From the NCBI RefSeq assembly GCF_009733815.1, contig NZ_WNXY01000007.1, positions 124,001 to 188,000 of the forward strand: 64,000 nt of DNA. Reading direction: 5' to 3'. Shown here in pieces: positions 1-64,000 of this stretch (position 1 is its first letter; every line of letters starts with the position of its first letter). The notes below the pieces were generated by a model. That model had not been told where the DNA came from. It saw nothing but the letters and a program-made list of their open reading frames with translations, and made no database searches. This DNA comes from Pseudactinotalea suaedae. GTDB lineage: Bacteria > Actinomycetota > Actinomycetes > Actinomycetales > Beutenbergiaceae. Position numbers and translations under genes: made by a program.

Positions 1-246
1 GACTGGGTCGCGGACTGGGGTAGGTCGGTCGGACCCTGCCTCGACGGCGGCGGCGCGTGGGAGTGCGTCGTCAACGACGCCTCGCGCACCCAGCTGCTGC
101 TGCCGATCGTCGCCGTGCTCGCCGCGTTCTCGCTGGCGCGCGGCGCCGGCGTCGAACGTCAGCAGGGTCGCGGCATCGGCTACCTGTACGCCCTGCTGGG
201 ATTCGCCGCCCTCGCCGTCGCGTGGTCCCTGGGAGCGGCGGCATGA
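1..246 (+). CDS. C-terminal fragment of a membrane protein (5' end outside window)
   Basis: Frame 1 is open from the first base and stops with TGA at 244-246, giving the last 81 residues of a protein that begins upstream. Two hydrophobic stretches (QLLLPIVAVLAAFSLARG and, at the C-terminus, YLYALLGFAALAVAWSLG) look like membrane helices joined by a short basic loop. Two cysteines lie in the polar segment before them. The stop overlaps the next gene's start (ATGA), so the two are probably translated together and may form one membrane unit. I do not recognise the family. The frame is inferred from the absence of stops and from this overlap. Confidence 0.6.
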   Translation, partial: DWVADWGRSVGPCLDGGGAWECVVNDASRTQLLLPIVAVLAAFSLARGAGVERQQGRGIGYLYALLGFAALAVAWSLGAAA

Positions 247-698
247 GCGTCTTCGACCCGTACAGCCAGAAGCAGCAGCCGGCGATGCCTGGCCTGAACA
301 CCGGCAGCCAGACGCAGGTCTCCACGATGGTCCCGGTCGACATCGACGGCATCCGCACCAACCGCTACCGGTCCGGCGCCCTCAGCGCCCTCGCACCGTT
401 CCTCGGCTACTGCAGCGTGGTCCTCGCGGCCGCGATGGGGCTCGCCGGCCTCGCCGGCCGCGCGCTGTGCCTCGAGGGCCGCCTCGATGCGGCCGTGTGC
501 GAGGCCGAGCCGAGCCAGCTGGTGCTCCTGCCTGCCGCGGTGCTGTTCTTCGGTCTCGTCTTCGCCACCATCGGTGGCAGCCTGGCCAAGAAGCGGCGCG
601 CGTCCGGCTCGCTGGTCGCCCTGGTGCTGGGCGTCGCGGCCCTCGTGCTCGCGACCCAGTGGTTCAGCACCACGCTGCTGGGCCTGCCCTTCCCCTAG
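243..698 (+). CDS. Small integral membrane protein, three predicted helices
   Basis: The product has 151 residues. The ATG at 243 is chosen because it overlaps the preceding stop by four bases. A more upstream in-frame start would produce an arginine-rich leader that is only the shadow of the preceding gene. The first ~45 residues are polar (MSVFDPYSQKQQPAMPG...). Predicted membrane helices lie at about 48-71, 92-114 and 121-141, with a KKRR positive patch between the last two that would face the cytoplasm. Two cysteines (about residues 76 and 86) lie in the loop after helix 1. No family recognised and no function assigned. It is the last gene of its transcription unit and faces mnmA across a repeat array. 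Confidence 0.7.
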   Translation: MSVFDPYSQKQQPAMPGLNTGSQTQVSTMVPVDIDGIRTNRYRSGALSALAPFLGYCSVVLAAAMGLAGLAGRALCLEGRLDAAVCEAEPSQLVLLPAAVLFFGLVFATIGGSLAKKRRASGSLVALVLGVAALVLATQWFSTTLLGLPFP

Positions 699-779
699 GC
701 GTGGCACGAGCGGGCCGGGCTGACTCCCGACCTCAGTCAGCGGCGGCGACCCGCTGGGTCCGTGCGGCCCGCGAGGAGC

Positions 780-919
780 GGTGAGTTAGCGCCCACCTCC
801 CGCAGGGAGCGGTGAGTTAGCGCCCACGTGCGGTCGTCGCGTGGGCGCTATCTCACCGCCGCTGCGGTCGGGTGGGCGCTATCTCACCGCCGCTGCGGTC
901 GCGTGGGCGCTAACTCACC
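780..919. repeat. Array A: five 17-bp words at 31-bp period, two forward and three inverted
   Basis: GGTGAGTTAGCGCCCAC occurs at 780-796 and 811-827. Its inverted form occurs at 841-857 and 872-888 (as GTGGGCGCTATCTCACC, one base changed) and at 903-919 (GTGGGCGCTAACTCACC, an exact reverse complement of the first two). Steps are 31, 30, 31 and 31 bp. The 13-14 bp spacers are themselves partly self-complementary (CTCCC-GCA-GGGAG at 797-809). The last copy covers the stop codon of mnmA (915-917). The array fills the gap between two converging genes. A transcript from either side could fold forward and inverted words into long hairpins, so bidirectional termination is the simplest role (inference). 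Confidence 0.9.
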
Positions 920-2057
920 GCGGCGCCCGGGAGAGCGAACCCCCGGAGCAGCCCACGCCGCCGCTACGAGCCCGTCGGGCGCTGGTGATGCTCGCCTGAC
1001 CGAGCACCCGGCTGCCGTGGTAGACCACGATCGACTGCCCGGCGGCGATGCCGCGCAACGGTGAGGCGAGCCGCGCGAGGAGAGCGCCGCCGTCGAGCTC
1101 GACATCGGCGGCGACCGGCTCCCCGTGCGCGCGCACCTGCACGGTCACGTCGGTCAGCGACGACGGGTCCTCACCGAGCCAGACCACGTCGCCCCCGACG
1201 ATCTCGTCGACGCTCAGCAGCGCGGCCGGGCCCACCACGACACGGTTCGCGGCCGGGTCGGTCTCGAGCACGTAGCGCGGCGCACCGTCGGCGGCCGGCA
1301 CCTGGATCCCGAGGCCCTTGCGCTGACCGACCGTGAAGCCGTAGGCACCCCGGTGGGACCCGACGACGGCGCCCGAGGTGTCGACGATCTCCCCCGGCCG
1401 CTCGCCCAGACGAGCGGACAGGAAGCCGCGCGTGTCGCCGTCGGCCACGAAGCAGATGTCGTAGGAGTCGGGCTTGGCCGAGACCGACAGGCCGCGGGCG
1501 GCCGCCTCGGCGCGCACCACGTCCTTGGACGCGACGTCGCCGAGCGGGAAGATCGAGCGCTCGAGCCGTGCACGTCCCATGACCGCGAGCACGTAGCTCT
1601 GGTCCTTGGCGAGGTCGACGGCGCGATGCAGCTCGCGCACCGTGCCAGCAGGCCCGGCGCGCTCGACGATCCGGGCGTAGTGACCGGTGCACACGGCGTC
1701 GAACCCCAGCGCCAGACCGCGGTCCAGCAGCGCCGCGAACTTGATGTGCTCGTTGCAGCGCACGCAGGGGTTGGGGGTGCGACCGGCCTCGTACTCGGAC
1801 AGGAAGTCCGCGACCACGGTCTCCTCGAACTCCTCCGAGAGGTCCCAGACGTAGTAGGGGATGCCGAGCACGTCGGCCGCGCGGCGGGCGTCGGAGGCGT
1901 CCTCGATCGAGCAGCAGCCGCGCGAGCCGTTGCGGTGCTGGGCGCGGCTGCGCGAGAGCGCCATGTGCACGCCGACGACCTCGTGCCCGGCGTCGACCGC
2001 CCGTGCGGCCGCGACCGCGGAGTCGACGCCGCCGGAGAGCGCGGCCAGCACCTTCAT
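915..2057 (-). CDS. mnmA: tRNA-specific 2-thiouridylase MnmA
   Basis: The 380-residue protein activates U34 of tRNA Lys/Glu/Gln by adenylation and replaces O2 with sulfur. The N-terminal PP-loop is SGGVDS (residues 8-13). The catalytic cysteines are seen as C98 (NPCVRCN) and C202 (YDICFVAD), matching the Cys pair of the family. The C-terminal ~130 residues form the usual beta-barrel region ([10 protein letters not shown] onwards). The ATG at 2057 overlaps the stop of the upstream cysteine desulfurase by four bases, so sulfur donor and user are co-translated. The final ~20 residues ([13 protein letters not shown]...) are low-complexity, and the stop lies inside the last word of repeat array A, so the extreme C-terminus may not be conserved. 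Confidence 0.95.
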
Positions 2058-3232
2058 CGCGCACCCACCCGACCCGCGGCGCGGGCGCGCTCGAGCACGG
2101 CCGGCAGGGTCGCGAGCGCGTGGTCGACGTCCGCGTCCGTCGAGGTCCACCCGAGCGTGAACCGGACGGCGGAGCGAGCCGTGCGCTGGTCCGCCCCCAT
2201 CGCGAGGAGCACGTGCGAGGGCTGCGTGACGCCGGCCGTGCAGGCCGAGCCCGACGACGCGGCGATGCCCGCGGCGTCCAGCCCGAACAGCACCGCGTCG
2301 GCGTCGGTGCCGGGGAAGGTCATCAGCAGGTGCCCGGGCAGCCGGTCGGCACCGGCGGAGCGCACGACCGCGTCCGGGACGGCCGCGAGCACGCCCGCCT
2401 GCAGCCGGTCCCGGAGGGTCGTCAGCCGCGCGTGCTCGGCGGCCTGCTCGGCGACCGCGATCCGGACGGCGATCGCGAGCGCCCGGGCGCCGGCGGCATC
2501 GAGGGTCCCGGAGCGGATGCCCCGCTCCTGGCCGCCGCCGTGCAGCACCGGCTGCAGGGCCGCGTCGCGGCGAGCGAGCAGCGCACCGGTCCCGACCGGG
2601 GCACCCAGCTTGTGGCCCGACAGCGCGAGCGTGGTCAGCCCGCTCGCGGCGAAGTCGACCGGGAGGTGGCCCACGGCCTGCACGGCGTCGCTGTGCACCG
2701 GCACCCCCGCAGCCGCGCACGCCGCTGCGACCTGCGGGATCGGCTGCACGGCGCCGGTCTCGTTGTTCGCCCACATGAGCGCCACGACGGCGGTGCGCTC
2801 CCCCGCCACGGCGAGGTACGCCGTCAGGGCGTCGAGATCCAGCACGCCCTGCTCGTCGACACCGAGCTCGGTCACCTCGGCCCCCTGGGCCGAGCCGAGC
2901 CAGTGCGCGGCATCGAGCACCGCAGGGTGCTCGACGGTGGAGATCGCCACCGCCCGCCGGGTCGCCGTCCCAGCCACCGCCGCGTGGAACGTACCGACGA
3001 CGGCGAGGTTGTCCGCCTCGGTCCCCCCTGCGGTGAAGATCACCTCGGTCGGATGGGCGCCGAGGTCGGCGGCGATCGACTCCCGCGACTCCTCGAGGAC
3101 GCGGCGCGCCTCCCGCCCCGGCCCGTGGACCGAGGAGGGGTTGCCGAGCCTGCGCAGGTCCTCGCCGTAGGCGGCCAGCACCTCGTCGCGGACGAGCGTG
3201 GTCGCCGCGTGGTCGAGGTAGGTCGCCGTCAC
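2054..3232 (-). CDS. Cysteine desulfurase (NifS/IscS family)
   Basis: This PLP enzyme of 392 residues converts cysteine to alanine and passes a persulfide to acceptors. The N-terminal YLDHAATT is the family signature. The PLP lysine is K208 in SGHKLG, and the sulfur-accepting cysteine is C331 in SSGSACTAG. The neighbour mnmA, overlapping by four bases downstream, makes tRNA thiolation its most likely job, although it may also serve Fe-S assembly. The start is GTG at 3232. A TACACT hexamer at 3241-3246 on the minus strand ends eight bases before it, suggesting a very short or absent leader. Length and motifs are normal for the family. Confidence 0.93.
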
Positions 3233-3297
3233 GACGTACGAGTGTAGGCGGGCGTGGTCCAGCGAGCCTGCGAGCGCTGCGGCCCGGCATCGGTGGC

Positions 3298-3303
3298 TAC
3301 CCT
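3298..3303 (+). promoter_or_regulatory. -10 box for a leaderless transcript
   Basis: TACCCT fits the actinobacterial TAnnnT -10 pattern and ends seven bases before the ATG at 3311. That places the transcription start on or beside the start codon. It supports 3311 as the true start of the propeller protein and argues against a more upstream in-frame start at 3254. No convincing -35 box is seen. Confidence 0.5.
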
Positions 3304-3310
3304 GCCCGTG

Positions 3311-4870
3311 ATGAGCAGCCCCGACGATGCCCGGTTCCGGCCGGGTGGCCCTACCCCCGACGACGACGACGTCGGTGCGGGGTACAGGGAGGCGCCGCTC
3401 CCGAGGAGCTCGGCTCCACCGCCGTACGGCGCGATCGAGGAGGCGCCGGCCCCACCGCCGCGCTCCACGCCGACCATCCCGTCGCCCTCCACGCCGACCA
3501 TTCCGCCGCAGCCGCGCACCCCCCGTCGTCCCCGCTCCGCCCTGCTGGCCGCGGCGGTGGTCGTGCTGCTCGGGGGCGCCGCGCTGATCGCCTCGGTGAC
3601 CGAGGGGAGCGACGACGACGATGCCCCGACCGGCGGCTGGACCACGACCTCGGGCATGCCCCAGACCTGGTCCGTGACACCGGCGGATCTCAGCTCCGCG
3701 CCGTCAGGGAGCACGGAGTTCGTCAGGAACCCCGACGGGGCGTTCACCGGGCCGCGGATGATCACCGGAGACACCGCCTGGGTGATCGCCTGGACCACGG
3801 GTGACTCCGTCACCTCCGGCCTCGCTGCGATCGACCCCGCCAGCGGCGCGGTGCTCTGGGATCGCCCGCTCGCCAGGGTGGTCTGCGCGGACCAGCAGGT
3901 CGACGGCGCCCTGCTGTGTCTCGCGCTCGACGGTGACACCTGGGTCTATCACCGCATCGACGCGACGACGGGTGCTGACCTGGCCACGGCCGCGACCACG
4001 CTCGAGAACGTCCAGACGGTGCACGCCGGTGGCGAGGGCCTCGTCGTCATCGGCTCTGCCGAGCCGGCGCCGCACGCTCAGCTGTCCGGTCTCGGGCCGG
4101 ACGGGACGCTGCTGTGGAGCTTCGACGTCGCGACGACCGAGAACGCCGATCTGTTGTTCACCTCCGTGTACGACTCGGCGGGCGCACCCGTCCTGGAACG
4201 CCCCCGCTGGCGCGATCTCGACGGCGGCCTCGTCATGCTCTGGTCCACCCCGGGCGTCGCGATCATCGACCCCGGCACGGGCGCGACGTTCGTCCACGAG
4301 TGCCGTGCCGCGACCCCCATGGGCGACCACTACTACTGCCAGGTGGGCGAGGACCTGCACCGCTACGCCCTCGACGGCTCGCTGAGCTGGTCGAGCCCGG
4401 GCCTGCGCCCCGCGGTCCCCGAGGACGCCTCCGACTCCCGCCTGGTCGCCCTCGGCGAGCCCACGACCAACAGGTTCGAGGTGGTGGCGCTCGACCAGCA
4501 GACCGGTCAGATCGTCGGCGACCCCACCTACCGGTTCGACCAGCAGCCCGGGATGTGGACCGGGATCATCCTGCCGCCCACGGTCAGCGCCGAGCCCGAC
4601 GCCACCTTCGTCGTGGGCGACTCCACGCTGATCGCGCTCGACCCCGAGACCAGCACCCTGCTGTGGACCCTGCCCCATGACCACACCTACGTGGGTGACA
4701 TCGTGCAGATCGGCGATGTCGCCGTGGTCGACACCGGCGACGCCCTGGGGCTCGACCTCGCCACCGGGCGCGTCCTGTGGGAACACCCCACCATCGGCGA
4801 CCTCAGCCGCGTCGGCGACGCCCTGGTGTCCACGACCAGCACAGACATCATCCTGCTCGAGATGCCCTGA
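3311..4870 (+). CDS. Membrane-anchored PQQ-like beta-propeller protein
   Basis: The 519-residue protein begins with a proline-rich cytoplasmic region (1-70) containing a tandem STPTIPSP/STPTIPPQ repeat. One membrane helix follows (about 76-96, SALLAAAVVVLLGGAALIAS), then an acidic linker and a large extracytoplasmic domain. That domain carries recurring blades of the PQQ-like type: AIDPASGAVLWDRPL, IDATTGADLA, GLGPDGTLLWSF, ALDPETSTLLWTL and GLDLATGRVLWEHP. Such domains usually serve as protein- or ligand-binding scaffolds. None of the residues of a quinoprotein dehydrogenase active site are evident, so an enzymatic role is not claimed. It stands alone and converges on the next operon with a gap of only 33 bp. 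The start is chosen from the -10 box seven bases upstream. Confidence 0.8.
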   Translation: MSSPDDARFRPGGPTPDDDDVGAGYREAPLPRSSAPPPYGAIEEAPAPPPRSTPTIPSPSTPTIPPQPRTPRRPRSALLAAAVVVLLGGAALIASVTEGSDDDDAPTGGWTTTSGMPQTWSVTPADLSSAPSGSTEFVRNPDGAFTGPRMITGDTAWVIAWTTGDSVTSGLAAIDPASGAVLWDRPLARVVCADQQVDGALLCLALDGDTWVYHRIDATTGADLATAATTLENVQTVHAGGEGLVVIGSAEPAPHAQLSGLGPDGTLLWSFDVATTENADLLFTSVYDSAGAPVLERPRWRDLDGGLVMLWSTPGVAIIDPGTGATFVHECRAATPMGDHYYCQVGEDLHRYALDGSLSWSSPGLRPAVPEDASDSRLVALGEPTTNRFEVVALDQQTGQIVGDPTYRFDQQPGMWTGIILPPTVSAEPDATFVVGDSTLIALDPETSTLLWTLPHDHTYVGDIVQIGDVAVVDTGDALGLDLATGRVLWEHPTIGDLSRVGDALVSTTSTDIILLEMP

Positions 4871-4903
4871 GCCACGCACCCGGTCAGCTCAGAGCGGCGG
4901 CCC

Positions 4904-5845
4904 TCAGTAGCCCTGCTCCTTGTCGACGACGTTGAGCAACGGCAGCCCGCGGGCGAACCGGCGCAGGTTCTCCAGCATGATCTCGACGCCGCGGCGAGCC
5001 GTCCCTGGTGTCGTCGCTGCGTTGTGAGGGGTCACGATGACGTTCGGGAGGTCCCAGAACGGGCTGTCAGGAGGCAGCGGCTCGATGCTGTGGGCGTCGA
5101 GGCCGGCGCCGGCGATGCCGCCCGACCGGAGCGCCTCGAGCAGCGCGTCGTCGTCCGCCACGCCACCGCGGGAGATGCAGACGTAGAAGCAGTGGGAGGG
5201 CATGGCGGCGAACTCGGCCGCACCGAGCATGCCCAAGGTGGCGGGCGTCCTCGGTGTCGTCACCACCACGAAGTCGCTCTGCGCGAGCATCTCGTGGAGC
5301 CGGTCGTGGGTGAAGATCTCGTCCACCCCTGCCACTCCACCGGCGCGTCGGCGCAGCCCCAGCGTGCGCATCCCGAACGCCTTGGCCTTGCGCGCCAGGT
5401 CCCCGCCGGCGTTGCCCAGGCCGATGATCGCGACGGTCCGGCCCCACAGCTCCCCGTGCACGTGCCGGTCCCAACGCCGATCACGCTGCGCCTCGACCCA
5501 CCGCACGGCGTCCCGGTCGAGCATCAGCATCATCATGATCGCGTGCTCGGCCAGCGGCACGCCGCCGTTGCCTGCGCTGCTGGTCAGCACCACGGGACTG
5601 GTCCGCATCGCCTCGTGCAGCTGGGTGTCCGGGCCGGCGATCCAGCTGTGCACCCACTCCAGCTCGCGGGCCGCCGCCAGGTGCCGCGGCTCGACGGGCC
5701 CGACGATCCCCCGTGCCTGCCCGAGCTCCTCGGCCGCGTCGTCGACGTGACCGACGACGCGGACGCGATACGGGGCCGCCGCCACCTCGGCGGCTGCCAC
5801 GTCCTCGTCGTCGAGATCGGCGGCGATGACGACGAGGTCAGCCAT
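4904..5845 (-). CDS. D-2-hydroxyacid dehydrogenase
   Basis: This NAD(P)-dependent oxidoreductase has 313 residues. It has the glycine-rich motif GLGNAG (142-147) and the catalytic triad of the family: R226 (ISRGG), E255 (IEPLP) and H274 (TPHNAA). Proteins of this type reduce 2-oxoacids such as glyoxylate or hydroxypyruvate, or act on larger sugar acids. The substrate cannot be read from sequence. It is the last gene of the leftward sugar-acid operon, and its start overlaps the end of the dehydratase gene by eight bases. In that setting it may interconvert a 2-keto acid released from the dehydratase product, or act as a hydroxypyruvate reductase feeding the neighbouring glycerate kinase (inference). 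Confidence 0.9.
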   Translation of the reverse strand: MADLVVIAADLDDEDVAAAEVAAAPYRVRVVGHVDDAAEELGQARGIVGPVEPRHLAAARELEWVHSWIAGPDTQLHEAMRTSPVVLTSSAGNGGVPLAEHAIMMMLMLDRDAVRWVEAQRDRRWDRHVHGELWGRTVAIIGLGNAGGDLARKAKAFGMRTLGLRRRAGGVAGVDEIFTHDRLHEMLAQSDFVVVTTPRTPATLGMLGAAEFAAMPSHCFYVCISRGGVADDDALLEALRSGGIAGAGLDAHSIEPLPPDSPFWDLPNVIVTPHNAATTPGTARRGVEIMLENLRRFARGLPLLNVVDKEQGY

Positions 5846-7013
5846 CGCTCTTGTACGTCCTCACCTCGGCGTTGGAGGCCAGGATGCGGTCCCAGTCGTA
5901 CGTGACACCGAGACCAGGCCCGGTCGGCACCGCGACGCACCCGTCCTCTCCGACGGCCGACAGGTCCTCGGCGTAGTCGTCGCCGGCGTAGACGTGGGGG
6001 TGGAGCGGGTTGCCCGAGGCTGGGTCCAGCAGCCCGAGCTCGTAGTAGTTCGTGTTCCGTATCGCTGCCATGCAGTGCCGCTGCGCCGGGCCCGAGGCGT
6101 GCACCTCCATGTCGATGCCGATCGCCTCGGCGGCGTGAGCGGTCTTCATGACACCGGTGATCCCCATGTCGAGCTCGGGGTCGGCACGCAGGAAGTCGGT
6201 CGCCCCCTGGATCGCGAGCTCGACCCGCTGCTCGAGGCCACGGACGAACTCGGTCAGCAGCAGCGGGGTCCGCACCCGCTGCCGGAGGATCTGGTGACCC
6301 AGCCGGGCGTCGTCCCGCATCGGGTCCTCCCACCAGAAGGCTCCCACCTCGTCGCAGGCCGCCCCCAGCTTCAGCGCGTCGGCGAGCGTGGGTAGTCCCT
6401 TGCCGGGGTCGGTCATCACGTCGCTGCGGCCGGCCGACCCTTCGGCGGCTGCCTGCAGTGCGGCGATCTCGTCCTTGACCTTGCCGGTTCCTGGACCGTG
6501 GATCTTGTAGCCCGGGATCCCGGCGGACGCACAGGCGTCCGCGTAGTCGCGGTAGCTCTCCGGCGTCCCCAGCGCACCGAGCCCGTGACCGCCGCCCACC
6601 GTCGAGACATAGGCCGGAAGTCGCTCGCGGAACTGACCCAGCAAGGCTGCGATCGGCTGCCCGCTGCAGTGACCCATCGCGTCCCACAGGGCGATGTCGA
6701 TCGCGCCGTAGCCGATCCGGTCGGTCTTGGCCAGGTTCCGGTTCACCTGGTCCCAGAACCGCTCACGATGGGCGAGCGGCCTGCCCAGGATCGTCTTGAC
6801 GCAGGCGTCGACCTGCCCGACCGCCATCGGCGGTGCGCTCCAGAGCGTGACGTAGGAGCCTTCGACGCCGTCGGAGGTCCGGATCCGGACGCCGAACCGC
6901 CGCGTCGTTCGGGTCGGATGGTGGGAGCCGCCGAGCTGCTCCCCTGACGCCGCGTAGCGGTAGGCGACCGTGTGGTCGAAGGAGATGACGTCGACCTCGG
7001 TGATCGTGGACAT
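5838..7013 (-). CDS. Mandelate racemase / muconate lactonizing (enolase superfamily) protein, probable sugar-acid dehydratase
   Basis: The protein has 391 residues with an N-terminal capping domain and a C-terminal barrel. Metal-ligand candidates are D202 (MTDPGKG), E229 (FWWEDP) and E255 (LLTEF). Candidate acid/base residues are K170 (GYKIHG) and H305 (EVHASGP). This layout resembles acid-sugar dehydratases of the superfamily more than the racemases, but the exact substrate cannot be assigned. It lies after the importer permeases and overlaps the D-2-hydroxyacid dehydrogenase by eight bases. The ATG at 7013 has AGGAAAGGA upstream. This ribosome site partly falls in a short hairpin (TGGTCC at 7015-7020 with GGACCA at 7031-7036), which could couple its translation to the preceding gene. 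Confidence 0.85.
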   Translation of the reverse strand: MSTITEVDVISFDHTVAYRYAASGEQLGGSHHPTRTTRRFGVRIRTSDGVEGSYVTLWSAPPMAVGQVDACVKTILGRPLAHRERFWDQVNRNLAKTDRIGYGAIDIALWDAMGHCSGQPIAALLGQFRERLPAYVSTVGGGHGLGALGTPESYRDYADACASAGIPGYKIHGPGTGKVKDEIAALQAAAEGSAGRSDVMTDPGKGLPTLADALKLGAACDEVGAFWWEDPMRDDARLGHQILRQRVRTPLLLTEFVRGLEQRVELAIQGATDFLRADPELDMGITGVMKTAHAAEAIGIDMEVHASGPAQRHCMAAIRNTNYYELGLLDPASGNPLHPHVYAGDDYAEDLSAVGEDGCVAVPTGPGLGVTYDWDRILASNAEVRTYKSDG

Positions 7014-7039
7014 GTGGTCCTTTCCTAGCGGGACCAGGA

Positions 7040-7948
7040 CTACTTGAGCCCGGTCGTGGCGATGCCTTGGACAAGCGTTCGCTGGGCGAACAGGAAGACG
7101 AAGAACACCGGCACCAGCGACAGGACCGACATCGCGAACAGCGCGCCGTAGTTGCGCAGCCCGGTGGAGTCCTGGAAGGCGCTGAGCCCCATCGGCACGG
7201 TGTACATGTCCGGTGAGTTCAGGTACAGCAGCGGTGTGAAGAAGTCGTTCCACGTCCATATGAAGGTGAACACCGCCGTCACACCGATCGCGGGCATGCA
7301 CAGCGGCAGGATCACGCTCCAGAAGGTCCGGAACGGACCGCACCCGTCGATGGCGGCCGCGTCATCGAGCGTCGTCGGCAGGCCGCGCATGAACTGCACC
7401 ATCAGGAAGACGAAGAAGGCCTCGACAGCCAGGAACTTCGGGAGGATCAGCGGCACGTAGGTGTCGATCAGACCGAGCTGATGGAAGATAATGTACTGCG
7501 GCACGATCGTGACGTGGAACGGCAGCATGATCGTCGACATCATCAGGCCGAAGAGCGGGCCTCGCAGCCTGAACTGCAGCCGCGCGAAAGCGTAGGCCGC
7601 CAGCGTGCAGGAGATCAGGTTCCCCGCGATGCAGGCGAGCGCGACGACCATCGAGTTCAGCATGAAGCGCCCGAACGTGACCCGGAGCGACCCCCAACCG
7701 GTGAGGTAGTTCTCCAGCGTGAAGGACGGCGAGGCGTCCGGGTTGAAGATGTCGGCGTTGGAGATGAAGGACCGCGTCAGCATCCACACCAACGGGTAGA
7801 TCATGATCAGGCCGAACCCGATCAGCAGCAGGTGCTTCCACCCCGACGACCCGGCCCATCCCAGCGCCTGGCGCAGCAGCGACGGGTGACGCGATCGATC
7901 CGGACCGGTGGTTGTCCGGACGGCGTCGGTCTCGAGCTCAGCTCTCAT
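7040..7948 (-). CDS. Carbohydrate ABC transporter permease (CUT1, MalG-like)
   Basis: This inner-membrane permease has 302 residues and six predicted helices; the first is LLLIGFGLIMIYPLVWML. The ATPase-contacting EAA loop is seen as DDAAAIDGCGPFRTFWSVILPL, in which the usual EAA begins DAA. It pairs with the preceding permease, with which it overlaps by 11 bases. The cluster has no ATP-binding subunit, so a shared MsmK/UgpC-type ATPase encoded elsewhere is expected, as is common in actinobacteria. The substrate is probably the sugar acid or oligosaccharide handled by the flanking enzymes. Confidence 0.92.
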   Translation of the reverse strand: MRAELETDAVRTTTGPDRSRHPSLLRQALGWAGSSGWKHLLLIGFGLIMIYPLVWMLTRSFISNADIFNPDASPSFTLENYLTGWGSLRVTFGRFMLNSMVVALACIAGNLISCTLAAYAFARLQFRLRGPLFGLMMSTIMLPFHVTIVPQYIIFHQLGLIDTYVPLILPKFLAVEAFFVFLMVQFMRGLPTTLDDAAAIDGCGPFRTFWSVILPLCMPAIGVTAVFTFIWTWNDFFTPLLYLNSPDMYTVPMGLSAFQDSTGLRNYGALFAMSVLSLVPVFFVFLFAQRTLVQGIATTGLK

Positions 7949-8858
7949 AGTGGACCCAATACTTGGCGCCGACGAAGTTCAGCGCGGTGAAGAACCCGAT
8001 GACGGCGAACAGCACCCAGGCGAGCGCGCTCGCGTAACCCATCTCGAACTTCTGGAAGCCCGCCTGGAACAGGTACAGGGTGTAGAAAAGCGTCGAGTTC
8101 GCGGGTCCACCGCTCCCGGAGGAGACGATGTAGGCGCCCGTGAACGCCTGGAACGACCCGATCAGCTGCAGCACCAAGTTGAAGAAGATGACGGGCGAGA
8201 GCAGCGGCACGGTGATCGAGAAGAACCGCCGCACGCGACCCGCGCCGTCGACCGCTGCCGCCTCGAGCAGCTCGGTCGGGATCTGGCGCAGCCCGGCGAG
8301 GAAGATCACCATCGGTGACCCGAAGGTCCAGACGTTGAGGATCATCAGCGTCGACAACGCGTGCTGGGGGTCGGAGATCCATGAGCCCATCTGGATGCCG
8401 AAGCGTCCGGCGAGCTCGGGAACCAGCCCGTCGGTGGCGAACAGCTGCCGCCACAGCACCGCGACCGCGACGCTGCCTCCCAGCAGGGACGGCAGGTAGT
8501 ACACCGAGCGGTACAGCGGCAGTCCCCGCACCCCCCTGTTGAGCACGAGGGCGATCGCCAGCGCGAACACCAGCTGCAGCGGGACCGAGATGAAGACGTA
8601 CCTGGCGGTCACCAGCGAGGCGGCGTGGAACGAGCTGTCGGTGATCATCCGCTCGTAGTTCGCGGCCCCGATCCAGGACGGTGTCCCGCCCAGCCGGTAG
8701 CTCGTGAACGAGAGGTAGAAGGAGGCGATCATCGGCACCGCGGTGATCCCGATGATGCCGATGAACCAGGGCAGCAGGAAAACGTAGGCGGCCCGAGACG
8801 GACGGCCCCGCGGCTGCGTCCGCGCTGTCCGGCGCATCCGTGTCGGTGACAGGCTCAC
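7938..8858 (-). CDS. Carbohydrate ABC transporter permease (CUT1, MalF/UgpA-like)
   Basis: The permease has 306 residues. The GTG start at 8858 is preferred because AGGAAGGAG lies directly before it (about 8862-8869). A longer frame to 8903 would run through a strong hairpin. Six membrane helices are predicted, starting with AAYVFLLPWFIGIIGITAV. The EAA-type loop is LLEAAAVDGAGRVRRFFSITVPLL. It forms the heterodimeric channel with the overlapping downstream permease. Its ribosome site follows immediately after the 17-bp stem at 8872-8915, so its expression is probably set apart from that of the two upstream genes. Confidence 0.9.
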   Translation of the reverse strand: MSLSPTRMRRTARTQPRGRPSRAAYVFLLPWFIGIIGITAVPMIASFYLSFTSYRLGGTPSWIGAANYERMITDSSFHAASLVTARYVFISVPLQLVFALAIALVLNRGVRGLPLYRSVYYLPSLLGGSVAVAVLWRQLFATDGLVPELAGRFGIQMGSWISDPQHALSTLMILNVWTFGSPMVIFLAGLRQIPTELLEAAAVDGAGRVRRFFSITVPLLSPVIFFNLVLQLIGSFQAFTGAYIVSSGSGGPANSTLFYTLYLFQAGFQKFEMGYASALAWVLFAVIGFFTALNFVGAKYWVHYES

Positions 8859-8871
8859 GACGCTCCTTCCT

Positions 8872-8915
8872 CGATGCCTGCACGTGCCCGCGGCAGGCGG
8901 CACGTGCAGGCATCG
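8872..8915 (-). terminator. Intercistronic 17-bp stem-loop before the first permease
   Basis: A perfect inverted repeat (8872-8888 with 8899-8915, arms containing ATGCCTGCACGTGCC) encloses a 10-base loop. On the mRNA it lies after the barrel gene and just before the permease's Shine-Dalgarno. There is no U-run. It could act as a partial terminator, an mRNA 3'-end stabiliser for the upstream binding-protein message, or both. Such hairpins commonly separate abundant binding proteins from low-level permeases. Confidence 0.8.
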
Positions 8916-8936
8916 TCACGGCGATACACGGGTTCC

Positions 8937-10250
8937 TCAGTCCTCGGCCAGGACCTGCCAGTAACGTTCCTGGCCCTCCCACTCGCGCATGCCCTCCCGC
9001 ACGGCGTCGAGGCGCTCCATGGTGGCGCCGTCGTAGTGGCCGAGCGACAGCCCGTCGCAGCCGCTGTCGACCGCCGCCTTGACGCTGCCGCGAAGGGTCT
9101 CCGGGGTCGCGTTCGGTCGCACCCCGAGCGCGGCGATCAGCTTCTGGTCCTCCCGCAGCGCCCGCCGGCACTTCATGAGCTTCGCGCGCTTCGTCGCGAC
9201 CCCCTCGGGCGTTCCCAGCTGGTCGGAGTAGTCCGACTCGCGCACGGAGTCCACGTGCTCGAAGGCGGCCTTGAAGTCCAGGCCGGCCCGCTCGGGCGAG
9301 GCCATGTAGGTGTTGTAGCGGAACTCGACGTCACGGCCGGTGCTCGCCAGCGCCTGCTTCACGGTCGCGAACAGCTCGGTGATCGAACGCTTGCGGAACT
9401 GCAGCCACGCCATGAACGCGTCGTTCTCGATCAGCAGCGTCGACTCGGTGTAGTTCGCCTCGTCCAGCAGCTGGCGCTCGTGCAGCTCTTCGAGACCGAT
9501 CCGCTTCGAGAGCCGGGCGAGGTGGCCCACCTCGTCGACGATGGCATCCCAGTCCAGGCCCTCGGCGCGTGCCTTGTCGCGGCACGCGGAGCAGAAGCAG
9601 CCGCCGGTGGCGACGCTGAGCAGCTGCTGCCATGCGGACGGACCGAACGCGTGCGTCCCGCCGTCGTCGCGGCCTGCGCCGAACATCACCAGACACGTCT
9701 GGACGTAGTCGATGTCGTAGTTGGAGGCGAGGTCGGTGAACAGCCCCACGAGGTACTCCCGGACGTCCGGGTTGTTGAGGCAGGGCAGCGCGCGCTGTGC
9801 CTCGACCGCCTCGAACGCGCCCACGATGTTGCCGAAGACGTCGCGCTGGAGCACGTCGGTGAACTGCTCACGCGCCAGGGCCGCATCGATCACGGTGTGG
9901 GAGATCTCGCACCCGGTCCGCATGCCGCGGGCGCGGGCACCGTCGATCAGCACCTGCAACCAGTCGGTCCCCTTGAGGAAGTCGCGGTCGGAGGTCATCG
10001 GTGCGATCCGGCCGTACTTGCTCGGGTCCGGGATCCAGTACGCGCGACTGTCCTCGGGCGTGTAGTACCTGCGGACCGGGTTGTGCGGGTAGAAGCGGGC
10101 GTGCAGCGGCCGCTTCTCCTTGTGCATCAACCCCACCAGGTAGGCGGAGTTCACCTCGGCCCGGCTGGCCAGGACGTCGAGAGCGTGGTCCACCCCCTCG
10201 TCGTGCAGGTCCCAGGCGTACAGGCTGGCGGCAATCTCGTTCAACGGCAT
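8937..10250 (-). CDS. Uncharacterised (beta/alpha)-barrel protein with CxCxxC motif, glycoside-hydrolase-like
   Basis: The product has 437 residues with no signal peptide and so is probably cytoplasmic. I do not recognise a named family. Alternating hydrophobic strands and helices, with aromatic and acidic residues at strand ends (YAWDLHDEGV, CEISHTVID, DYVQTCLVMF, VEFRYNTYMASPE), suggest a TIM barrel like those of glycoside hydrolase-like proteins. A cluster C218-x-C220-xx-C223 (GGCFCSACRDKARAEGLD) looks like a metal or structural site. It lies between the binding lipoprotein and the permeases of a sugar-type importer. Processing of the imported ligand is therefore the most likely job (inference). 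Catalytic residues cannot be named. The ATG at 10250 follows weak ribosome-binding sequence. Confidence 0.7.
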   Translation of the reverse strand: MPLNEIAASLYAWDLHDEGVDHALDVLASRAEVNSAYLVGLMHKEKRPLHARFYPHNPVRRYYTPEDSRAYWIPDPSKYGRIAPMTSDRDFLKGTDWLQVLIDGARARGMRTGCEISHTVIDAALAREQFTDVLQRDVFGNIVGAFEAVEAQRALPCLNNPDVREYLVGLFTDLASNYDIDYVQTCLVMFGAGRDDGGTHAFGPSAWQQLLSVATGGCFCSACRDKARAEGLDWDAIVDEVGHLARLSKRIGLEELHERQLLDEANYTESTLLIENDAFMAWLQFRKRSITELFATVKQALASTGRDVEFRYNTYMASPERAGLDFKAAFEHVDSVRESDYSDQLGTPEGVATKRAKLMKCRRALREDQKLIAALGVRPNATPETLRGSVKAAVDSGCDGLSLGHYDGATMERLDAVREGMREWEGQERYWQVLAED

Positions 10251-10288
10251 GTGTGTCCTTGGTCGTGGCGGAGTGGTTGGGGTCGTGG

Positions 10289-11641
10289 TCAGCCGGCGAG
10301 CAGGTCGCGCGCGGGTCCGAAGATGTGGGCGACGGCGTCCTCGATGCTGGTCTGGCCGAAGGCCCAGGCATCCAAGGTCGTGGTCATCTCGCCCGTGAAC
10401 GCACCCGAGGTGGGCGGGCTGGGCGGCATCGCGCGCGGGCCGGCCTCGACCTCGAAGCCGATGTAGTCGAGGAACTGCTTCTCGGCGGCGTCGAGCCCGG
10501 GGGCGATGACGTCGCGCATCGCCTGCGTCGGAGGGCTCCCGATCGTGGTGCCGACGATCTCGGCACGCTCGGGGTCGTTGAGCAGGAAGTCGACGAAGTG
10601 CAACGCCTGCTCGGGATAGGCGGTGTCCGCCGCCACGGCCAGGTTGTTCGGGAACATGAAGATGCTGTCCGTGCCCTCACCACCGCTGCCCGGCAACGGC
10701 ATCAGCACCAGCTCCTCGGGCGAGAGCTTCTGCAGCTCGCCGATCTGGTTCGAGTTGCGCAGGTGGAAGGCGGCCAGGTTGCGGATCATGGGCGCCCCCT
10801 GGAAGAAGGGGTCGTCGTCGCGGTGGATGGCGGGCGGGACGGCGCCGCCGTTGGCACGCAGAGCGTCCCAGTACTGCAGCCACTCGGTGAGCGTCGCCTC
10901 GGTGAAGCCGATGTCGCCGTCGGTGCTGTAGAACTCCTCACCGCGCTGGCGGACCCAGGCCCGCATCGGGTCGTAGTAGCCCGTGGAGGTGGGCTCGTCG
11001 GTGCCGTAGAAGTCGGGCCCCAGGCGCTCGTGGGCCAGCGCCGCGTACTCGGCGTACTCCTCCCAGCTGTAGGACTCCGGGTAGGTCTTGATCGGGATGC
11101 CGAGCTCCTCGAGCACGGGGACCTTGGCGAAGGTGCAGGGAGACTGCAGGCCATGCGGCAGCGAGAACTGCCGGCCGTCGTAGTTGCCGCTGACCAGCAC
11201 GGACTCCGAGAAGCCGTCGTTCTTGATCTCCTGGCCGAGGTGCTCGGTCAGGTCCATGACGTGGCCCTCGGCGACCATCTGCGGGAACAGGTTGCCGTGC
11301 ACCCAGAACACGTCGGGAAGGTTGCCCGCCGACATGGCGACGCTCATCTGGGTCTCGAGCGCGCCGATCTCGCCGAACTCGACCAGGATCTCGGTGTCGG
11401 GGTTCTGGCTCATGTAGAGGTCGGCGACCTCCTGGAACCTGCGCACGCGGTCGTCCGCGCCCCAGAAGACGAATCGGAGACTGGCCTTGCCGCCGCCACC
11501 TCCACCGCCACCGTTGCCGTTGCCGCTGCTACCTCCGGACCCGCATCCTGCGAGAGCGGTTGCTGCGAGGCCCGCGGTCCCTGCGGCTGCACCGAGCCGA
11601 AGCAGGCCGCGGCGCGACAGCTGTGCGATCTGAGTTGCCAC
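10289..11641 (-). CDS. Extracellular solute-binding lipoprotein (family 1) of the sugar-acid ABC importer
   Basis: The 450-residue protein has a twin-arginine-like leader (SRRGLLRLGAAAGTAG) and a lipobox ending ALAGC. A glycine/serine/asparagine-rich tether follows, then the binding domain (SLRFVFWGADDRVRRFQEV...). It captures the ligand outside the membrane and delivers it to the two permeases downstream. It is first in the leftward operon. The start is GTG at 11641 with GAAAGG eight bases upstream. The divergent region to the right carries a TTGACA -35 hexamer on this strand overlapped by a candidate GntR operator. Confidence 0.92.
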   Translation of the reverse strand: MATQIAQLSRRGLLRLGAAAGTAGLAATALAGCGSGGSSGNGNGGGGGGGGKASLRFVFWGADDRVRRFQEVADLYMSQNPDTEILVEFGEIGALETQMSVAMSAGNLPDVFWVHGNLFPQMVAEGHVMDLTEHLGQEIKNDGFSESVLVSGNYDGRQFSLPHGLQSPCTFAKVPVLEELGIPIKTYPESYSWEEYAEYAALAHERLGPDFYGTDEPTSTGYYDPMRAWVRQRGEEFYSTDGDIGFTEATLTEWLQYWDALRANGGAVPPAIHRDDDPFFQGAPMIRNLAAFHLRNSNQIGELQKLSPEELVLMPLPGSGGEGTDSIFMFPNNLAVAADTAYPEQALHFVDFLLNDPERAEIVGTTIGSPPTQAMRDVIAPGLDAAEKQFLDYIGFEVEAGPRAMPPSPPTSGAFTGEMTTTLDAWAFGQTSIEDAVAHIFGPARDLLAG

Positions 11642-11768
11642 GATGTCACCTTTCGTGAGTGGGGAGGAGATCGGTGGCGTCGGCGTCGGTGCCGGTCATG
11701 AACCGCGACGTCGCGGTGGAGTAGCTGGACCCGGTCGACTCTGACGTCGAATATCCTGTACCCGGTTT

Positions 11769-11784
11769 ACTTGTCTGTCAAGAT
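11769..11784. promoter_or_regulatory. Candidate GntR/FCD operator overlapping the -35 of the sugar-acid importer operon
   Basis: ACTTGTCTGTCAAGAT contains the inverted repeat CTTG-N5-CAAG. Read on the minus strand it contains TTGACA (11775-11780), a consensus -35 for the binding-protein operon. It matches 13 of 16 positions of ACTTGTATGGCAGGAT at 14511-14526, in the other divergent promoter region of this locus. A regulator of the adjoining GntR family binding here would block the importer promoter and could also affect the rightward hydroxypyruvate isomerase gene. Confidence 0.5.
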
Positions 11785-11826
11785 GGCCCGACGGACAACC
11801 TGAGATCGTTCACGGAAGGGTTCGCG

Positions 11827-12639
11827 ATGCGCGACACACGGTTCACCTACAGCGCCAACCTCTCGCTGCTGTTCACCGAGCACCCCCTGCTCGACAGACC
11901 CGCGGCGGCTGCCGCCGCCGGCTTCGAGCACGTCGAGATGTGGTGGCCGTTCGCCGCACCCGACCCCGGCGACGCCGAGGTCGATGCGCTGCTCGCGGCT
12001 GTCCAGGGCGCCGGGGTCACGCTCGCCGGGCTCAACTTCTACGCGGGCGACATGGGTGCCGGGGAGCGAGGTGTCGCCAGCCTTCCGGACCGGGTCGACG
12101 AGCTCGCGGTGAGCACCAGGACGCTCCTGCGCATCGCACAGGCGACGGGTTGTCGCTTCTTCAACCTGCTCTACGGCGTCCGGGACGAGCGCTGGACCCC
12201 GGACGAGCAGGACGCCCACGCCGTCCGCTCGATCCGCCAGGCGGCCGAGGCGGTCGCCGAGGTCGGAGGCACGGTGCTGCTCGAACCGCTCGCCATCGGT
12301 CTCAACGGCAGCTACCCGCTGACCACCCCGAGCCAGATCGTCGACCTGCTCGAGGGGCCACTGGCCGAGATCGACAACGTCGGCCTGCTCTACGACCTGT
12401 TCCACATCGGCTCGAACGGCCTCGACATCGTCGCCGAGGCGAGTCCGTCCGCGAACCACATCGCGCACGTCCAGGTGGCCGACTCCCCCGGGCGTGGGGA
12501 GCCGGGCTCGGGCGGGCTGCCGATCGACGATGCCCTCCGCGCGCTGGCAGCAGCGGGCTATCGCGGCCTGGTTGCCTGCGAGTACAAGCCGACCCGGCGG
12601 ACAGAGGAGACCCTCGGCTGGATCGAGCACCAGGCGTGA
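11827..12639 (+). CDS. hyi: Hydroxypyruvate isomerase
   Basis: The protein has 270 residues in the xylose-isomerase-like barrel fold. It interconverts hydroxypyruvate and tartronate semialdehyde. Metal and catalytic positions of the Hyi family are visible: E153 (LLEPL), D190 (LLYDLFH), H214/Q216 (HVQVADSPGRGEPGSG) and E252 (CEYKP). The segment VADSPGRGEPGSG followed by ACEYKP is particularly characteristic. GGAAGGG precedes the ATG. It overlaps glycerate kinase by four bases (GTGA). With that kinase and the reductase at 14.6 kb it makes a hydroxypyruvate-to-3-phosphoglycerate (or 2-phosphoglycerate) route. A related function in 4-carbon acid-sugar metabolism (OtnI-like 2-oxo-tetronate isomerase) is possible, but the OtnK kinase is absent. 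Confidence 0.88.
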   Translation: MRDTRFTYSANLSLLFTEHPLLDRPAAAAAAGFEHVEMWWPFAAPDPGDAEVDALLAAVQGAGVTLAGLNFYAGDMGAGERGVASLPDRVDELAVSTRTLLRIAQATGCRFFNLLYGVRDERWTPDEQDAHAVRSIRQAAEAVAEVGGTVLLEPLAIGLNGSYPLTTPSQIVDLLEGPLAEIDNVGLLYDLFHIGSNGLDIVAEASPSANHIAHVQVADSPGRGEPGSGGLPIDDALRALAAAGYRGLVACEYKPTRRTEETLGWIEHQA

Positions 12640-13802
12640 GCGACCGGCTCCGGATCCTGGTCGCCGTCGACAAGTACAAGGGCTGCCTGGGAGCCGGCGA
12701 CGTCGCACGGCACCTGGGCCGCGGGCTGAGCGCCGCGCTCCCCACGGCCGAGATCCGTCTGCACCCGGTCTCCGACGGCGGCGACGGGTTCTGCACCGAG
12801 CTGGTACCGCACGGTTTCACCCTGCACACCGCGGCGGTCACCGACCCGCTCGGACGGCCTGCCGAAGCAGTCTTCGCACTCGGTCACGGGAGCGCCGTGA
12901 TCGAGATGGCCACCAGCAGCGGTCTGGCGATGCTCGGTTCCGCCGAGCTCGCGCCGCTGCGTGCCGACACCGTCGGGCTGGGGATGCTCATCCGGGCGGC
13001 GCTGCAGCACCGGCCGGAACGCATCGTGATCGGTGCCGGCGGCAGCGCCACGAGCGATGGTGGCGCCGGCGCCCTCGCCGCGCTCGGGATGCTGGTGCAC
13101 GCGAGCGTCGATCCTGGGCTGCACGGCTACGGTCCGCAGACGCTGCTGCACCTCACCGCCGTCGATCTCACCGGATTGACGGTCGGCGGAACCCGCGTGC
13201 AGGTCGCGACCGATGTCACCAGCCCCCTGCTCGGCCCCCACGGCGCGGCCGCCGTGTTCGGCCCGCAGAAGGGCGCGACCCCCGCGGACGTCGCGACGAT
13301 CGAGCAAGCCCTGAGCACCTGGGCCGACGTGCTGGAACCGGCGGCCGGTCGCTGGTTGCGCGAGATCCCCCGCGGCGGGGCCGCCGGCGGTCTGGCCTTC
13401 GGGCTCGCGGCGGCGCTGGGAGCCGAGCTGATCGACGGTATCGACACCTTCGCCGCGCTCAGCGGCCTGGCGGACGCCGTCGCCTGGGCGGATGTCGTCA
13501 TCACCGGCGAGGGATCGATGGACTCCCAGACCACGTCGGGCAAGGCACCGATGGGCGTGCTGCGCTACGCCCGGGCTGCCGGTGTCCCGTGCTGGGCGGT
13601 CGTGGGCCGCAGCGGTCTCACTCAGGACGAGGTGGCCGGCCTGGGTTTCGTCGACCACGTCGCACTGACCGACCACGCCGACGACGAGTCATCGAGCATC
13701 CAGAACGCCCCGCGCTGGCTGGAGCACGTGGGCAGGCACCTCGGCGCCCACTTTCACGCGAACGAGGCGGCTGTTCCGCTAGGCGCTCGGCTCGTTCGCT
13801 AG
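12636..13802 (+). CDS. Glycerate kinase (GlxK/GarK family)
   Basis: The 388-residue protein phosphorylates D-glycerate with ATP and so feeds lower glycolysis. Family signatures are present in order: DKYKGCL near the N-terminus, SDGGDGF, GAGGSATSDGGAGAL in the middle, and ITGEGSMDSQTTSGKAPMGV in the C-terminal half. Start GTG at 12636 overlaps the isomerase stop. Its own end overlaps the end of the converging GntR gene by 24 bases, an unusually long convergent overlap. The last ~20 residues (HANEAAVPLGARLVR) therefore share DNA with that regulator's 3' end and are probably not functionally constrained. Confidence 0.93.
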   Translation: MSDRLRILVAVDKYKGCLGAGDVARHLGRGLSAALPTAEIRLHPVSDGGDGFCTELVPHGFTLHTAAVTDPLGRPAEAVFALGHGSAVIEMATSSGLAMLGSAELAPLRADTVGLGMLIRAALQHRPERIVIGAGGSATSDGGAGALAALGMLVHASVDPGLHGYGPQTLLHLTAVDLTGLTVGGTRVQVATDVTSPLLGPHGAAAVFGPQKGATPADVATIEQALSTWADVLEPAAGRWLREIPRGGAAGGLAFGLAAALGAELIDGIDTFAALSGLADAVAWADVVITGEGSMDSQTTSGKAPMGVLRYARAAGVPCWAVVGRSGLTQDEVAGLGFVDHVALTDHADDESSSIQNAPRWLEHVGRHLGAHFHANEAAVPLGARLVR

Positions 13803-14459
13803 CTTCTCGTGGCGTCGCAGCAGCTGGTCCCGGGCGCGCACGAGGTGCGCGCGGACGGCCTCGCCGGCCCGCTCGACGTCGCCGGCGCCGATCGCCTCCA
13901 GGATCAGGTGGTGCTCGCTGTCGATCGAGCGAGCGTGCAGCAGGTTGCGCTCCTGCACCTGCACCATGCAGATGTGCGCCTCCCCCATGAGCGTGGCGTG
14001 CATCCGGGTCAGCCGCGGGCTGCCGGCCGCCTCCACGAGGGCTCGGTGCATACCCACGTCGGAGCCGGCCATGCCGTCGTGGTCGCCCCGGTTCGCGAGC
14101 ATCATCAGCTCGAGCGCGTGACGCTCGGCGAGCACCGGGACCGACCCGGTGGCCGCGACCCTGCGCAACGCCTCGACCTCCAGCAGGATCCGGCTGTCGT
14201 AGAGATCGGCGATGTCGTCGGCCGTCAGGATCGGTGTCCGTGCGCTGCGGTGCATCGTGCGCTGCAGGAAGCCGTCGGCGACCAGGCGTTCGACGGCGGC
14301 CTTGGCCGTGGTCCGGGCCACCGAGAACCGGTCGGCGACGAACTGCTCGGTCAGCACCGCTCCCGGGGCGATCTGCTGCGTGATGACATCGCGCCTGAGC
14401 GATTCCGCCACCGCGTCCACCAGCGAGACAGCGGTGAGCCGTGAACCGTCCGGTGCCAT
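13779..14459 (-). CDS. GntR/FCD-family transcriptional regulator (sugar-acid locus)
   Basis: The regulator has 226 residues. An N-terminal winged helix (SLVDAVAESLRRDVITQQIAPGAVLTEQFVADRFSV, broken here for length at residue 46) continues ARTTAKAAVERLVADGFL. A C-terminal all-helical FCD ligand domain follows, with candidate metal residues in MHRALVEAAGSPR and DSEHHLILEAI. FCD regulators typically sense carboxylic acids. The ATG at 14459 follows GGAGGGG. It diverges from the tartronate-semialdehyde reductase gene, and a candidate operator lies between them. A close paralogue sits at 15465. It is likely to control this locus, most probably as a repressor released by a sugar acid (inference). 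Confidence 0.88.
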   Translation of the reverse strand: MAPDGSRLTAVSLVDAVAESLRRDVITQQIAPGAVLTEQFVADRFSVARTTAKAAVERLVADGFLQRTMHRSARTPILTADDIADLYDSRILLEVEALRRVAATGSVPVLAERHALELMMLANRGDHDGMAGSDVGMHRALVEAAGSPRLTRMHATLMGEAHICMVQVQERNLLHARSIDSEHHLILEAIGAGDVERAGEAVRAHLVRARDQLLRRHEKLANEPSA

Positions 14460-14510
14460 CCCACCCCTCCTCACCCTGCATGATCGTGACCGGCTATGAC
14501 TGACTAGCCA

Positions 14511-14526
14511 ACTTGTATGGCAGGAT
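14511..14526. promoter_or_regulatory. Candidate GntR/FCD operator between regulator and reductase
   Basis: ACTTGTATGGCAGGAT matches 13 of 16 positions of the site at 11769-11784. It lies midway between the divergent GntR gene (start 14459) and reductase gene (start 14559), overlapping the probable promoter of the latter. Two occurrences in the two divergent control regions of one locus make a shared binding site plausible. Confidence 0.5.
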
Positions 14527-14558
14527 AGCGGCAAGTGCCACGCAGAGGAGCGACAACG

Positions 14559-15437
14559 ATGACCACCATCGGATTCATCGGCCCCGGGATCATGGGAGCG
14601 CCCATGATCGCGAACCTGGTGGGGGGCGGTCATCGCGTCCGCGCCTACGGCAGGTCCGAGGCCTCCCGCACCCGGATCGAGGAGGCCGGCGCGGAGACCG
14701 CAGCCAGCGTGACCGAAGCAGCGCAGGACGCTGACATCGTGATCACGATGCTGCCGGACTCCCCCGACGTGACCGAGGTGGTCCTCGACGACGGCGGTCT
14801 GGGCCAGACGATGCGCGCGGGCCAGGTCTACATCGACATGAGCACGATCCGGCCCGACGTCGCGCAGCGGATCCACGCCACGCTCGACGCACGAGACGTA
14901 CCGGCGCTCGATGCCCCGGTCAGCGGTGGCGAGCCGGCCGCCGTCGCCGGCGAGCTGAGCATCATGGTCGGGGGCAGCGCCGAGACGCTGGCGCACGTCA
15001 GGCCGGTGCTGGAGGCGCTCGGCAGCACCATCACCCATGTCGGCGGGCCTGGTGCGGGTCAGCTCACGAAAGCCGCCAACCAGCTCATCGTAGCCGCCAA
15101 CATCCAGGCGGTCGCCGAGGCGATCGTGCTGCTGGAGGCGAACGGCGCCGACCTGACCGCATCTCTGGAGGCGATCGCGGGCGGGCTCGCCGGTTCCACC
15201 GTGCTGAACCGGAAGCGGCAGGCCTTTCTCGAGGGCGCCTACGCCCCCGGCTTCCGGATCGATCTGCACGACAAGGACCTGAGGATCGTCGGCGCCACGG
15301 CCGAGAGCTCCGAGGTGGCGCTGCCGATGACGGCCGTCGTCACGCAGCTGATGCGGGCCGCGAAGGCCAACGGCTACGGCGGCAGCGACCACTCCGCGCT
15401 GCTGGCGATGGCCCGGCAGCTGAACAACCGCGACTGA
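14559..15437 (+). CDS. 2-hydroxy-3-oxopropionate (tartronate semialdehyde) reductase, beta-hydroxyacid dehydrogenase family
   Basis: The product has 292 residues. The N-terminal Rossmann motif is GFIGPGIMG (residues 5-13). The substrate-binding segment is DAPVSGGEPAA (118-128), and the catalytic lysine is K171 in GAGQLTKAANQ. This order is diagnostic of the 3-hydroxyisobutyrate/tartronate-semialdehyde reductase family. Next to hydroxypyruvate isomerase and glycerate kinase, reduction of tartronate semialdehyde to D-glycerate is the likely reaction. LtnD-like oxidation of 4-carbon acids is the alternative. Start ATG at 14559 has GAGGAG upstream. A GntR regulator follows after 27 bases in the same direction. 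Confidence 0.9.
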   Translation: MTTIGFIGPGIMGAPMIANLVGGGHRVRAYGRSEASRTRIEEAGAETAASVTEAAQDADIVITMLPDSPDVTEVVLDDGGLGQTMRAGQVYIDMSTIRPDVAQRIHATLDARDVPALDAPVSGGEPAAVAGELSIMVGGSAETLAHVRPVLEALGSTITHVGGPGAGQLTKAANQLIVAANIQAVAEAIVLLEANGADLTASLEAIAGGLAGSTVLNRKRQAFLEGAYAPGFRIDLHDKDLRIVGATAESSEVALPMTAVVTQLMRAAKANGYGGSDHSALLAMARQLNNRD

Positions 15438-15464
15438 GAGAGCGCGACCCTATGCTGTCGTCAC

Positions 15465-16139
15465 ATGGCCGGGGAGTATGCGCTGACACCGTCGTCGCTG
15501 ACGGACGCGCTCTACAACGCCCTCCGGATGCGGATCATCAACGGCGAGATCAAGGGCGGTGAGCGGCTCACCGAGGCGCGGGTCTCCACCGAGTACTCGG
15601 TCGCCCGTCCCACCGCGAAGGCGTGCCTGGAGCGGTTGACCGCCGAGGGTCTGCTGCGGCGCACGGCGCACAAGACGGCCGTCGTCCCGGTGTTCGACGC
15701 CGATGAGCTCGTCGATCTGTTCATCGCCCGTGAGGCTGTCGAGCTGGCGGCCGTGACCCGGCTGGTGGCGCAGGCCCGGGTCCCCGACGATGCCGTGCAC
15801 GCGCAAGGAGCGATCGAGCTCGCCGCCGAGCGGCTGAGCTTCCCCGACCAGGTCGCGGCCGACATCGCATTCCACAGCGCTCTCGTCACGGCCGCAGGCA
15901 GCAGCCGCCTCGCCAAGATGCACGGGCTCATCATGGGTGAGATCCATCTGACGATGGGCCAGTTCCAGGCACACCGCAGCACCAACCCGGGCACGGTGGT
16001 CGCCGAGCACGCCCGCATCATGGAGGCCATCTCGCACGGCTCGCGCGAGGAGGCCGCCGAGGCGCTGACGGCGCACCTCGATCACGCACGGGAACGCCTG
16101 GTGGCCCAGGTCGAGCGCGCTTCCCACGAGCAGGCCTGA
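15465..16139 (+). CDS. Second GntR/FCD-family transcriptional regulator
   Basis: The protein has 224 residues, with a winged helix (LYNALRMRIINGEIKGGERL, then STEYSVARPTAKACLERL) and a C-terminal FCD domain (IAFHSALVTAAGSSRLAKMH, EHARIMEAIS). It resembles the 13.8 kb regulator along its whole length (for example ARTTAKAAVERL versus ARPTAKACLERL, and AAGSPRLTRMH versus AAGSSRLAKMH), so the two look like paralogues. A TATGCT hexamer at 15451-15456 ends eight bases before the ATG, so it may have its own near-leaderless promoter besides read-through from the reductase gene. Which of the two regulators binds the 16-bp motifs is unknown. Confidence 0.86.
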   Translation: MAGEYALTPSSLTDALYNALRMRIINGEIKGGERLTEARVSTEYSVARPTAKACLERLTAEGLLRRTAHKTAVVPVFDADELVDLFIAREAVELAAVTRLVAQARVPDDAVHAQGAIELAAERLSFPDQVAADIAFHSALVTAAGSSRLAKMHGLIMGEIHLTMGQFQAHRSTNPGTVVAEHARIMEAISHGSREEAAEALTAHLDHARERLVAQVERASHEQA

Positions 16140-16145
16140 GGCCCG

Positions 16146-17063
16146 TCAGCGGCCCAGCCGCTGCCGCAGCCACGCGATCCCGACCTCGCCCTGCGCGCGC
16201 TGGAACGCCCGGACGTGCGGGATCCCCGGAGGGGGCGGCTGGACGCTGCCGTGCACGAAGTAGCCGGTGAGCCCGGCGAGCACGGCCGTGACGTCGTCCT
16301 CGGGCACACCCCGACCGACGCCCGCCTGCGACCAGATCGCCGCCGCGCCACCGGCGCCCTCCAGGACGAGGCTCGGCAGCTGCGCGAGCAGGTCCACCCA
16401 CGGCGCCCCGACAGCCGCGTAGGGCCAGTCCACCAGCAGCACGCGTCCGCGCAGGCGGACCATGTTGTCGCGACGGGCGTCGAGGTGAACGAGCGAGGTC
16501 CCCGCCGCCCGGTCGCCGTAACCGGCGCTCAGCGTCGCGAGCGCGGTGAGGTTCTGCGCGACCCAGGGGTCCCAGGTGCTGAGGTCGGAGCCGTCCTCGA
16601 GCGCGGTGTGCCACCCGGTCATCGCTCCCAGCTGCTGCGGCACGCTCGGCAGCGCCGGCGGACCCTCGACGCCGGCCAGCGCGTCGTACAGGGCGAGCAC
16701 CTCGGCGAGACTCCGCTCGTCCCACGGGAGCTCGACACCGCCGTCGGCCGCCTCGAAGGCGACGACCACCCAGTCGCCGTCGTCGTGGGTCCACAGCATC
16801 CGCGGCGCCGGTGCACCCTCCGGCAGGATCGCGTTGACGCGTGCCTCGTCGCGGTACAGCTGGGCGCTGCGCTCGTGGAAGTCCGTCGAGACGGCCTTGA
16901 CGAACACCCGCTCACCCCCAGCCGCGGTCAGCGTCGCCGCCATGCCGGGCGAGTAGCCGCCTTCGTGGCTCTCGACGCCGACGACGGCGGAGCCGAGCCA
17001 GCTCTCGACCTCGCCACGAATGTGGTCGGGCAGCGCCGACCACGCGAGCCTGACCCGGGTCAT
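16146..17063 (-). CDS. Aminoglycoside phosphotransferase-like (APH) kinase
   Basis: The 305-residue protein has the eukaryotic-kinase-like APH fold. The catalytic segment LVHLDARRDNMV (HxDxxxxN) is followed by the metal-binding aspartate in LLVDWPYAA. The N-lobe contains the ATP-lysine region GGERVFVKAV. The family phosphorylates small alcohols or amino compounds. Real aminoglycoside resistance is not implied. Last gene of the etfBA-HAD-APH unit, overlapping the HAD gene by four bases. Only six bases separate its stop from the converging GntR gene. The substrate is unknown. Confidence 0.85.
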   Translation of the reverse strand: MTRVRLAWSALPDHIRGEVESWLGSAVVGVESHEGGYSPGMAATLTAAGGERVFVKAVSTDFHERSAQLYRDEARVNAILPEGAPAPRMLWTHDDGDWVVVAFEAADGGVELPWDERSLAEVLALYDALAGVEGPPALPSVPQQLGAMTGWHTALEDGSDLSTWDPWVAQNLTALATLSAGYGDRAAGTSLVHLDARRDNMVRLRGRVLLVDWPYAAVGAPWVDLLAQLPSLVLEGAGGAAAIWSQAGVGRGVPEDDVTAVLAGLTGYFVHGSVQPPPPGIPHVRAFQRAQGEVGIAWLRQRLGR

Positions 17064-17767
17064 GTCCCGGGACGCTCCGCCGTCAACGCCGGCTCGGTGC
17101 CCGCCGTGCGGCCGAGATGCGCGAGCACGGCCTGCGCGAGCTCGGTGACCTCGGGGATGATCGCGACGGCGCCGGCGAGCTCACCGGGCTCGCCATAGCC
17201 CCAGCCCGCTCCGAGGCAGTCGATGCCGTTCTCGGCGGCGCCCTCGACGTCGTGGTGGCGGTCCCCCACCATCACGATCCGTGAGACGTCCGGCACCCGC
17301 TCCGCACCGAGCTCGTCCAGGGCGTGCGCGATCACGGTCGCCTTGGTCGAGGGGACGTGGTCCGGCGGGGCGCCGTAGACGCCGTCCACGAGCCGGTCCA
17401 GGCCCCACCTGCGGCAGATCTGCCGCGCGTAGCCCTCGGGCTTGGAGGTGGCGACCGCGAGCGTGACCCCGGCCGCCCGGAGCTGTTCGAGCTGTTCCGG
17501 GACGCCCGTGAACGGCGCCGACTCCCACATACCGCCCGCCTCGAACTCGGCCCGGTAGGCGTCGATGCCCTCGAGGATGCGGTCCTCCGGCACCCCCTGC
17601 ATCGCCAGCGAGACCGGCAGCGGCGGACCCACGAACCGCAGCAGCATCTCCGTGGGCGGGACCGGCAGCCCCAAGCGCGCGAGGGCGGCACCGGCGGAAC
17701 GGATGATGCCGGGCGCCGAGTCGGACAGGGTGCCGTCGAGGTCGAGCAGGGCGAGCGGGGCGGTCAT
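17060..17767 (-). CDS. HAD-superfamily phosphatase (phosphoglycolate-phosphatase-like)
   Basis: The protein has 235 residues. HAD motif 1 is DLDGTL (residues 9-14, nucleophile D9). Motif 2 is the Thr/Ser in ATSKPEG, motif 3 is a lysine near SSTKATV, and motif 4 is GDRHHDVEGA. The helical cap between motifs 1 and 2 is of the phosphoglycolate phosphatase type. The gene overlaps etfA upstream and the APH kinase downstream by four bases each. Phosphoglycolate is possible, but the family is promiscuous and the context does not decide. Confidence 0.87.
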   Translation of the reverse strand: MTAPLALLDLDGTLSDSAPGIIRSAGAALARLGLPVPPTEMLLRFVGPPLPVSLAMQGVPEDRILEGIDAYRAEFEAGGMWESAPFTGVPEQLEQLRAAGVTLAVATSKPEGYARQICRRWGLDRLVDGVYGAPPDHVPSTKATVIAHALDELGAERVPDVSRIVMVGDRHHDVEGAAENGIDCLGAGWGYGEPGELAGAVAIIPEVTELAQAVLAHLGRTAGTEPALTAERPGT

Positions 17768-18738
17768 GAGCCCCGCGACTGGTCGAGGTGCTCACGGATC
17801 GCCGCAGCAGCGGCGGGCAGGATCTCCTGCAGGTCCCCGATCACGGCGAAGTCCGCGATCTGCACCAGCGGGGCGTCCGGGTCGACGTTGACGGCGACGA
17901 TCGTGCCGGAGGCCTGCATCCCGCCGTGGTGGTGCGGCGCACCGGAGATGCCGGCGCCGATGTACAGCCGCGGCGCGATCGTGACGCCGGTCTGGCCGAC
18001 CTGCGCGTCGTGCGGCTGCCAGCCCTCGTCCACGCAGTCACGGGTGGTGCCGACCGCGGCGCCCAGCACGTCCGCGAGCTCCTCGACCGCGGCGAAGTCG
18101 CCCTCGGTGCCGCGGCCGCCGAGCACCACGGTCGCCGCCTCCGCCAGCGCCGGCCTGCCCGCGGTGGGACGCACCTCGCGCTCGAGCAGCTCGAGCCCGC
18201 GCGGCAGGGTGGCGTCGACCTGGAGCGGTTCGGCAGCGGTGCTCGCCGCGCGGTCGGCGGGGGTCGCGACCACCGCGTTCGCTCGCACCGTCGCCACCGC
18301 GACAGGGCAGGTGACGGCGCAGCGCGTCTCCCACGTCCCGGCGAACACCCGCTTGCCACCGACGACCTGGTCGGTGTCGCCGTCCTCGGCCAGGGAGGCG
18401 ACGTCGAGGAGCAGACCGGCGTCCAGGAGCCACGCGGCGTGCGCCGCGACCTCCTTCGCCACGAAGGAGGTGGGCAGCAGCACACGGTGGGCGCCGGTGA
18501 CCTCGGCGGCGGTCGCCACCGCCCGGCCCGCAACGGCTGCGGCGTGTCGCGCGTCACCGAGCTCGGCGACGAGCGCGCGCTCCACCCCGGCCGTGCCGAG
18601 CGCGTGCAGGTCGGGCTCGGCCAGCGGCTGCAGCGACAGCACGGTCGGTGTGCCGAGCGTGCGCGCGAGCGTCACCGCCTCCAGCACCGGCCCACGGACG
18701 TCGCCGAGCGCGACGACCAGCACCTGACGAGCGGTCAC
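17764..18738 (-). CDS. etfA: Electron transfer flavoprotein alpha subunit
   Basis: This is the FAD-binding subunit of ETF (324 residues), which takes electrons from acyl-CoA and related dehydrogenases. The C-terminal FAD domain is clear: TRDCVDEGWQPHDAQVGQTG, then LYIGAGISGAPHHHGGM, then AVNVDPDAPLVQIADFAVIGDL. The start is GTG at 18738, overlapping the etfB stop (GTGA). The usual partners (ETF:quinone oxidoreductase, acyl-CoA dehydrogenase) are not in the window, so the electron source cannot be named. It is co-transcribed with HAD and APH genes whose connection to electron transfer is unclear. Confidence 0.93.
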   Translation of the reverse strand: MTARQVLVVALGDVRGPVLEAVTLARTLGTPTVLSLQPLAEPDLHALGTAGVERALVAELGDARHAAAVAGRAVATAAEVTGAHRVLLPTSFVAKEVAAHAAWLLDAGLLLDVASLAEDGDTDQVVGGKRVFAGTWETRCAVTCPVAVATVRANAVVATPADRAASTAAEPLQVDATLPRGLELLEREVRPTAGRPALAEAATVVLGGRGTEGDFAAVEELADVLGAAVGTTRDCVDEGWQPHDAQVGQTGVTIAPRLYIGAGISGAPHHHGGMQASGTIVAVNVDPDAPLVQIADFAVIGDLQEILPAAAAAIREHLDQSRGS

Positions 18739-19538
18739 CGGGCACCTCCCACGAGGTCGTTGTCGAGGAGGTACCGCGCGAGCAGGACGCCGCCCTCGCC
18801 GTCGTCGTCGGTCACGATCTCCGGGCCCGGGTGCTCCGGCCGCTGCGCGGCCTCGACGACGCGGGTCCGGGAGCCCGCGGCACCGACCTCCTCGTCCGCG
18901 AGGCCCAGGTCGGTGTGCGTGAGGACCGTGATCTCGGCTGCACGGGCGGCGAGCAGGTCCTTCATCTTCGGCAGCCGTGGGTCGTTGGCGGAGTCGGTGA
19001 CCGAGACCACCGCGGGGGTGGCTGCGCGCCAGCGCTCGGTCGCGCCGTCGAGCTCGCGGCGACCGACCAGGGTCTGGCCCTCGAGCGTGAGCTCCTCGAC
19101 GACGGTCAGCTGTGGCCAGCCCAGCTCGGCGGCGACGAGCGAGGGGATCACCGAGCCCAGGCCGTCGAGCGCCGCGAGACCGGTGAGCACCACGTCGACC
19201 GGCGCCTCGCCGTCGAGATGACGCACGGCGGCGGCGAGCGCGCGAGCGGTGGCGACCACGTCGCCACCGGCGAAGGCGTCGCCGGTCGCGTGCACCGCGC
19301 GGCTCGCTCCCATCGCGAGCGTGCGGCGCAGCGCGTCGACGGCGATGCTCGGGCCGAGGGTGACGGCGATCACCTCGCCCTCGCTCGAGCCGGCGAGCTG
19401 GAGCGCCGCCTCGACGGCGTTCTCGTCGACCTCGTTGAGGGCCGAGTCGTCGGAGGTGCGGACGGTGCGCCCGTCCTCGCCGAGTGCGCGCTGGCTCAGC
19501 AGCTCCGGGACATGCTTGACGAGGACGACCACACGCAT
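18735..19538 (-). CDS. etfB: Electron transfer flavoprotein beta subunit
   Basis: The product has 267 residues and opens with MRVVVLVKHVPE, as usual. The AMP-binding domain contains the regularly placed segments LNEVDENAVEAAL, VLTGLAALDG, LGWPQLTVV and DPRLPKMKDLLAAR, the last being the partner-recognition region. The stretch LAALDGLGSV differs from the more usual acidic DxDxGQV segment of the AMP/FAD contact loop, which may reflect an actinobacterial variant. First gene of the leftward operon. The start is ATG at 19538. The 98-bp gap to the divergent glgX must hold both promoters. Confidence 0.93.
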   Translation of the reverse strand: MRVVVLVKHVPELLSQRALGEDGRTVRTSDDSALNEVDENAVEAALQLAGSSEGEVIAVTLGPSIAVDALRRTLAMGASRAVHATGDAFAGGDVVATARALAAAVRHLDGEAPVDVVLTGLAALDGLGSVIPSLVAAELGWPQLTVVEELTLEGQTLVGRRELDGATERWRAATPAVVSVTDSANDPRLPKMKDLLAARAAEITVLTHTDLGLADEEVGAAGSRTRVVEAAQRPEHPGPEIVTDDDGEGGVLLARYLLDNDLVGGAR

Positions 19539-19636
19539 GGTGCCAGCCTGCCACGTCCGCGGGCGCTCGCCCGCCCCTGAACGACGACGTCCGTCGTGCG
19601 AGCGCTAGATTGTTCCGTCAGCCGAGACCGAGGACC

Positions 19637-21847
19637 ATGACGACGCTCACCGAACCGCCCACGACCCTGCTCGAGACGAGCCGGGCCACCTCCCCTGCGC
19701 GCCGGACGGAGCGGTTCGGCGTCCACCTGGAGGGCGACGGCGTCGACGTCGTGGTCAGCGCCCCGTTCGCCGACGCGGTGTGGCTGTGCCTGCTCGAGCA
19801 GGCGGGCGAGGGGTGGGCGGAGCGACGGGTCGCGCTGATGCCGCGCCTGCACGGACGCTGGCACGCGCACGTCCCGGGGGTCGGGGCCGGGCAGCGGTAC
19901 GGCTTCCGGGTCGAGGGTCCGTGGGACCCTGCCCACGGCATGCGGCACAACCCCGCGAAGCTGCTGCTGGACCCGTACGCGCGCGGCATCGCCGGCACGG
20001 TGGAGCTGCGGGGCGAGATCTACGGGCACCCGGTCGACGACGACCTCTCGCCGTTGCCCGTCGACGAGCCGGACGGTCGCGACAGCGCACCGTTCGTGGC
20101 CCACGGCGTGGTGCTCGAGGACCGCCCAGGCGCAGGTGCTGCGAACCGGCCCGCCACCACCTGGAGCCGGACCGTGGTCTACGAGGCCCACGTGCGTGGG
20201 CTGACGCTGCAGCTGCCGGGCGTGCCCGAGCACCTGCGTGGCACCTATGCGGGGCTCGCGCACCCCGCGGCCATCGAGCACCTGCGCAGCATCGGGGTGA
20301 CCAGCATCGAGCTGCTGCCGATCCACGCGAAGATGACCGAGCCGGCGCTGCAGCAGCGCGGCGTCGTGAACCACTGGGGCTACAACACGCTGTCGTTCTT
20401 CGCGCCCGAGCCGTCCTACGCCACGCAGGCCGCCCAGGAGGCCGGACCGGCCGCCGTCCTCGACGAGGTCAAGGGGATGGTGCAGCTGCTGCACGAGGCC
20501 GGGCTGGAGGTGCTCCTCGACGTCGTCTACAACCACACGTGCGAGGGCGGCATCGACGGGCCGACGCTGTCCTGGCGCGGCCTCGACGACTTCGGGTACT
20601 ACCTGCGCGACGGGTCGGCGGTGGCGCGCTACCTCGACGTCACGGGGTGCGGGAACTCCCTCGACTTCCGCAACCACCGCGCGATCCAGCTGACGCTCGA
20701 CTCGCTGCGGTACTGGGTGCAGCAGGTCGGCGTCGACGGGTTCCGGTTCGACCTGATGACGACGCTCGCGAGGCGCGCCGACCGGGTGGACATGGAGCAC
20801 CCGCTGCTGGTGGCGCTCGCGAGCGACCCGGTGCTCAGCGGCGTCAAGCTGATCGCCGAGCCCTGGGACCTCGGGCCGCACGGCTGGCAGACCGGCAACT
20901 TCCCGCCGCCGCTGAGCGAGTGGAACGACCGGTACCGCGACTGCGCACGCACGTTCTGGCTCACGGACGCGGCTGCCATCGCGCGCGGCGGGCAGGGCCA
21001 CGACCTGCGCGACCTCGCCACCCGGCTGGCCGGCTCGGCCGACATGTTCGCCCACACCGACGTGCCGGGCGGGCGCGGTCCGGTCGCGTCGGTGAACTTC
21101 GTGACGGCCCACGACGGCTTCACGCTCGCCGACCTGACGGCCTACGACGTCAAGCACAACCACGCCAACGGCGAGGACAACCGCGACGGCTCCGACCACA
21201 ACCGCTCGTGGAACCACGGCGTCGAGGGGACCACCGACGACCCGGCGATCCGCGCGGCTCGACGACGCTCGCAGCGGAACCTGCTCGGGATGCTGTTCGT
21301 CTCGGCGGGGACGCCGATGCTGACCGCCGGAGACGAGGTCGCCCGCACCCAGCAGGGCAACAACAACGCCTACTGCGCCGCCGTCGACGGCAGCGACGAC
21401 CGCAGGTTGTCGATCGACTGGGAGCTGTCGGAGTCCCAGCGCGACCAGCTGGCCACCGTGCAGCACCTCGCGGCGCTGCGGCGCGAGCACGTGGTGCTGC
21501 GACCGTGGCGCTTCCGCCGCCCCGACGAGTCCCGCTCCGGCCGCCCGACCCTGATGTGGTTCGACGAGACCGGCGAACCGATGCACCTCGACGTCTGGCA
21601 CGACCCCCACCGCCGCATCCTGGTGAAGTACCGCGTGAGCCCGGCCCTCGACGACCGGAACCTGCTGGTCGTGGTCAACGGCGCCGGCAACGACGTGGCG
21701 GTCACCGTCCCCACCCTCGACGAGCGGTTCGAGCTGGTCTGGGACTCGGCGTGGGAACGACCTGCGGACGGTGAGCCGGACGTCGTCGACGGCGGCGACA
21801 CCACGACCGTGGCCGCGATGAGCATGCGGGTCTACCTCAGCCTCTGA
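19637..21847 (+). CDS. glgX: Glycogen debranching enzyme GlgX (TreX-type, GH13)
   Basis: The 736-residue enzyme hydrolyses alpha-1,6 branches of limit dextrin. An N-terminal CBM48-like domain (RYGFRVEGPWDPAHGMRHNP...) precedes the GH13 barrel. Catalytic residues are nucleophile D372 (GFRFDLMT), acid/base E408 (LIAEPWDLG) and stabiliser D493 (VTAHDGFTL). The GlgX-typical KHNHANGEDNRDG follows. The start is ATG at 19637. TAGATT at 19606-19611 is a candidate -10. Together with glgP, glgE and glgB 6-13 kb downstream it completes turnover of branched alpha-glucan. It is not contiguous with them and diverges from etfB. Confidence 0.94.
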   Translation: MTTLTEPPTTLLETSRATSPARRTERFGVHLEGDGVDVVVSAPFADAVWLCLLEQAGEGWAERRVALMPRLHGRWHAHVPGVGAGQRYGFRVEGPWDPAHGMRHNPAKLLLDPYARGIAGTVELRGEIYGHPVDDDLSPLPVDEPDGRDSAPFVAHGVVLEDRPGAGAANRPATTWSRTVVYEAHVRGLTLQLPGVPEHLRGTYAGLAHPAAIEHLRSIGVTSIELLPIHAKMTEPALQQRGVVNHWGYNTLSFFAPEPSYATQAAQEAGPAAVLDEVKGMVQLLHEAGLEVLLDVVYNHTCEGGIDGPTLSWRGLDDFGYYLRDGSAVARYLDVTGCGNSLDFRNHRAIQLTLDSLRYWVQQVGVDGFRFDLMTTLARRADRVDMEHPLLVALASDPVLSGVKLIAEPWDLGPHGWQTGNFPPPLSEWNDRYRDCARTFWLTDAAAIARGGQGHDLRDLATRLAGSADMFAHTDVPGGRGPVASVNFVTAHDGFTLADLTAYDVKHNHANGEDNRDGSDHNRSWNHGVEGTTDDPAIRAARRRSQRNLLGMLFVSAGTPMLTAGDEVARTQQGNNNAYCAAVDGSDDRRLSIDWELSESQRDQLATVQHLAALRREHVVLRPWRFRRPDESRSGRPTLMWFDETGEPMHLDVWHDPHRRILVKYRVSPALDDRNLLVVVNGAGNDVAVTVPTLDERFELVWDSAWERPADGEPDVVDGGDTTTVAAMSMRVYLSL

Positions 21848-21924
21848 CCGCCGTCTTCTGGTGCCTCGCCGGGGTTCCGATCCCGGGGCGCGGCGGCTCG
21901 TGCAGGCCTACAGTGGCCCTACCT

Positions 21925-21956
21925 CCTGCGACCGCTGGGAAGCCTGCGGTCGCAGG
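21925..21956 (+). promoter_or_regulatory. 11-bp stem-loop between glgX and the small acidic gene
   Basis: CCTGCGACCGC (21925-21935) pairs perfectly with GCGGTCGCAGG (21946-21956) around a 10-base loop. It lies 77 bases after the glgX stop and ends 14 bases before the AAGGAG of the next gene. A TACAGT hexamer at 21909-21914 could be a -10 box just upstream. If so, the hairpin would be at the 5' end of the acidic-protein mRNA. Otherwise it is a glgX terminator without a U-run. The sequence cannot separate the two. Confidence 0.6.
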
Positions 21957-21981
21957 CCCGACGAGCACGAAGGAGCACAGC

Positions 21982-22176
21982 ATGTCGAGCACACCTACGC
22001 CTCCGGTCGTCCCCGTTCCCGATGATGACGACGAGCCCGCCGACACCCTGGTGGACGTGGGCGACGGCGACGACCGCCAGCTGGACCCCGACTTGAACGA
22101 CGACATGGTCGACAGCGCCGAGGCCGACCGCCGCGCCGCCACCGAGGGCGAGGCCGAGGGCTCCGCCGAGCTGTAG
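21982..22176 (+). CDS. Small highly acidic protein of unknown function
   Basis: A 64-residue protein with about one third Asp and Glu (PDDDDEPADTLVDVGDGDD, DPDLNDDMVDSAEADRR). No cysteine, no aromatic residues and no hydrophobic core are present, so it is probably disordered. A good ribosome site (AAGGAG, eight bases before the ATG) supports that it is translated. It is framed by two hairpins (21925-21956 and 22197-22232), forming its own small transcription unit. I do not recognise a family. Its acidity suggests a cation-, basic-protein- or nucleic-acid-mimicking role, which is only a guess. Confidence 0.7.
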   Translation: MSSTPTPPVVPVPDDDDEPADTLVDVGDGDDRQLDPDLNDDMVDSAEADRRAATEGEAEGSAEL

Positions 22177-22196
22177 CCGGACCGGCCACCACACCG

Positions 22197-22232
22197 GCTC
22201 AGGGCTGCGCGCGACCTCGCGCAGCCCTGAGC
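22197..22232 (+). terminator. 15-bp perfect stem-loop terminator after the acidic protein gene
   Basis: GCTCAGGGCTGCGCG (22197-22211) pairs perfectly with CGCGCAGCCCTGAGC (22218-22232) around six bases. It begins 20 bases after the stop of the acidic gene and lies before the -10 of the flavoprotein gene. There is no U-tract, as is usual for terminators in high-GC actinobacteria. It is the clearest intrinsic-type terminator stem in the window. Confidence 0.85.
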
Positions 22233-22251
22233 GCCGCCCGCCACGCGCCGA

Positions 22252-22257
22252 TAGGGT
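22252..22257 (+). promoter_or_regulatory. -10 box for the flavoprotein gene
   Basis: TAGGGT fits TAnnnT and ends eight bases before the ATG at 22266, suggesting a leaderless or nearly leaderless transcript. It lies directly after the terminator stem, consistent with a fresh transcription start. Confidence 0.4.
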
Positions 22258-22265
22258 GCGGGACC

Positions 22266-23912
22266 ATGGCAGACACCGACGTCGTCGTCATCGGAGCGGG
22301 CCTGTCGGGCCTCGTCACCGCGACCGAGCTGGTCGCCCGCGGCAGAAAGGTGACGCTGCTGGACGCCGAACCAGCCGCGTCCCTGGGCGGGCAGGCGTGG
22401 TGGTCGTTCGGAGGGCTGCTGCTGATCGACTCACCGGAGCAGCGCCGCCTCGGGGTCAAGGACTCCGCCGATCTCGCGCTCGCCGACTGGCTCGCCTCCG
22501 CGAGCTTCGTCGAGGGCGCCGACCGCGGCGAGGGTCCCGACCGCCACGGGTACGCGTGGGCCCGTGCGTACATCGAGCTGGCGGCGGGTGAGCTCCGGCC
22601 CTGGCTGCGCGCCAAGGGGGTGCGCTGGTTCCCGCTGGTGCAGTGGGCCGAGCGGGGCGGCCACGACGGCTACGGGCGCGGCAACACCGTCCCCCGCTTC
22701 CACGTGACCTGGGGCACGGGTCCGGCCGTCCTGGAGCCGTTCGTCCGGGCCGCGCGCGACGCCCGCGCCGCCGGGACGCTCGACGTGCGGTTCCGGCGCC
22801 GGGTCAGCGAGATCGTCCTCACCGACGGCACGGTCACCGGCGTCCGCGCCGACGTCCTCGCGCACGCCCCCTCCGGTCGCAGCCGGCCCAGCAGCCGCGA
22901 GGTGGTGGGCAGCGAGGAGATCGCGGCGGACGCCGTCGTCGTCGCGACCGGCGGCATCGGCGCGAACCATGAGCTGGTGCGGGCGCTGTGGCCCGCGGGC
23001 GCCGGCCGGCTCCCGGTCGACCTGCTCGCCGGGGTCCCGGACGGCACCGACGGCAGCGGCATCGAGCTGGCGGCGGCGGCCGGAGCCGACGTGGTGCACA
23101 CGGCCCGGATGTGGCACTACCCCGAGGGGCTGCCGATGGACCCTCCCGTGTGGAGCAGGCACGGCGTGCGCATCCTGCCGGGTCCGAGCTCGCTGTGGCT
23201 CGACGCCGAGGGCCACCGGCTCCCCGCGCCGCTGTTCCCGGGCTTCGACGCGTTGGGCGCGCTCACCTACCTCACCGCTCGTGGCCACGAGCACTCCTGG
23301 TTCGTGCTGAACAAGGCGATCATGGCCAAGGAGTTCGCGTTCTCCGGCTCGGACATGAACCCCGACCTCACCGGCAGGAGCGTGCGTCAGCTCCTCAAGC
23401 GGGTCACCGGAGGCGCGACCCCGGTGATGAGGTTCTCGACGGCGTCGCCCGACTTCGTCTGGGCCGACGACGTGGCGTCCCTCGCGGCGGGGATGAACGC
23501 CTTGACCGGAACCGCGCACATCTCGACCACCGCTCTGGCGAGCGTCATCGAGGCGCGCGACGCCGCCGTCGTGAACGGCGGTGACGCCCAGCTGGAGGAG
23601 GTGCGCAAGGCGCGCAGCTACGTCGTCGACAAGCGGATGCGGGTCGCCGAGCCGGCACCGCTGACCAGGCCCGAGGACGGCCCGCTGCTCGCGGTGCGGC
23701 TACGGGCGCTGACGCGCAAGACCCTCGGTGGCCTGCACACCGACACGACCGGGCGGGTGCTGCGTCCCGACGGCGGCGTGCTGCCGGGCCTGTGGGCGGT
23801 CGGCGAGGCCGCCGGGTTCGGCGGTGGCGGCATCCATGGGGAGCGTGCCCTGGAGGGCACGTTCCTGGGCGCCTGCCTGCTGACCGGCAGGGTGGTCGGG
23901 CGGACGATCTGA
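22266..23912 (+). CDS. FAD-dependent oxidoreductase of the fumarate reductase/ketosteroid dehydrogenase superfamily
   Basis: The protein has 548 residues. The N-terminal dinucleotide motif is VVVIGAGLSGLVTATELVARG. The second FAD contact lies in AVVVATGGIGANHELV. The C-terminal GLWAVGEAAGFGGGGIHGERALEGTFLGACLLTGR forms the usual end of the FAD_binding_2 fold. Overall length and layout match the actinobacterial 'FAD-binding dehydrogenase' proteins related to Rv0785. The substrate is not known. A true 3-ketosteroid dehydrogenase is less likely because no steroid genes are near. It stands alone, with a TAGGGT -10 eight bases before the start. It ends nine bases from the converging hexapeptide-repeat gene. 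Confidence 0.85.
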   Translation: MADTDVVVIGAGLSGLVTATELVARGRKVTLLDAEPAASLGGQAWWSFGGLLLIDSPEQRRLGVKDSADLALADWLASASFVEGADRGEGPDRHGYAWARAYIELAAGELRPWLRAKGVRWFPLVQWAERGGHDGYGRGNTVPRFHVTWGTGPAVLEPFVRAARDARAAGTLDVRFRRRVSEIVLTDGTVTGVRADVLAHAPSGRSRPSSREVVGSEEIAADAVVVATGGIGANHELVRALWPAGAGRLPVDLLAGVPDGTDGSGIELAAAAGADVVHTARMWHYPEGLPMDPPVWSRHGVRILPGPSSLWLDAEGHRLPAPLFPGFDALGALTYLTARGHEHSWFVLNKAIMAKEFAFSGSDMNPDLTGRSVRQLLKRVTGGATPVMRFSTASPDFVWADDVASLAAGMNALTGTAHISTTALASVIEARDAAVVNGGDAQLEEVRKARSYVVDKRMRVAEPAPLTRPEDGPLLAVRLRALTRKTLGGLHTDTTGRVLRPDGGVLPGLWAVGEAAGFGGGGIHGERALEGTFLGACLLTGRVVGRTI

Positions 23913-23921
23913 CGCCCCGGA

Positions 23922-24335
23922 TCAGGCGGCGCGGTGCTCCTGCTCCAGGCCACGCCGGCTGACCGTGGCCAGGGCGGGAATCTCCGAGTCGGGTCTCAGG
24001 GTCACGTTCGGGCGCACCCGCGCCCCGGCTCCGACGACCGTGCGGCTCCCGAGCCGCGCACGCGCGCCGACGATCGCGTCCCGCTCCACGTGGACCGCGG
24101 TCGCCAGGTACGCGCCGGTCTCGATCCGCGCGCCCGACTCGATCCAGCACCCGGCACCGAGCCGGGCGCCGGCGGCGATCCTGGCGCCGGGGTCGACCCA
24201 GGCGGTCTCCTCGACACGGGCGGACGGGTCGACGTCGGCACGCATGGCGACCATGCCGCCGCCGTTGTCGTGCCGCCGGTACCGGATCACCGCACCGTTG
24301 TCGAGCTCGAGCTCCTCGTACTTCTTCTTCCTCAT
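23922..24335 (-). CDS. Left-handed beta-helix (hexapeptide repeat) protein
   Basis: The 137-residue product starts at MRKKKYEELEL (ATG 24335, AAGGGG upstream). After a short N-terminal strand region, residues about 30-115 form consecutive hexapeptide-type turns (DVDPSARVEETAWVDPGARI, then GARLGAGCWIESGARI and so on). Alanine and valine/isoleucine recur at six-residue spacing. Such coils occur in acyltransferases and gamma-carbonic anhydrases. No catalytic histidine triad of either type is evident, since only three histidines are present and they are scattered. It is therefore probably structural or an unassigned transferase. Genes on both sides are unrelated. Confidence 0.75.
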   Translation of the reverse strand: MRKKKYEELELDNGAVIRYRRHDNGGGMVAMRADVDPSARVEETAWVDPGARIAAGARLGAGCWIESGARIETGAYLATAVHVERDAIVGARARLGSRTVVGAGARVRPNVTLRPDSEIPALATVSRRGLEQEHRAA

Positions 24336-24507
24336 CAACACCCCTTGTTCTCTACATGACATAACGCACGAGACCCCTCCAGGATTCCCGAGACCGGCGG
24401 TCCCAGGTCGAGCCTGCACACCCCTCGGTACCCAGTCGGCGGGCATCGCAGTCCCGTGGGCGCGACGACCGTGATGCCGGGTGCACGGCAGCGCCTCCCA
24501 TCGTCAG

Positions 24508-24513
24508 TAACCT
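24508..24513 (+). promoter_or_regulatory. -10 box of a leaderless trpS transcript
   Basis: TAACCT fits TAnnnT and ends six bases before the GTG at 24520, placing the transcription start at the start codon. No Shine-Dalgarno is present, which agrees with leaderless translation. Confidence 0.55.
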
Positions 24514-24519
24514 CGTCCG

Positions 24520-25638
24520 GTGACCACCGACGTATTCGACGACGACGCGCCCGACTTCGAGCCCAGCGGGATCTCCGACCGATCGCTGCTGACGGCGCAG
24601 CTCCGCAGCGCCGAGATCGAGCGACAGATCGCCACCGACCCCTCGACGTTCCGCGTGCTGACCGGCGACCGGCCCACCGGCCGGCTCCACCTGGGCCACT
24701 ACCTGGCCACGCTGTCGAACCGGGTCCGGCTGCAGGACCTGGGCGTCGAGACGATGATCCTCGTCGCCGACTACCAGGTGATCACCGACAGGGACGACAT
24801 CTCCTCGATCGCCGATCGGGTGCGGGAGGTCGTCACCGACTACCTCGCCATCGGCATCGACCCCGCCCGGTCCACGATCTTCGCGCACTCGGCCGTGCCG
24901 GCGCTCAACCAGCTGATGCTCCCGTTCCTCAGCCTGGTGACCGACTCCGAGCTCCGACGCAACCCCACCGTCAAGGCCGAGCACGAGGCCACGGGCGGGC
25001 GCCCCATGAGCGGGTTGCTGCTGACCTACCCGGTGCACCAGGCCGCGGACATCCTGTTCTGCAAGGCGAACCTGGTCCCGGTCGGCAAGGACCAGCTGCC
25101 GCACCTGGAGCAGACGCGCGTGGTGGCGCGCCGCTTCAACGAGCGGTACGCGGGCGGGCAGCAGGTCTTCCCCTCCCCCGACGCCCTGCTCTCGGAGTCG
25201 GTCAACGTGCTCGGTGTCGACGGCACCAAGATGAGCAAGTCAAAGCGGAACACGATCGACCTCGCGATGACCGCGGACGAGACGGCCAAGCAGCTCAAGC
25301 GCGCGGTCACCGACTCCGACCGCAACATCACCTACGACCCCGAGCGCCGCCCCGAGGTGGCGAGCCTGCTGCTGATCGCGGCGACGCTGTCCGGGCGCGA
25401 CCCCGCCGAGATCGCCGCCGAGATCGGCGACGGCGGTGGTGGCGGCCTCAAGAAGCTCGTCACCGAGGTCGTCAACGAGCACCTGCGCCCGATCCGCGAG
25501 CGGCGGCGCGAGCTCGAGGCCGACCCGGGGCACGTGGCACGGATCCTCGCCGAGGGCAACGCCCGCGCGAACGAGATCGCCGACGCCACGCTCACCGAGG
25601 TCCGCGAGGCGATGGGGATGGTCTACACCTCCTCCTGA
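24520..25638 (+). CDS. trpS: Tryptophan--tRNA ligase
   Basis: The class I synthetase has 372 residues. It has the HIGH-type motif HLGH (57-60, after GDRPTGRL), the ATP-binding KMSKS (237-241, GTKMSKSKRN), and the TrpRS-typical tract LVTDSELRRNPTVKAE. An N-terminal extension of about 40 acidic residues (TTDVFDDDAPDFEPSG) makes it longer than the common bacterial form. The GTG start at 24520 is supported by the TAACCT box six bases upstream. No T-box or other leader is visible between the divergent hexapeptide gene and the start, so control by tRNA-sensing is unlikely. Confidence 0.95.
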   Translation: MTTDVFDDDAPDFEPSGISDRSLLTAQLRSAEIERQIATDPSTFRVLTGDRPTGRLHLGHYLATLSNRVRLQDLGVETMILVADYQVITDRDDISSIADRVREVVTDYLAIGIDPARSTIFAHSAVPALNQLMLPFLSLVTDSELRRNPTVKAEHEATGGRPMSGLLLTYPVHQAADILFCKANLVPVGKDQLPHLEQTRVVARRFNERYAGGQQVFPSPDALLSESVNVLGVDGTKMSKSKRNTIDLAMTADETAKQLKRAVTDSDRNITYDPERRPEVASLLLIAATLSGRDPAEIAAEIGDGGGGGLKKLVTEVVNEHLRPIRERRRELEADPGHVARILAEGNARANEIADATLTEVREAMGMVYTSS

Positions 25639-25644
25639 GCGGGC

Positions 25645-26262
25645 TCAGACCTGCGCCGCTGCCAGACCGAGGTCGGCGACGAGCAGCTCGAACGCCTCCT
25701 CGAAGCCGCCCGTGCTGCGCAGCCGCAGCAAGGCGGAGGGGTGCGCCGTCAGCACGAGTGGTGGCGCGTCGTCGGCTCCGTCGATCAGCCGGCCTCGCTC
25801 CGCGGTCACCCGGACCGGCCGACCGAGCAGCGCACGGCCGGCCGACGCGCCGAGGGCCACGACCACCCGCGGGCGGACAGCCTCCAGCTCCGCCTCGAGC
25901 CAGGGATGGCAGGCCTCGATGTGCGCGACGCCCGGCTTCTTGTGGATGCGGCGCGGGCCGCGCTGGTCGAAGCGGAAGTGCTTGACGGCGTTGGTCAGGT
26001 AGGTCTGGTCGCGGTCGACCCCGGCTGCGTCCAGCGCGTCGTCGAGCACCCTGCCGGCCGGTCCCACGAACGGCTCGCCCTCGAGGTCCTCCCGATCTCC
26101 CGGCTGCTCCCCGACGAGCATGATCGCGGCGGTGGACGCGCCGTCGCCGAACACCACCTGCGTCGCGTCCTCCCAGAGCTCGCACCCTCGGCACGCGGGC
26201 GCAGCCCGCTGGAGCGCAGAAAGCGTGCGCTTGGCCGGAAGCCAAGGTGCGGCGTCGGTCAT
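25645..26262 (-). CDS. udgX: UdgX-type uracil-DNA glycosylase (Fe-S, uracil cross-linking)
   Basis: The protein has 205 residues. Motif A is GEQPGD (51-56), the signature that separates UdgX from family 4 enzymes. The inserted loop GPRRIHKKPG carries H107, which aligns with the histidine that forms a covalent bond to uracil-excised DNA in mycobacterial UdgX. The C-terminal motif is LTAHPSALLR. Likely Fe-S ligands are C24, C27 and C118 (EACHPW), with H95 (AVKHFRF) sitting where family 4 enzymes have a fourth cysteine (inference). Start ATG at 26262 follows a TAACGT box by six bases (leaderless). It converges on trpS with a six-base gap. Confidence 0.88.
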   Translation of the reverse strand: MTDAAPWLPAKRTLSALQRAAPACRGCELWEDATQVVFGDGASTAAIMLVGEQPGDREDLEGEPFVGPAGRVLDDALDAAGVDRDQTYLTNAVKHFRFDQRGPRRIHKKPGVAHIEACHPWLEAELEAVRPRVVVALGASAGRALLGRPVRVTAERGRLIDGADDAPPLVLTAHPSALLRLRSTGGFEEAFELLVADLGLAAAQV

Positions 26263-26268
26263 TCCCCG

Positions 26269-26274
26269 ACGTTA
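26269..26274 (-). promoter_or_regulatory. -10 box of a leaderless udgX transcript
   Basis: Read on the minus strand, TAACGT fits TAnnnT and ends six bases before the ATG at 26262. No Shine-Dalgarno precedes the start, in agreement with a leaderless message. Confidence 0.5.
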
Positions 26275-26397
26275 CGCCCTCAGGTGGTTCCCCACGACAA
26301 CCCCGTCGACCAGGCGGTTCCGCCCGGTCACGGCACGCTTGACGCGCGAAAGGTCCTTCTCGACACGGAGTGCGGCGCGAGATGCCGACGTCCGCCC

Positions 26398-26411
26398 ACC
26401 TGTCCACAGGT
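26398..26411. promoter_or_regulatory. Palindrome in the control region of the AbiEi-like gene
   Basis: ACCTGT-CC-ACAGGT is a perfect 14-bp inverted repeat about 78 bases before the ATG at 26489, in the 226-bp region shared with the divergent udgX gene. It could be an operator, possibly for the AbiEi-like protein itself, whose relatives autoregulate. Nothing else notable is seen in this spacer. Confidence 0.35.
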
Positions 26412-26488
26412 GCGGGCCGATGCACTCTCATCCACATCACCGTGAGCACGGCGAGCGACACGCGGCCGTGGCACGGTGTGCTCGACCG

Positions 26489-27439
26489 ATGCGAACCATC
26501 ATCGTCCCGCAGTCGTTGCTCGACCTCGCCAGCGAGCAGGCTGGCTTGGTGTCGACCACACAGTGCGAACAAGCGGGCGTCGGCAGCGGCACGCGCACCC
26601 GTCTGGTCCAGAATGGTCGCTGGAGGCGGCCGACGCAAGGCGTCTACTGGGTGCCGGGCGTCGTCAAGGCGCCGACGAGCACGAGCGAGAAGTGGTCCCT
26701 GTCGCACCGACGTCAGGTGATCAGGACGCTGCTCTCCGCACCGAATGACGCGATACCGGTGAGCTTGACCGCGCTCGCTGTCCACAACGTCTGGGGCCTG
26801 CCCGCGCATCTCGGATGCGAGGTCGTCTACGGTGCCGGCCGTCATGCCAGGGGCTCACGGGGTATTCGAGTCCGCCAGTTCCGGGCGACCTTCGAGACCA
26901 CGACCGTCGGAGGGCTGGTGGTCCCGACCGTCAGGAGTGCGCTGGTGCAAGCCCTGCCCGAGGTCGGCCGTGATCTGGCCGTCGTCCTTGTCGACAACGC
27001 CCTCAACCGCATGATGATCAGCGAGCACGAGCTCGAGCTGATTCGGCAGGGCGTGAGGGGCAGGCGCGGAGCGGCCCACCTGCACCGAGTCTGGCCCTTG
27101 ATCGACGGTCGCTCGGAGTCGCCGATCGAGACTCGAGCACGGCTGGAGTGCGTCGACTCCGGGATCCCGGCCGACGATCTCCAGGTGGAGCAGTTCGACG
27201 AGAACGGCCGATTCCTCGGCCGAGGCGATCTCGGATGGCGCCGCCGCAACGGCAGCTGGGTCCTCGTGGAGATGGATGGCATCGAGGTCCATTCGCAGGC
27301 GCGAGCAGTCTCGAGCGACCGCCGGCGGCAGAACGGCATCGCCTCGCGGTCGCGGGAGACGACGCTGCTCCGCTACCTCGCCGAGGATCTCGGCACCGGC
27401 GTCATCGTCCGCGACGTCCGCGAGGCCCTGTCGGTCTAG
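26489..27439 (+). CDS. AbiEi-like winged-helix protein with C-terminal Vsr/DUF559-like nuclease fold
   Basis: The product has 316 residues. The N-terminal ~60 residues (SLLDLASEQAGLVSTTQCEQ, then GVGSGTRTRLVQNGRWRRPTQGVYWVPG) match the helix-turn-helix and QGVY segment of type IV antitoxin AbiEi-like proteins. A middle domain includes TVRSALVQALPEV. The C-terminus has a PD-(D/E)xK pattern like Vsr/DUF559 nucleases: E in SESPIETRARL, D in GRGDLGW, and E-x-D in VLVEMDGIE. No AbiEii toxin gene accompanies it. Such solitary proteins are frequent in actinobacteria. A defence or DNA-repair role is possible but unproven. The ATG at 26489 is favoured by the domain boundary. Its 3' end faces glgP across array B. 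Confidence 0.72.
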   Translation: MRTIIVPQSLLDLASEQAGLVSTTQCEQAGVGSGTRTRLVQNGRWRRPTQGVYWVPGVVKAPTSTSEKWSLSHRRQVIRTLLSAPNDAIPVSLTALAVHNVWGLPAHLGCEVVYGAGRHARGSRGIRVRQFRATFETTTVGGLVVPTVRSALVQALPEVGRDLAVVLVDNALNRMMISEHELELIRQGVRGRRGAAHLHRVWPLIDGRSESPIETRARLECVDSGIPADDLQVEQFDENGRFLGRGDLGWRRRNGSWVLVEMDGIEVHSQARAVSSDRRRQNGIASRSRETTLLRYLAEDLGTGVIVRDVREALSV

Positions 27440-27487
27440 ACGTCGGGCCGACCAGGCGCTTCCACCCGCTCACGCCGCCCATACCGG

Positions 27488-27598
27488 CCAGAACCACCTG
27501 CTCGGCCCCTCGGTGCAGCCAGAACCACCTGCTCGGCCCCTCGGTGCAGCCAGAACCACCTGCTCGGCCGCTCGGTGCAGCCAGAACCACCTGGTCGG
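27488..27598. repeat. Array B: four direct 31-bp repeats ending at the glgP stop
   Basis: CCAGAACCACCTGCTCGG begins at 27488, 27519 and 27550, and a one-base variant (CTGGTCGG end) begins at 27581. The period is exactly 31 bp, and the 13-bp spacers CCCCTCGGTGCAG are also conserved (one base changed in the third). All copies point the same way, and no inverted copy is seen. The last unit ends at 27598, the base before the glgP stop codon (27599-27601). The array occupies most of the 159-bp gap between the converging AbiEi-like and glgP genes. Confidence 0.92.
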
Positions 27599-30202
27599 TC
27601 AGGCGCTCGCCACCAGTCCGAGCTCGGTCGGCGCCGCGAGGCCCTCGTGCTTGGGCACGACCCGGACGGCGTAACCGAAGGGCCCGGACTGGCCCAGCGT
27701 GAACGACCGGGCGAACTGGTGGCGCCCGCCCTCGTAGGTGTCGGTCAGCTCGAGCGAGGCGGTGCCGAAGTCGGCGATCTCGTCGTTGTCCGCGACGAGC
27801 CCGTAGTTCATCTGCACCTCGACGTCCGCCGGGGTCAGGTCACCGAGCGAGACGAATGCCTTCACCGTCACGTGGTCGCCCACCTTGACGGCGTCGTGGA
27901 GCCCTTCGGACTCGACGTGGTCCACACGGACCGACGGCCACGCCGACCGCACCCGCTGCTTCCAGCCGGCCAGCTCGACCGCACCCGCGTGACCTGAGCC
28001 GGCCGCGCTCCGGTAGGACAGGGCCGTCGGCGCGTAGAGCTGCTCGACGTAGTCGCGGACCATGCGCGTGGCCTGGACCTTCGGGCCGAGCGTCGCGAGC
28101 GTGTGCCGCACGTTCTCCAGCCAGTGCGCGGGCAGCCCGGTGTCGTCGCGGTCGTAGAACCGCGGTGCCACGGTGTTCTCGATCAGGTCGTACAGAGCCG
28201 CGGCCTCGAGGTCGTCGCGGCGCTCGCCGTCCTCGACGCCGTCGGCGGTGGGGATCGCCCAGCCGTTCTGCCCGTCGTACATCTCGTCCCACCACCCGTC
28301 GAGGATCGACAGGTTGAGGGAGCCGTTGAGCGCAGCCTTCATGCCGGACGTGCCGCAGGCCTCGAGCGGACGCAGCGGGTTGTTCAGCCACACGTCCGTG
28401 CCGGGGTAGAGCGTCTGGGCCATCTCGATGTCGTAGTTCGGCAGGAACACGATCCGGGTGCGGACCTCCGGGTCGTCGGCGAACTGCACCAGCTTCTGGA
28501 TCAGCCGGATGCCCTGCTCGTCGGCCGGGTGCGACTTGCCCGCGACCACGATCTGGATCGGGCGCTCGGGGTCGGTCAGCAGCTTCTTCAGCCGGTCCTG
28601 GTCGCGCAGCATCAGCGTCAGCCGCTTGTAGGTCGGCACCCGCCGCGCGAACCCGATCGTCAGCACGTCGGGGTGGAGGACGTCCTCGACCCATCCCAGC
28701 TCGGCCGGCGAGGCGCCGCGCCGCAGCCACGACGCGCGCACCCGCTTGCGCGCATCCGCCACCAGCCGCGAGCGCATCAGGCCGCGGAGCCCCCAGAGCG
28801 TCTCGTTCGACATGCCGTTCTCGGTCTTGAGCCAGCCGGTGCCGTCGGCGATCTCCTCGGCGCTGAAGTGCTCGGCCTGTGCCTCGGCGAACACGGGGTC
28901 GACCCACGTCGGCGAGTGCACGCCGTTGGTGACCGAGGAGATCGGCACCTCGGAGGTGTCGAAGCCCGGCCACAGCTGGGCGAACATGCCGCGCGAGACC
29001 TGGCCGTGGAGCCGGGCCACACCGTTGGCCTTCTTGGCCATCCGCAGCCCCATCACGGCCATGTTGAAGATGCCTTCGGCACCGCCGGGGTAGTCCTCCG
29101 CGCCCAGGGCGAGCACGCGCTCGACCGGGATGCCGGGGAGCTCGGCGGCCCCTCCGAAGTACTGCGCCACGAGACCGGCGTCGAACCGGTCGATGCCCGC
29201 GGGGACCGGCGTGTGCGTGGTGAACACCGTGCCGGCACGCACCGCCTCGATCGCGGCGTCGAACGAGAGGCCCTCGGCGGCGCTGCCCTCGATGAGCTCG
29301 CGAACCCGCTCGACGCCGAGGAAGCCGGCGTGGCCCTCGTTGCAGTGGTAGACCTCGGGCGCCGGGCCGCCGGTGAGCCGGGCATGCAGCCGCAGCGCCC
29401 GGACGCCGCCCATCCCGAGCAGCAGCTCCTGCTGCAGTCGGTGCTCGCTGGTGCCGCCGTAGAGCCGATCGGTGACGCGGCGCATGCCGTCGTCGTTCTC
29501 GGGCACGTTGGAGTCGAGCAGCAGCAGCGCCACCCGCCCGACATCCGCCCGCCACACCTGGGCGTGCAGCTGGGCACCGCCGGCCAGTCCGAGCGTGACG
29601 CGCGCCGGTGTGCCATCGGCTTCCCGCAGCAGCGTCAGCGGCAGGTTGTCGGGATCCAGCAGCGGGTAGGTCTCTGCCTGCCAGCCGTCACGCGTGAGGG
29701 CCTGCCGGAAGTAGCCGGCGCCGTACAGCAGCCCCACCCCGATGATCGGCGCACCGAGGTCGGAGGCGCTCTTGAGGTGGTCGCCCGCGAGGATGCCGAG
29801 GCCGCCGGAGTACTGCGGCAGCGCTGCGGTGATGCCGAACTCCGCCGAGAAGTACGCGATCGCACGAGGAAGCTCGGGCTCACCCGCCTCGGCACGGCGC
29901 TGCGTCTCGCGCTGGTACCAGCGCGGCTCACGCAGATAGGTCTCGAGATCGGCGGCGAGACCCTGGACGCGAGCCACGAAGTCGCCGTCGGCCGCCAGCT
30001 GGGCGAGACGCTCGGAGGTGAGCGCGCCGAGGAGCTTGACCGGGTCGCCGTGCACGTGCTCCCACAGCCCGGGGTCGATGGAGGCGAACATCTCGCGGGT
30101 GGGCGCGTGCCACGACCACCTCAGGTTGAGGGCGAGGTCGTCGAGGACGCTCAACGCCTCGGGCAGCACGGTCCTGACGGTGAATCTGCGGATGGCTCTC
30201 AC
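27599..30202 (-). CDS. glgP: Alpha-glucan (glycogen) phosphorylase, GT35
   Basis: The 867-residue enzyme releases glucose-1-phosphate from alpha-1,4-glucan. The N-terminal actinobacterial extension (RFTVRTVLPEALSVLDDLAL, then NLRWSWHAPTREMF) is of the DUF3417 type. The core has SAEFGITAALPQYSGGLGIL, and the PLP lysine is K622 in CGTSGMKAALNGSLN. The start is GTG at 30202. TACACT on the minus strand (30210-30215) ends seven bases before it, so the mRNA is probably leaderless. It diverges from glgE-glgB, the same arrangement as in mycobacteria. The stop codon directly abuts the last unit of repeat array B. Confidence 0.94.
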   Translation of the reverse strand: MRAIRRFTVRTVLPEALSVLDDLALNLRWSWHAPTREMFASIDPGLWEHVHGDPVKLLGALTSERLAQLAADGDFVARVQGLAADLETYLREPRWYQRETQRRAEAGEPELPRAIAYFSAEFGITAALPQYSGGLGILAGDHLKSASDLGAPIIGVGLLYGAGYFRQALTRDGWQAETYPLLDPDNLPLTLLREADGTPARVTLGLAGGAQLHAQVWRADVGRVALLLLDSNVPENDDGMRRVTDRLYGGTSEHRLQQELLLGMGGVRALRLHARLTGGPAPEVYHCNEGHAGFLGVERVRELIEGSAAEGLSFDAAIEAVRAGTVFTTHTPVPAGIDRFDAGLVAQYFGGAAELPGIPVERVLALGAEDYPGGAEGIFNMAVMGLRMAKKANGVARLHGQVSRGMFAQLWPGFDTSEVPISSVTNGVHSPTWVDPVFAEAQAEHFSAEEIADGTGWLKTENGMSNETLWGLRGLMRSRLVADARKRVRASWLRRGASPAELGWVEDVLHPDVLTIGFARRVPTYKRLTLMLRDQDRLKKLLTDPERPIQIVVAGKSHPADEQGIRLIQKLVQFADDPEVRTRIVFLPNYDIEMAQTLYPGTDVWLNNPLRPLEACGTSGMKAALNGSLNLSILDGWWDEMYDGQNGWAIPTADGVEDGERRDDLEAAALYDLIENTVAPRFYDRDDTGLPAHWLENVRHTLATLGPKVQATRMVRDYVEQLYAPTALSYRSAAGSGHAGAVELAGWKQRVRSAWPSVRVDHVESEGLHDAVKVGDHVTVKAFVSLGDLTPADVEVQMNYGLVADNDEIADFGTASLELTDTYEGGRHQFARSFTLGQSGPFGYAVRVVPKHEGLAAPTELGLVASA

Positions 30203-30209
30203 GGCCCGG

Positions 30210-30215
30210 AGTGTA
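30210..30215 (-). promoter_or_regulatory. -10 box of a leaderless glgP transcript
   Basis: TACACT on the minus strand ends seven bases before the GTG at 30202. No ribosome-binding sequence is present, which fits leaderless expression and supports this start over more upstream frames. Confidence 0.55.
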
Positions 30216-30334
30216 TCCAGGCAAGATGGCCGCGCTGTTTCGCAGCGCTTCCGTCTGGGGGAGATCCGCGCGAGCCGGTGCCCTCGCTCGGGGGACATCC
30301 GCCCGAGCGGCCCACCAGGCCGGCGGGTTCTCGG

Positions 30335-30340
30335 TAGGTT
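30335..30340 (+). promoter_or_regulatory. -10 box of a leaderless glgE transcript
   Basis: TAGGTT fits TAnnnT and ends six bases before the GTG at 30347. Together with the glgP box it forms a divergent pair of leaderless promoters within 144 bp. No operator palindrome is obvious between them. Confidence 0.5.
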
Positions 30341-30346
30341 CGTGAC

Positions 30347-32380
<2,034 letters not shown>

Positions 32381-32453
32381 GGTGCCGCAGGCAGGTCCGG
32401 CGACCCCGGACGGGCCCGTAGGCTGGTCATCACCATCGAGCGAGGAGGTTGCT

Positions 32454-34664
32454 GTGACCGACGCACCAAGCTCGGGAGCGACCCGGGCCGCCGACCCGAT
32501 CCCGGTTCCGCAGGAGTTGCTCGCCGCCGTGGGTCAGGGCGTCCACTTCGCCCCGCACGAGGTCCTCGGTCCGCACGCGCACGGCGGGTCGGTGACCATC
32601 CGCGCCGTGCGTCACGGCGCCGACTCGGTCACCGTGGTCACGGCCCAGGGCCGGATCCCGGCCCGGCACGAGCACGAGGGCGTCTGGGTCGCCGTCGTGC
32701 CGTCGGAGGAGGTACCCGACTACCGGCTCGAGGTGACCTACGGCGACCGCACCGACGAGGTCGACGACGGCTACCGCTACCTGCCCACGCTCGGTGAGGT
32801 CGATCAGCACCTCATCAACGAGGGCCGCCACGAGGAGCTGTGGACCGTGCTCGGCGCGCACGTGCGGCGCTACCCGACCGGTTTCGGCGAGGTCACCGGG
32901 ACCTCGTTCGCCGTGTGGGCGCCCAACGCGCGCGCGGTCCGCGTGGTCGGCGACTTCAACGGCTGGGACGGCCGTGGCACGGCGATGCGCTCACTCGGCG
33001 GCAGCGGCATCTGGGAGGTGTTCGTGCCGCACGTCGGTGACGGCACCCGGTACAAGTTCGAGATCATCACGCCCGACGGCGCGGCCCGCACCAAGGCGGA
33101 CCCGATGGCACGTGCGACGGAGGTCCCGCCGGCCACGGCCTCGGTGGTGACCGAGAGCACCCACGTGTGGACGGACGAGGCGTGGATGGAGCAGCGGCAA
33201 CGGAACGACGTCCGCGATGTCCACGGGGGCCCGATGAGCATCTACGAGGTGCACCTCGCGTCGTGGCGGCAAGGGCTGTCCTACCGCGAGCTGGCCCGCG
33301 AGCTGGTCGAGTACGTCACGTGGATGGGCTTCACCCACGTGGAGCTGCTGCCGGTCGCCGAGCACCCCTTCGGAGGCTCGTGGGGCTACCAGGTGACCTC
33401 CTACTACGCCCCGACGTCGAGGTTCGGCTCTCCCGACGACTTCCGCCACCTCGTCGACGCGCTGCACAACGCCGGGATCGGCGTCATCCTCGACTGGGTG
33501 CCCGCGCACTTCCCCAAGGACTCCTGGGCGCTCGCGCAGTTCGACGGCAGCGCCCTCTACGAGGACCCCGACCCGATGCGCGGCGAGCAGCGTGACTGGG
33601 GCACGTACGTCTTCAACTACGGCCGCAACGAGGTGCGGAACTTCCTCGTCGCGAACGCCGTGTACTGGCTGAGCGAGTTCCACATCGACGGCCTGCGCGT
33701 CGACGCCGTCGCGTCCATGCTCTATCTCGACTACTCGCGCCAGCCGGGTCAGTGGCGCCCCAACGTGCGGGGCGGCCGGGAGAACCTCGAGGCGATCCAG
33801 TTCCTCCAGGAGACCAACGCGACGGCGTACCGGACCAACCCGGGCATCGTCATGATCGCCGAGGAGTCAACCGCCTTCCCCGGCGTCACTGCCGCGACCT
33901 CCGGCGGTGGGCTCGGCTTCGGTCTGAAGTGGAACATGGGCTGGATGAACGACACCCTCCGCTACATGGCGGAGGAGCCGATCAACCGCCGCTACCACCA
34001 CGGCGAGCTGACGTTCTCGCTGGTCTACGCGTTCTCCGAGCAGTACGTGCTGCCGCTGTCGCACGACGAGGTCGTGCACGGCAAGGGCTCGTTGCTGCGC
34101 AAGATGCCCGGCGACCGGTGGCAGCAGCTCGCGGGCCTGCGGGCGCTCTTCGCCTACATGTGGACCCACCCCGGCAAGAACCTGCTGTTCATGGGCAACG
34201 AGTTCGGGCAGGACGCCGAGTGGGCCGAGTCCCGCTCGCTCGACTGGTGGCAGGGCGACGTCCCGGAGCACGCCGGCGTGCGGCTGCTGCTGCGCGACCT
34301 CAACCGGATCTACACCGCCCACCCGGCGCTGTGGGCGGACGACTTCAGCCACGCGGGCTTCCAGTGGCTCGAGGCAGGCGACGGCGACCACAACACGATC
34401 TCCTACCTGCGCCTCGGGCAGGGGCAGGTGGTTGCGGTCGTGGCCAACTTCGCGGGCACCACGCACGAGGGCTACCGGGTGGCGCTGCCGCACGGCGGCG
34501 AGTGGGTGGAGCTGCTGAGCACCGACGACGCCACCTACGGCGGCTCCGGCGTGACCAACGGAGGCCGGGTCACCGCGGAGCCGATCCCCTGGGCCGGCCG
34601 CACGCACTCGGTCGAGCTACGTGTCCCGCCCCTCGGCGCCGTGATCCTCACCCCCGCCACCTGA
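32454..34664 (+). CDS. glgB: 1,4-alpha-glucan branching enzyme
   Basis: The enzyme has 736 residues and creates alpha-1,6 branches in the glucan. An N1 domain (1-110) precedes the CBM48 ([20 protein letters not shown], about 149-168), then the GH13 barrel. The nucleophile is D417 ([10 protein letters not shown]), the acid/base is E470 (MIAEEST), and [13 protein letters not shown] carries the third acid. The GTG start at 32454 is chosen for the GAGGAGG about six bases upstream. A frame opening at 32382 has no such site. It is co-directional with glgE. Its stop is immediately followed by repeat array C. Confidence 0.95.
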
Positions 34665-34804
34665 GCGATTTCACCGCACTTTCGACGCGGGCACGATTTC
34701 ACCGCACTTTCGACGAGGCGCGCTTTCACCGCACTCTCGGGCGCGCAGCATCGCCGCGATCCTGACGGCGTGCCGCGCCCGTCGAAAGTGCGGTGAAATC
34801 GCTC
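34663..34804. repeat. Array C: three direct words and one exact inverted copy, 28/27-bp period
   Basis: The word TTTCACCGCACTTTCG occurs within 34666-34687 and 34694-34715, and as a variant TTTCACCGCACTCTCG within 34721-34742. Steps are 28 and 27 bp. An inverted copy lies within 34780-34804. Including flanks, the first and inverted copies form a perfect 25-bp inverted repeat (34663-34687 with 34780-34804), so a transcript could fold a long hairpin. The array begins at the glgB stop codon (34662-34664) and fills the gap to the converging degenerate-thioredoxin gene. The same word recurs in array D, 8 kb away. Confidence 0.92.
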
Positions 34805-34834
34805 CTGAGCCGGAGCGGCGATGGGGACTCGCGC

Positions 34835-35761
34835 CTAGTAGAGGGCGATCGCGAGATCGCGCCGGGCCTTGAGCACGGCAGGGTCGGCGGCATCGGCGAG
34901 CAGGAACAGCTCGACGAGCCGGGCGCGCGCCGCCTCCTTGTCGTCTCCGGCGCTCGCCCGGACGGCGGCCAGCAGCCTCGCGTAGGCGGCCGGCGCCTGG
35001 CCGGCGCTCACCTCGACGTCGGCCGCGGTCAGCTGCACCGCGACGTCTCCGGGTGCGGCGTCGCGCGCCGCGGTCAGCGCGGCCATGGGGTCGACCCCGT
35101 CCAGCCGGGCCATCAGCTGGACCTGCGCGAGCAGCGCCCTGGCCTCGTCGTCGGCGGGGTTCTGCTTGATCGCGAGCTCGAGCCCGGCGACGGCCTCGTC
35201 GAACGCACCGGTCTCGATCGCGTCGTAGGCGGCCTGCAGGTGCTCGGGCAGCGGCGGCTCCTCCGGCTCCTCGGCAGGCTCCGGCTCCTCGGCGACGCTG
35301 ATCGTGCCGGTCACACCGTTCTCGGCGGCGACCCGCAGCAGCTCGTCCAGCACGGCCTGCACCTGCTCCGCCGGGTGCGCACCCTGGAACAGCGGCAGCG
35401 GCTGACCCTTGATGATCGCGAACGTGGTGGGGAGCGCCTGCGCACCGACCGCCTGCGCGATCTGGGGGTTGGTGTCGGCGTCGACGCGCGCGAGCTGGAA
35501 CTTGCCGGCGTAGGTCGCGGCCAGCTGCTGCAGCGTCGCCGAGAGCTGGGTGCTCGCCGCCGAGCGCGCCGAGTACAGGTCCACCACCACCGGCACGGTC
35601 ATCGAGGTGGTGACGGCCTCCTGGAAGGTCTCGGCCGTGATGTCGACCACGACCCCGTTCGGGGCGCTCGCGCCGCCGCCACCGGGGGTGGGGGCAGGCT
35701 TGGAGAGCGCCGAGAGGTCGACGGCGCCGCGCAGGTTGAGGCCGGAAGGAGGCTGGGTCAT
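34835..35761 (-). CDS. Thioredoxin-fold protein with degenerate active site and TPR-like tail (YbbN/CnoX-like)
   Basis: The 308-residue protein has a thioredoxin domain (about 36-150) in which the CxxC motif is replaced by YSARSAAS. The cis-proline segment (QALPTTFAII) is intact. It can therefore bind partners but cannot do disulfide exchange. An acidic linker (EEPEPAEEPEEPPLPE) leads to a C-terminal helical repeat domain of the TPR type (LQAAYDAIETGAFDEAVAGL onward). This order matches YbbN/CnoX co-chaperones that hand clients to DnaK or GroEL, including forms that have lost the cysteines. Array C follows its 3' end. Confidence 0.85.
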   Translation of the reverse strand: MTQPPSGLNLRGAVDLSALSKPAPTPGGGGASAPNGVVVDITAETFQEAVTTSMTVPVVVDLYSARSAASTQLSATLQQLAATYAGKFQLARVDADTNPQIAQAVGAQALPTTFAIIKGQPLPLFQGAHPAEQVQAVLDELLRVAAENGVTGTISVAEEPEPAEEPEEPPLPEHLQAAYDAIETGAFDEAVAGLELAIKQNPADDEARALLAQVQLMARLDGVDPMAALTAARDAAPGDVAVQLTAADVEVSAGQAPAAYARLLAAVRASAGDDKEAARARLVELFLLADAADPAVLKARRDLAIALY

Positions 35762-35780
35762 CGCTGTCCTCGTCGGGGTT

Positions 35781-36806
35781 CTATTCGGTGGTGACGGCGT
35801 CGAGCACGCGCTCGGCGCCGATCACCTGGATGGTGGCGCCATCGGCGGCCGGCGGCACGTAGAACGCCACGGTCAGATAGTAGGAGGCGGTCACCGACGT
35901 CTCGACGTCGATGCTCTCCTCCTCGCCCGCGAGCAGCGCGATCTGGCCGCCGACCGACATCTCGGAGTCGTCGACGGTGCGCTCGTAGGTCTGTGTGGAG
36001 CGGATCGCGCCGAACACGATCGCACCGCCGTCGGCTGTCCCGAGGCTGACGGGTGCCACGTCGGTGTCCGCGGCGAAGGCCTCCGTGTACTCCCCGGCGT
36101 CCTCGACCGACTCGGCGATCGCGATCCGGTCCTCGCTCACGAAGGTGCGGAAGACGTCGGCGGCGAACGTGTCCGCGTAGTCGCTCTCGGTGTCGCTGAG
36201 CGCGTCCGCGTACGCGGCGATCGTCTGCGTGGGCGTGAGCACGAGACCCTCGGCCTCGGGAGCGACCTGCGGGCTGCCCTCCGCGGCGACCGCCGTGGCG
36301 GGCGTGGTGACCTCGGGCAGCAGCCGCACCCAGGAGAACAGGTGGTACGGGCTGCGCGGGTCGTCCTGCTGCAGGCCGAGCAGCAACGGGGTGTTCATGC
36401 CGTCGGCGATCGTCGTGAAGACGAAGATCGTCTTGGGCCACTCCTCGCCGTGGCTGACGGCGATCACCTGCGGGTCGGTCGTCAAGGTCTGCAGCGCCGT
36501 CGGGGACTCGCTCTCGGCCGTGGCCTGCGCGAGCAGGTACTCGGCCTCCCGGGTCTGCAGCGCAGGCCCGGTCACACGCGGTGCCAGCAGCGCCGGGTCC
36601 TGAGCGGCGTCGGCCGCTGCGAGCGCCTCGCCGACGGCGCCGAGCACCCGGTCGACCCGAGGCTCGTCGAGCGCCGGCTGGGGTCCCTCGGGCGCGGGAT
36701 CGGCCTCGACCTCGGGCACCGGGATCGCGCAGCCGGCGAGCACGGCGGCCGCCGCCAGGGTCAAGGCCCCGGCGCGCAGCACGCGGTCACGAAGGCGGTG
36801 CCTCAT
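35781..36806 (-). CDS. Lipoprotein of unknown function
   Basis: The 341-residue product has a basic N-terminus, a hydrophobic stretch and the lipobox VLAGC, predicting lipid attachment at C26. The mature region is acidic and Ala-rich with no motif I recognise. Segments such as TIFVFTTIADGMNTPLLLGL and SYYLTVAFYVPP suggest an alpha+beta fold. Its start overlaps the stop of the upstream membrane-protein gene by four bases, and the YbbN-like gene follows after 19 bases. The three are one operon, and the lipoprotein and membrane protein probably act together at the cell envelope (inference). Confidence 0.78.
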   Translation of the reverse strand: MRHRLRDRVLRAGALTLAAAAVLAGCAIPVPEVEADPAPEGPQPALDEPRVDRVLGAVGEALAAADAAQDPALLAPRVTGPALQTREAEYLLAQATAESESPTALQTLTTDPQVIAVSHGEEWPKTIFVFTTIADGMNTPLLLGLQQDDPRSPYHLFSWVRLLPEVTTPATAVAAEGSPQVAPEAEGLVLTPTQTIAAYADALSDTESDYADTFAADVFRTFVSEDRIAIAESVEDAGEYTEAFAADTDVAPVSLGTADGGAIVFGAIRSTQTYERTVDDSEMSVGGQIALLAGEEESIDVETSVTASYYLTVAFYVPPAADGATIQVIGAERVLDAVTTE

Positions 36807-38416
36807 CGGTCACCCTCCTTCGGCTCGTCGTCCGGGTCGGTCTGGTCGGGTTCCGCGCTACCGAGCCCCCACGTCTGGCGCCACGACGCGCCCCACTCCT
36901 GCGGGTCACCCTCGTCGTCGGGGCGGACGGCGGGGATCTCGTCCGTCTCGCCGGCCGCGGGCACGTCATCGCCGGCCGCGGGCTCGTCGGCGCCGTTCCC
37001 GACGACCTCCGCCGCGTGGTCGGCCTGGCCCGCCTGGCCCGTCTGGGTCACCGGCTCGGGTCGGTCCGCCTCGGCAGCCTGCTCGTTCGCAGCCTGCTCG
37101 CTCTCCTGGGTCGAGGCAGACTCCGCCGCGACGACGGGCTCCTCGGACCTTCGTGCCGAGCGGCGCCGCCACCAGGACTCGCGCGCCGGGGGCTCCTCGT
37201 CCGACGGCGTGGCCTCCGGCGGCTGCACGGCGGCGTGCTCGTCGGTGCGCTCGCCGGCGCCGACCTCGAGGTCGGCCGGCGTGGTGCGGTCGCCCTCGTG
37301 CATGAGCGGGCTCGCCGAACCGCTGCGCACCCATGCGTCCAGCTCGCCGGCGTCGTCGGCGGGCTCGTCGACGGCGGCCTCGGGGGCCGCCGCGGGCGCT
37401 GCGTGCGCTCCCGGCGCCCGGTCTTCGGCGGGCTCTGCCTCTGCCGGCACGGCCGGGATCGTCTCGGTCTGGTCCCCGACGGCGCCCGCGTCCTGGTCCG
37501 CCGCAGCGGCGCTCTCCGGCCGGGCACCACGCCTACGGGCTTCGTCCGCGAGACGGATCTCGCGACGCGTCAGCGGCCGTTCGCCGTCGGTCGCGACGAC
37601 CGCCGGAACGGCGTCGTCGACGGCGCCCGCAGCGGTCGGTGTCACCGCCGCACGGCGAGCCCGGCGCTTCTCGGCATCGGCGAGCAGCTGCATGACCAGC
37701 AGCCCCAGGCCGAGCAGGAGGACCACGCTGCCGAGGATGATGCCGGGCTGCACGAACGGGGTCTCGACCTCACGGTCCCACGTCAGCTCGACCTGGGGCG
37801 CGGGCTGGGTGCCGTCGGTGGCGACCAGCATCACCCAGCGGCCAGGGATCGCCGTCCAGGAGTAGGCCAGCTCACCGGTGCCGGTCAGCTCCTCGACCCA
37901 CAGGTCGGAGCCGGTCGGGTTGGGAACGGTCTCGACCGGCGCGGGCTCCTCCGCGGCCTCGGTCGCGTCCGTCGGGGCGTCGGTGGCGTCGGTGGCGGCG
38001 TCGGTCGCCTCCGTGGCCGTCTCGCTCGGGTCGGCGGTCGCGGCGTCGCGGGAGTCGGTGTAGGCCAGGGTCTCCCAGTCGGCCAGTCCCGTGATCTCCC
38101 AGTACGGGGCGTCGGCGACCCAGGCCAGGACGTCGCTCTCGCGCGCCATCGCGAGCACGATCGGGCTGTCGGCGGCAGCACCGACGACCCGGACGTCGAC
38201 GTCGTTGTCGACCGCGTTGAGGACGCCGGGAGCGGTGATCACGACGGGCACGTCCGGGGTCGCCGGCAACGTCAGCGTCACCCGGTCGTCGGGGCGCCAG
38301 ATCGTGCCGGATGCGATCGCCGCGCCGATCGTGCCCAGTCCGAGCACGATGAGCACGACCGCGAAGATCCGTCTCACCACGAGCTGTTGGTTCCCTGCTC
38401 TCGTCGTGACCAACAC
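36803..38416 (-). CDS. Two-helix membrane protein with long disordered cytoplasmic tail
   Basis: The 537-residue protein has a first membrane helix at about 16-37, an extracytoplasmic domain of about 185 residues, a second helix at about 223-246, and a ~290-residue cytoplasmic tail rich in Ala, Glu, Asp and Pro. The external domain ends in a Thr/Asp/Ala tract with repeated ATDATDA units (124-156), possibly a glycosylated or flexible stalk. The start is uncertain: GTG at 38416, or one of two adjacent GTG codons about 36 bases inside, just before VRRIFAV. No family recognised. First gene of the operon with the lipoprotein and YbbN-like genes. Confidence 0.72.
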   Translation of the reverse strand: MLVTTRAGNQQLVVRRIFAVVLIVLGLGTIGAAIASGTIWRPDDRVTLTLPATPDVPVVITAPGVLNAVDNDVDVRVVGAAADSPIVLAMARESDVLAWVADAPYWEITGLADWETLAYTDSRDAATADPSETATEATDAATDATDAPTDATEAAEEPAPVETVPNPTGSDLWVEELTGTGELAYSWTAIPGRWVMLVATDGTQPAPQVELTWDREVETPFVQPGIILGSVVLLLGLGLLVMQLLADAEKRRARRAAVTPTAAGAVDDAVPAVVATDGERPLTRREIRLADEARRRGARPESAAAADQDAGAVGDQTETIPAVPAEAEPAEDRAPGAHAAPAAAPEAAVDEPADDAGELDAWVRSGSASPLMHEGDRTTPADLEVGAGERTDEHAAVQPPEATPSDEEPPARESWWRRRSARRSEEPVVAAESASTQESEQAANEQAAEADRPEPVTQTGQAGQADHAAEVVGNGADEPAAGDDVPAAGETDEIPAVRPDDEGDPQEWGASWRQTWGLGSAEPDQTDPDDEPKEGDR

Positions 38417-38555
38417 TTCGCTGGCCGCCGACTAGGGTACGTGACCGTTCTGTGATCATGGGCATCCCGGTCCTCTCGGGACACCCGATCATGCGTCCCC
38501 GGCTACGCTTGGGGCGCTTTCCCCCTGGATACACCGAGACGCGTAGGAGCACGAC

Positions 38556-39938
38556 GTGGCTGACGAGACTGCCCAGTTCCCGGTCGTCATGCGCGGCTAC
38601 GACCGCGCGCAGGTCGACCAGAAGCTCCACGAGCTCAGCCGGCAGGTGGAGGAGGCACGCGCCGCCGCCGCGGCCTCGACAGCCGCCGAGAAGCGGCTCG
38701 CCGCCGAGCTGGCGCAGGTCAACGCCAAGCTCGCCGAGATGGAGTCGCCCAGCTACACCGGTCTGGGGGTGCGCGTCGAGCAGCTGCTGCGGTCCGCGGA
38801 GGAGCAGTCCGCCGATGTCGTGACCCAGGCCAACAACCAGGCGGCCGACGCGACCAGGAGCGCTCGCGAGGAGGCGGCGGCGCTCACCGAGTCGGCCGAG
38901 CGCGAAGCGGCCGAGATCCTGCGCCGAGCGCGCAGCCAGGCCGAGGAGATCGGCTCCGCCGCCAAGCGTGACGCCGATGGCCACCTGACCGACGCCCGCC
39001 GCCGCGCCGTCGAGCTCGTCGGCTCGGCCGAGCGTGAGGCCGCCCGCATCCACAGCACCGAGTCCGCGACCCGGGCCGAGAAGCTCGCCGGGCTGGAGCG
39101 GCTGCTGGCCGGGCTGCGCACGACCACCGAGCGCGAGGTCGCCGAGCAGCGTGTCGCCGCCGAGCGCGAGGCGCACGCCCTGGTCTCGGACGCCAGGGCG
39201 CAGGCCGAGGAGATCATCACCTCGGCCCGCGCGACGGCCACCGAGCTCGTCCGCAACGCCACCGTCGAGGCCGACGGCCTCACCGCGGAGGCCGTGCGAC
39301 TGCGGCACGACACCGAGCTCGAGCTCGCCCGCGCCCGGGAGGAGACCGAGCGCGAGGCCGCCGAGCGGCACGCGCTCGCCAAGGCCGAGGTCGACAACGT
39401 GCTCAGCGAGGCCGCCAAGCACGCGCAAGACGCCGAAGGTCGGCTCGCGACCGCGCTCTCCGCCGCCGAGAAGGTGCGTGCCGAGGCCGAGCGCGAGGCC
39501 GACGGCATGCTCGACGAGGCGCGCACCAAGGCCGAGTCCCTGATCGACGAGGGACGTGCCCGGGCCGAGAAGGAACGCGCCGACAGCGCGGCTCAGATCG
39601 AGGCCGATCGCGCCACGGCGCAGGCCCAGCTCGACGACCTGCACAGCCAGCGTGAGGGGATCACCGCCTACCTCGACGAGCTCCGAGCCATGCTCGGGCA
39701 GATGTCCGGTGCGGCCGGTGCCGTCCTCGGGTCGCTGCCCACGCCGCCGGAGCAGCCGGGTGCCTCCACGCCCGAGGCCGACACCGACACCCAGCCCGAG
39801 GGCGAGGTGAGGAGCCCGGAGGAGACGAGCGTCGCCGTCGAGAACCCGACGGCGCCGACGCCCGCCGAAGAGGACCTCCCCGCGCAGGCGCGCCCGTCCG
39901 AGGACACGGCGATCATCCCGCCGGCTCGCCGCGAGTGA
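38556..39938 (+). CDS. DivIVA-like coiled-coil protein
   Basis: The 460-residue product has an N-terminal segment (FPVVMRGYDRAQVDQKLHEL) that matches the membrane-curvature-sensing head of DivIVA-family proteins. Nearly 320 residues of Ala/Glu/Arg-rich heptad repeats follow, with recurrent AEREAAEI / AREEAAALTES / AKAEVDNVL type units. A Pro/Glu/Thr-rich tail ends the protein. It should form a long parallel coiled coil and could organise polar growth or the cell envelope, like Scy/FilP/DivIVA relatives in actinobacteria. The GTG at 38556 has TAGGAG nine bases upstream. The repeats have evidently grown by internal duplication. Confidence 0.82.
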   Translation: MADETAQFPVVMRGYDRAQVDQKLHELSRQVEEARAAAAASTAAEKRLAAELAQVNAKLAEMESPSYTGLGVRVEQLLRSAEEQSADVVTQANNQAADATRSAREEAAALTESAEREAAEILRRARSQAEEIGSAAKRDADGHLTDARRRAVELVGSAEREAARIHSTESATRAEKLAGLERLLAGLRTTTEREVAEQRVAAEREAHALVSDARAQAEEIITSARATATELVRNATVEADGLTAEAVRLRHDTELELARAREETEREAAERHALAKAEVDNVLSEAAKHAQDAEGRLATALSAAEKVRAEAEREADGMLDEARTKAESLIDEGRARAEKERADSAAQIEADRATAQAQLDDLHSQREGITAYLDELRAMLGQMSGAAGAVLGSLPTPPEQPGASTPEADTDTQPEGEVRSPEETSVAVENPTAPTPAEEDLPAQARPSEDTAIIPPARRE

Positions 39939-39962
39939 GCCACCCGGGCGTGACGCGGCGCC

Positions 39963-39968
39963 TACGCT
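39963..39968 (+). promoter_or_regulatory. -10 box of a leaderless transcript
   Basis: TACGCT fits TAnnnT and ends six bases before the GTG at 39975, within the 36-bp gap after the coiled-coil gene. No Shine-Dalgarno is present, so the small gene downstream may be expressed from its own leaderless message as well as by read-through. Confidence 0.45.
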
Positions 39969-39974
39969 CGCAGG

Positions 39975-40394
39975 GTGACTGACAGCGCAGACTGGGCCGC
40001 GCAGCGGACGGAGGCGGCCGCCGAGCAGGAGCGACGGCTGCACGCCCGCAAGGCGGTCGAGCACGAGAAGGCGCACGCGATCCTGACCGAGTTCGCTGCG
40101 GTCGCGAGGGAGCGGCTGCCCACAGAACGGCTCGTGGTCAGGGGGTACGGAGGGCGCGGCAGCGCACGCAGCGACGTCGAGGGCTGGTACCTTCGCCTGG
40201 ACGGGACGATCGGGCTGGGGACCGACGGCTCGTTCTACGTGCTCACCGCCCCGCTGAGCGTGCTGGATCGGCTGCGGGGCGTGCAGCTGACCCCGACCCC
40301 TCCCCCGCTGGTCATCGGTGCCGGCGGCAAGGACGGCGACTCGATCGAACTCGTCGCGGCCCTGGAGCGGTTGCTGCCCGGCTGGCGGACCTGA
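39975..40394 (+). CDS. Conserved-looking hypothetical protein, 139 residues
   Basis: An N-terminal charged helix (ADWAAQRTEAAAEQERRLHARKAVEHEKAHAI, here spanning residues 6-37) is followed by a compact alpha/beta domain (VEGWYLRLDGTIGLGTDGSF, then YVLTAPLSVLDRLRG). No signal peptide or membrane segment. I do not recognise the family. The GTG start is supported by the -10 box six bases upstream. Only four bases separate its stop from the converging hydrolase gene. Confidence 0.72.
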   Translation: MTDSADWAAQRTEAAAEQERRLHARKAVEHEKAHAILTEFAAVARERLPTERLVVRGYGGRGSARSDVEGWYLRLDGTIGLGTDGSFYVLTAPLSVLDRLRGVQLTPTPPPLVIGAGGKDGDSIELVAALERLLPGWRT

Positions 40395-40398
40395 CCGC

Positions 40399-41172
40399 TC
40401 AGGCGGTCGCGCGCCGGTAGAGGTCGGTGAGCGCGGTCGCGACGGCGTCCGGGTCCTCGATCGCCGTCAGGTGCCCCGCGCCGGCGACCTCGACGACCTC
40501 GACACCGAGCGCCTCGGCCATCGCCTCGGCATCCTCCGGAGCCATGAGCACGTCCTCGGCGCCGCGCAGCACGAGCGCGGGGAGCCCGTCCGGGAGCGCG
40601 GCCAGCGCCGCGATCCGGTCGGGACGCTCGGCCATCGACCGCTGCGCCCACACCAGACCGGCCAGCGGTGCCTCGCGGAGCTGCTCGCGCAGCTCCTCGA
40701 CGACGGCGGAGCGCGTCTCACGGGTCGTCTCACCGAGCAGCTTGTCGAGCATCCCCAGCGCCACCTCGCGCTCGCCGCGCTCGATGGCCGTGACCATCTC
40801 GAGCCGGGCGGCGCGGGCAGGCTCGGGATCGGCGGACGCCTTGGTGCTGAGCAGGCCGATCCCGGCGAGCAACCCCGGCGCGGCGTCGGCGATGGCCATC
40901 GCCACGTAGCCACCCATCGACAGCCCCGCGACGACCGCCTGCTCGACCCCGAGGGCACGGACAGCGCTGACGACCTCGACCGCGAGCTCCTCCAGGCCGG
41001 GCGCCCCCGCGGTGGTGCCGCCGAAGCCGGGGGCGTCCACCAGCACGACCGGCACCTCGTCGGGCAACCGCTCCGCGACCGGCTGCCACATCCGCGAGTC
41101 CAGCGGGAAGGCGTGCAGCAGCACCAGCGGCACAGCCGTGACGGGCTCGGTGGCGTGGACGGCGATCGTCAT
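40399..41172 (-). CDS. Alpha/beta-hydrolase
   Basis: The 257-residue protein has the full catalytic triad: S85 in the nucleophile elbow GLSMGG, D207 (LRGAEDVLM) and H234 (GAGHLTAIED). The oxyanion-hole region is LLHAFPLDSRMW. The substrate cannot be deduced, as the family includes esterases, lactonases and peptidases. The ATG at 41172 is preceded by GGAGATG. It diverges from the glutamate-cysteine-ligase-like gene and stands as a single-gene unit. Confidence 0.87.
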   Translation of the reverse strand: MTIAVHATEPVTAVPLVLLHAFPLDSRMWQPVAERLPDEVPVVLVDAPGFGGTTAGAPGLEELAVEVVSAVRALGVEQAVVAGLSMGGYVAMAIADAAPGLLAGIGLLSTKASADPEPARAARLEMVTAIERGEREVALGMLDKLLGETTRETRSAVVEELREQLREAPLAGLVWAQRSMAERPDRIAALAALPDGLPALVLRGAEDVLMAPEDAEAMAEALGVEVVEVAGAGHLTAIEDPDAVATALTDLYRRATA

Positions 41173-41260
41173 CTCATCTCCAGGGCTCGAGCGTGCGTGT
41201 CCCACCATAGGCACGGCCAACCACCGACGACACGGGTGGCCGACGTGCTTTGCTGTGCCG

Positions 41261-42736
41261 ATGGGTGACGAGATCGCTGGAACGCGCTTCACACGCGCCG
41301 AGCGCACCCGATACCGGGAGAAGGTGCGGCGCTGTCTCGACGTGTTCGAGCAGATGCTGGCCGACGATCACTTCGACGGGACCGCCGGCGTCACGGGCCT
41401 GGAGATCGAGCTCAACCTGGTGTCCTCGGCGTTCCAGCCGGCGATGGCGAACGCCGAGGTGCTGGACCGGATCGCCGACCCCGCGTTCCAGACCGAGCTC
41501 GGTCGCTACAACATCGAGCTGAACGCTCCGCCGACCACGTTGGCGGGCGACTCCCTCGCCAGCCTGGAGGACTCGCTGAGGTCGTCGCTCAATCGCGCCG
41601 AGTCGCTCGCGACCGGGGCCGGTTCGCACATCGTCATGGTCGGGATCCTGCCGACGCTGATGCGCGAGGACCTCGAGGGCGACTGGATGAGCGAGAACGC
41701 CCGCTACGAGGCCCTGGAGGATGCGGTGCTCGGTGCGCGCCGCGAGGACATCGAGCTGGACATTTCCGGGCCGGAGTCGTTGCGGATGACGATCGACTCG
41801 ATCGCACCCGAGTCGGCGTGCACGTCGGTGCAGCTGCACCTGCAGGTGGCGCCGCAGGACTTCGCGGCGCACTGGAACGCCGCCCAGCTCCTAGCGGGAC
41901 CGCAGCTGGCGCTCGGCGCCAACTCCCCGTTCCTGTTCGGCCGGCGGCTGTGGGCCGAGACGCGGACCGAGCTCTTCATGCAGGCGACCGACACCCGGTC
42001 CCCCGAGCTGCGCAACCAGGGGGTGCGGCCCACGGTGTGGTTCGGTGACCGCTGGATCACCTCGATCTTCGACCTGTTCGAGGAGAACGTGCGCTACTTC
42101 CCGGCGCTGCTGCCGCAGATCTCCGACGAGGACCCCGAGGCCGTGCTGGCCGCCGGAGGTGCACCCCGGCTGCAGGAGCTGCGCCTGCACAACGGCACCG
42201 TGTGGCGCTGGAACCGCCCGGTCTACGACACCGTCGGCGGGGTGCCGCACTGCCGGGTCGAGAACCGGGTGCTGCCGGCAGGGCCGACCGTGGTCGACAC
42301 CGTCGCGAACGCCGCCTTCTACTACGGCTGCCTCGTGGAGATGGCGCGCGACGACCGGCCCGCCTGGAGCCGGATGTCGTTCGCGACCGCCCGGGCCAAC
42401 TTCGACGCCGGAGCCCGCCACGGCGTGGAGGCCACGTTCTACTGGCCCGGGTACGGCGAGGTCGGCTGGGACGAGCTGATCCTGCGCGAGCTGCTGCCGC
42501 TGGCCCACGCGGGACTGGCGAGGCTGGGGGTCGCCGACGACGTCGCCACCCGGTATCTCGACGTGGTCAAGGCGCGCTGCCAGCTGCGTCGCAACGGCGC
42601 GTGGTGGCAGACCGAGGCGGTCGCACGCCTCGAGAACCGTGGGCTCTCGCGCACCGACGCCCTCACCGAGATGACCAGGCTCTACACGCGGTTCATGCAC
42701 ACCAACGAGCCCGTGCACACCTGGGAGCTGCCCTGA
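41261..42736 (+). CDS. Glutamate--cysteine ligase family 2-like (GCS2) ATP-dependent carboxylate-amine ligase
   Basis: The protein has 491 residues. The family's N-terminal signature is seen as GVTGLEIELNLV with a following glutamate-rich ATP/metal site (RYNIELNAPPTTL). Central blocks ACTSVQLHLQV and ALGANSPFLFGRRLW and the C-terminal HCRVENRVLPAGPTVVDT also fit. Such enzymes join an amine to a gamma- or alpha-carboxylate. Because mycothiol normally replaces glutathione in actinobacteria, gamma-glutamylcysteine formation is not certain. The start is ATG at 41261, without a strong Shine-Dalgarno. Its stop faces array D and the small zinc-ribbon gene. Confidence 0.8.
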   Translation: MGDEIAGTRFTRAERTRYREKVRRCLDVFEQMLADDHFDGTAGVTGLEIELNLVSSAFQPAMANAEVLDRIADPAFQTELGRYNIELNAPPTTLAGDSLASLEDSLRSSLNRAESLATGAGSHIVMVGILPTLMREDLEGDWMSENARYEALEDAVLGARREDIELDISGPESLRMTIDSIAPESACTSVQLHLQVAPQDFAAHWNAAQLLAGPQLALGANSPFLFGRRLWAETRTELFMQATDTRSPELRNQGVRPTVWFGDRWITSIFDLFEENVRYFPALLPQISDEDPEAVLAAGGAPRLQELRLHNGTVWRWNRPVYDTVGGVPHCRVENRVLPAGPTVVDTVANAAFYYGCLVEMARDDRPAWSRMSFATARANFDAGARHGVEATFYWPGYGEVGWDELILRELLPLAHAGLARLGVADDVATRYLDVVKARCQLRRNGAWWQTEAVARLENRGLSRTDALTEMTRLYTRFMHTNEPVHTWELP

Positions 42737-42803
42737 CCGGTTTCGACCGCTGCAGCCCCGGGGATCCATGGCGGCGACCTGGACCGCCGACGCGGGAGCA
42801 GGG

Positions 42804-42876
42804 TCGAAAGTGCGGTGAAAGCCGGAAGTGGGCGAAAGTGCGTTGAAAGCCCGAAGTGGGCGAAAGTGCGTTGAAA
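42804..42876. repeat. Array D: three direct words at exact 28-bp period, same word as array C
   Basis: CGAAAGTGCGGTGAAA (42805-42820) and two copies of CGAAAGTGCGTTGAAA (42833-42848, 42861-42876) are spaced by exactly 28 bp, with partly conserved 12-bp spacers (GCCGGAAGTGGG / GCCCGAAGTGGG). The first copy is the exact reverse complement of the word in array C, so the two arrays belong to one repeat family. It lies in the 159-bp gap between the converging GCS2-like and zinc-ribbon genes. No inverted partner is present inside this array. Confidence 0.92.
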
Positions 42877-42895
42877 TCGAGGGGGGTGGAGGTGG

Positions 42896-43177
42896 TCAGC
42901 GGCGCCAGCACTGGGTGTGCCAGTGCCGGCGGTCCGCCAGGCCAGCCTCCGCGCCGAACAGGTGGTCCTCGTTCCAGGCGACGAGGTGCTGCGCGCCGGG
43001 AGCGATGTCACCGCCGCAGCCGGGGCATCGATAGCTCTTGTCGCTGCCGCTGACGGTGCGCACGGTCCACCGCCTCCCCTGCCGGTCGACCTCGGTGCGG
43101 GCGGCCCCACGGGTGAACGCCTCGACGTCCAGGGGCACGTGCTCGGCGTTGTAGGGCCGCTTGCGGCTGCGCCTCAT
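42896..43177 (-). CDS. Small zinc-ribbon-like protein
   Basis: A 93-residue protein with a basic N-terminus ([10 protein letters not shown]). A probable zinc site is formed by C-x2-C (YRCPGCGG) and a C-terminal H-x-H/C group (HWHTQCWRR). Tryptophan and histidine placement in [13 protein letters not shown] suggests a compact ribbon. Similar small proteins are widespread in actinobacteria, often loosely annotated as ATP/GTP-binding, but no nucleotide motif is visible here. Its start overlaps the stop of the beta-glucosidase gene by four bases, so it may be co-translated with the glycosidase operon, perhaps only by position. Confidence 0.75.
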
Positions 43178-44616
43178 CGCGGGTGGACGGGGCCTGGTGC
43201 GATCGCGTCGTGGGCGGGCAGCGATCCGGTGGCGATGAGCTGGGCGTACCACCAGCCGGAGTCCTTCACCACGCGCTGCTGGGTGTCGTAGTCGACCCGC
43301 ACGACGCCGAACCGGCGGTCGTAGCCGTAGCCCCACTCGAAGTTGTCGAGGAGCGACCACACGAAGTAGCCGCGCACGTCGGCACCGTCCTCGCGGGCGC
43401 GCCCGACGGCGTCGATGTGGTCGTGCAGGTACTGCGTCCGGTCACGGTCGCGGACCGCGCCGTCCGCGCTGACGACGTCGTGGAACGCGGCACCGTTCTC
43501 GGTGATCATCATCGGCACGCCGGGGTGCTCGCGGTGCAGCCGCATCAGCAGGTCGTGCATGCCCTGCGGGTCGATGTTCCAGCCCATCGCGGTGTACGGG
43601 CCGGGCTGCTGCACGAACTCCACCTTGCCCTCGGTGCCGACCCACGGCGTCGCGCTGCTGTTGCCGTGGCCGTCGGCCTGCTCGGGCTCGCCCTCGCCGT
43701 CGAACGCCCGTACCCGGGTGGTCGAGTAGTAGTTGACGCCCAGCACGTCGAGCCGCTGCGCGATCAGCGCGGTGTCGCCGTCCTGGACGAACGAGAAGTC
43801 GCTGACGTGCGCGACGTCGTCGAGCACGTCCTGCGGGTAGCCGGCACCCAGCAGCGGGTCGAGGAAGACCCGGTTGGCGAGCCCGTCGATGCGGCGCACC
43901 GCGTCCTGGTCGGCCTCGCTGCTGGGGTCGTCGGGGCGGATCACGTGCAGGTTGAGGGTGATCGACAGCTGCGCGTCCTCACCGAGCTCCTCACGGATCG
44001 CTGTCGCCGCGAGCCCGTGCGCGAGGTTGAGGTGGTGCACGGCCGCGAGCGCCGCGGCCGGCTCGGTGCGGCCCGGGGCGTGCACGCCCGAGGCGTAGCC
44101 CAGGTAGGCCGAGCACCACGGCTCGTTGAGCGTGGTCCACACGGTGATCGCGTCGCCGAGCTCGCGGGCCATCAGGCGGGCGTACTCCGCGAAGGCGTAG
44201 GCGGTCTCGCGGTTGGCCCAGCCGCCCTCGTCCTCCAGCTCCTGCGGCAGGTCCCAGTGGTAGAGGGTGACGACGGGGCGGATGCCCGCCGCCACCAGCG
44301 CCTCGACGAGACCGCGGTAGAACGCCACACCCTCGGCGTTGAGCGGCCCCCGGCCGCCGGGCTGCACGCGCGACCAGGAGATCGAGAACCGGTAGGCCTG
44401 CAGCCCCAGCTGCTGCATGATCGCGATGTCCTCGGGCCAGCGGTGGTAGTGATCGGCCGCCACGTCTCCGGTGTCCCCGTTGAGCGTCTTGCCCGGCGTG
44501 TGGGAGTAGGTGTCCCAGATCGACGGCGTCCGGCCGCCCTCCGCGGCGGCCCCCTCGATCTGGTACGCCGCCGTGGCCGAACCCCACAGGAACGAAGCCG
44601 GGAAGCTCCTCGTCAT
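43174..44616 (-). CDS. Beta-glucosidase, glycoside hydrolase family 1
   Basis: The 480-residue protein has no signal peptide, so it acts on imported oligosaccharides. The N-terminal GH1 signature is [15 protein letters not shown]. The acid/base is E165 (TLNEPW) and the nucleophile is E373 (ITENGAAF). The aglycone-side [18 protein letters not shown] is intact. It removes terminal beta-linked glucose (or galactose). Third in the GH42-GH31-GH1 operon, 13 bases after the alpha-xylosidase. GAGAGGA precedes the ATG at 44616. In this context it would shorten the glucan backbone once side chains are removed. Confidence 0.95.
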
Positions 44617-44629
44617 CACGATCCTCTCG

Positions 44630-46927
44630 TCAGTCGTCACGGCTGCCCGAACCAGGACGGTCCAGGTCGATCTCGGCCACACCGGCCACAGCCGAGGCGA
44701 CCACGTCACCACGACGCAGCGCCCAATCTTCGCCCATCCCGCTGGCGCGCGCACGAAGCGTCCCGCCGGTGACCTCGATCTCGACGGTCGCGGCCAGCTC
44801 CAGCCCGTCCGCCGTCGGGATCTCCAGGTGCGTGCGCTGGCCCTCGGTGGGCTCGAAGACCTGCAGCGTGAGGCCGTCGACGTAGTCGTAGTCGGGCCGG
44901 TCGGTGCGGGCGCCGCGGGGCAGCACGCTCCCCGGCCGCACCAGCAGCGGGAGCGAGTGCGCGTCGTGCTGCTCGCGACGCCAGCCGCCGCCCTCGACGA
45001 CCTCGCCGGTGAGCAGGCGCGTCCAGCGCCCCGGCGGGAGGTAGTAGTCGACCCACCCGTCCGGGTCGAAGACCGGCGCGACCAGCAACGAGTCGCCCAG
45101 CATGTACTGGGTGTCGATGGTGGCCGCCGCCCGGTCGTCGGGGAACTCCAGCATCATCGGCCGCATCACCGGGGTCCCCAGGCGACCGGCCTCGCGACCG
45201 GCGGCAGCCAGGTAGGGCATCAGCGTGTTCTTCAGCTGCGCGAACGTCCGGGTCACGGAGACCGCCTCCTCGTCGAACGCCCACGGCACGCGGTAGGAGT
45301 TGGACCCGTGCAACCTGCTGTGCGAGGAGAGCAGCCCGAAGGCGACCCAGCGCTTGAACACCTCCGGGTCGGGAGTGCCCTCGAACCCGCCGATGTCGTG
45401 CGACCAGAACCCGAAACCGGACAGCGCGAGCGACAGACCACCACGCAGCGACTCGGCCATCGAGACGAACGACGACTGGCAGTCACCGCCCCAGTGCACC
45501 GGGAACTGCTGCCCGCCCGCGGTCGCCGAGCGCGCGAACACCACGGCGTCGCCCTTGCCCCGGCGCCGCTCCAGCAGCTCGAACACGCACCGGTTGTAGA
45601 GCTGGGCGTAGTAGTTGTGCATGCGTTCGGGGTCGGAGCCGTCGTGCCAGACCACGTCGGTGGGGATCCGCTCGCCGAAGTCGGTCTTGAGCGCGTCGAC
45701 GCCCTGGTCGAGCAGCACCTCGAGCTTGTCCTGGAACCACCGCCACGCGGCCGGGTTGGTGAAGTCGACCAGCGCCATCCCCGCCTGCCACATGTCCCAC
45801 TGCCAGACGTCCCCGTTCCCGCGCCGGACGAGGTAGCCCAGCCGCGCGGCCTCCGCGAACAGGTGGGAGCGCTGGGCGATGTAGGGGTTGATCCACGCCG
45901 ACACGCGCAACCCTCGGTCGTGGATCCGGGCGAGCGTCGCCTCGGGGTCGGGGAACGTCGCCGGGTCCCACACGAAGTCGCACCAGTAAAACTGCCGCAT
46001 CCAGAAGCAGTCGAAGTGGAACACCGACAGCGGCAGGTCGCGCTCGGCCATGCCGTCGATGAACGAGAGCACGGTCGCCTCGTCGTAGTCGGTGGTGAAC
46101 GAGGTCGACAACCACAGCCCGTAGGACCAGGTCGGCACCTGAGCCGACCGGCCCGTGAGCGCGGTGTAGCGCCGCAGGATCTCCTTCGGCGTGGGGCCGT
46201 AGATCACGAAGTAACGCAGCCGCTGCCCCGCGACCGAGAACTGGCTGCGCGAGACGACCTCGGTGCCGATCTCGAACGACGTCCGCTCGGGGTGGTCGAC
46301 GAAGACGCCGTAGCCGCGGTCGGTCAGGTAGAACGGCACGTTCTTGTACGCCTGGTCCGAGGCGGTGCCGCCGTCGGCGTTCCAGATGTCGATCGACTGC
46401 CCGTTCTTGGCGAAGGCGCCGAACCGCTCCCCCAGCCCGAACACGTGCTCGCCGACCCCGAGCGTGAGCTGCTCGCGCATGTACGGCCCCTGCGGCGTCT
46501 GCAGCGACGCCAGGCCCCGCGTGACCGAGCTGGTGAGCACCCGGTCGTCGGCGAGGAAGTCCAGCTGCCACGGCGCGTCGACCCGGACCCGCGCGGTCAG
46601 CGGCCCCGCCGTCAGGCTGGCGAAGCCGCCGACGCCGTCGGCCGCCTTGACCACGACCGGGTCCGGGGCGGTGTGCAGCTCGAAGGTGGGGCCGACCTCG
46701 CGGACGCCCTGGAAGTGGTCGACCTGCACGCCGATGACGCCGTCCATCGGTGAGTCCACGCGGATCGTCAGCTGGGGCAGGTTCAGGCTGTGCCGGCGCT
46801 CGGACAGCGGTGCGGTCGCCGCATAGGCGACCAGCGCGTCGTCGGTGACCTCGACGGTCTCGACGTGCTGCGGTCGCAGCGTCTCGACACCGGGCAGGGT
46901 CAGCCAGTAGCCGTCCGTGAATCTCAT
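44630..46927 (-). CDS. yicI: Alpha-xylosidase, glycoside hydrolase family 31 (YicI type)
   Basis: The 765-residue protein is similar to Escherichia coli YicI along its length, and the catalytic numbering coincides: nucleophile D416 ([10 protein letters not shown]) and acid/base D482 (HWGGD). C307-F308 in HFDCFWM and K414 are the subsite residues that distinguish YicI alpha-xylosidases from GH31 alpha-glucosidases. It releases alpha-1,6-linked xylose such as the isoprimeverose unit at the non-reducing end of xyloglucan oligosaccharides. Cytoplasmic (no leader). ATG at 46927 overlaps the GH42 stop by four bases. Middle gene of the glycosidase operon. Confidence 0.94.
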
Positions 46928-48936
46928 GGGAGTGCCTTTCTCAGCACGATGCTGCCGCCGGGCGACAGGTGGACATGGTCGACGTGCTCGACGTCCTCGA
47001 GCACGTCCAGGTGCGGTGTGCTCAGCGGCACGTCGACCTCGGTGGGTCGGTGGTTGATCACCAGCGTGAACGGACCTCGTTGGGCGACCTCGACGCCGTC
47101 GGGGACGGCCGGGACCCGATGCGCCGGCCCGATCCCCCGGCGGGCGAGGAGCCCGAGGAGCCAGCGCTTCAGCAGCGCGGCGTCCGGCATGGTGGCGAGG
47201 TAGTGCAGGCCACCGTCGCGCGAGCGCACCAGCGCCGGCTCGCCGTCGAGGTCGCCGCCCTCGAACCGCAGCTCGCAGACCGCGCCCGGGCCGTGCAGTC
47301 GCAGCCGTTCGGCCCAGGTCTCGGCGTGCCCGGTGCCGAGGGAGGTCGGTCCGACGGCGTCGGGCACCAGCCCGGCGCCCCCCTCGGGCAGCGGCCACCA
47401 CTCCTCCCCCGAGGCGTCCAGCAGGTCGGCGAACGGAACCGGGAAGCCGCCGGTGCGCACGCGTGCGTTGCCGTCGGCCACCGCGGAGAACGGGCCGAGG
47501 GCCAGGCAGCCGCCCCTGGCGAGGTATCCGCGAAGGTTCGTGACCGCCTCGTCGTCGAGCAGGTACAGCTGCGGTGCCAGCACGAGCCGGTACCGCGCGA
47601 GGTCGGCGTGCGGGTCGACGACGTCGACGCCGATGCCGGCCTCCCACAGCGGCCGGTACCAGGCGCGGAGCTGAGGCAGCACGCGGAGCCGGTCGCTGGG
47701 GACCGCCGGTTCCTCCGCCGCCCACCAGCTCGACCAGTCGAACAGGATCGCGACCTCGGCGTGCACGTCGGTCCCCGCCATCGCGGACAGAGCACGCAGG
47801 TCGCGGCCCAGCTCCTGCACGGCACGGTGCACGCGCGTGTCGGTCCCGGCGTGCGGCAGCATCGCCGAGTGGAACCGCTCCGGCCCGGTCGGCGAGGCGC
47901 GCCACTGGAACGACAGCACGCCGTCGGCACCGTGGGCCACCGCCCGCAGCGCGTCCTGGCGCATCCGTGCGGTGGTCTTGGGCACGTTGTGCCCGCGCCA
48001 GCTGACCGCGCTCGTGGCCTGCTCCATCAGCAGCCACGGGCCGCCCGCCAGCGAGCGCATCAGGTCGTGCGTGAGCGCTGCCTGCGACGGGGCGTCCGGG
48101 TCCGCCGGGTCGGGATAGCTGTCGTCGCTGATGACGTCGATCTCCCCTGCCCAGCTCCGGTAGTCGACACCGGCGAAGAAGCCCATGAAGTTGGTGGTGA
48201 CCGGTCGGGCCGGGTCGACGGCGCGGATCACCGCTCGCTCGCTGCGATACAGCTCGCGCAGCGCGTCGGAGGTGAACCGGCGGTAGTCGAGCGTGAGGCC
48301 GGGATGCAGCAGGTACGGCGCGCGGAGCGGCGGTGAGATCTGCTCCCAGCTGGTGTACCGCTGGGACCAGACCGTGGTCCCCCACGCCTCGTTGACGGCC
48401 TCGACCGTGCCGTACCGGCGCTCGAGCCACCCCCGGAAGGCCCTGCCGCAGCGCGGGCACCAGCAGGTCGTGCCGAGCTCGTTGTTCACGTGCCACAGGA
48501 CGACGGCGGGATGGCTCACCCAGCGTTCGGCGATCACCTGCGTGATGATCTGGGCACGTTCGCGATACGTCGACGACGAGGGGCAGTAGTGCGTGCGTGA
48601 TCCGTGGTGCAGCCGATGGCCCGAGGCATCCGTCGGGAGCGTCTCGGGGTCCTCGAGGGCGAGCCAGGGCGGCGGGCTCGCCGTCGGTGTCGCGAGGTCG
48701 ACCGCGATGCCGCCCGCGTGCAGCAGGTCGAGGACCTCGTCCATCCACGCCAGCTCGAAGCGGTCTCGCTCCGGCTCCAGCAACGCCCACGAGAAGACCC
48801 CGACGGTCACCAGGGTGACGCCCGCCTCGCGCATGGCGGCGACGTCCTGCCGCCAGATCTCCCGCGACCACTGCTCCGGGTTGTAGTCGCCGCCGTAGAG
48901 CAGGCCGCCCCGGGTGAGGTCGGCCAAGGACCCCAT
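46924..48936 (-). CDS. Beta-galactosidase, glycoside hydrolase family 42
   Basis: The protein has 670 residues with GH42 barrel, trimerisation and C-terminal domains. The acid/base is E153 (WHVNNELG) and the nucleophile is E305 (LLMEQAT). The zinc-binding cysteines of the family are visible at C118, C158, C160 and C163 (CWCPRC). It lacks a signal peptide and so acts inside the cell. The ATG at 48936 begins the typical LLYGGDYNPEQW region. An in-frame start 81 bases upstream would run through a LacI-like operator and is less likely. First gene of the glycosidase operon. It would remove galactose capping xylose on xyloglucan side chains. Confidence 0.92.
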   Translation of the reverse strand: MGSLADLTRGGLLYGGDYNPEQWSREIWRQDVAAMREAGVTLVTVGVFSWALLEPERDRFELAWMDEVLDLLHAGGIAVDLATPTASPPPWLALEDPETLPTDASGHRLHHGSRTHYCPSSSTYRERAQIITQVIAERWVSHPAVVLWHVNNELGTTCWCPRCGRAFRGWLERRYGTVEAVNEAWGTTVWSQRYTSWEQISPPLRAPYLLHPGLTLDYRRFTSDALRELYRSERAVIRAVDPARPVTTNFMGFFAGVDYRSWAGEIDVISDDSYPDPADPDAPSQAALTHDLMRSLAGGPWLLMEQATSAVSWRGHNVPKTTARMRQDALRAVAHGADGVLSFQWRASPTGPERFHSAMLPHAGTDTRVHRAVQELGRDLRALSAMAGTDVHAEVAILFDWSSWWAAEEPAVPSDRLRVLPQLRAWYRPLWEAGIGVDVVDPHADLARYRLVLAPQLYLLDDEAVTNLRGYLARGGCLALGPFSAVADGNARVRTGGFPVPFADLLDASGEEWWPLPEGGAGLVPDAVGPTSLGTGHAETWAERLRLHGPGAVCELRFEGGDLDGEPALVRSRDGGLHYLATMPDAALLKRWLLGLLARRGIGPAHRVPAVPDGVEVAQRGPFTLVINHRPTEVDVPLSTPHLDVLEDVEHVDHVHLSPGGSIVLRKALP

Positions 48937-48976
48937 CAGCGCGCCCTGGCCGTCGACGGCCAGGAGTGCACTGCAG

Positions 48977-48992
48977 TCGAAGCGCTTCTCAT
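48977..48992. promoter_or_regulatory. LacI-type operator before the GH42-GH31-GH1 operon
   Basis: GTCGAAGCGCTTCTCA contains the perfect 10-bp palindrome GAAGCGCTTC (48979-48988). Its left half equals the GTCGAA half-site of the 18-bp palindromes at 53794 and 53961. It lies 41 bases before the GH42 start. A second half-site GTCGAAACG at 49042-49050 lies closer to the divergent lacI-type gene. Binding by the LacI-family protein encoded next door is likely (inference). Confidence 0.55.
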
Positions 48993-49097
48993 CCGGAGAA
49001 CTCCTGTCGCTCGGCACCCGCGTGAAACGGGGTCGAATGGTGTCGAAACGATGCTCGCAGGCAGTACCGTGAGGGCCGCCGACGAGGAGGTTCTGCC

Positions 49098-50108
49098 ATG
49101 GTCACGATCGAGGATGTCGCACGCCACGCGGGGGTGGCGACGTCGACCGTGTCGTACGCCCTCAGCGGCAAGCGGTCGATCTCCGAGCAGACCAGGCAGC
49201 GCGTCGAGCGCGCCGTCGAGGAGCTCGGCTACCGCCCGCACGCGGGAGCGCGCGCCCTCGCCTCGGCGCGGACGAACACGCTCGGGCTCATGCTTCCGCT
49301 GCGCCCGGGCGTCGACGTGCGCGTGGTGATGGAGTTCGTCACCGGCATCGTCACCCGGGCGCGTGCCTTCGATCACGACGTGCTGCTCGTGACGCAGGCC
49401 GAGGACGCCGCGCTGGAACGCCTCGCGCACGGCCGGATGGTCGACGCGCTCATCCTCATGGACGTCGAGGCCGCCGACAGCCGCCTCGCCCGCGCAGCGG
49501 CGCTCGGGAGCCCCACGATCCTCATCGGCCTGCCCGACGACCCGCAGGGTCTGCAGTGCGTCGACTTCGACTTCGCGGCCGCGGCGCGGCTGGCGGTCCG
49601 GCACCTCTCCGACCTCGGCCACACCTCGATCGGCCTGATCGGGCCCCCGCCCTCCGTGGTCGAGCGCGGGACCACCTTCGCCGAACGTCTCCTCGCGGGC
49701 TTCCACGGCGGGGCCGAGCGCCTCGGCCTGACCGCGCACGTGGAGCTCACGCCACCGACCCATGCCGGCGCCCTCGCCGCCGTCGAGGCCCTGCGTCGCC
49801 TCGACGAGACGCCCACCGCCCTGATCGTGCACAACGAGGCGGCGCTGCCCTCGGTGGTCGACTCGCTCCAGATGCACGGGGTCCGGATCCCGGCCGATGT
49901 CTCGCTCGTGGCGATCTGCCCCGCCGACGTCGCGCAGTCGCAGTCGCAGCCGATCACCTTCATCGACATCCCGGCCGAGAGCATCGGCGCGGTCGCCGTC
50001 GAGATGGCGATGGCCCGTCTCGACCGGCCCGACGCACCGGTCGAGACGCGGCTGCTGCGGCCGACGCTGAGCGAGGGGTCCTCGACGGCGCCGCGGCTCA
50101 CCCCTTGA
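49098..50108 (+). CDS. LacI-family regulator of the glycosidase/importer locus
   Basis: The 336-residue protein has an N-terminal HTH VTIEDVARHAGVATSTVSYALSG followed by the hinge helix region RPHAGARALAS. The periplasmic-binding-like effector domain contains GLMLPLRPGVDVR, HLSDLGHTSIGLIGPP and DVSLVAICPADVA. The ATG at 49098 is preceded by GAGGAGG. It diverges from the GH42 operon and converges with, and overlaps by 11 bases, the permease operon. Palindromes of the LacI type with central CG lie before GH42, before the importer operon and before GH3, which defines a probable local regulon of eight structural genes. Confidence 0.9.
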   Translation: MVTIEDVARHAGVATSTVSYALSGKRSISEQTRQRVERAVEELGYRPHAGARALASARTNTLGLMLPLRPGVDVRVVMEFVTGIVTRARAFDHDVLLVTQAEDAALERLAHGRMVDALILMDVEAADSRLARAAALGSPTILIGLPDDPQGLQCVDFDFAAAARLAVRHLSDLGHTSIGLIGPPPSVVERGTTFAERLLAGFHGGAERLGLTAHVELTPPTHAGALAAVEALRRLDETPTALIVHNEAALPSVVDSLQMHGVRIPADVSLVAICPADVAQSQSQPITFIDIPAESIGAVAVEMAMARLDRPDAPVETRLLRPTLSEGSSTAPRLTP

Positions 50109-51066
50109 CCGCACCGAAGATCACTCCCTTGGTGAAGTGGCGCTGCACGAACGGGTAGATCATGAGGATCGGCACGACGGCGAGCACCATCACCGCCATC
50201 TTCACGGGCAGGCCCGTGACCGCGCCGGTGGCGACATCGACCTGGCCCGCACCCGAGCCCGGCAGCGTCACCCCCTGCAGCACGTAGGAGCGCAGCACGA
50301 GCTGCAACGGCCACTTGGCGTTGTCGTTGATGTAGAGCATCGCGTTGAAGAACGCGTTCCAGTAGCCGACGCCGTAGAACAGCGCGACCACGGCGACCAC
50401 AGCCTTGGACATGGGCAGCACGATCGTGCCCAGGATCCGCCAGTCCCCCGCGCCGTCGATGCGCGCGGCCTCCGTGATCGCGGAGTCGATCCCCATGAAG
50501 AAGTTGCGCAGGATGAGCACGTTGAAGGCCGAGACCGCGCCGGGCAGGATCAACGACCAGTAGGAGTCGATCAGACCGAGGCCCGAGACCAGCAGGTACG
50601 TGGGGATCATGCCCGCGCTGAAGAACATCGTGATGATGAGCACGAATAGGATCGGGCGGTGCAGGAGCGACGAGGGCCGTGACAGGCCGTACGCGCACAG
50701 CACCGACACGGTCGTGGACAGGAGCGTGCCGACCGCGGTGATGCCGATCGAGACCAGGGTCGCCCGCGTCACGATGCCGCCGGCGAGGATCTGGCGGTAG
50801 GCCGCGAACGTCACCTCGCCGGGGACGGTGACCAGGCCACCGGCTGCCGTGATCGTCGGCTGCGTCGACAGGCTGGTGAGCACCACGGTGTACAGCGGGA
50901 ACAGCACCGCGAGGCAGATGATCGCCAGCGTGACGCCCTTGGCGATCGAGCCGACGACGGTCGGCTTCTCCTGCCACGCCGGTCGGTGCCTGCTGCGCCG
51001 GCGCCGGGGCGGCCCGACGGGCAGCACCGGGGTCTCGGGCCCGGTCGGGGTGGAGACGGTCGTCAT
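50098..51066 (-). CDS. Carbohydrate ABC transporter permease (LplC/YtcP-like)
   Basis: The 322-residue protein has six predicted helices after a proline/arginine-rich N-terminus. The EAA loop is seen as ITEAARIDGAGDWRILGTIVLP. The conserved FFSAGMIPTYLLVSGLGLIDSYWSLILPGAVSAFN tract is typical of LplC-type members of the CUT1 family. It is the last gene of the leftward importer operon and pairs with the upstream LplB-like permease, from which it is separated by 55 bases. No ATPase gene is present. Its stop lies inside the end of the converging lacI-type gene. Confidence 0.92.
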   Translation of the reverse strand: MTTVSTPTGPETPVLPVGPPRRRRSRHRPAWQEKPTVVGSIAKGVTLAIICLAVLFPLYTVVLTSLSTQPTITAAGGLVTVPGEVTFAAYRQILAGGIVTRATLVSIGITAVGTLLSTTVSVLCAYGLSRPSSLLHRPILFVLIITMFFSAGMIPTYLLVSGLGLIDSYWSLILPGAVSAFNVLILRNFFMGIDSAITEAARIDGAGDWRILGTIVLPMSKAVVAVVALFYGVGYWNAFFNAMLYINDNAKWPLQLVLRSYVLQGVTLPGSGAGQVDVATGAVTGLPVKMAVMVLAVVPILMIYPFVQRHFTKGVIFGAVKG

Positions 51067-51121
51067 CGGGTGGCCCTCCGGTGTCGGTCGTGACGATGCG
51101 CTGAGGTGGACGGGGTGGCGG

Positions 51122-52114
51122 TCATGACTTCTGGTACACCCCTGCCTCGCCGAACAGGTGCGCGAGCTTGTTGGCCCCGAGCACGAGCAACAGGCTGATC
51201 ACGCCCTTCATCAACCCGGCCGCGGTCGCGAACCCCCAGTCGCCGTTGATGACGCCCTGGTAGTAGACGAAGGTGTCGATCACCTCCGAGACCTGGGCCC
51301 CGACCGCTCCGCGCTGCAGGATCAGCTGCTCGAAGCCGACGGTGAGCGAGTCACCCAGCCGCAGGATCAGCAGCAGGATGATCACCGGTCGCAGCGCCGG
51401 GAGCGTGATGTGCCACATGCGCCGCCAACGGCTGGCGCCATCCATCACCGAGGCCTCGTACAGCGCCGGGTCCACGGTCGAGAGCGCGGCGAGGAAGATG
51501 ATGATCCCCCACCCCGCGTCCTTCCACACCGACTGACTGGTGATGAGGAGGAGGAAGGTGTCAGGGTTCGTCATCAGGTCGAACGAGCCCCAGCCGTTCT
51601 GCGTGAGGATCTGGTTGACGAGGCCGGCGCCGCCGAACATCTGCTGGAAGATCGTCACGACGAGCACCCAGGAGAAGAAGTGCGGCAGGTAGACGATCGA
51701 CTGGATCGTCGTGCGGATCGCCGGCGTGAGCACGCTGTTGAGCAGCAGCGCCAGGAAGATCGGGATCGGGAAGAAGAACACCAGCTGGAACGCGGTGATG
51801 ACCAGGGTGTTCTGCACCGCGTGGAGGAAGGCCGGGCTGGTGAGCACCCGGGCGAAGTTGTCCCACGCGATGAAGGGCGACTCGATGATCCCGACGTAGG
51901 GCGAGTAGTCCTGCCAGGCGATGACGTTGCCCGCCATCGGCACGTAGGCGAACACCCCCAGCAGCAGCAGGGCGGGCAACGTCATGAGGATGAGCGACCG
52001 GTCGCGCCGGAACCTCGCCCGCAGCGACACCTTGCGATAGGCGGGTGGTGACGGACGCGGCCCTGACGCGGTGGGCTGCGGGGTCGGCGGTGCGGACGCG
52101 GTGGTCAGCGTCAC
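51122..52114 (-). CDS. Carbohydrate ABC transporter permease (LplB-like)
   Basis: The protein has 330 residues. The start is GTG at 52114, overlapping the binding-protein stop (GTGA). A longer frame would extend into that gene. The cytoplasmic N-terminus is proline-rich, then six helices follow, beginning RSLILMTLPALLLLGVFAYV. The LplB-type tract GAGLVNQILTQNGW and the EAA-like loop DPALYEASVMDGASRWRRMWHITLPAL are present. It forms the channel with the downstream LplC-like protein. Members of this importer type carry oligosaccharides, often plant-derived. Confidence 0.92.
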   Translation of the reverse strand: MTLTTASAPPTPQPTASGPRPSPPAYRKVSLRARFRRDRSLILMTLPALLLLGVFAYVPMAGNVIAWQDYSPYVGIIESPFIAWDNFARVLTSPAFLHAVQNTLVITAFQLVFFFPIPIFLALLLNSVLTPAIRTTIQSIVYLPHFFSWVLVVTIFQQMFGGAGLVNQILTQNGWGSFDLMTNPDTFLLLITSQSVWKDAGWGIIIFLAALSTVDPALYEASVMDGASRWRRMWHITLPALRPVIILLLILRLGDSLTVGFEQLILQRGAVGAQVSEVIDTFVYYQGVINGDWGFATAAGLMKGVISLLLVLGANKLAHLFGEAGVYQKS

Positions 52115-53760
52115 TGGGCGTCCAGGATGTCCTGGTAGAACCCGCGAAGCTCCTCGCCTCCCGAGCTGCGCCACGTCTCGATCGCGGCGTCGAGGTCGTC
52201 GATCGACTTGCGGCCGCGCGAGATGTCCTTCTCGAGGTCCTCGATCGGCTGGTTGAGCGATCCGAACTGGTTCGGCTCGGTGATCTGCATGCCGAAGAAC
52301 GCCGGGTCCTGCACGTACTGGGCGGCGTCGGCCATCCAGGTGCAGAACGCCTCCACGAACCCGGGGTACTGGACCTTGGCGTTCACGACGGGCGGGTCCG
52401 CGAGGAAGATGTAGGTCGGCTGCAGCTCGGTCGCCGCCAGCTCGGTCGCGGCGGGGAGGCCGTCGGCGTCGTAGGTGTAGTGGACGCCCTCGACCCCGTA
52501 GTTGATGAGGGCGTACTCCTGGGTGCCGAACGGCGAGGCCAGGAAGTTCGCGACCGCGAGCATCTCGGCGACCTTGTCCTTGTCATCGGTCGCCTTGATG
52601 AACGACAGGATGTTCGCGGGGTTGCCCTTCCACAGCACCGGCGTGCCGCCGTCGGCCGCGATCGGGGCGAACGGACGCTGCGAGTAGGTCGGGTTCCCGG
52701 AGAGCTGGCGCCCGAGCGCCTCGTGCCAGCCGCCGACGCCGTCGCTGGAGATCAGCACCTGGCCGGCCTCGAACCGCGCCTTGGCGTCACCGGAGTTGTC
52801 GGCGACGGCGTCGGGGTGCACCGAGCCCTGCGCGAACAGCGCCGCGTTCCACTCCAGCGCGGCGCGGTACTCCTCGGTCTCGATGCGGTGCGTGAGCGTG
52901 CCGTCGTCCTCGATGCGCCACTTCGGCACGACGCCGTGGATCAGTACCGCGGCGTTCCACAGGTCGTTGGCGGCCCAGCGCTGACCGTTGGTCAGCTGCG
53001 CGCACAGCTCGAGCAGCTGCTGCGCGTCGGTGGGGAGCTCGGTGATGCCCTCCTGCTCGAAGATGTCATCGCGGTAGAAGACCGCGTCCGTGATGATCTC
53101 GCCCGGGAACGGCAGCGCCTTGAGCTTGCCGTTGAAGACGCAGAACTTCCACACGTCGGTGGCGATGTTCGCCAGGTGCGGGTAGTCCTTCACGGCGTCG
53201 CCCGCGAGGAACGGGGTGAGGTCCTCGAAGAGCGACTCGACCGCCTGGTCGAACCGGGGCGGGATGTTCCAGGTGGGGATGCAGACCCAGTCCGGCACGT
53301 CATCGGCGCTCGCGAGCACCGCTGCCAGCTTGTCCCCGTAGGTGTTGCCGTCGCTGATCTGGAAGTCGATCGTGGAGCCGATCGCGGCGTTGACCGCCTC
53401 GTAGTACTTGTTGCCGTCGGTGGGCGGGATCGCTCCCCACAGCGGGGTCATCGCCGTGAAGCTCGACCCTGAGCCCGGCGGTGCGTCGAAGGCCTGCGCG
53501 AGGTCGGTCGGGATCGTCGCGAAGCCCGCCGTCGAGCCGTCGACGCTCGGGAAGTCCGGCTCGACGTAGTCGAGCGGGACGTAGGCGGGCAGCAGCTCGT
53601 CGGTCACGACGCCGGCGGGTGAGGTCGGGTCGGCACCGCCACCGCCCTCGCTGCGGCAGCCTGCGAGCGCGGCAGAGCCGAGAACGCCGGCGCCGAGGAA
53701 CGTGAGGAAGGTGCGACGGCTCTGACCGCCGACGCGGGGGGCACGGGTGGACGTGATCAT
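52111..53760 (-). CDS. Solute-binding lipoprotein of the LplA-like importer
   Basis: The 549-residue protein has a Tat-like leader (SRRTFLTFLGAGVLG) ending in the lipobox ALAGC. A large binding domain follows, with KYYEAVNAAIGSTIDFQI, VFNGKLKALPFPG and DDIFEQEGI, as in LplA/family 1 binding proteins of the longer (about 550-residue) class. The length suits oligosaccharide ligands. The ATG at 53760 is preceded by AAGGAG. The promoter and a LacI operator are visible just upstream. Its neighbours (GH1, GH31, GH42, GH3) suggest decorated beta-glucan oligosaccharides as ligand (inference). Confidence 0.92.
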   Translation of the reverse strand: MITSTRAPRVGGQSRRTFLTFLGAGVLGSAALAGCRSEGGGGADPTSPAGVVTDELLPAYVPLDYVEPDFPSVDGSTAGFATIPTDLAQAFDAPPGSGSSFTAMTPLWGAIPPTDGNKYYEAVNAAIGSTIDFQISDGNTYGDKLAAVLASADDVPDWVCIPTWNIPPRFDQAVESLFEDLTPFLAGDAVKDYPHLANIATDVWKFCVFNGKLKALPFPGEIITDAVFYRDDIFEQEGITELPTDAQQLLELCAQLTNGQRWAANDLWNAAVLIHGVVPKWRIEDDGTLTHRIETEEYRAALEWNAALFAQGSVHPDAVADNSGDAKARFEAGQVLISSDGVGGWHEALGRQLSGNPTYSQRPFAPIAADGGTPVLWKGNPANILSFIKATDDKDKVAEMLAVANFLASPFGTQEYALINYGVEGVHYTYDADGLPAATELAATELQPTYIFLADPPVVNAKVQYPGFVEAFCTWMADAAQYVQDPAFFGMQITEPNQFGSLNQPIEDLEKDISRGRKSIDDLDAAIETWRSSGGEELRGFYQDILDAQ

Positions 53761-53793
53761 CTCTGAAACTCCTTCGTGACAGCGACCGCCCTC

Positions 53794-53811
53794 CGTCGAA
53801 GCGGTTCGACG
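53794..53811. promoter_or_regulatory. LacI operator of the LplABC-like importer operon
   Basis: CGTCGAAGCGGTTCGACG is an inverted repeat with 7-bp arms around a four-base centre containing CG. Read on the minus strand it differs from the site at 53961-53978 at only one of 18 positions. It starts four bases downstream of the -10 box of the importer promoter, where a bound repressor would block transcription initiation. Confidence 0.8.
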
Positions 53812-53815
53812 GCCG

Positions 53816-53844
53816 ACAATAGCGAGACTGTTCCCATCCAACAA
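53816..53844 (-). promoter_or_regulatory. Promoter of the LplABC-like importer operon
   Basis: On the minus strand, TTGTTG (53844-53839) and TATTGT (53821-53816) are separated by 17 bases, close to a sigma-70-type consensus. Transcription would begin within the LacI operator. This is one of the clearest -35/-10 pairs in the window. Confidence 0.65.
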
Positions 53845-53960
53845 GAGGTAGATGCACAGCTCGCCCTCACATCGTCGTGTCGCGCGGAAATCCGTGTCAG
53901 CGGAACCTCGACGAACCGCCAGACGGGCGCCTAGGCTGTGCCCGAGATGGACGTCAACGT

Positions 53961-53978
53961 CGTCGAACCGTTTCGACG
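53961..53978. promoter_or_regulatory. LacI operator of the GH3 gene
   Basis: CGTCGAACCGTTTCGACG has 7-bp inverted arms and central CG, matching the operator at 53794-53811 at 17 of 18 positions when that site is read on the opposite strand. It lies 60 bases before the GH3 start and about 25 bases after a possible -10 (TAGGCT, 53932-53937). The GH3 gene is thereby tied to the same regulator as the importer. Confidence 0.78.
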
Positions 53979-54038
53979 GCGGCTCGTTCGAGCGGCTGAT
54001 CCAGCTGAGCCGACGAGCCATGAACCGATGGGGTTGCC

Positions 54039-56768
54039 ATGACACCTGCCGAGAGGGCCGACCAGCTGCTCTCCCAGCTCACGCTCGAGGAGAAGGTGGC
54101 GATGCTCCACCAGTGGAGCCCCGCCGTCGAGCGCCTCGGTCTGCCGGCGTTCCGCACCGGCTCCGAGGCCCTGCACGGGGTCGCGTGGCTCGGTGAGGCG
54201 ACGGTGTTCCCGCAACCGGTGGGGCTGGCGGCGACCTGGGACCCCGAGCTCGCCGAACGCGTGGGCGCCGCCGTCGCCGACGAGCTGCTCGCCAAGCACG
54301 CAGCGGATCCGAGCATCTCCCTCAACGTGTGGGCGCCCGTGGTCGACCCGCTGCGTCACCCGCTGTGGGGGCGCAACGAGGAGGGCTTCTCCGAGGACCC
54401 GCACCTGGTGGCCGACCTCGCCACCGGCTATGCGCGCGGCCTGCGCGGAGCCGACCCGGACCGGTGGCGCACGGTGCCGACGCTCAAGCACCTGCTGGCC
54501 TACAACGTCGAGCACGACCGTGACGTGCGGTCGATGCAGGTGCGCGACCGCGTGCTGCACGAGTACGAGCTACCCGCGTTCGCGGGGCCGCTGCGCGCGG
54601 GTGTGGCCGGAGCGGTGATGCCCGCGTACAACCTCGTCAACGGCCGCCCTGCGCACACCAGCGGCGAGCTCATCGACGCCGTCCGCGCCCACGCACCCGA
54701 GGAGATCCTCGTCGTCTCCGACGCGGGCGCTCCGACGAACCTGGTCACGAGCCAGGCGCGCCACCCCGATGCCGCGCACGCCCACGCGGCGGCGTTGCTC
54801 GCCGGCATCGACTCCTTCACCGACAACGGTGCCGACCCTCGCGCCAGCCTCGCGGCTCTCCGGGACGCCCTCGAGCAGGCGCTGGTCACGGAGGCCGACA
54901 TCGATCGCGCGGCACGGCGGGTTCTCCTGACCCGGATCCGGTGCATCGACGCCGAGCGGGAACCGGTGCGCGAGCTCGACGAGCTGCTCGAGGACCACGC
55001 CGCCCTCGCCCGAGAGGTGGCCGCGCGGTCCGTCGTCGTGCTCCGGGACGAGCGCGGCGGCGAGCGGCCAGACCCGACGATCGTGGCCGTGGTGGGCCCG
55101 CTCGCCGACAAGGTGCTTCCCGACTGGTACGCCGGTGTCCCACGCGTCGCGACCTCGATCGCCGCGGCCGCCGCGCAGCGCTGGCCCGATGCCGAGCTCC
55201 GGCTCGCCGACGGTGCCGATCACGTCGCGCTGCGGCTGCCCGACGGTCGCTACCTCGGCGCCACCGACGGCCGCGCCCTGGCCCCGGCGGCCGGGGGCCT
55301 CGGCGCGGCCGCGAGGCTGGGCGTGACCGACTGGGGCTGGGGCCTGCTCACGTTCACCGATCTGGCGACCGAGCGGCTGTGGACCACCGACGACCGCGCG
55401 ATCGTGCGTGCGGAGGCCGAGCGTCCTCACGGCTGGGTCGTGCAGGAGAGCTTCCGGCAGCGCACGGACCAGGACGGCCTGGTGGCGCTGCAGCACGTCG
55501 GCAGCGGCCGGTGGCTGCGCCTCGACGCCGCCGAGCGGCTGGTCGCGACCGCAGCCACGCCGCAGGAGGCGACACGGTTCGTCCGCCACACGCTGCGGTC
55601 CGGCGCGGCCGCCGTCGCCGACGCTGCCGCCGGTGCCGACCTCGTGCTGTGCGCGCTCGGCAACGACCCGCACCTCCTGGGCCGGGAGACCGAGGACCGC
55701 CCGGCGCTCGAGCTGCCGCCGAGCCAGCTCACGCTGTGGGAGTCGGTGCACGAGCGCGCACCCGGGGCCGTGCTGGCGATCGTCTCCAGCTACCCCTACG
55801 CGTTCGACCTCGACGCCCGCACGGTGCTCTGGACCACCCACTCGCAGGCGGTCGGCCACGGCGTGGTCGACATCGTCTCCGGAGATGTCGCGCCGTCGGG
55901 TCGGCTCCCGCAGACCTGGTGGCGCAGCACCGCCGACGCGGGCGACCTCACCGACTACGACATCGTCGCCGGGCGCTCGACCTCCTGGTACTCGGCCGCC
56001 GACCCGCTGTTCGCCTTCGGGCACGGCCTCACGGGTTCGCGCATCGGCTACCGCGCTCTCGACCTCGTCGACCAGGACGAGACCGGCGTCACGGTTGAGG
56101 TGAGCATCCGCAACGACGGCGGAACCACCGCCACCGAGGTGGTGCAGGTCTACACCGACGCGCTCGCGCACCGGTTCCGGTTCCCCCACCGGCTCGGCGG
56201 TCACGCCCGCGTGGTGCTGGCACCCGGCGAGGAGCGCCGCGTCCGTGTCCACGTCCCGCGTGAGAGGTTCGCGTTCTGGGACACCGCCCGCGGCGCCATG
56301 ACGATCGACCCGGGGCGATACGTCCTCAGCGCCGGCCCGAGCGCCCGTGAGCTCCCGCTGCGCGTCGAGATCGAGCTCGAGGGTCCTGACCCCGTCCCGC
56401 ATCGGATGCCGCTGCGGGCGGCATCGTTCGACGACCTCGCGGGCGTCGTGCTCGCCGACGAGACGCCCGAACGGGGAACCGCGATCAGCGGTCCTGGATG
56501 GGCCGTGTTCGACGACGTCGACGGCCTCCCCGATCGACCGGTCGTGCGTGTCGCCCGCTCGGGACCGGGGGCTGCGAGCGTCGAGCTGGCCGTCCGTGAG
56601 CACGCCGGCGGCGACTGGTGCACCGTCGCGACCGCGGCCGTGCCCGCGGGCCTGGGGCGCTACGACTGGACCGACGTCACGACGGCCCCGACCGGGGCCA
56701 CGCCACGCGTGCGCGGACCGCTGCGGGTGGTGCTCACCGGCCCGGCCAGGCTGGCTGCGATCAGCTAG
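54039..56768 (+). CDS. Glycoside hydrolase family 3 enzyme with inserted beta-trefoil-like domain and C-terminal accessory domain
   Basis: The 909-residue protein has no signal peptide. The family 3 barrel holds the nucleophile D228 (VVSDAGAP) and KH (150-151). An insertion at about 391-518 (DHVALRLPDGRYLGATDGRA, then GWVVQESFRQRT, LVALQHVGSGRWLRLDAAER) has the repeated strand pattern of a fascin/beta-trefoil carbohydrate-binding domain. The sandwich domain resumes with LGNDPHLLGRETEDR. Then come a fibronectin III-like domain (VEVSIRNDGGTTATEVVQVY) and a C-terminal ~140-residue beta-rich region resembling a CBM6-like module. Substrate may be beta-glucosides or beta-xylosides. The upstream LacI operator places it in the oligosaccharide regulon. 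Confidence 0.9.
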   Translation: MTPAERADQLLSQLTLEEKVAMLHQWSPAVERLGLPAFRTGSEALHGVAWLGEATVFPQPVGLAATWDPELAERVGAAVADELLAKHAADPSISLNVWAPVVDPLRHPLWGRNEEGFSEDPHLVADLATGYARGLRGADPDRWRTVPTLKHLLAYNVEHDRDVRSMQVRDRVLHEYELPAFAGPLRAGVAGAVMPAYNLVNGRPAHTSGELIDAVRAHAPEEILVVSDAGAPTNLVTSQARHPDAAHAHAAALLAGIDSFTDNGADPRASLAALRDALEQALVTEADIDRAARRVLLTRIRCIDAEREPVRELDELLEDHAALAREVAARSVVVLRDERGGERPDPTIVAVVGPLADKVLPDWYAGVPRVATSIAAAAAQRWPDAELRLADGADHVALRLPDGRYLGATDGRALAPAAGGLGAAARLGVTDWGWGLLTFTDLATERLWTTDDRAIVRAEAERPHGWVVQESFRQRTDQDGLVALQHVGSGRWLRLDAAERLVATAATPQEATRFVRHTLRSGAAAVADAAAGADLVLCALGNDPHLLGRETEDRPALELPPSQLTLWESVHERAPGAVLAIVSSYPYAFDLDARTVLWTTHSQAVGHGVVDIVSGDVAPSGRLPQTWWRSTADAGDLTDYDIVAGRSTSWYSAADPLFAFGHGLTGSRIGYRALDLVDQDETGVTVEVSIRNDGGTTATEVVQVYTDALAHRFRFPHRLGGHARVVLAPGEERRVRVHVPRERFAFWDTARGAMTIDPGRYVLSAGPSARELPLRVEIELEGPDPVPHRMPLRAASFDDLAGVVLADETPERGTAISGPGWAVFDDVDGLPDRPVVRVARSGPGAASVELAVREHAGGDWCTVATAAVPAGLGRYDWTDVTTAPTGATPRVRGPLRVVLTGPARLAAIS

Positions 56769-57555
56769 CCGCCGCGCCGTCGCCGCCCGGGCGCCCACCC
56801 AGGTAGAGATCACCGAGCTGGGGGTCGGCCAGCAGCTCGGCGGCCGGGCCCCGCACGAACACCCGCCCGAGGTCCAGCACGCACCCGATGTCCGACATCT
56901 CGAGCGCACGGCGGGCGTTCTGCTCCACCAGCAGCACGGCCACGCCGGCCTCGCGAAGCCGCGACACCTGCTCGAACATGCCCGCGGTGCGCTTCGGGTC
57001 CAGCCCCATCGACGGCTCGTCCAGGAGCACCACGTCCGGGCGGACCATCAGCGCCCGCGCGAACTCGACCTGCTTCTGCTGACCGCCGGAGAGCAGCCCC
57101 GCCGTCGTGCCCCACCGCTCGGCGACCACAGGGAACACGCTCTTCACGAACTCGACCCGATCCATCACGGTGGCGCGGTCGTCGACGGTGTAGCCGCCGA
57201 GCATGACGTTCTCCTCGACCGTCATCTCGCGGAACACCGAGTGTCCCTGCAGCACGTGCGAGAGACCCCGCCGCAGCAGGTCCTGCGGCTTCGCCCCCGT
57301 CACGTCCGCACCGTTGAGCCAGACGGTCCCGCTGCGCACGCCCAGCAACCCGCTGGCGACCTTGAGAACCGTGGACTTGCCCGCGCCGTTCGGCCCCACG
57401 AGGCAGACGATCTCCCCGCGCCGCACCTCGACCGAGAACCCGCGCAGCACCAGCGCCGCCTTGCCGTACCCGGCCTGCACCTCGTCGAGCCGGAGCACCA
57501 CCTGCTCGTCCGCCGGCCCGTCCGGGCCCGGCATGTCAGCTGCCTGCTCAGACAC
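56761..57555 (-). CDS. HAAT-family ABC transporter ATPase (LivF-like)
   Basis: The 264-residue protein has Walker A GPNGAGKST, signature LSGGQQKQVEFARAL and Walker B VVLLDEPSMGLDP, plus the switch histidine-equivalent region LLVEQNARRAL, where glutamine-asparagine replaces the usual histidine as in LivF proteins. The GTG at 57555 has GGAGG ten bases upstream and overlaps the LivG-like gene by eight bases. Last gene of the importer operon. Its stop overlaps the end of the converging GH3 gene by eight bases. Confidence 0.93.
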   Translation of the reverse strand: MSEQAADMPGPDGPADEQVVLRLDEVQAGYGKAALVLRGFSVEVRRGEIVCLVGPNGAGKSTVLKVASGLLGVRSGTVWLNGADVTGAKPQDLLRRGLSHVLQGHSVFREMTVEENVMLGGYTVDDRATVMDRVEFVKSVFPVVAERWGTTAGLLSGGQQKQVEFARALMVRPDVVLLDEPSMGLDPKRTAGMFEQVSRLREAGVAVLLVEQNARRALEMSDIGCVLDLGRVFVRGPAAELLADPQLGDLYLGGRPGGDGAAAS

Positions 57556-58297
57556 CAAGGTAGGCCTCCAGCACCTTCGGGTCCTGCTGGACCTGGTCCG
57601 CCGTCCCGGCCGCGATCGGGCGACCACGGTCGAACACCACCACGTGGTGGCACAGGTTCATGATGAACTCCATGTTGTGCTCCACGACGAGGAACGTGGT
57701 CCCCTCGGCGTTGAGCTCGGCCACCAGCGCGGCGATGCGCTCGATGAGCGCCGGGTTGACGCCGCCGGCCGGCTCGTCGAGCATCACCATCTCGGGATCA
57801 GCCATCAGGGCCGCCGCCAGCTCCAGCAGCTTCTGCTGCCCGTAGGAGATGTCCCGCGCCTCCGCGGTCTCGAGATGCTCGAGCCCGACCCTGCCGAGGA
57901 TCCCCCGCGCACGCTCCACGAGCGCGAGCTCGCGCGGACGACCGAGGTAGGCCAGCGGGTGCGCCGGGTGAACCGCGACCAGCAGGTTGTCCAGCACGGT
58001 CAGCCTCGGGAACACCCGGCACAGCTGGAACGTCCGCCCCAGTCCTGTGCGAGCGACCTTGTGCGGCTGCCATCGCGTGATCTCGCGATCGCGGTAGTAC
58101 ACACGCCCCGAGTCGGGCTGGATCATGCCGGTCACGCAGTTGAAGAACGTCGTCTTGCCGGAGCCGTTCGGACCGATCAACCCGTTGATCTTGCCCTCGA
58201 AGAACTCGGTCGTCGCGTCGTCCACCGCATGCACTCCACCGAAGGACTTCGACAGCGCCTCGGTCCGCAGCGCGATCGCGCCACCCGCGTCAGTCAT
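57548..58297 (-). CDS. HAAT-family ABC transporter ATPase (LivG-like)
   Basis: The product has 249 residues. Walker A is GPNGSGKTT, the signature is SYGQQKLLELAAAL, Walker B is MVMLDEPAGGVNP, and the switch is LVVEHNMEF. The C-terminal tail QQDPKVLEAYLGV is the classic LivG ending. It works as a heterodimer with the LivF-like ATPase. The ATG at 58297 overlaps the LivM-like gene by eight bases. Confidence 0.94.
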   Translation of the reverse strand: MTDAGGAIALRTEALSKSFGGVHAVDDATTEFFEGKINGLIGPNGSGKTTFFNCVTGMIQPDSGRVYYRDREITRWQPHKVARTGLGRTFQLCRVFPRLTVLDNLLVAVHPAHPLAYLGRPRELALVERARGILGRVGLEHLETAEARDISYGQQKLLELAAALMADPEMVMLDEPAGGVNPALIERIAALVAELNAEGTTFLVVEHNMEFIMNLCHHVVVFDRGRPIAAGTADQVQQDPKVLEAYLGV

Positions 58298-59447
58298 CGG
58301 ACGCCCTCTCACTCGGTTCCTCGGTCACGGAGCCGCCTGCACCGGCACCCCGTGCTGCCGCCCGCTCGTCCTGCTGCGCCCTGACGTCGGCTGCGGACAT
58401 CTCCCGGATCGACGTCGCGCTGGGGCCCAGTCGCCGGATCAGCGCGGCACCCAGCGCGAGCACGCCGTCCGGGGCGAACAGCACGACGGCCACGAGCAGC
58501 AGCCCCGTGGCGACCAGGTGGAACTGGGTCTCGCCGAAGTTGAGCAAGAAGTACTCGAGCGCGGAGCCGACGATGATCGCGCCCACGAGCGGACCGAACA
58601 GGTAGCGCACGCCGCCCAGCAGCGCCATCAGCGCGATCTGCGAGCTCAGCACCACGTCGAACTGGAAGATCGGGTCGAGGTCGCCGAACCAGAGCGCGTA
58701 CACGCCACCGGCGATCGCCGTCAGGAAGCACGAGATGCCAAAGGCCGCCAGCTTGAGCAACGCCGTCGGGATGCCCAACGACTGCGCCTTGTCCTCGTCC
58801 TCACGGATCGCTTTCAGCGCCTGCCCCAGCCGGGACCGGTCCACCACGAGATAGCTGACCAGCACCAGGGCCAGCAGGCCGAGGAAGATGTAGAAGAAGA
58901 CGCGGTGGTGCTCCGGGCGGAGCATGTCCGGGAACGGCCGTGGGACCACCAGCCCGCTCGAGCCACCCGTGACCGACCGCCAGCTCTGGAAGACCAGCAG
59001 CAGCACGAGCACGATCGCGATCGTCACGATCACGAAGGACGCGCCACGCACACGGAGAGCAGCCCACCCCACGAGCAAGGAGATCAGTCCCACCACGATC
59101 GCAGCGAGCAGGACGGCGACGAAGCTGTTGATGCCGAGGTGGATGACGGCCAGCCCTGTGCCGTAGGAGCCGAGCCCGAAGAAGGCGATGTGCCCGAGCG
59201 AGACGTAGCCCGTCAGGCCACCCATCAGGTTCCAGGCCGTGGCGAAGACGGCGAAGTTCAGCACGATCACCCCCGCGCTGAGCATGTAGGGGTTCGCGGC
59301 CAGCAGCGGCCAGGTGGCCAGGACCGCGATCACCACGACGATGCCGACCAGCGGCCCGGTCCTGCCGCTGCCGAGCGAGCGCAACCTCGCCACCGCCGTC
59401 GAGCCGGGCGGGGCGACGGCGGTCCGGACCTCAGAATCGTTGGGCAA
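58290..59447 (-). CDS. HAAT-family ABC transporter permease (LivM-like)
   Basis: The 385-residue protein has about nine to ten hydrophobic helices. The LivM landmarks are NLMGGLTGYVSLGHIAFFGLGSY near the N-terminus and AIREDEDKAQSLGI in the cytoplasmic loop. An extra charged C-terminal tail of about 45 residues (IREMSAADVRAQQDERAAAR...) extends beyond the usual end. The start appears to be TTG at 59447, with GGAGG about six bases before it, overlapping the LivH-like gene by 17 bases. Confidence 0.92.
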   Translation of the reverse strand: MPNDSEVRTAVAPPGSTAVARLRSLGSGRTGPLVGIVVVIAVLATWPLLAANPYMLSAGVIVLNFAVFATAWNLMGGLTGYVSLGHIAFFGLGSYGTGLAVIHLGINSFVAVLLAAIVVGLISLLVGWAALRVRGASFVIVTIAIVLVLLLVFQSWRSVTGGSSGLVVPRPFPDMLRPEHHRVFFYIFLGLLALVLVSYLVVDRSRLGQALKAIREDEDKAQSLGIPTALLKLAAFGISCFLTAIAGGVYALWFGDLDPIFQFDVVLSSQIALMALLGGVRYLFGPLVGAIIVGSALEYFLLNFGETQFHLVATGLLLVAVVLFAPDGVLALGAALIRRLGPSATSIREMSAADVRAQQDERAAARGAGAGGSVTEEPSERASDD

Positions 59448-60318
59448 GACGACCTCCGAAGAACCCCTGCGGCCGCAGCATCAGGGTGAGGAACAGCGCG
59501 ACGTAGAAGATCGTCTGGGCCCACGTCGGACCCATCGGGATCTCCAGCAGCACCCGGATGGTGCCGAGCGCCAGCGCCGCGATCGCGGCGCCGGGGATGC
59601 TGCCCAGACCGCCGACGACGATGATCGCCATCAGCGGGCCGATCCAGTGCCAGTGCAGGGACGGGTAGATCGTCGCCTGCAGCGAGAGCGCCGCGCCGCC
59701 GATCGCCGCCGTCGCCAGACCCAGCCCGAAGCCCATCCCGGCGACCTTGGTCGTGTCGATGCCGACGAGCTGGGCCGCCTGGCCGTGCTGGATGGTGGCG
59801 CGCAGCGACCTGCCGAACTGCGTGCGCTTCATGATCAGGTAGAGCACGCCGAGGCTGAGTGCGGCCAGACCGAACGAGATGATCTGGACGACCGGGATCT
59901 GGGCCCCGAGGAAGCTGATGCTGGTCGGCCCGTACGGCAGGTTGATGCGCCGCTGGGTGCCCGTCCACACCAGCCCGAGCAGACCTTCGATCGCGAGCGC
60001 GATGCCGAAGGTCAGCAGCACCGACATCATCGTCATCGTGGTGGGGCGCAGGCGGGAGAGCAGATACCGGTGCAGCAGGTATCCGATCCCGTAGAAGAGC
60101 GGGACCGAGCCCACCAGCGAGATCATGGGGTCCAGCCCGGTGACGGAGCTGAACCACCACGCCAGGTACGCGGACAGGATGATGAACGCCGCATGGGCGA
60201 GCATCACCACCCGCATGATGCCGAAGTACAGGGTCAGGCCTGCTGCCAGGAGGGCGTACAGCCCTCCGAGCAGCAGGCCCAGGATCAGGCTCTGGAAGAG
60301 CAGCGCACCTGAGACCAC
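59431..60318 (-). CDS. HAAT-family ABC transporter permease (LivH-like)
   Basis: The 295-residue permease begins with the typical ILGLLLGGLYALLAAGLTL. It contains LRATIQHGQAAQLVGIDTTKV, in which the family normally has R-A-x-x-x-N/D-x-x-x-A. The C-terminal PQGFFGG is also typical. The start is GTG at 60318, seven bases after the binding-protein stop, without a strong Shine-Dalgarno, which suggests translational coupling. Confidence 0.92.
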   Translation of the reverse strand: MVSGALLFQSLILGLLLGGLYALLAAGLTLYFGIMRVVMLAHAAFIILSAYLAWWFSSVTGLDPMISLVGSVPLFYGIGYLLHRYLLSRLRPTTMTMMSVLLTFGIALAIEGLLGLVWTGTQRRINLPYGPTSISFLGAQIPVVQIISFGLAALSLGVLYLIMKRTQFGRSLRATIQHGQAAQLVGIDTTKVAGMGFGLGLATAAIGGAALSLQATIYPSLHWHWIGPLMAIIVVGGLGSIPGAAIAALALGTIRVLLEIPMGPTWAQTIFYVALFLTLMLRPQGFFGGRLAQRF

Positions 60319-60325
60319 AGAAGGG

Positions 60326-61585
60326 TCACCACTCCGGCTTCGGGTAGAGGAGCTCGGCCTGGGCCGCGTCCTCGGGGAGCACGATCGTGATCTCGCCCTC
60401 CTGGTACTGCAGGAGCATGTGGGCGCCGTCCGGACGACCGGCCTCGTCCCAGCCGAGCGGGCCGACGACGGTGTCCTCGACCGAGTTCTCGTGCAGCCAG
60501 TCGATCAGCTGCTGCTGGCACTCGCCCTGCTCGGCGCACCCGACGGCCTCGACGGCGGCCTGGACGACCTGACCGGTCGTGTAGCCGTTGGCCTCGTCCT
60601 CCTGGGGGTCCATCCCGTGGATCTCGTTGTGCATCTCGATGAAGGGTGCGTTGGACGGCCAGTCCGCCGTGAGCGAGTAGCCCGTGGGCGACAGGATGCC
60701 GTCCACAGCACCACCGATGGCCTCCGGGAACTCCGGGTTGGTCGGAGCCGTCGAGAACGCCACCATGCGCGGCTGGTAGTTCAGCTGCTGCAGCGCCAGG
60801 ATCAGGTTGACGGCGTCCTGGTACAGCGAGCCGCCGACCAGCAGGTCGGGGTCGGCGTCGGCGATCTGCGCGGCGATGGCACTCATGTCGGTCGCGTTCG
60901 GCGGGTAGACCTCGTCGACGACGAGCTCGACGCCGGCCTCGACCAGCGCGTCGCGCAGACCGTAGGCGGTGCCCTGGGCGAACGGGTCGTCCATCGAGGT
61001 GACCGCCATCGTCTGCGGCCGCTCGTCCTCCGGCATCGCCAGGATGTAGTCGGCCAGGTAGTTGTAGTGGTCCGACGCGATGGCCGGTGCGGCGTAGAAG
61101 ATGTTCTCGAAGCCGTTCTCGAACACCTCCGGCGCAGCGGCCGCCGGCTCCACGAACAACATCCCGTACTCCGAGGCCACACGCGAGGCGGGCACCACGA
61201 GCCGGGTGGAGAACGGCCCGAAGAGCAGGTCCACCTCCTCCTGGGCGATCAGCGACTCGTAGTCCGAGACCACGCGCGCCGGGTCGGAGGCGTCGTCGAG
61301 CACGATCAGCTCGACCTGCCGGCCCAGCAGCCCGCCGTTGGCGTTGACCATCTCGACCCAGGTCTCGTAGCCGCGCTGGACGCCCTTGCCAGGTTCGGCG
61401 AAGTCGCCGGTCAGCGGCAGCGAGACCCCGATGACGATCGGGTCGTCCGTGTCGCCGTCTCCGCCGCCGCCGCCGCCACCGTCGGTGCCCCCGCCACCGC
61501 CGCCATCACCGTTGCCGCACGCGGCCAGCAGCAACGCCGCGACGGCTGCCACCGCACCCGCTTGTGTCCACCTCTTTGTCGACAT
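60326..61585 (-). CDS. HAAT-family substrate-binding lipoprotein (LivJ-like, peripla_BP_6)
   Basis: The 419-residue protein has a leader ending in the lipobox LLAAC. A Gly/Asp tether follows, then a receptor-ligand-binding-like domain (PIVIGVSLPLTGDFAEPGKG). Landmarks include VNANGGLLGRQVELIVLDD, FGPFSTRLVVPAS, and TTGQVVQAAVEAVG near the C-terminus. ATG at 61585 has GGAGGAGA upstream. Members usually bind amino acids, amides or aromatic acids. A LacI-type operator at the promoter and carbohydrate genes beyond it suggest a sugar-derived or cyclic polyol ligand here (inference). Confidence 0.92.
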   Translation of the reverse strand: MSTKRWTQAGAVAAVAALLLAACGNGDGGGGGGTDGGGGGGGDGDTDDPIVIGVSLPLTGDFAEPGKGVQRGYETWVEMVNANGGLLGRQVELIVLDDASDPARVVSDYESLIAQEEVDLLFGPFSTRLVVPASRVASEYGMLFVEPAAAAPEVFENGFENIFYAAPAIASDHYNYLADYILAMPEDERPQTMAVTSMDDPFAQGTAYGLRDALVEAGVELVVDEVYPPNATDMSAIAAQIADADPDLLVGGSLYQDAVNLILALQQLNYQPRMVAFSTAPTNPEFPEAIGGAVDGILSPTGYSLTADWPSNAPFIEMHNEIHGMDPQEDEANGYTTGQVVQAAVEAVGCAEQGECQQQLIDWLHENSVEDTVVGPLGWDEAGRPDGAHMLLQYQEGEITIVLPEDAAQAELLYPKPEW

Positions 61586-61606
61586 CCGATCTCCTCCATT
61601 GGTGAC

Positions 61607-61628
61607 GGAAGCGCTCGAAAGCGCTTTC
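61607..61628. promoter_or_regulatory. LacI-type operator (AAGCGCTT core) of the Liv operon
   Basis: GAAAGCGCTTTC (61617-61628) is a perfect 12-bp palindrome, directly preceded by a second imperfect copy GGAAGCGCTC (61607-61616). It starts about three bases downstream of the -10 box of the Liv operon, an arrangement that would block initiation when bound. The core matches GGAAGCGCTTCC at 61769-61780, next to the lacI-type gene. Confidence 0.75.
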
Positions 61629-61631
61629 AAT

Positions 61632-61660
61632 ACAGTAGTGAGCGTTCTTCGGCAACGCAA
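61632..61660 (-). promoter_or_regulatory. Promoter of the Liv operon
   Basis: On the minus strand, TTGCGT (61660-61655) and TACTGT (61637-61632) are separated by 17 bases. The transcription start would fall inside the downstream operator at 61617-61628. The geometry mirrors that of the importer promoter at 53.8 kb. Confidence 0.6.
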
Positions 61661-61768
61661 GACATCAGCAACGACACCCGCCGCAGATCTGGTAACGATT
61701 CGGCGTCGCACCGCGAAAGTTCGACGACAGCGGCGGACCGGCCCCGGCGAGCCGTCGAGACCGGCTCT

Positions 61769-61780
61769 GGAAGCGCTTCC
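61769..61780. promoter_or_regulatory. LacI-type operator near the second lacI-type gene
   Basis: GGAAGCGCTTCC is a perfect 12-bp palindrome with the same AAGCGCTT core as the Liv operator. It precedes a possible -10 (TACGAT, 61788-61793) and lies 42 bases before the ATG at 61822, suggesting autoregulation. Confidence 0.7.
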
Positions 61781-61821
61781 TGACCATTACGATGTGCAGC
61801 GGTCACCGTAGGGAGGTCCCG

Positions 61822-62853
61822 ATGAGTCGACGTGCAGCCGTCCGGCTGATCGACGTCGCCGAGCACGCCGGCGTCTCGCTGGCGACCGCCTCGCGCGTGC
61901 TCAGCTCCGCGGGCGCCTACCGGGGCCGGGGCGAGGCTCGCGAACGGGTCCTGGCCAGCGCCGCCGAGCTCGGGTACGAGCCCAACCTGCACGCGCGCGC
62001 TCTGGCGGGCTCGCAGTCCTCCACGATCGCGCTGGTCGTCCACGACATCCGCGATGCCTACTTCGCCCTGATCGCGGGAGCTGTGGTCGCGGCGGCCGAG
62101 CAGCACGGCATGCTGGTGACCATCGTCTCGACCTACCGCGACCCGCAGCAGGAGGCCCGTTACCTGGCGCTGCTGAGGGCGCAGCGACCACGCGCGATCA
62201 TCCTCGCCGGCAGCGGGTTCACGAACCGGTCCGCGGCAGACCCGATCCGCGAGGAGCTGCAGCGTTACGAAGGGACCGGCGGTGTGGTCGTGACGCTGGG
62301 CCGGCAGGACGCGGGGCACAGCATCATCGTCGGCAACCAGGAGGGCGCGCGCAGCCTCGCGCACGCCATGGTCGACCTCGGACATCGCGAGTTCGCCGTC
62401 GTGACCGGCCCTGCCAAGCTCATGACGGTGCGAGACCGGCTGAAGGGGTTCCGGCGCGGGCTCGAGGAGTGCGGCATCGACCTCGACCCCGCGGCCGTGA
62501 TCCACGGTGCCGCCACGCGAGAGAGCGGTGGCACGGTCGCGGCACAGCTGGCCGAGGCGAAGCACCGACCGACCTGCGTGTTCGGCTCGTTCGACGTCGT
62601 CGCCGTCGGTCTCGTCGCAGGCTTTCAGCGGCTGGGCATCGCGGTCCCGGGCGAGATCTCCGTCGCCGGCTTCGGCGACGTCCCGGTGGCGTCCGACATC
62701 ACGCCCAGCCTGACCACGGTGCGGCTGCCCCTCGAGCAGGTCGGCCAGCAGGCCGTCGAGCTCGCCCTGTCGCCCGACCCGGCCGTGCGGCGCTCGGTCG
62801 CGTTCGAGGGCGTGGTGATGCTGCGAGACAGCACCGCGGCTCCGCCGGCCTGA
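61822..62853 (+). CDS. LacI-family regulator, divergent from the Liv importer operon
   Basis: The 343-residue protein has the HTH VRLIDVAEHAGVSLATASRVLSS and the hinge region LHARALAGSQS, followed by the effector-binding domain (IALVVHDIRDAYFALIAGAV, DRLKGFRRGLEECGI, SVAGFGDVPVASDITPSLTTV). The C-terminal P-S-L-T-T-V is standard for the family. GGGAGG precedes the ATG. Two AAGCGCTT-core palindromes in the 236-bp divergent region make it the likely repressor of both itself and the importer. It converges, with an 11-base gap, on the isomerase gene. Confidence 0.92.
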   Translation: MSRRAAVRLIDVAEHAGVSLATASRVLSSAGAYRGRGEARERVLASAAELGYEPNLHARALAGSQSSTIALVVHDIRDAYFALIAGAVVAAAEQHGMLVTIVSTYRDPQQEARYLALLRAQRPRAIILAGSGFTNRSAADPIREELQRYEGTGGVVVTLGRQDAGHSIIVGNQEGARSLAHAMVDLGHREFAVVTGPAKLMTVRDRLKGFRRGLEECGIDLDPAAVIHGAATRESGGTVAAQLAEAKHRPTCVFGSFDVVAVGLVAGFQRLGIAVPGEISVAGFGDVPVASDITPSLTTVRLPLEQVGQQAVELALSPDPAVRRSVAFEGVVMLRDSTAAPPA

Positions 62854-62864
62854 CGCGCACATGA

Positions 62865-63680
62865 TCAGCTCACGCTCGGGAACCGGTCGCGGATCAGGGA
62901 GATCACCTCGTCCGCGTCCCGCGACCACACGTCCTCGTTGAAGATCTCGACCTCGATCGGGCCCTGGTAGCCGACGGAGTCGACCTGGCGGGTCAGAGCC
63001 GCGAGATCGATGACGCCGTCCCCGGGGATACCACGACCGAACACCGGGTGCGGCTGCGGCACCAACCAGTCGCAGATCTGGTAGCTGATGACCCGTGCGC
63101 CCGCTCGTTCGAGCGAGGCAGGCAGCTGGGGATCCCACCAGACGTTGTAGGAGTCGACGGCGACCCCGACCGCCGGTGAGCCGACGGCGTCCACCATGTC
63201 CAGCGCCTGGGCGAGCGTGACGACCACGCAACGATCCGCCGTCATCATCGGGTGCAGCGGCTCGAGCGCGAGCGCGACGCCCGCCACCTCGGCCTCGACG
63301 GCCATGGCGGCGAGCCCGTCGAGCGCCATGGCGCGGGCACCGGCCAGGTCGTTGTCCTGTGCCAGCGGGCCGCAGACGATGTACAGGCAGTCACCGCCGA
63401 CGGCTCGCGTGATCTCGATGGCGCGGCGGTTGGCGTCCGAGACCCTGCTCGGATCGGGCTGCGCCGTGAAGAAGCCGGCCCGGCACACGCTCGAGACGTG
63501 CAGGTCGTGATCGCGCAGCAGCGCGACGCTGCGTTGCAGGCCGAGCTCCTCGACCCTTTCCGGCCAGACGCCGATGCCGCCGATGCCGTGCCGCGCGAGC
63601 CCCTCGGCCGCCTGCGCCAGGGACCAGTCACGCACGGTGATCTGGTTGATGCTCAGCCGCTCCAGCCGTGGGGTGCTCAC
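62865..63680 (-). CDS. Sugar phosphate isomerase/epimerase (xylose-isomerase-like barrel)
   Basis: The 271-residue protein has the AP-endonuclease-2-type TIM barrel. Candidate metal ligands are E in LALEPLHP, D in GVAVDSYNVWW, and E in IEVEIFNEDVW, with histidine in QPHPVFGRG. Relatives include inosose isomerases/dehydratases and hydroxypyruvate isomerases. The start is GTG at 63680, overlapping the stop of the oxidoreductase gene (GTGA), so the two enzymes are co-translated. Together with a Gfo/Idh/MocA oxidoreductase this is the usual core of cyclitol or unusual-sugar oxidation pathways. Confidence 0.88.
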   Translation of the reverse strand: MSTPRLERLSINQITVRDWSLAQAAEGLARHGIGGIGVWPERVEELGLQRSVALLRDHDLHVSSVCRAGFFTAQPDPSRVSDANRRAIEITRAVGGDCLYIVCGPLAQDNDLAGARAMALDGLAAMAVEAEVAGVALALEPLHPMMTADRCVVVTLAQALDMVDAVGSPAVGVAVDSYNVWWDPQLPASLERAGARVISYQICDWLVPQPHPVFGRGIPGDGVIDLAALTRQVDSVGYQGPIEVEIFNEDVWSRDADEVISLIRDRFPSVS

Positions 63681-64000
63681 AGCGTCAGCTCAGGGATGTC
63701 GATCCATCGGCGCTCGTCCACCGACTGCTGCGCGGCCTCGGCCAGCTGGACGCCTCGGGCACCCTCCAGAAGGTCCCACGGGTGCGGGTTGGCGTCGTCC
63801 ACGACGTGCGCCAGGAACATCTCCCACTGGATCCGGAACGCGTTGTCGAAGGTGGCGTTGTCCGGGACCTGCGCCCAGCCGGCCCGGAAGTCGATCGGGT
63901 TCGGGATGTCCGGGTTCCACACCGGCATCGGGGTGGTTCCGCGCGACTGCACCCGGCACTCGCGCAAGCCGGCGATCGCGCTGCCGTTCGTGCCGTCGAG
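63677..64000 (-). CDS. Gfo/Idh/MocA-family oxidoreductase, C-terminal part (5' end outside window)
   Basis: The last 107 residues are present, and the frame is open to the window edge. The segment GTNGSAIAGLRECRVQ and the ending HPWDLLEGARGVQLAEAAQQ / SVDERRWIDIPEL match the C-terminal domain of MocA-type NAD(P)-dependent sugar or cyclitol dehydrogenases, in which the last helix packs against the nucleotide domain. The NAD-binding half lies beyond base 64000. It overlaps the downstream isomerase by four bases. Confidence 0.85.
   Translation of the reverse strand, partial: LDGTNGSAIAGLRECRVQSRGTTPMPVWNPDIPNPIDFRAGWAQVPDNATFDNAFRIQWEMFLAHVVDDANPHPWDLLEGARGVQLAEAAQQSVDERRWIDIPELTL

Follow-up and report, generated by a model that had tools for sequence, protein, structure and literature searches.

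The DNA analysed here, which we call the window, is a stretch of 64,000 nt from Pseudactinotalea suaedae (the host; contig NZ_WNXY01000007.1 of assembly GCF_009733815.1, positions 124,001-188,000, forward strand). Two short tandem arrays of one word, C and D, lie in it between convergent genes, and an array of a second repeat family lies elsewhere in the same window:

778-921, second repeat family, same layout: word GTGGGCGCTANCTCACCGC at a period of 31, two reverse then three forward units around a 13-bp centre
32382-34664, plus strand, glgB, to the left of gap C, ending at 34664
34669-34739, minus strand, left arm of array C, three units starting at 34669, 34697 and 34724
34783-34798, plus strand, right arm of array C, one unit
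34835-35761, minus strand, thioredoxin/TPR gene, to the right of gap C, ending at 34835
41324-42736, plus strand, GCS2-family gene (glutamate-cysteine ligase family 2, PF04107), upstream of array D
42737-42895, convergent gap containing array D
42805-42820, plus strand, array D unit 1, exact word CGAAAGTGCGGTGAAA
42833-42848, plus strand, array D unit 2, G-to-T form of the word, CGAAAGTGCGTTGAAA
42861-42876, plus strand, array D unit 3, G-to-T form of the word, 19 bp off the 3′ end of the downstream minus-strand gene
42896-43177, minus strand, 93-aa gene downstream of array D, with the array at its 3′ end

The 93-aa gene has no Pfam or NCBIfam match at E 0.001. As an earlier, sequence-only reading of this stretch had stated, array D consists of three copies at exactly 28 bp (starting at 42805, 42833 and 42861), the last two of which share a G-to-T change, and its word is the exact reverse complement of the array C word: the units at 34669 and 34697 are exact reverse copies, and the one at 34724, which follows at a step of 27, is a reverse copy with one mismatch. 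Together with the right arm, which that reading did not mention, array C is an inverted array (three reverse units, one forward), and array D is one arm, gap D holding no reverse copy of the word even at 5 mismatches. The window contains 7 word matches at up to 3 mismatches where 0.22 were expected, and 0 of 100 shuffles reached 7. Gap C with both of its arms folds as a long hairpin (z of -5.6 versus shuffles); gap D folds no better than shuffles (z of +0.58). The earlier reading had also pointed out that similar flanks around C and D would explain the shared word by segmental duplication. Over approximately 2 kb on each side, the two loci align at the arrays and elsewhere only at chance level (the next best match is 32 bp long, with an E of 0.011), so no segmental duplication is seen and we rule out this origin for the pair.

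The proposal that the word belongs to a dispersed repeat family that occurs as arrays holds for the whole genome: at up to 2 mismatches the host carries 58 forward and 67 reverse copies (approximately 125 in 4.54 Mb), versus 5 forward and 3 reverse (8) for the same pattern read backwards. We inspected 31 clusters, which derive from 27 loci fetched from 100 of the 125 copy places, plus C and D. The conserved unit is approximately 20 bp long (GNTTTCAMCGCACTTTCGNC when read toward the centre), and 69 out of 80 steps between units are 28 bp. A reverse arm is followed by a forward arm in 20 clusters, while a reverse arm stands alone in 6 and a forward arm in 5; the order forward-then-reverse occurs in 0 of 31. 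Two of the 11 one-armed clusters, as counted, are the two arms around a nuclease gene on contig C13 that is described below. The gaps had been called convergent, which is correct for both C and D and for 17 of the 31 clusters, but the other 14 lie between co-directional genes (none is in a divergent gap).

Of 51 arms, 41 point at the 3′ end of a gene, with a median of 11 bp to the stop codon, and 10 at a 5′ end (genes called with a simple ORF caller). Such a placement would be expected if the arrays served convergent genes as bidirectional transcription terminators or as 3′ hairpins in their mRNAs, and both the fold of gap C and a slight likeness between the innermost arms agree with it (p of 0.02 relative to shuffled arms, versus 0.21 for the outermost arms, in 20 clusters). 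We nevertheless find this explanation improbable: array D is one-armed and does not fold, as many as 11 of the 31 clusters are one-armed, terminators need no fixed sequence, and the pairing of the word with a nuclease gene would be left unexplained. The arrays are also not the ends of a transposon with one shared interior, as the host interiors of this family gave no cross-matches at E 0.01. Array interiors in the relative G012 (see below) have short matches of 15-100 bp and no common body. Long interiors other than the one on C13 hold sugar-kinase-like, glyoxalase-like and LacI-like genes, among others (names assigned by eye).

Among 24 genomes of the taxonomic family, the word occurs in numbers in three, which form one genus in the scheme used: the host (125 copies, control 8), G012 (116, control 15) and G013 (30, control 0). 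In five others there is one match each. The only named genomes with tandem words were Actinotalea caeni JCM 30447 and Pseudactinotalea terrae KACC 16542, and we infer that these, both Cellulomonadaceae, are G012 and G013, respectively. Where the relatives are syntenic with the window, G013 has array C and G012 lacks it, neither has a word in its counterpart of gap D (at up to 2 mismatches), and neither has the 31-bp array of positions 778-921. When 20 fetched G012 array loci were compared with 29 from the host, 6 had a counterpart and 14 did not; the host has further arrays outside these 29.

The core of the word, AAGTGCGGT (window positions 34673 and 42808), equals the core of the Haemophilus uptake sequence in nine identical bases, and in Pasteurellaceae uptake words are also found as inverted pairs behind genes. 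That the words serve in DNA uptake is nonetheless very improbable, and the likeness is best taken as chance. Whereas uptake sequences of the Haemophilus type occur at high density, coding sequence included, the approximately 125 copies per 4.5 Mb seen here are, for those listed, mostly clustered, and the 31 clusters lie mainly at gene ends. The sister words at other DUF559 genes (below) lack the core, and within the family the word is numerous only in the three genomes named.

The words and the linkers between them behave differently. Word identity is 0.90-0.93 in every comparison, whether within the same arm, between opposite arms or between clusters. For the 12-bp linkers, it is 0.655 between neighbours in one arm versus 0.473 between opposite arms and 0.482 between clusters. 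Because linkers are alike within one arm only, we conclude that units multiply in tandem within an arm; compared with the words, they further imply that the arms are not copies of each other and that the word alone is kept. The arrays are also unlike CRISPRs, which have direct repeats with unique spacers: here the linkers are alike within an arm, and the arms are inverted. The earlier suggestion that the family evolves within each array therefore describes the linkers but not the words, which change genome-wide. In particular, the G-to-T change is not local to array D: among core-matching copies from the 27 host loci of this family that were fetched, 46 of 102 have it, versus 0 of 79 units at the fetched G012 loci. 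Six orthologous gaps, the nuclease locus among them, carry arrays in both genomes; in these, 23 of 27 G012 units start with GCA or CCA and 26 of 32 host units with CGA or CGG. At orthologous gaps the arrays of each genome thus have that genome's word, i.e. the words undergo concerted evolution. The sequence-only reading asked whether such gaps in relatives carry the same or another word; here the change goes with the species and not with the single array. The words are dispersed through the genome, grow in tandem within arms, lie behind stop codons and change in concert between species.

The second family, with its period of 31, is represented in the host by 156 copies of GTGGGCGCTANCTCACCGC at up to 3 mismatches (control 21) and also occurs in divergent gaps. 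At the loci inspected (L061-L073), the centre of the inverted array is exactly 13 bp in 15 of 16 junctions, and the linker sequence is free. In the sixteenth (L061:3144-4424), a transposase-like gene (integrase core PF00665, E of 1.5e-10), which we take to be of the IS30 type, is inserted in the centre. There was no DUF559 gene among the 10 neighbour proteins scanned for a gene cognate to this family. Rho-loading arrays, an idea suggested by the C/U-rich strand of the C/D family, were dropped because this 31-bp family is not C-rich, as judged by inspection and not by calculation. Another 31-bp tandem repeat, at window positions 27487-27598 (3.6 copies, GCCAGAACCACCTGCTCGGCC...), occurs only there in the genome, if matches with 2-3 mismatches are set aside.

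On contig C13 of the host, one long interior in the arrays of the C/D family codes for a protein with a DUF559 domain (PF04480, E of 5e-9), and the word of array D is the word of this gene. Close members of the protein family number two in the host, two in G012 and none in G013, which has approximately 30 word copies yet no close DUF559 gene. All four are bracketed on both sides by inverted arrays, each with a word of its own: TTTCAMCGCACTTYCG, TTTCACCGCACTTTGC, TTTCAACACGATTCCG and TTTCAACCCACTTCTG. Each gene is paired with its own private word. The third of these is the second host word, with 39 + 35 host copies, counting those beside its gene and allowing 2 mismatches, versus 0 + 0 in the control, and with 1 copy in G012 and 5 in G013. 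In one mixed array (G000:C15:223242-223410), a unit of this second DUF559 word (TTTCAACACGATTC) adjoins units of the C/D word. In G012 the C13 gene has the same neighbours, although its protein is only 57% identical; the nuclease gene is thus not seen to move. By inspection, each of the 5 host genes that pass the PF04480 cut-off is flanked by a repeat upstream and downstream; a weak sixth host match (L142) and a G013 gene (L136/L144) have nothing clear in their flanks. Among the papers listed in searches of open-licence PMC articles, none concerns the pairing of a DUF559 gene with repeats.

The proteins of this family have an AbiEi-like N-terminus and a C-terminus that resembles Vsr and homing endonucleases. 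A member from A. caeni JCM 30447 is encoded at L027:5725-6645 on NZ_WNXX01000005.1, which by offset corresponds to approximately 29725-30645 of that contig. For 40 members, Pfam gave matches to DUF559 in 39, to MTES_1575 in 34 and to AbiEi_4 (PF13338) in 12, and the PADLOC AbiEi model matched 30. The family profile matches 3hrl (6e-11), 3r3p (annotated as a mobile intron protein; 1.3e-4), PvuRts1I (2e-4) and Vsr (0.01-0.04); we assume 3r3p to be I-Bth0305I. Residues S195, E198, D230, E241, D243, D262 and R265 (A. caeni numbering) are conserved in at least 90% of the 40 aligned members, which, with the profile matches, points to a putative Vsr-like nuclease domain with D230, E241 and D243 as its conserved acidic residues. 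A single-sequence structure prediction for the A. caeni protein reached a pLDDT of 40 and was not used.

Upstream of these genes, we found the motif TCCACAG, which resembles the actinobacterial DnaA box. On either strand, it precedes 31 of 33 DUF559 genes in the taxonomic family versus 3 of 50 controls, and in a uniform test 29 of 31 in the family and 31 of 55 in the class versus 6 of 122 and 2 of 54 controls, respectively. Its orientation in the class set is mixed (16 forward, 15 reverse), and several times it is present as two copies approximately 28 bp apart. Genes with the motif in front include L141, L144 and L161.

If the DUF559/AbiEi proteins bind the words, the words could be sites useful to the cell, for regulating genes, insulating convergent genes from each other or marking its own DNA, and could be kept by selection on the sites and not by copying. 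AbiEi-type proteins bind inverted repeats, and such selection would fit the 0.90 identity of words whose linkers drift at a fixed length (the 28-bp steps above) as well as the exact 13-bp centre of the 31-bp family, the sequence of which is free. We consider this reading unlikely given how readily the sites turn over: array D is found in neither of the two relatives and array C in one, and 14 of the 20 fetched G012 array loci lack a counterpart among the host loci compared. In addition, the named neighbours of C and D (glycogen branching, thioredoxin, GCS2) have no function in common.

The pairing of DUF559 genes with repeats extends beyond this genus. PF04480 has 33 matches spread over 17 of the 24 family genomes, and 69 of the 98 genomes sampled from the class contain it. 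Using one fixed procedure, which scores a repeat of at least 38 bits common to the upstream and downstream flanks, we detected a shared repeat for 18 of the 31 family genes with DUF559 and for 25 of the 55 class genes (43 of 86 together), versus 1 of 122 and 1 of 54 control genes (2 of 176); the Fisher p values of 3e-14 and 3e-8 are nominal because several genes per genome were counted. Of the two controls that scored, the one from the family is itself an AbiEi_4 protein (E of 2.6e-6) and weakly matches a nuclease; the one from the class (42.8 bits) is no AbiEi_4 protein. The matched stretches are inverted or direct, and by eye many are palindromes or arrays. The remaining 43 of 86 DUF559 genes have no shared flank repeat at 38 bits, four of them (L171, L161, L165 and L169) having hairpins or shared repeats under other flank limits. 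The class sample is not random, since 37 further loci were hand-picked (open frames of 287-422 aa, on long contigs); of 30 other loci, 10 were left out as fragments or for open frames outside approximately 290-450 aa, and one more because the family set already had it. A short flank removed 1 of 56 class genes, 2 of 33 family genes also dropped out, and five control edge artefacts (812 bits, with a truncated upstream stretch) were discarded. An earlier, less uniform version of the test gave 15 of 29 DUF559 genes versus 0 of 33 controls at 38 bits.

Searched against the 24 genomes, at least 11 of 20 bracketing repeats have further copies in their own genome, and 9 have no other copy, among the matches listed; among the same 150 listed matches, at least 2 recur in other species of the same genus and 0 in another genus. 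Weaker matches beyond those listed include one in G022 (E of 0.004), a genus without a query repeat, and a few in G015, G018 and G021. These copy numbers are lower bounds, because 150 of approximately 300 matches were parsed (with 10 overlapping rows merged) and 17 candidates were scored per genome. Separately, an AbiEi_4 gene without a PF04480 match, beside a thioredoxin gene (L191 and L192 in G009 and G011; L099), stands between hairpins of GCGAGGTTGTTGGC, a word found at other places in genus g7 as well. The idea that GCGAGGTTGTTGGC is an unrelated terminator word of that genus was ruled out, because its pairs bracket the AbiEi-like gene.

The nearest known system is that of REPs and RAYTs (REPtron, TnpA-REP), in which, as here, a single nuclease or transposase gene is flanked by inverted repeats that are cognate to the enzyme and are dispersed, gene-free, in the same genome. 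According to excerpts of the literature, two inverted REPs always flank a RAYT gene (PMC2817692), a later paper reports other RAYTs with long terminal inverted repeats on their flanks (PMC3733652), and there is no evidence that RAYT genes are themselves mobile (PMC8266576); this last excerpt matches what we see for the DUF559 genes. The gene lies between inverted repeat copies for all 4 close paralogues, and between inverted or direct copies for the 43 of 86 in the wider set, and gene-free dispersal of the same repeat is seen both for the C/D word and for at least 11 of the 20 other repeats, among the matches listed. The enzyme is different: it combines an AbiEi-like part with DUF559 (Vsr/PD-(D/E)XK type) and is not an HUH tyrosine enzyme, and the 8 Pfam families matched by the 40 members include no tyrosine transposase that would supply the HUH motif and catalytic tyrosine of the IS200/IS605 type. 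Neither strand of the commonest 20-bp form of the word has a GTAG or CGTC tag, and the repeats differ as well, being inverted tandem arrays of 28-31 bp units and also single hairpins. Because enzyme class and tag do not agree, we regard the system as REPtron-like in its working, but not as a REPtron.

The nuclease part resembles EDxHD homing endonucleases (I-Bth0305I) and Vsr, as judged from the profile matches to 3r3p and to Vsr structures given above. In endonucleases of the I-Bth0305I type, according to an excerpt, a DNA-binding part is tethered to the nuclease domain (PMC3943268), a layout that the DUF559 proteins would share. In contrast to these, the DUF559 genes are free-standing on the chromosome and bracketed by dispersed repeats, and one family member gave no match in a plasmid and phage search. 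The N-terminal region resembles AbiEi antitoxins of the type IV toxin-antitoxin system AbiE (PF13338 in 12 of 40 members, the PADLOC model in 30 of 40), but the DUF559 proteins fuse it to a nuclease domain.

We think it probable that array D is a non-autonomous copy, lacking the gene, of a repeat that is maintained and copied in trans by its cognate DUF559 nuclease, in a REPtron-like manner but with an unrelated enzyme. The home copies of the repeat would be those that bracket the AbiEi-like/DUF559 nuclease gene on contig C13, and the nuclease would both recognise the word and drive its copying. Its winged-helix part may recognise the word, either bare or as a hairpin where both arms exist; its Vsr/homing-like part would then nick or cut, and repair by copying would place and re-place words at tolerated sites, chiefly just behind stop codons. 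Points against this reading are that no movement was seen and that the nuclease gene keeps its place, that G013 has its approximately 30 word copies with no close DUF559 gene, that 43 of 86 DUF559 genes have no shared flank repeat at 38 bits, that 9 of 20 bracketing repeats have no other copy among the matches listed, that a weaker match lies in G022, and that the 10 neighbour proteins scanned for the 31-bp family include no DUF559 gene. About the broader proposal we are nearly evenly divided, with a slight lean toward doubt: AbiEi-DUF559 genes may drive a REP-like class of elements with an origin separate from that of RAYTs. Each gene would use a hydrolytic nuclease of the homing type to copy and homogenise, within its own genome, one palindrome or inverted array private to it, and TCCACAG in front of the gene might link this activity to replication.

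Under this explanation, a widespread protein family with no assigned function would gain a role, and many of the small palindromes between actinobacterial genes would have a source. It would also tie a second, unrelated enzyme class to REP-like repeats, so that one may ask about traits common to the two: a private word, a fixed gene, gene-free copies behind stops and concerted change. With two close nuclease genes and two words in one genome, their specificity is directly testable.
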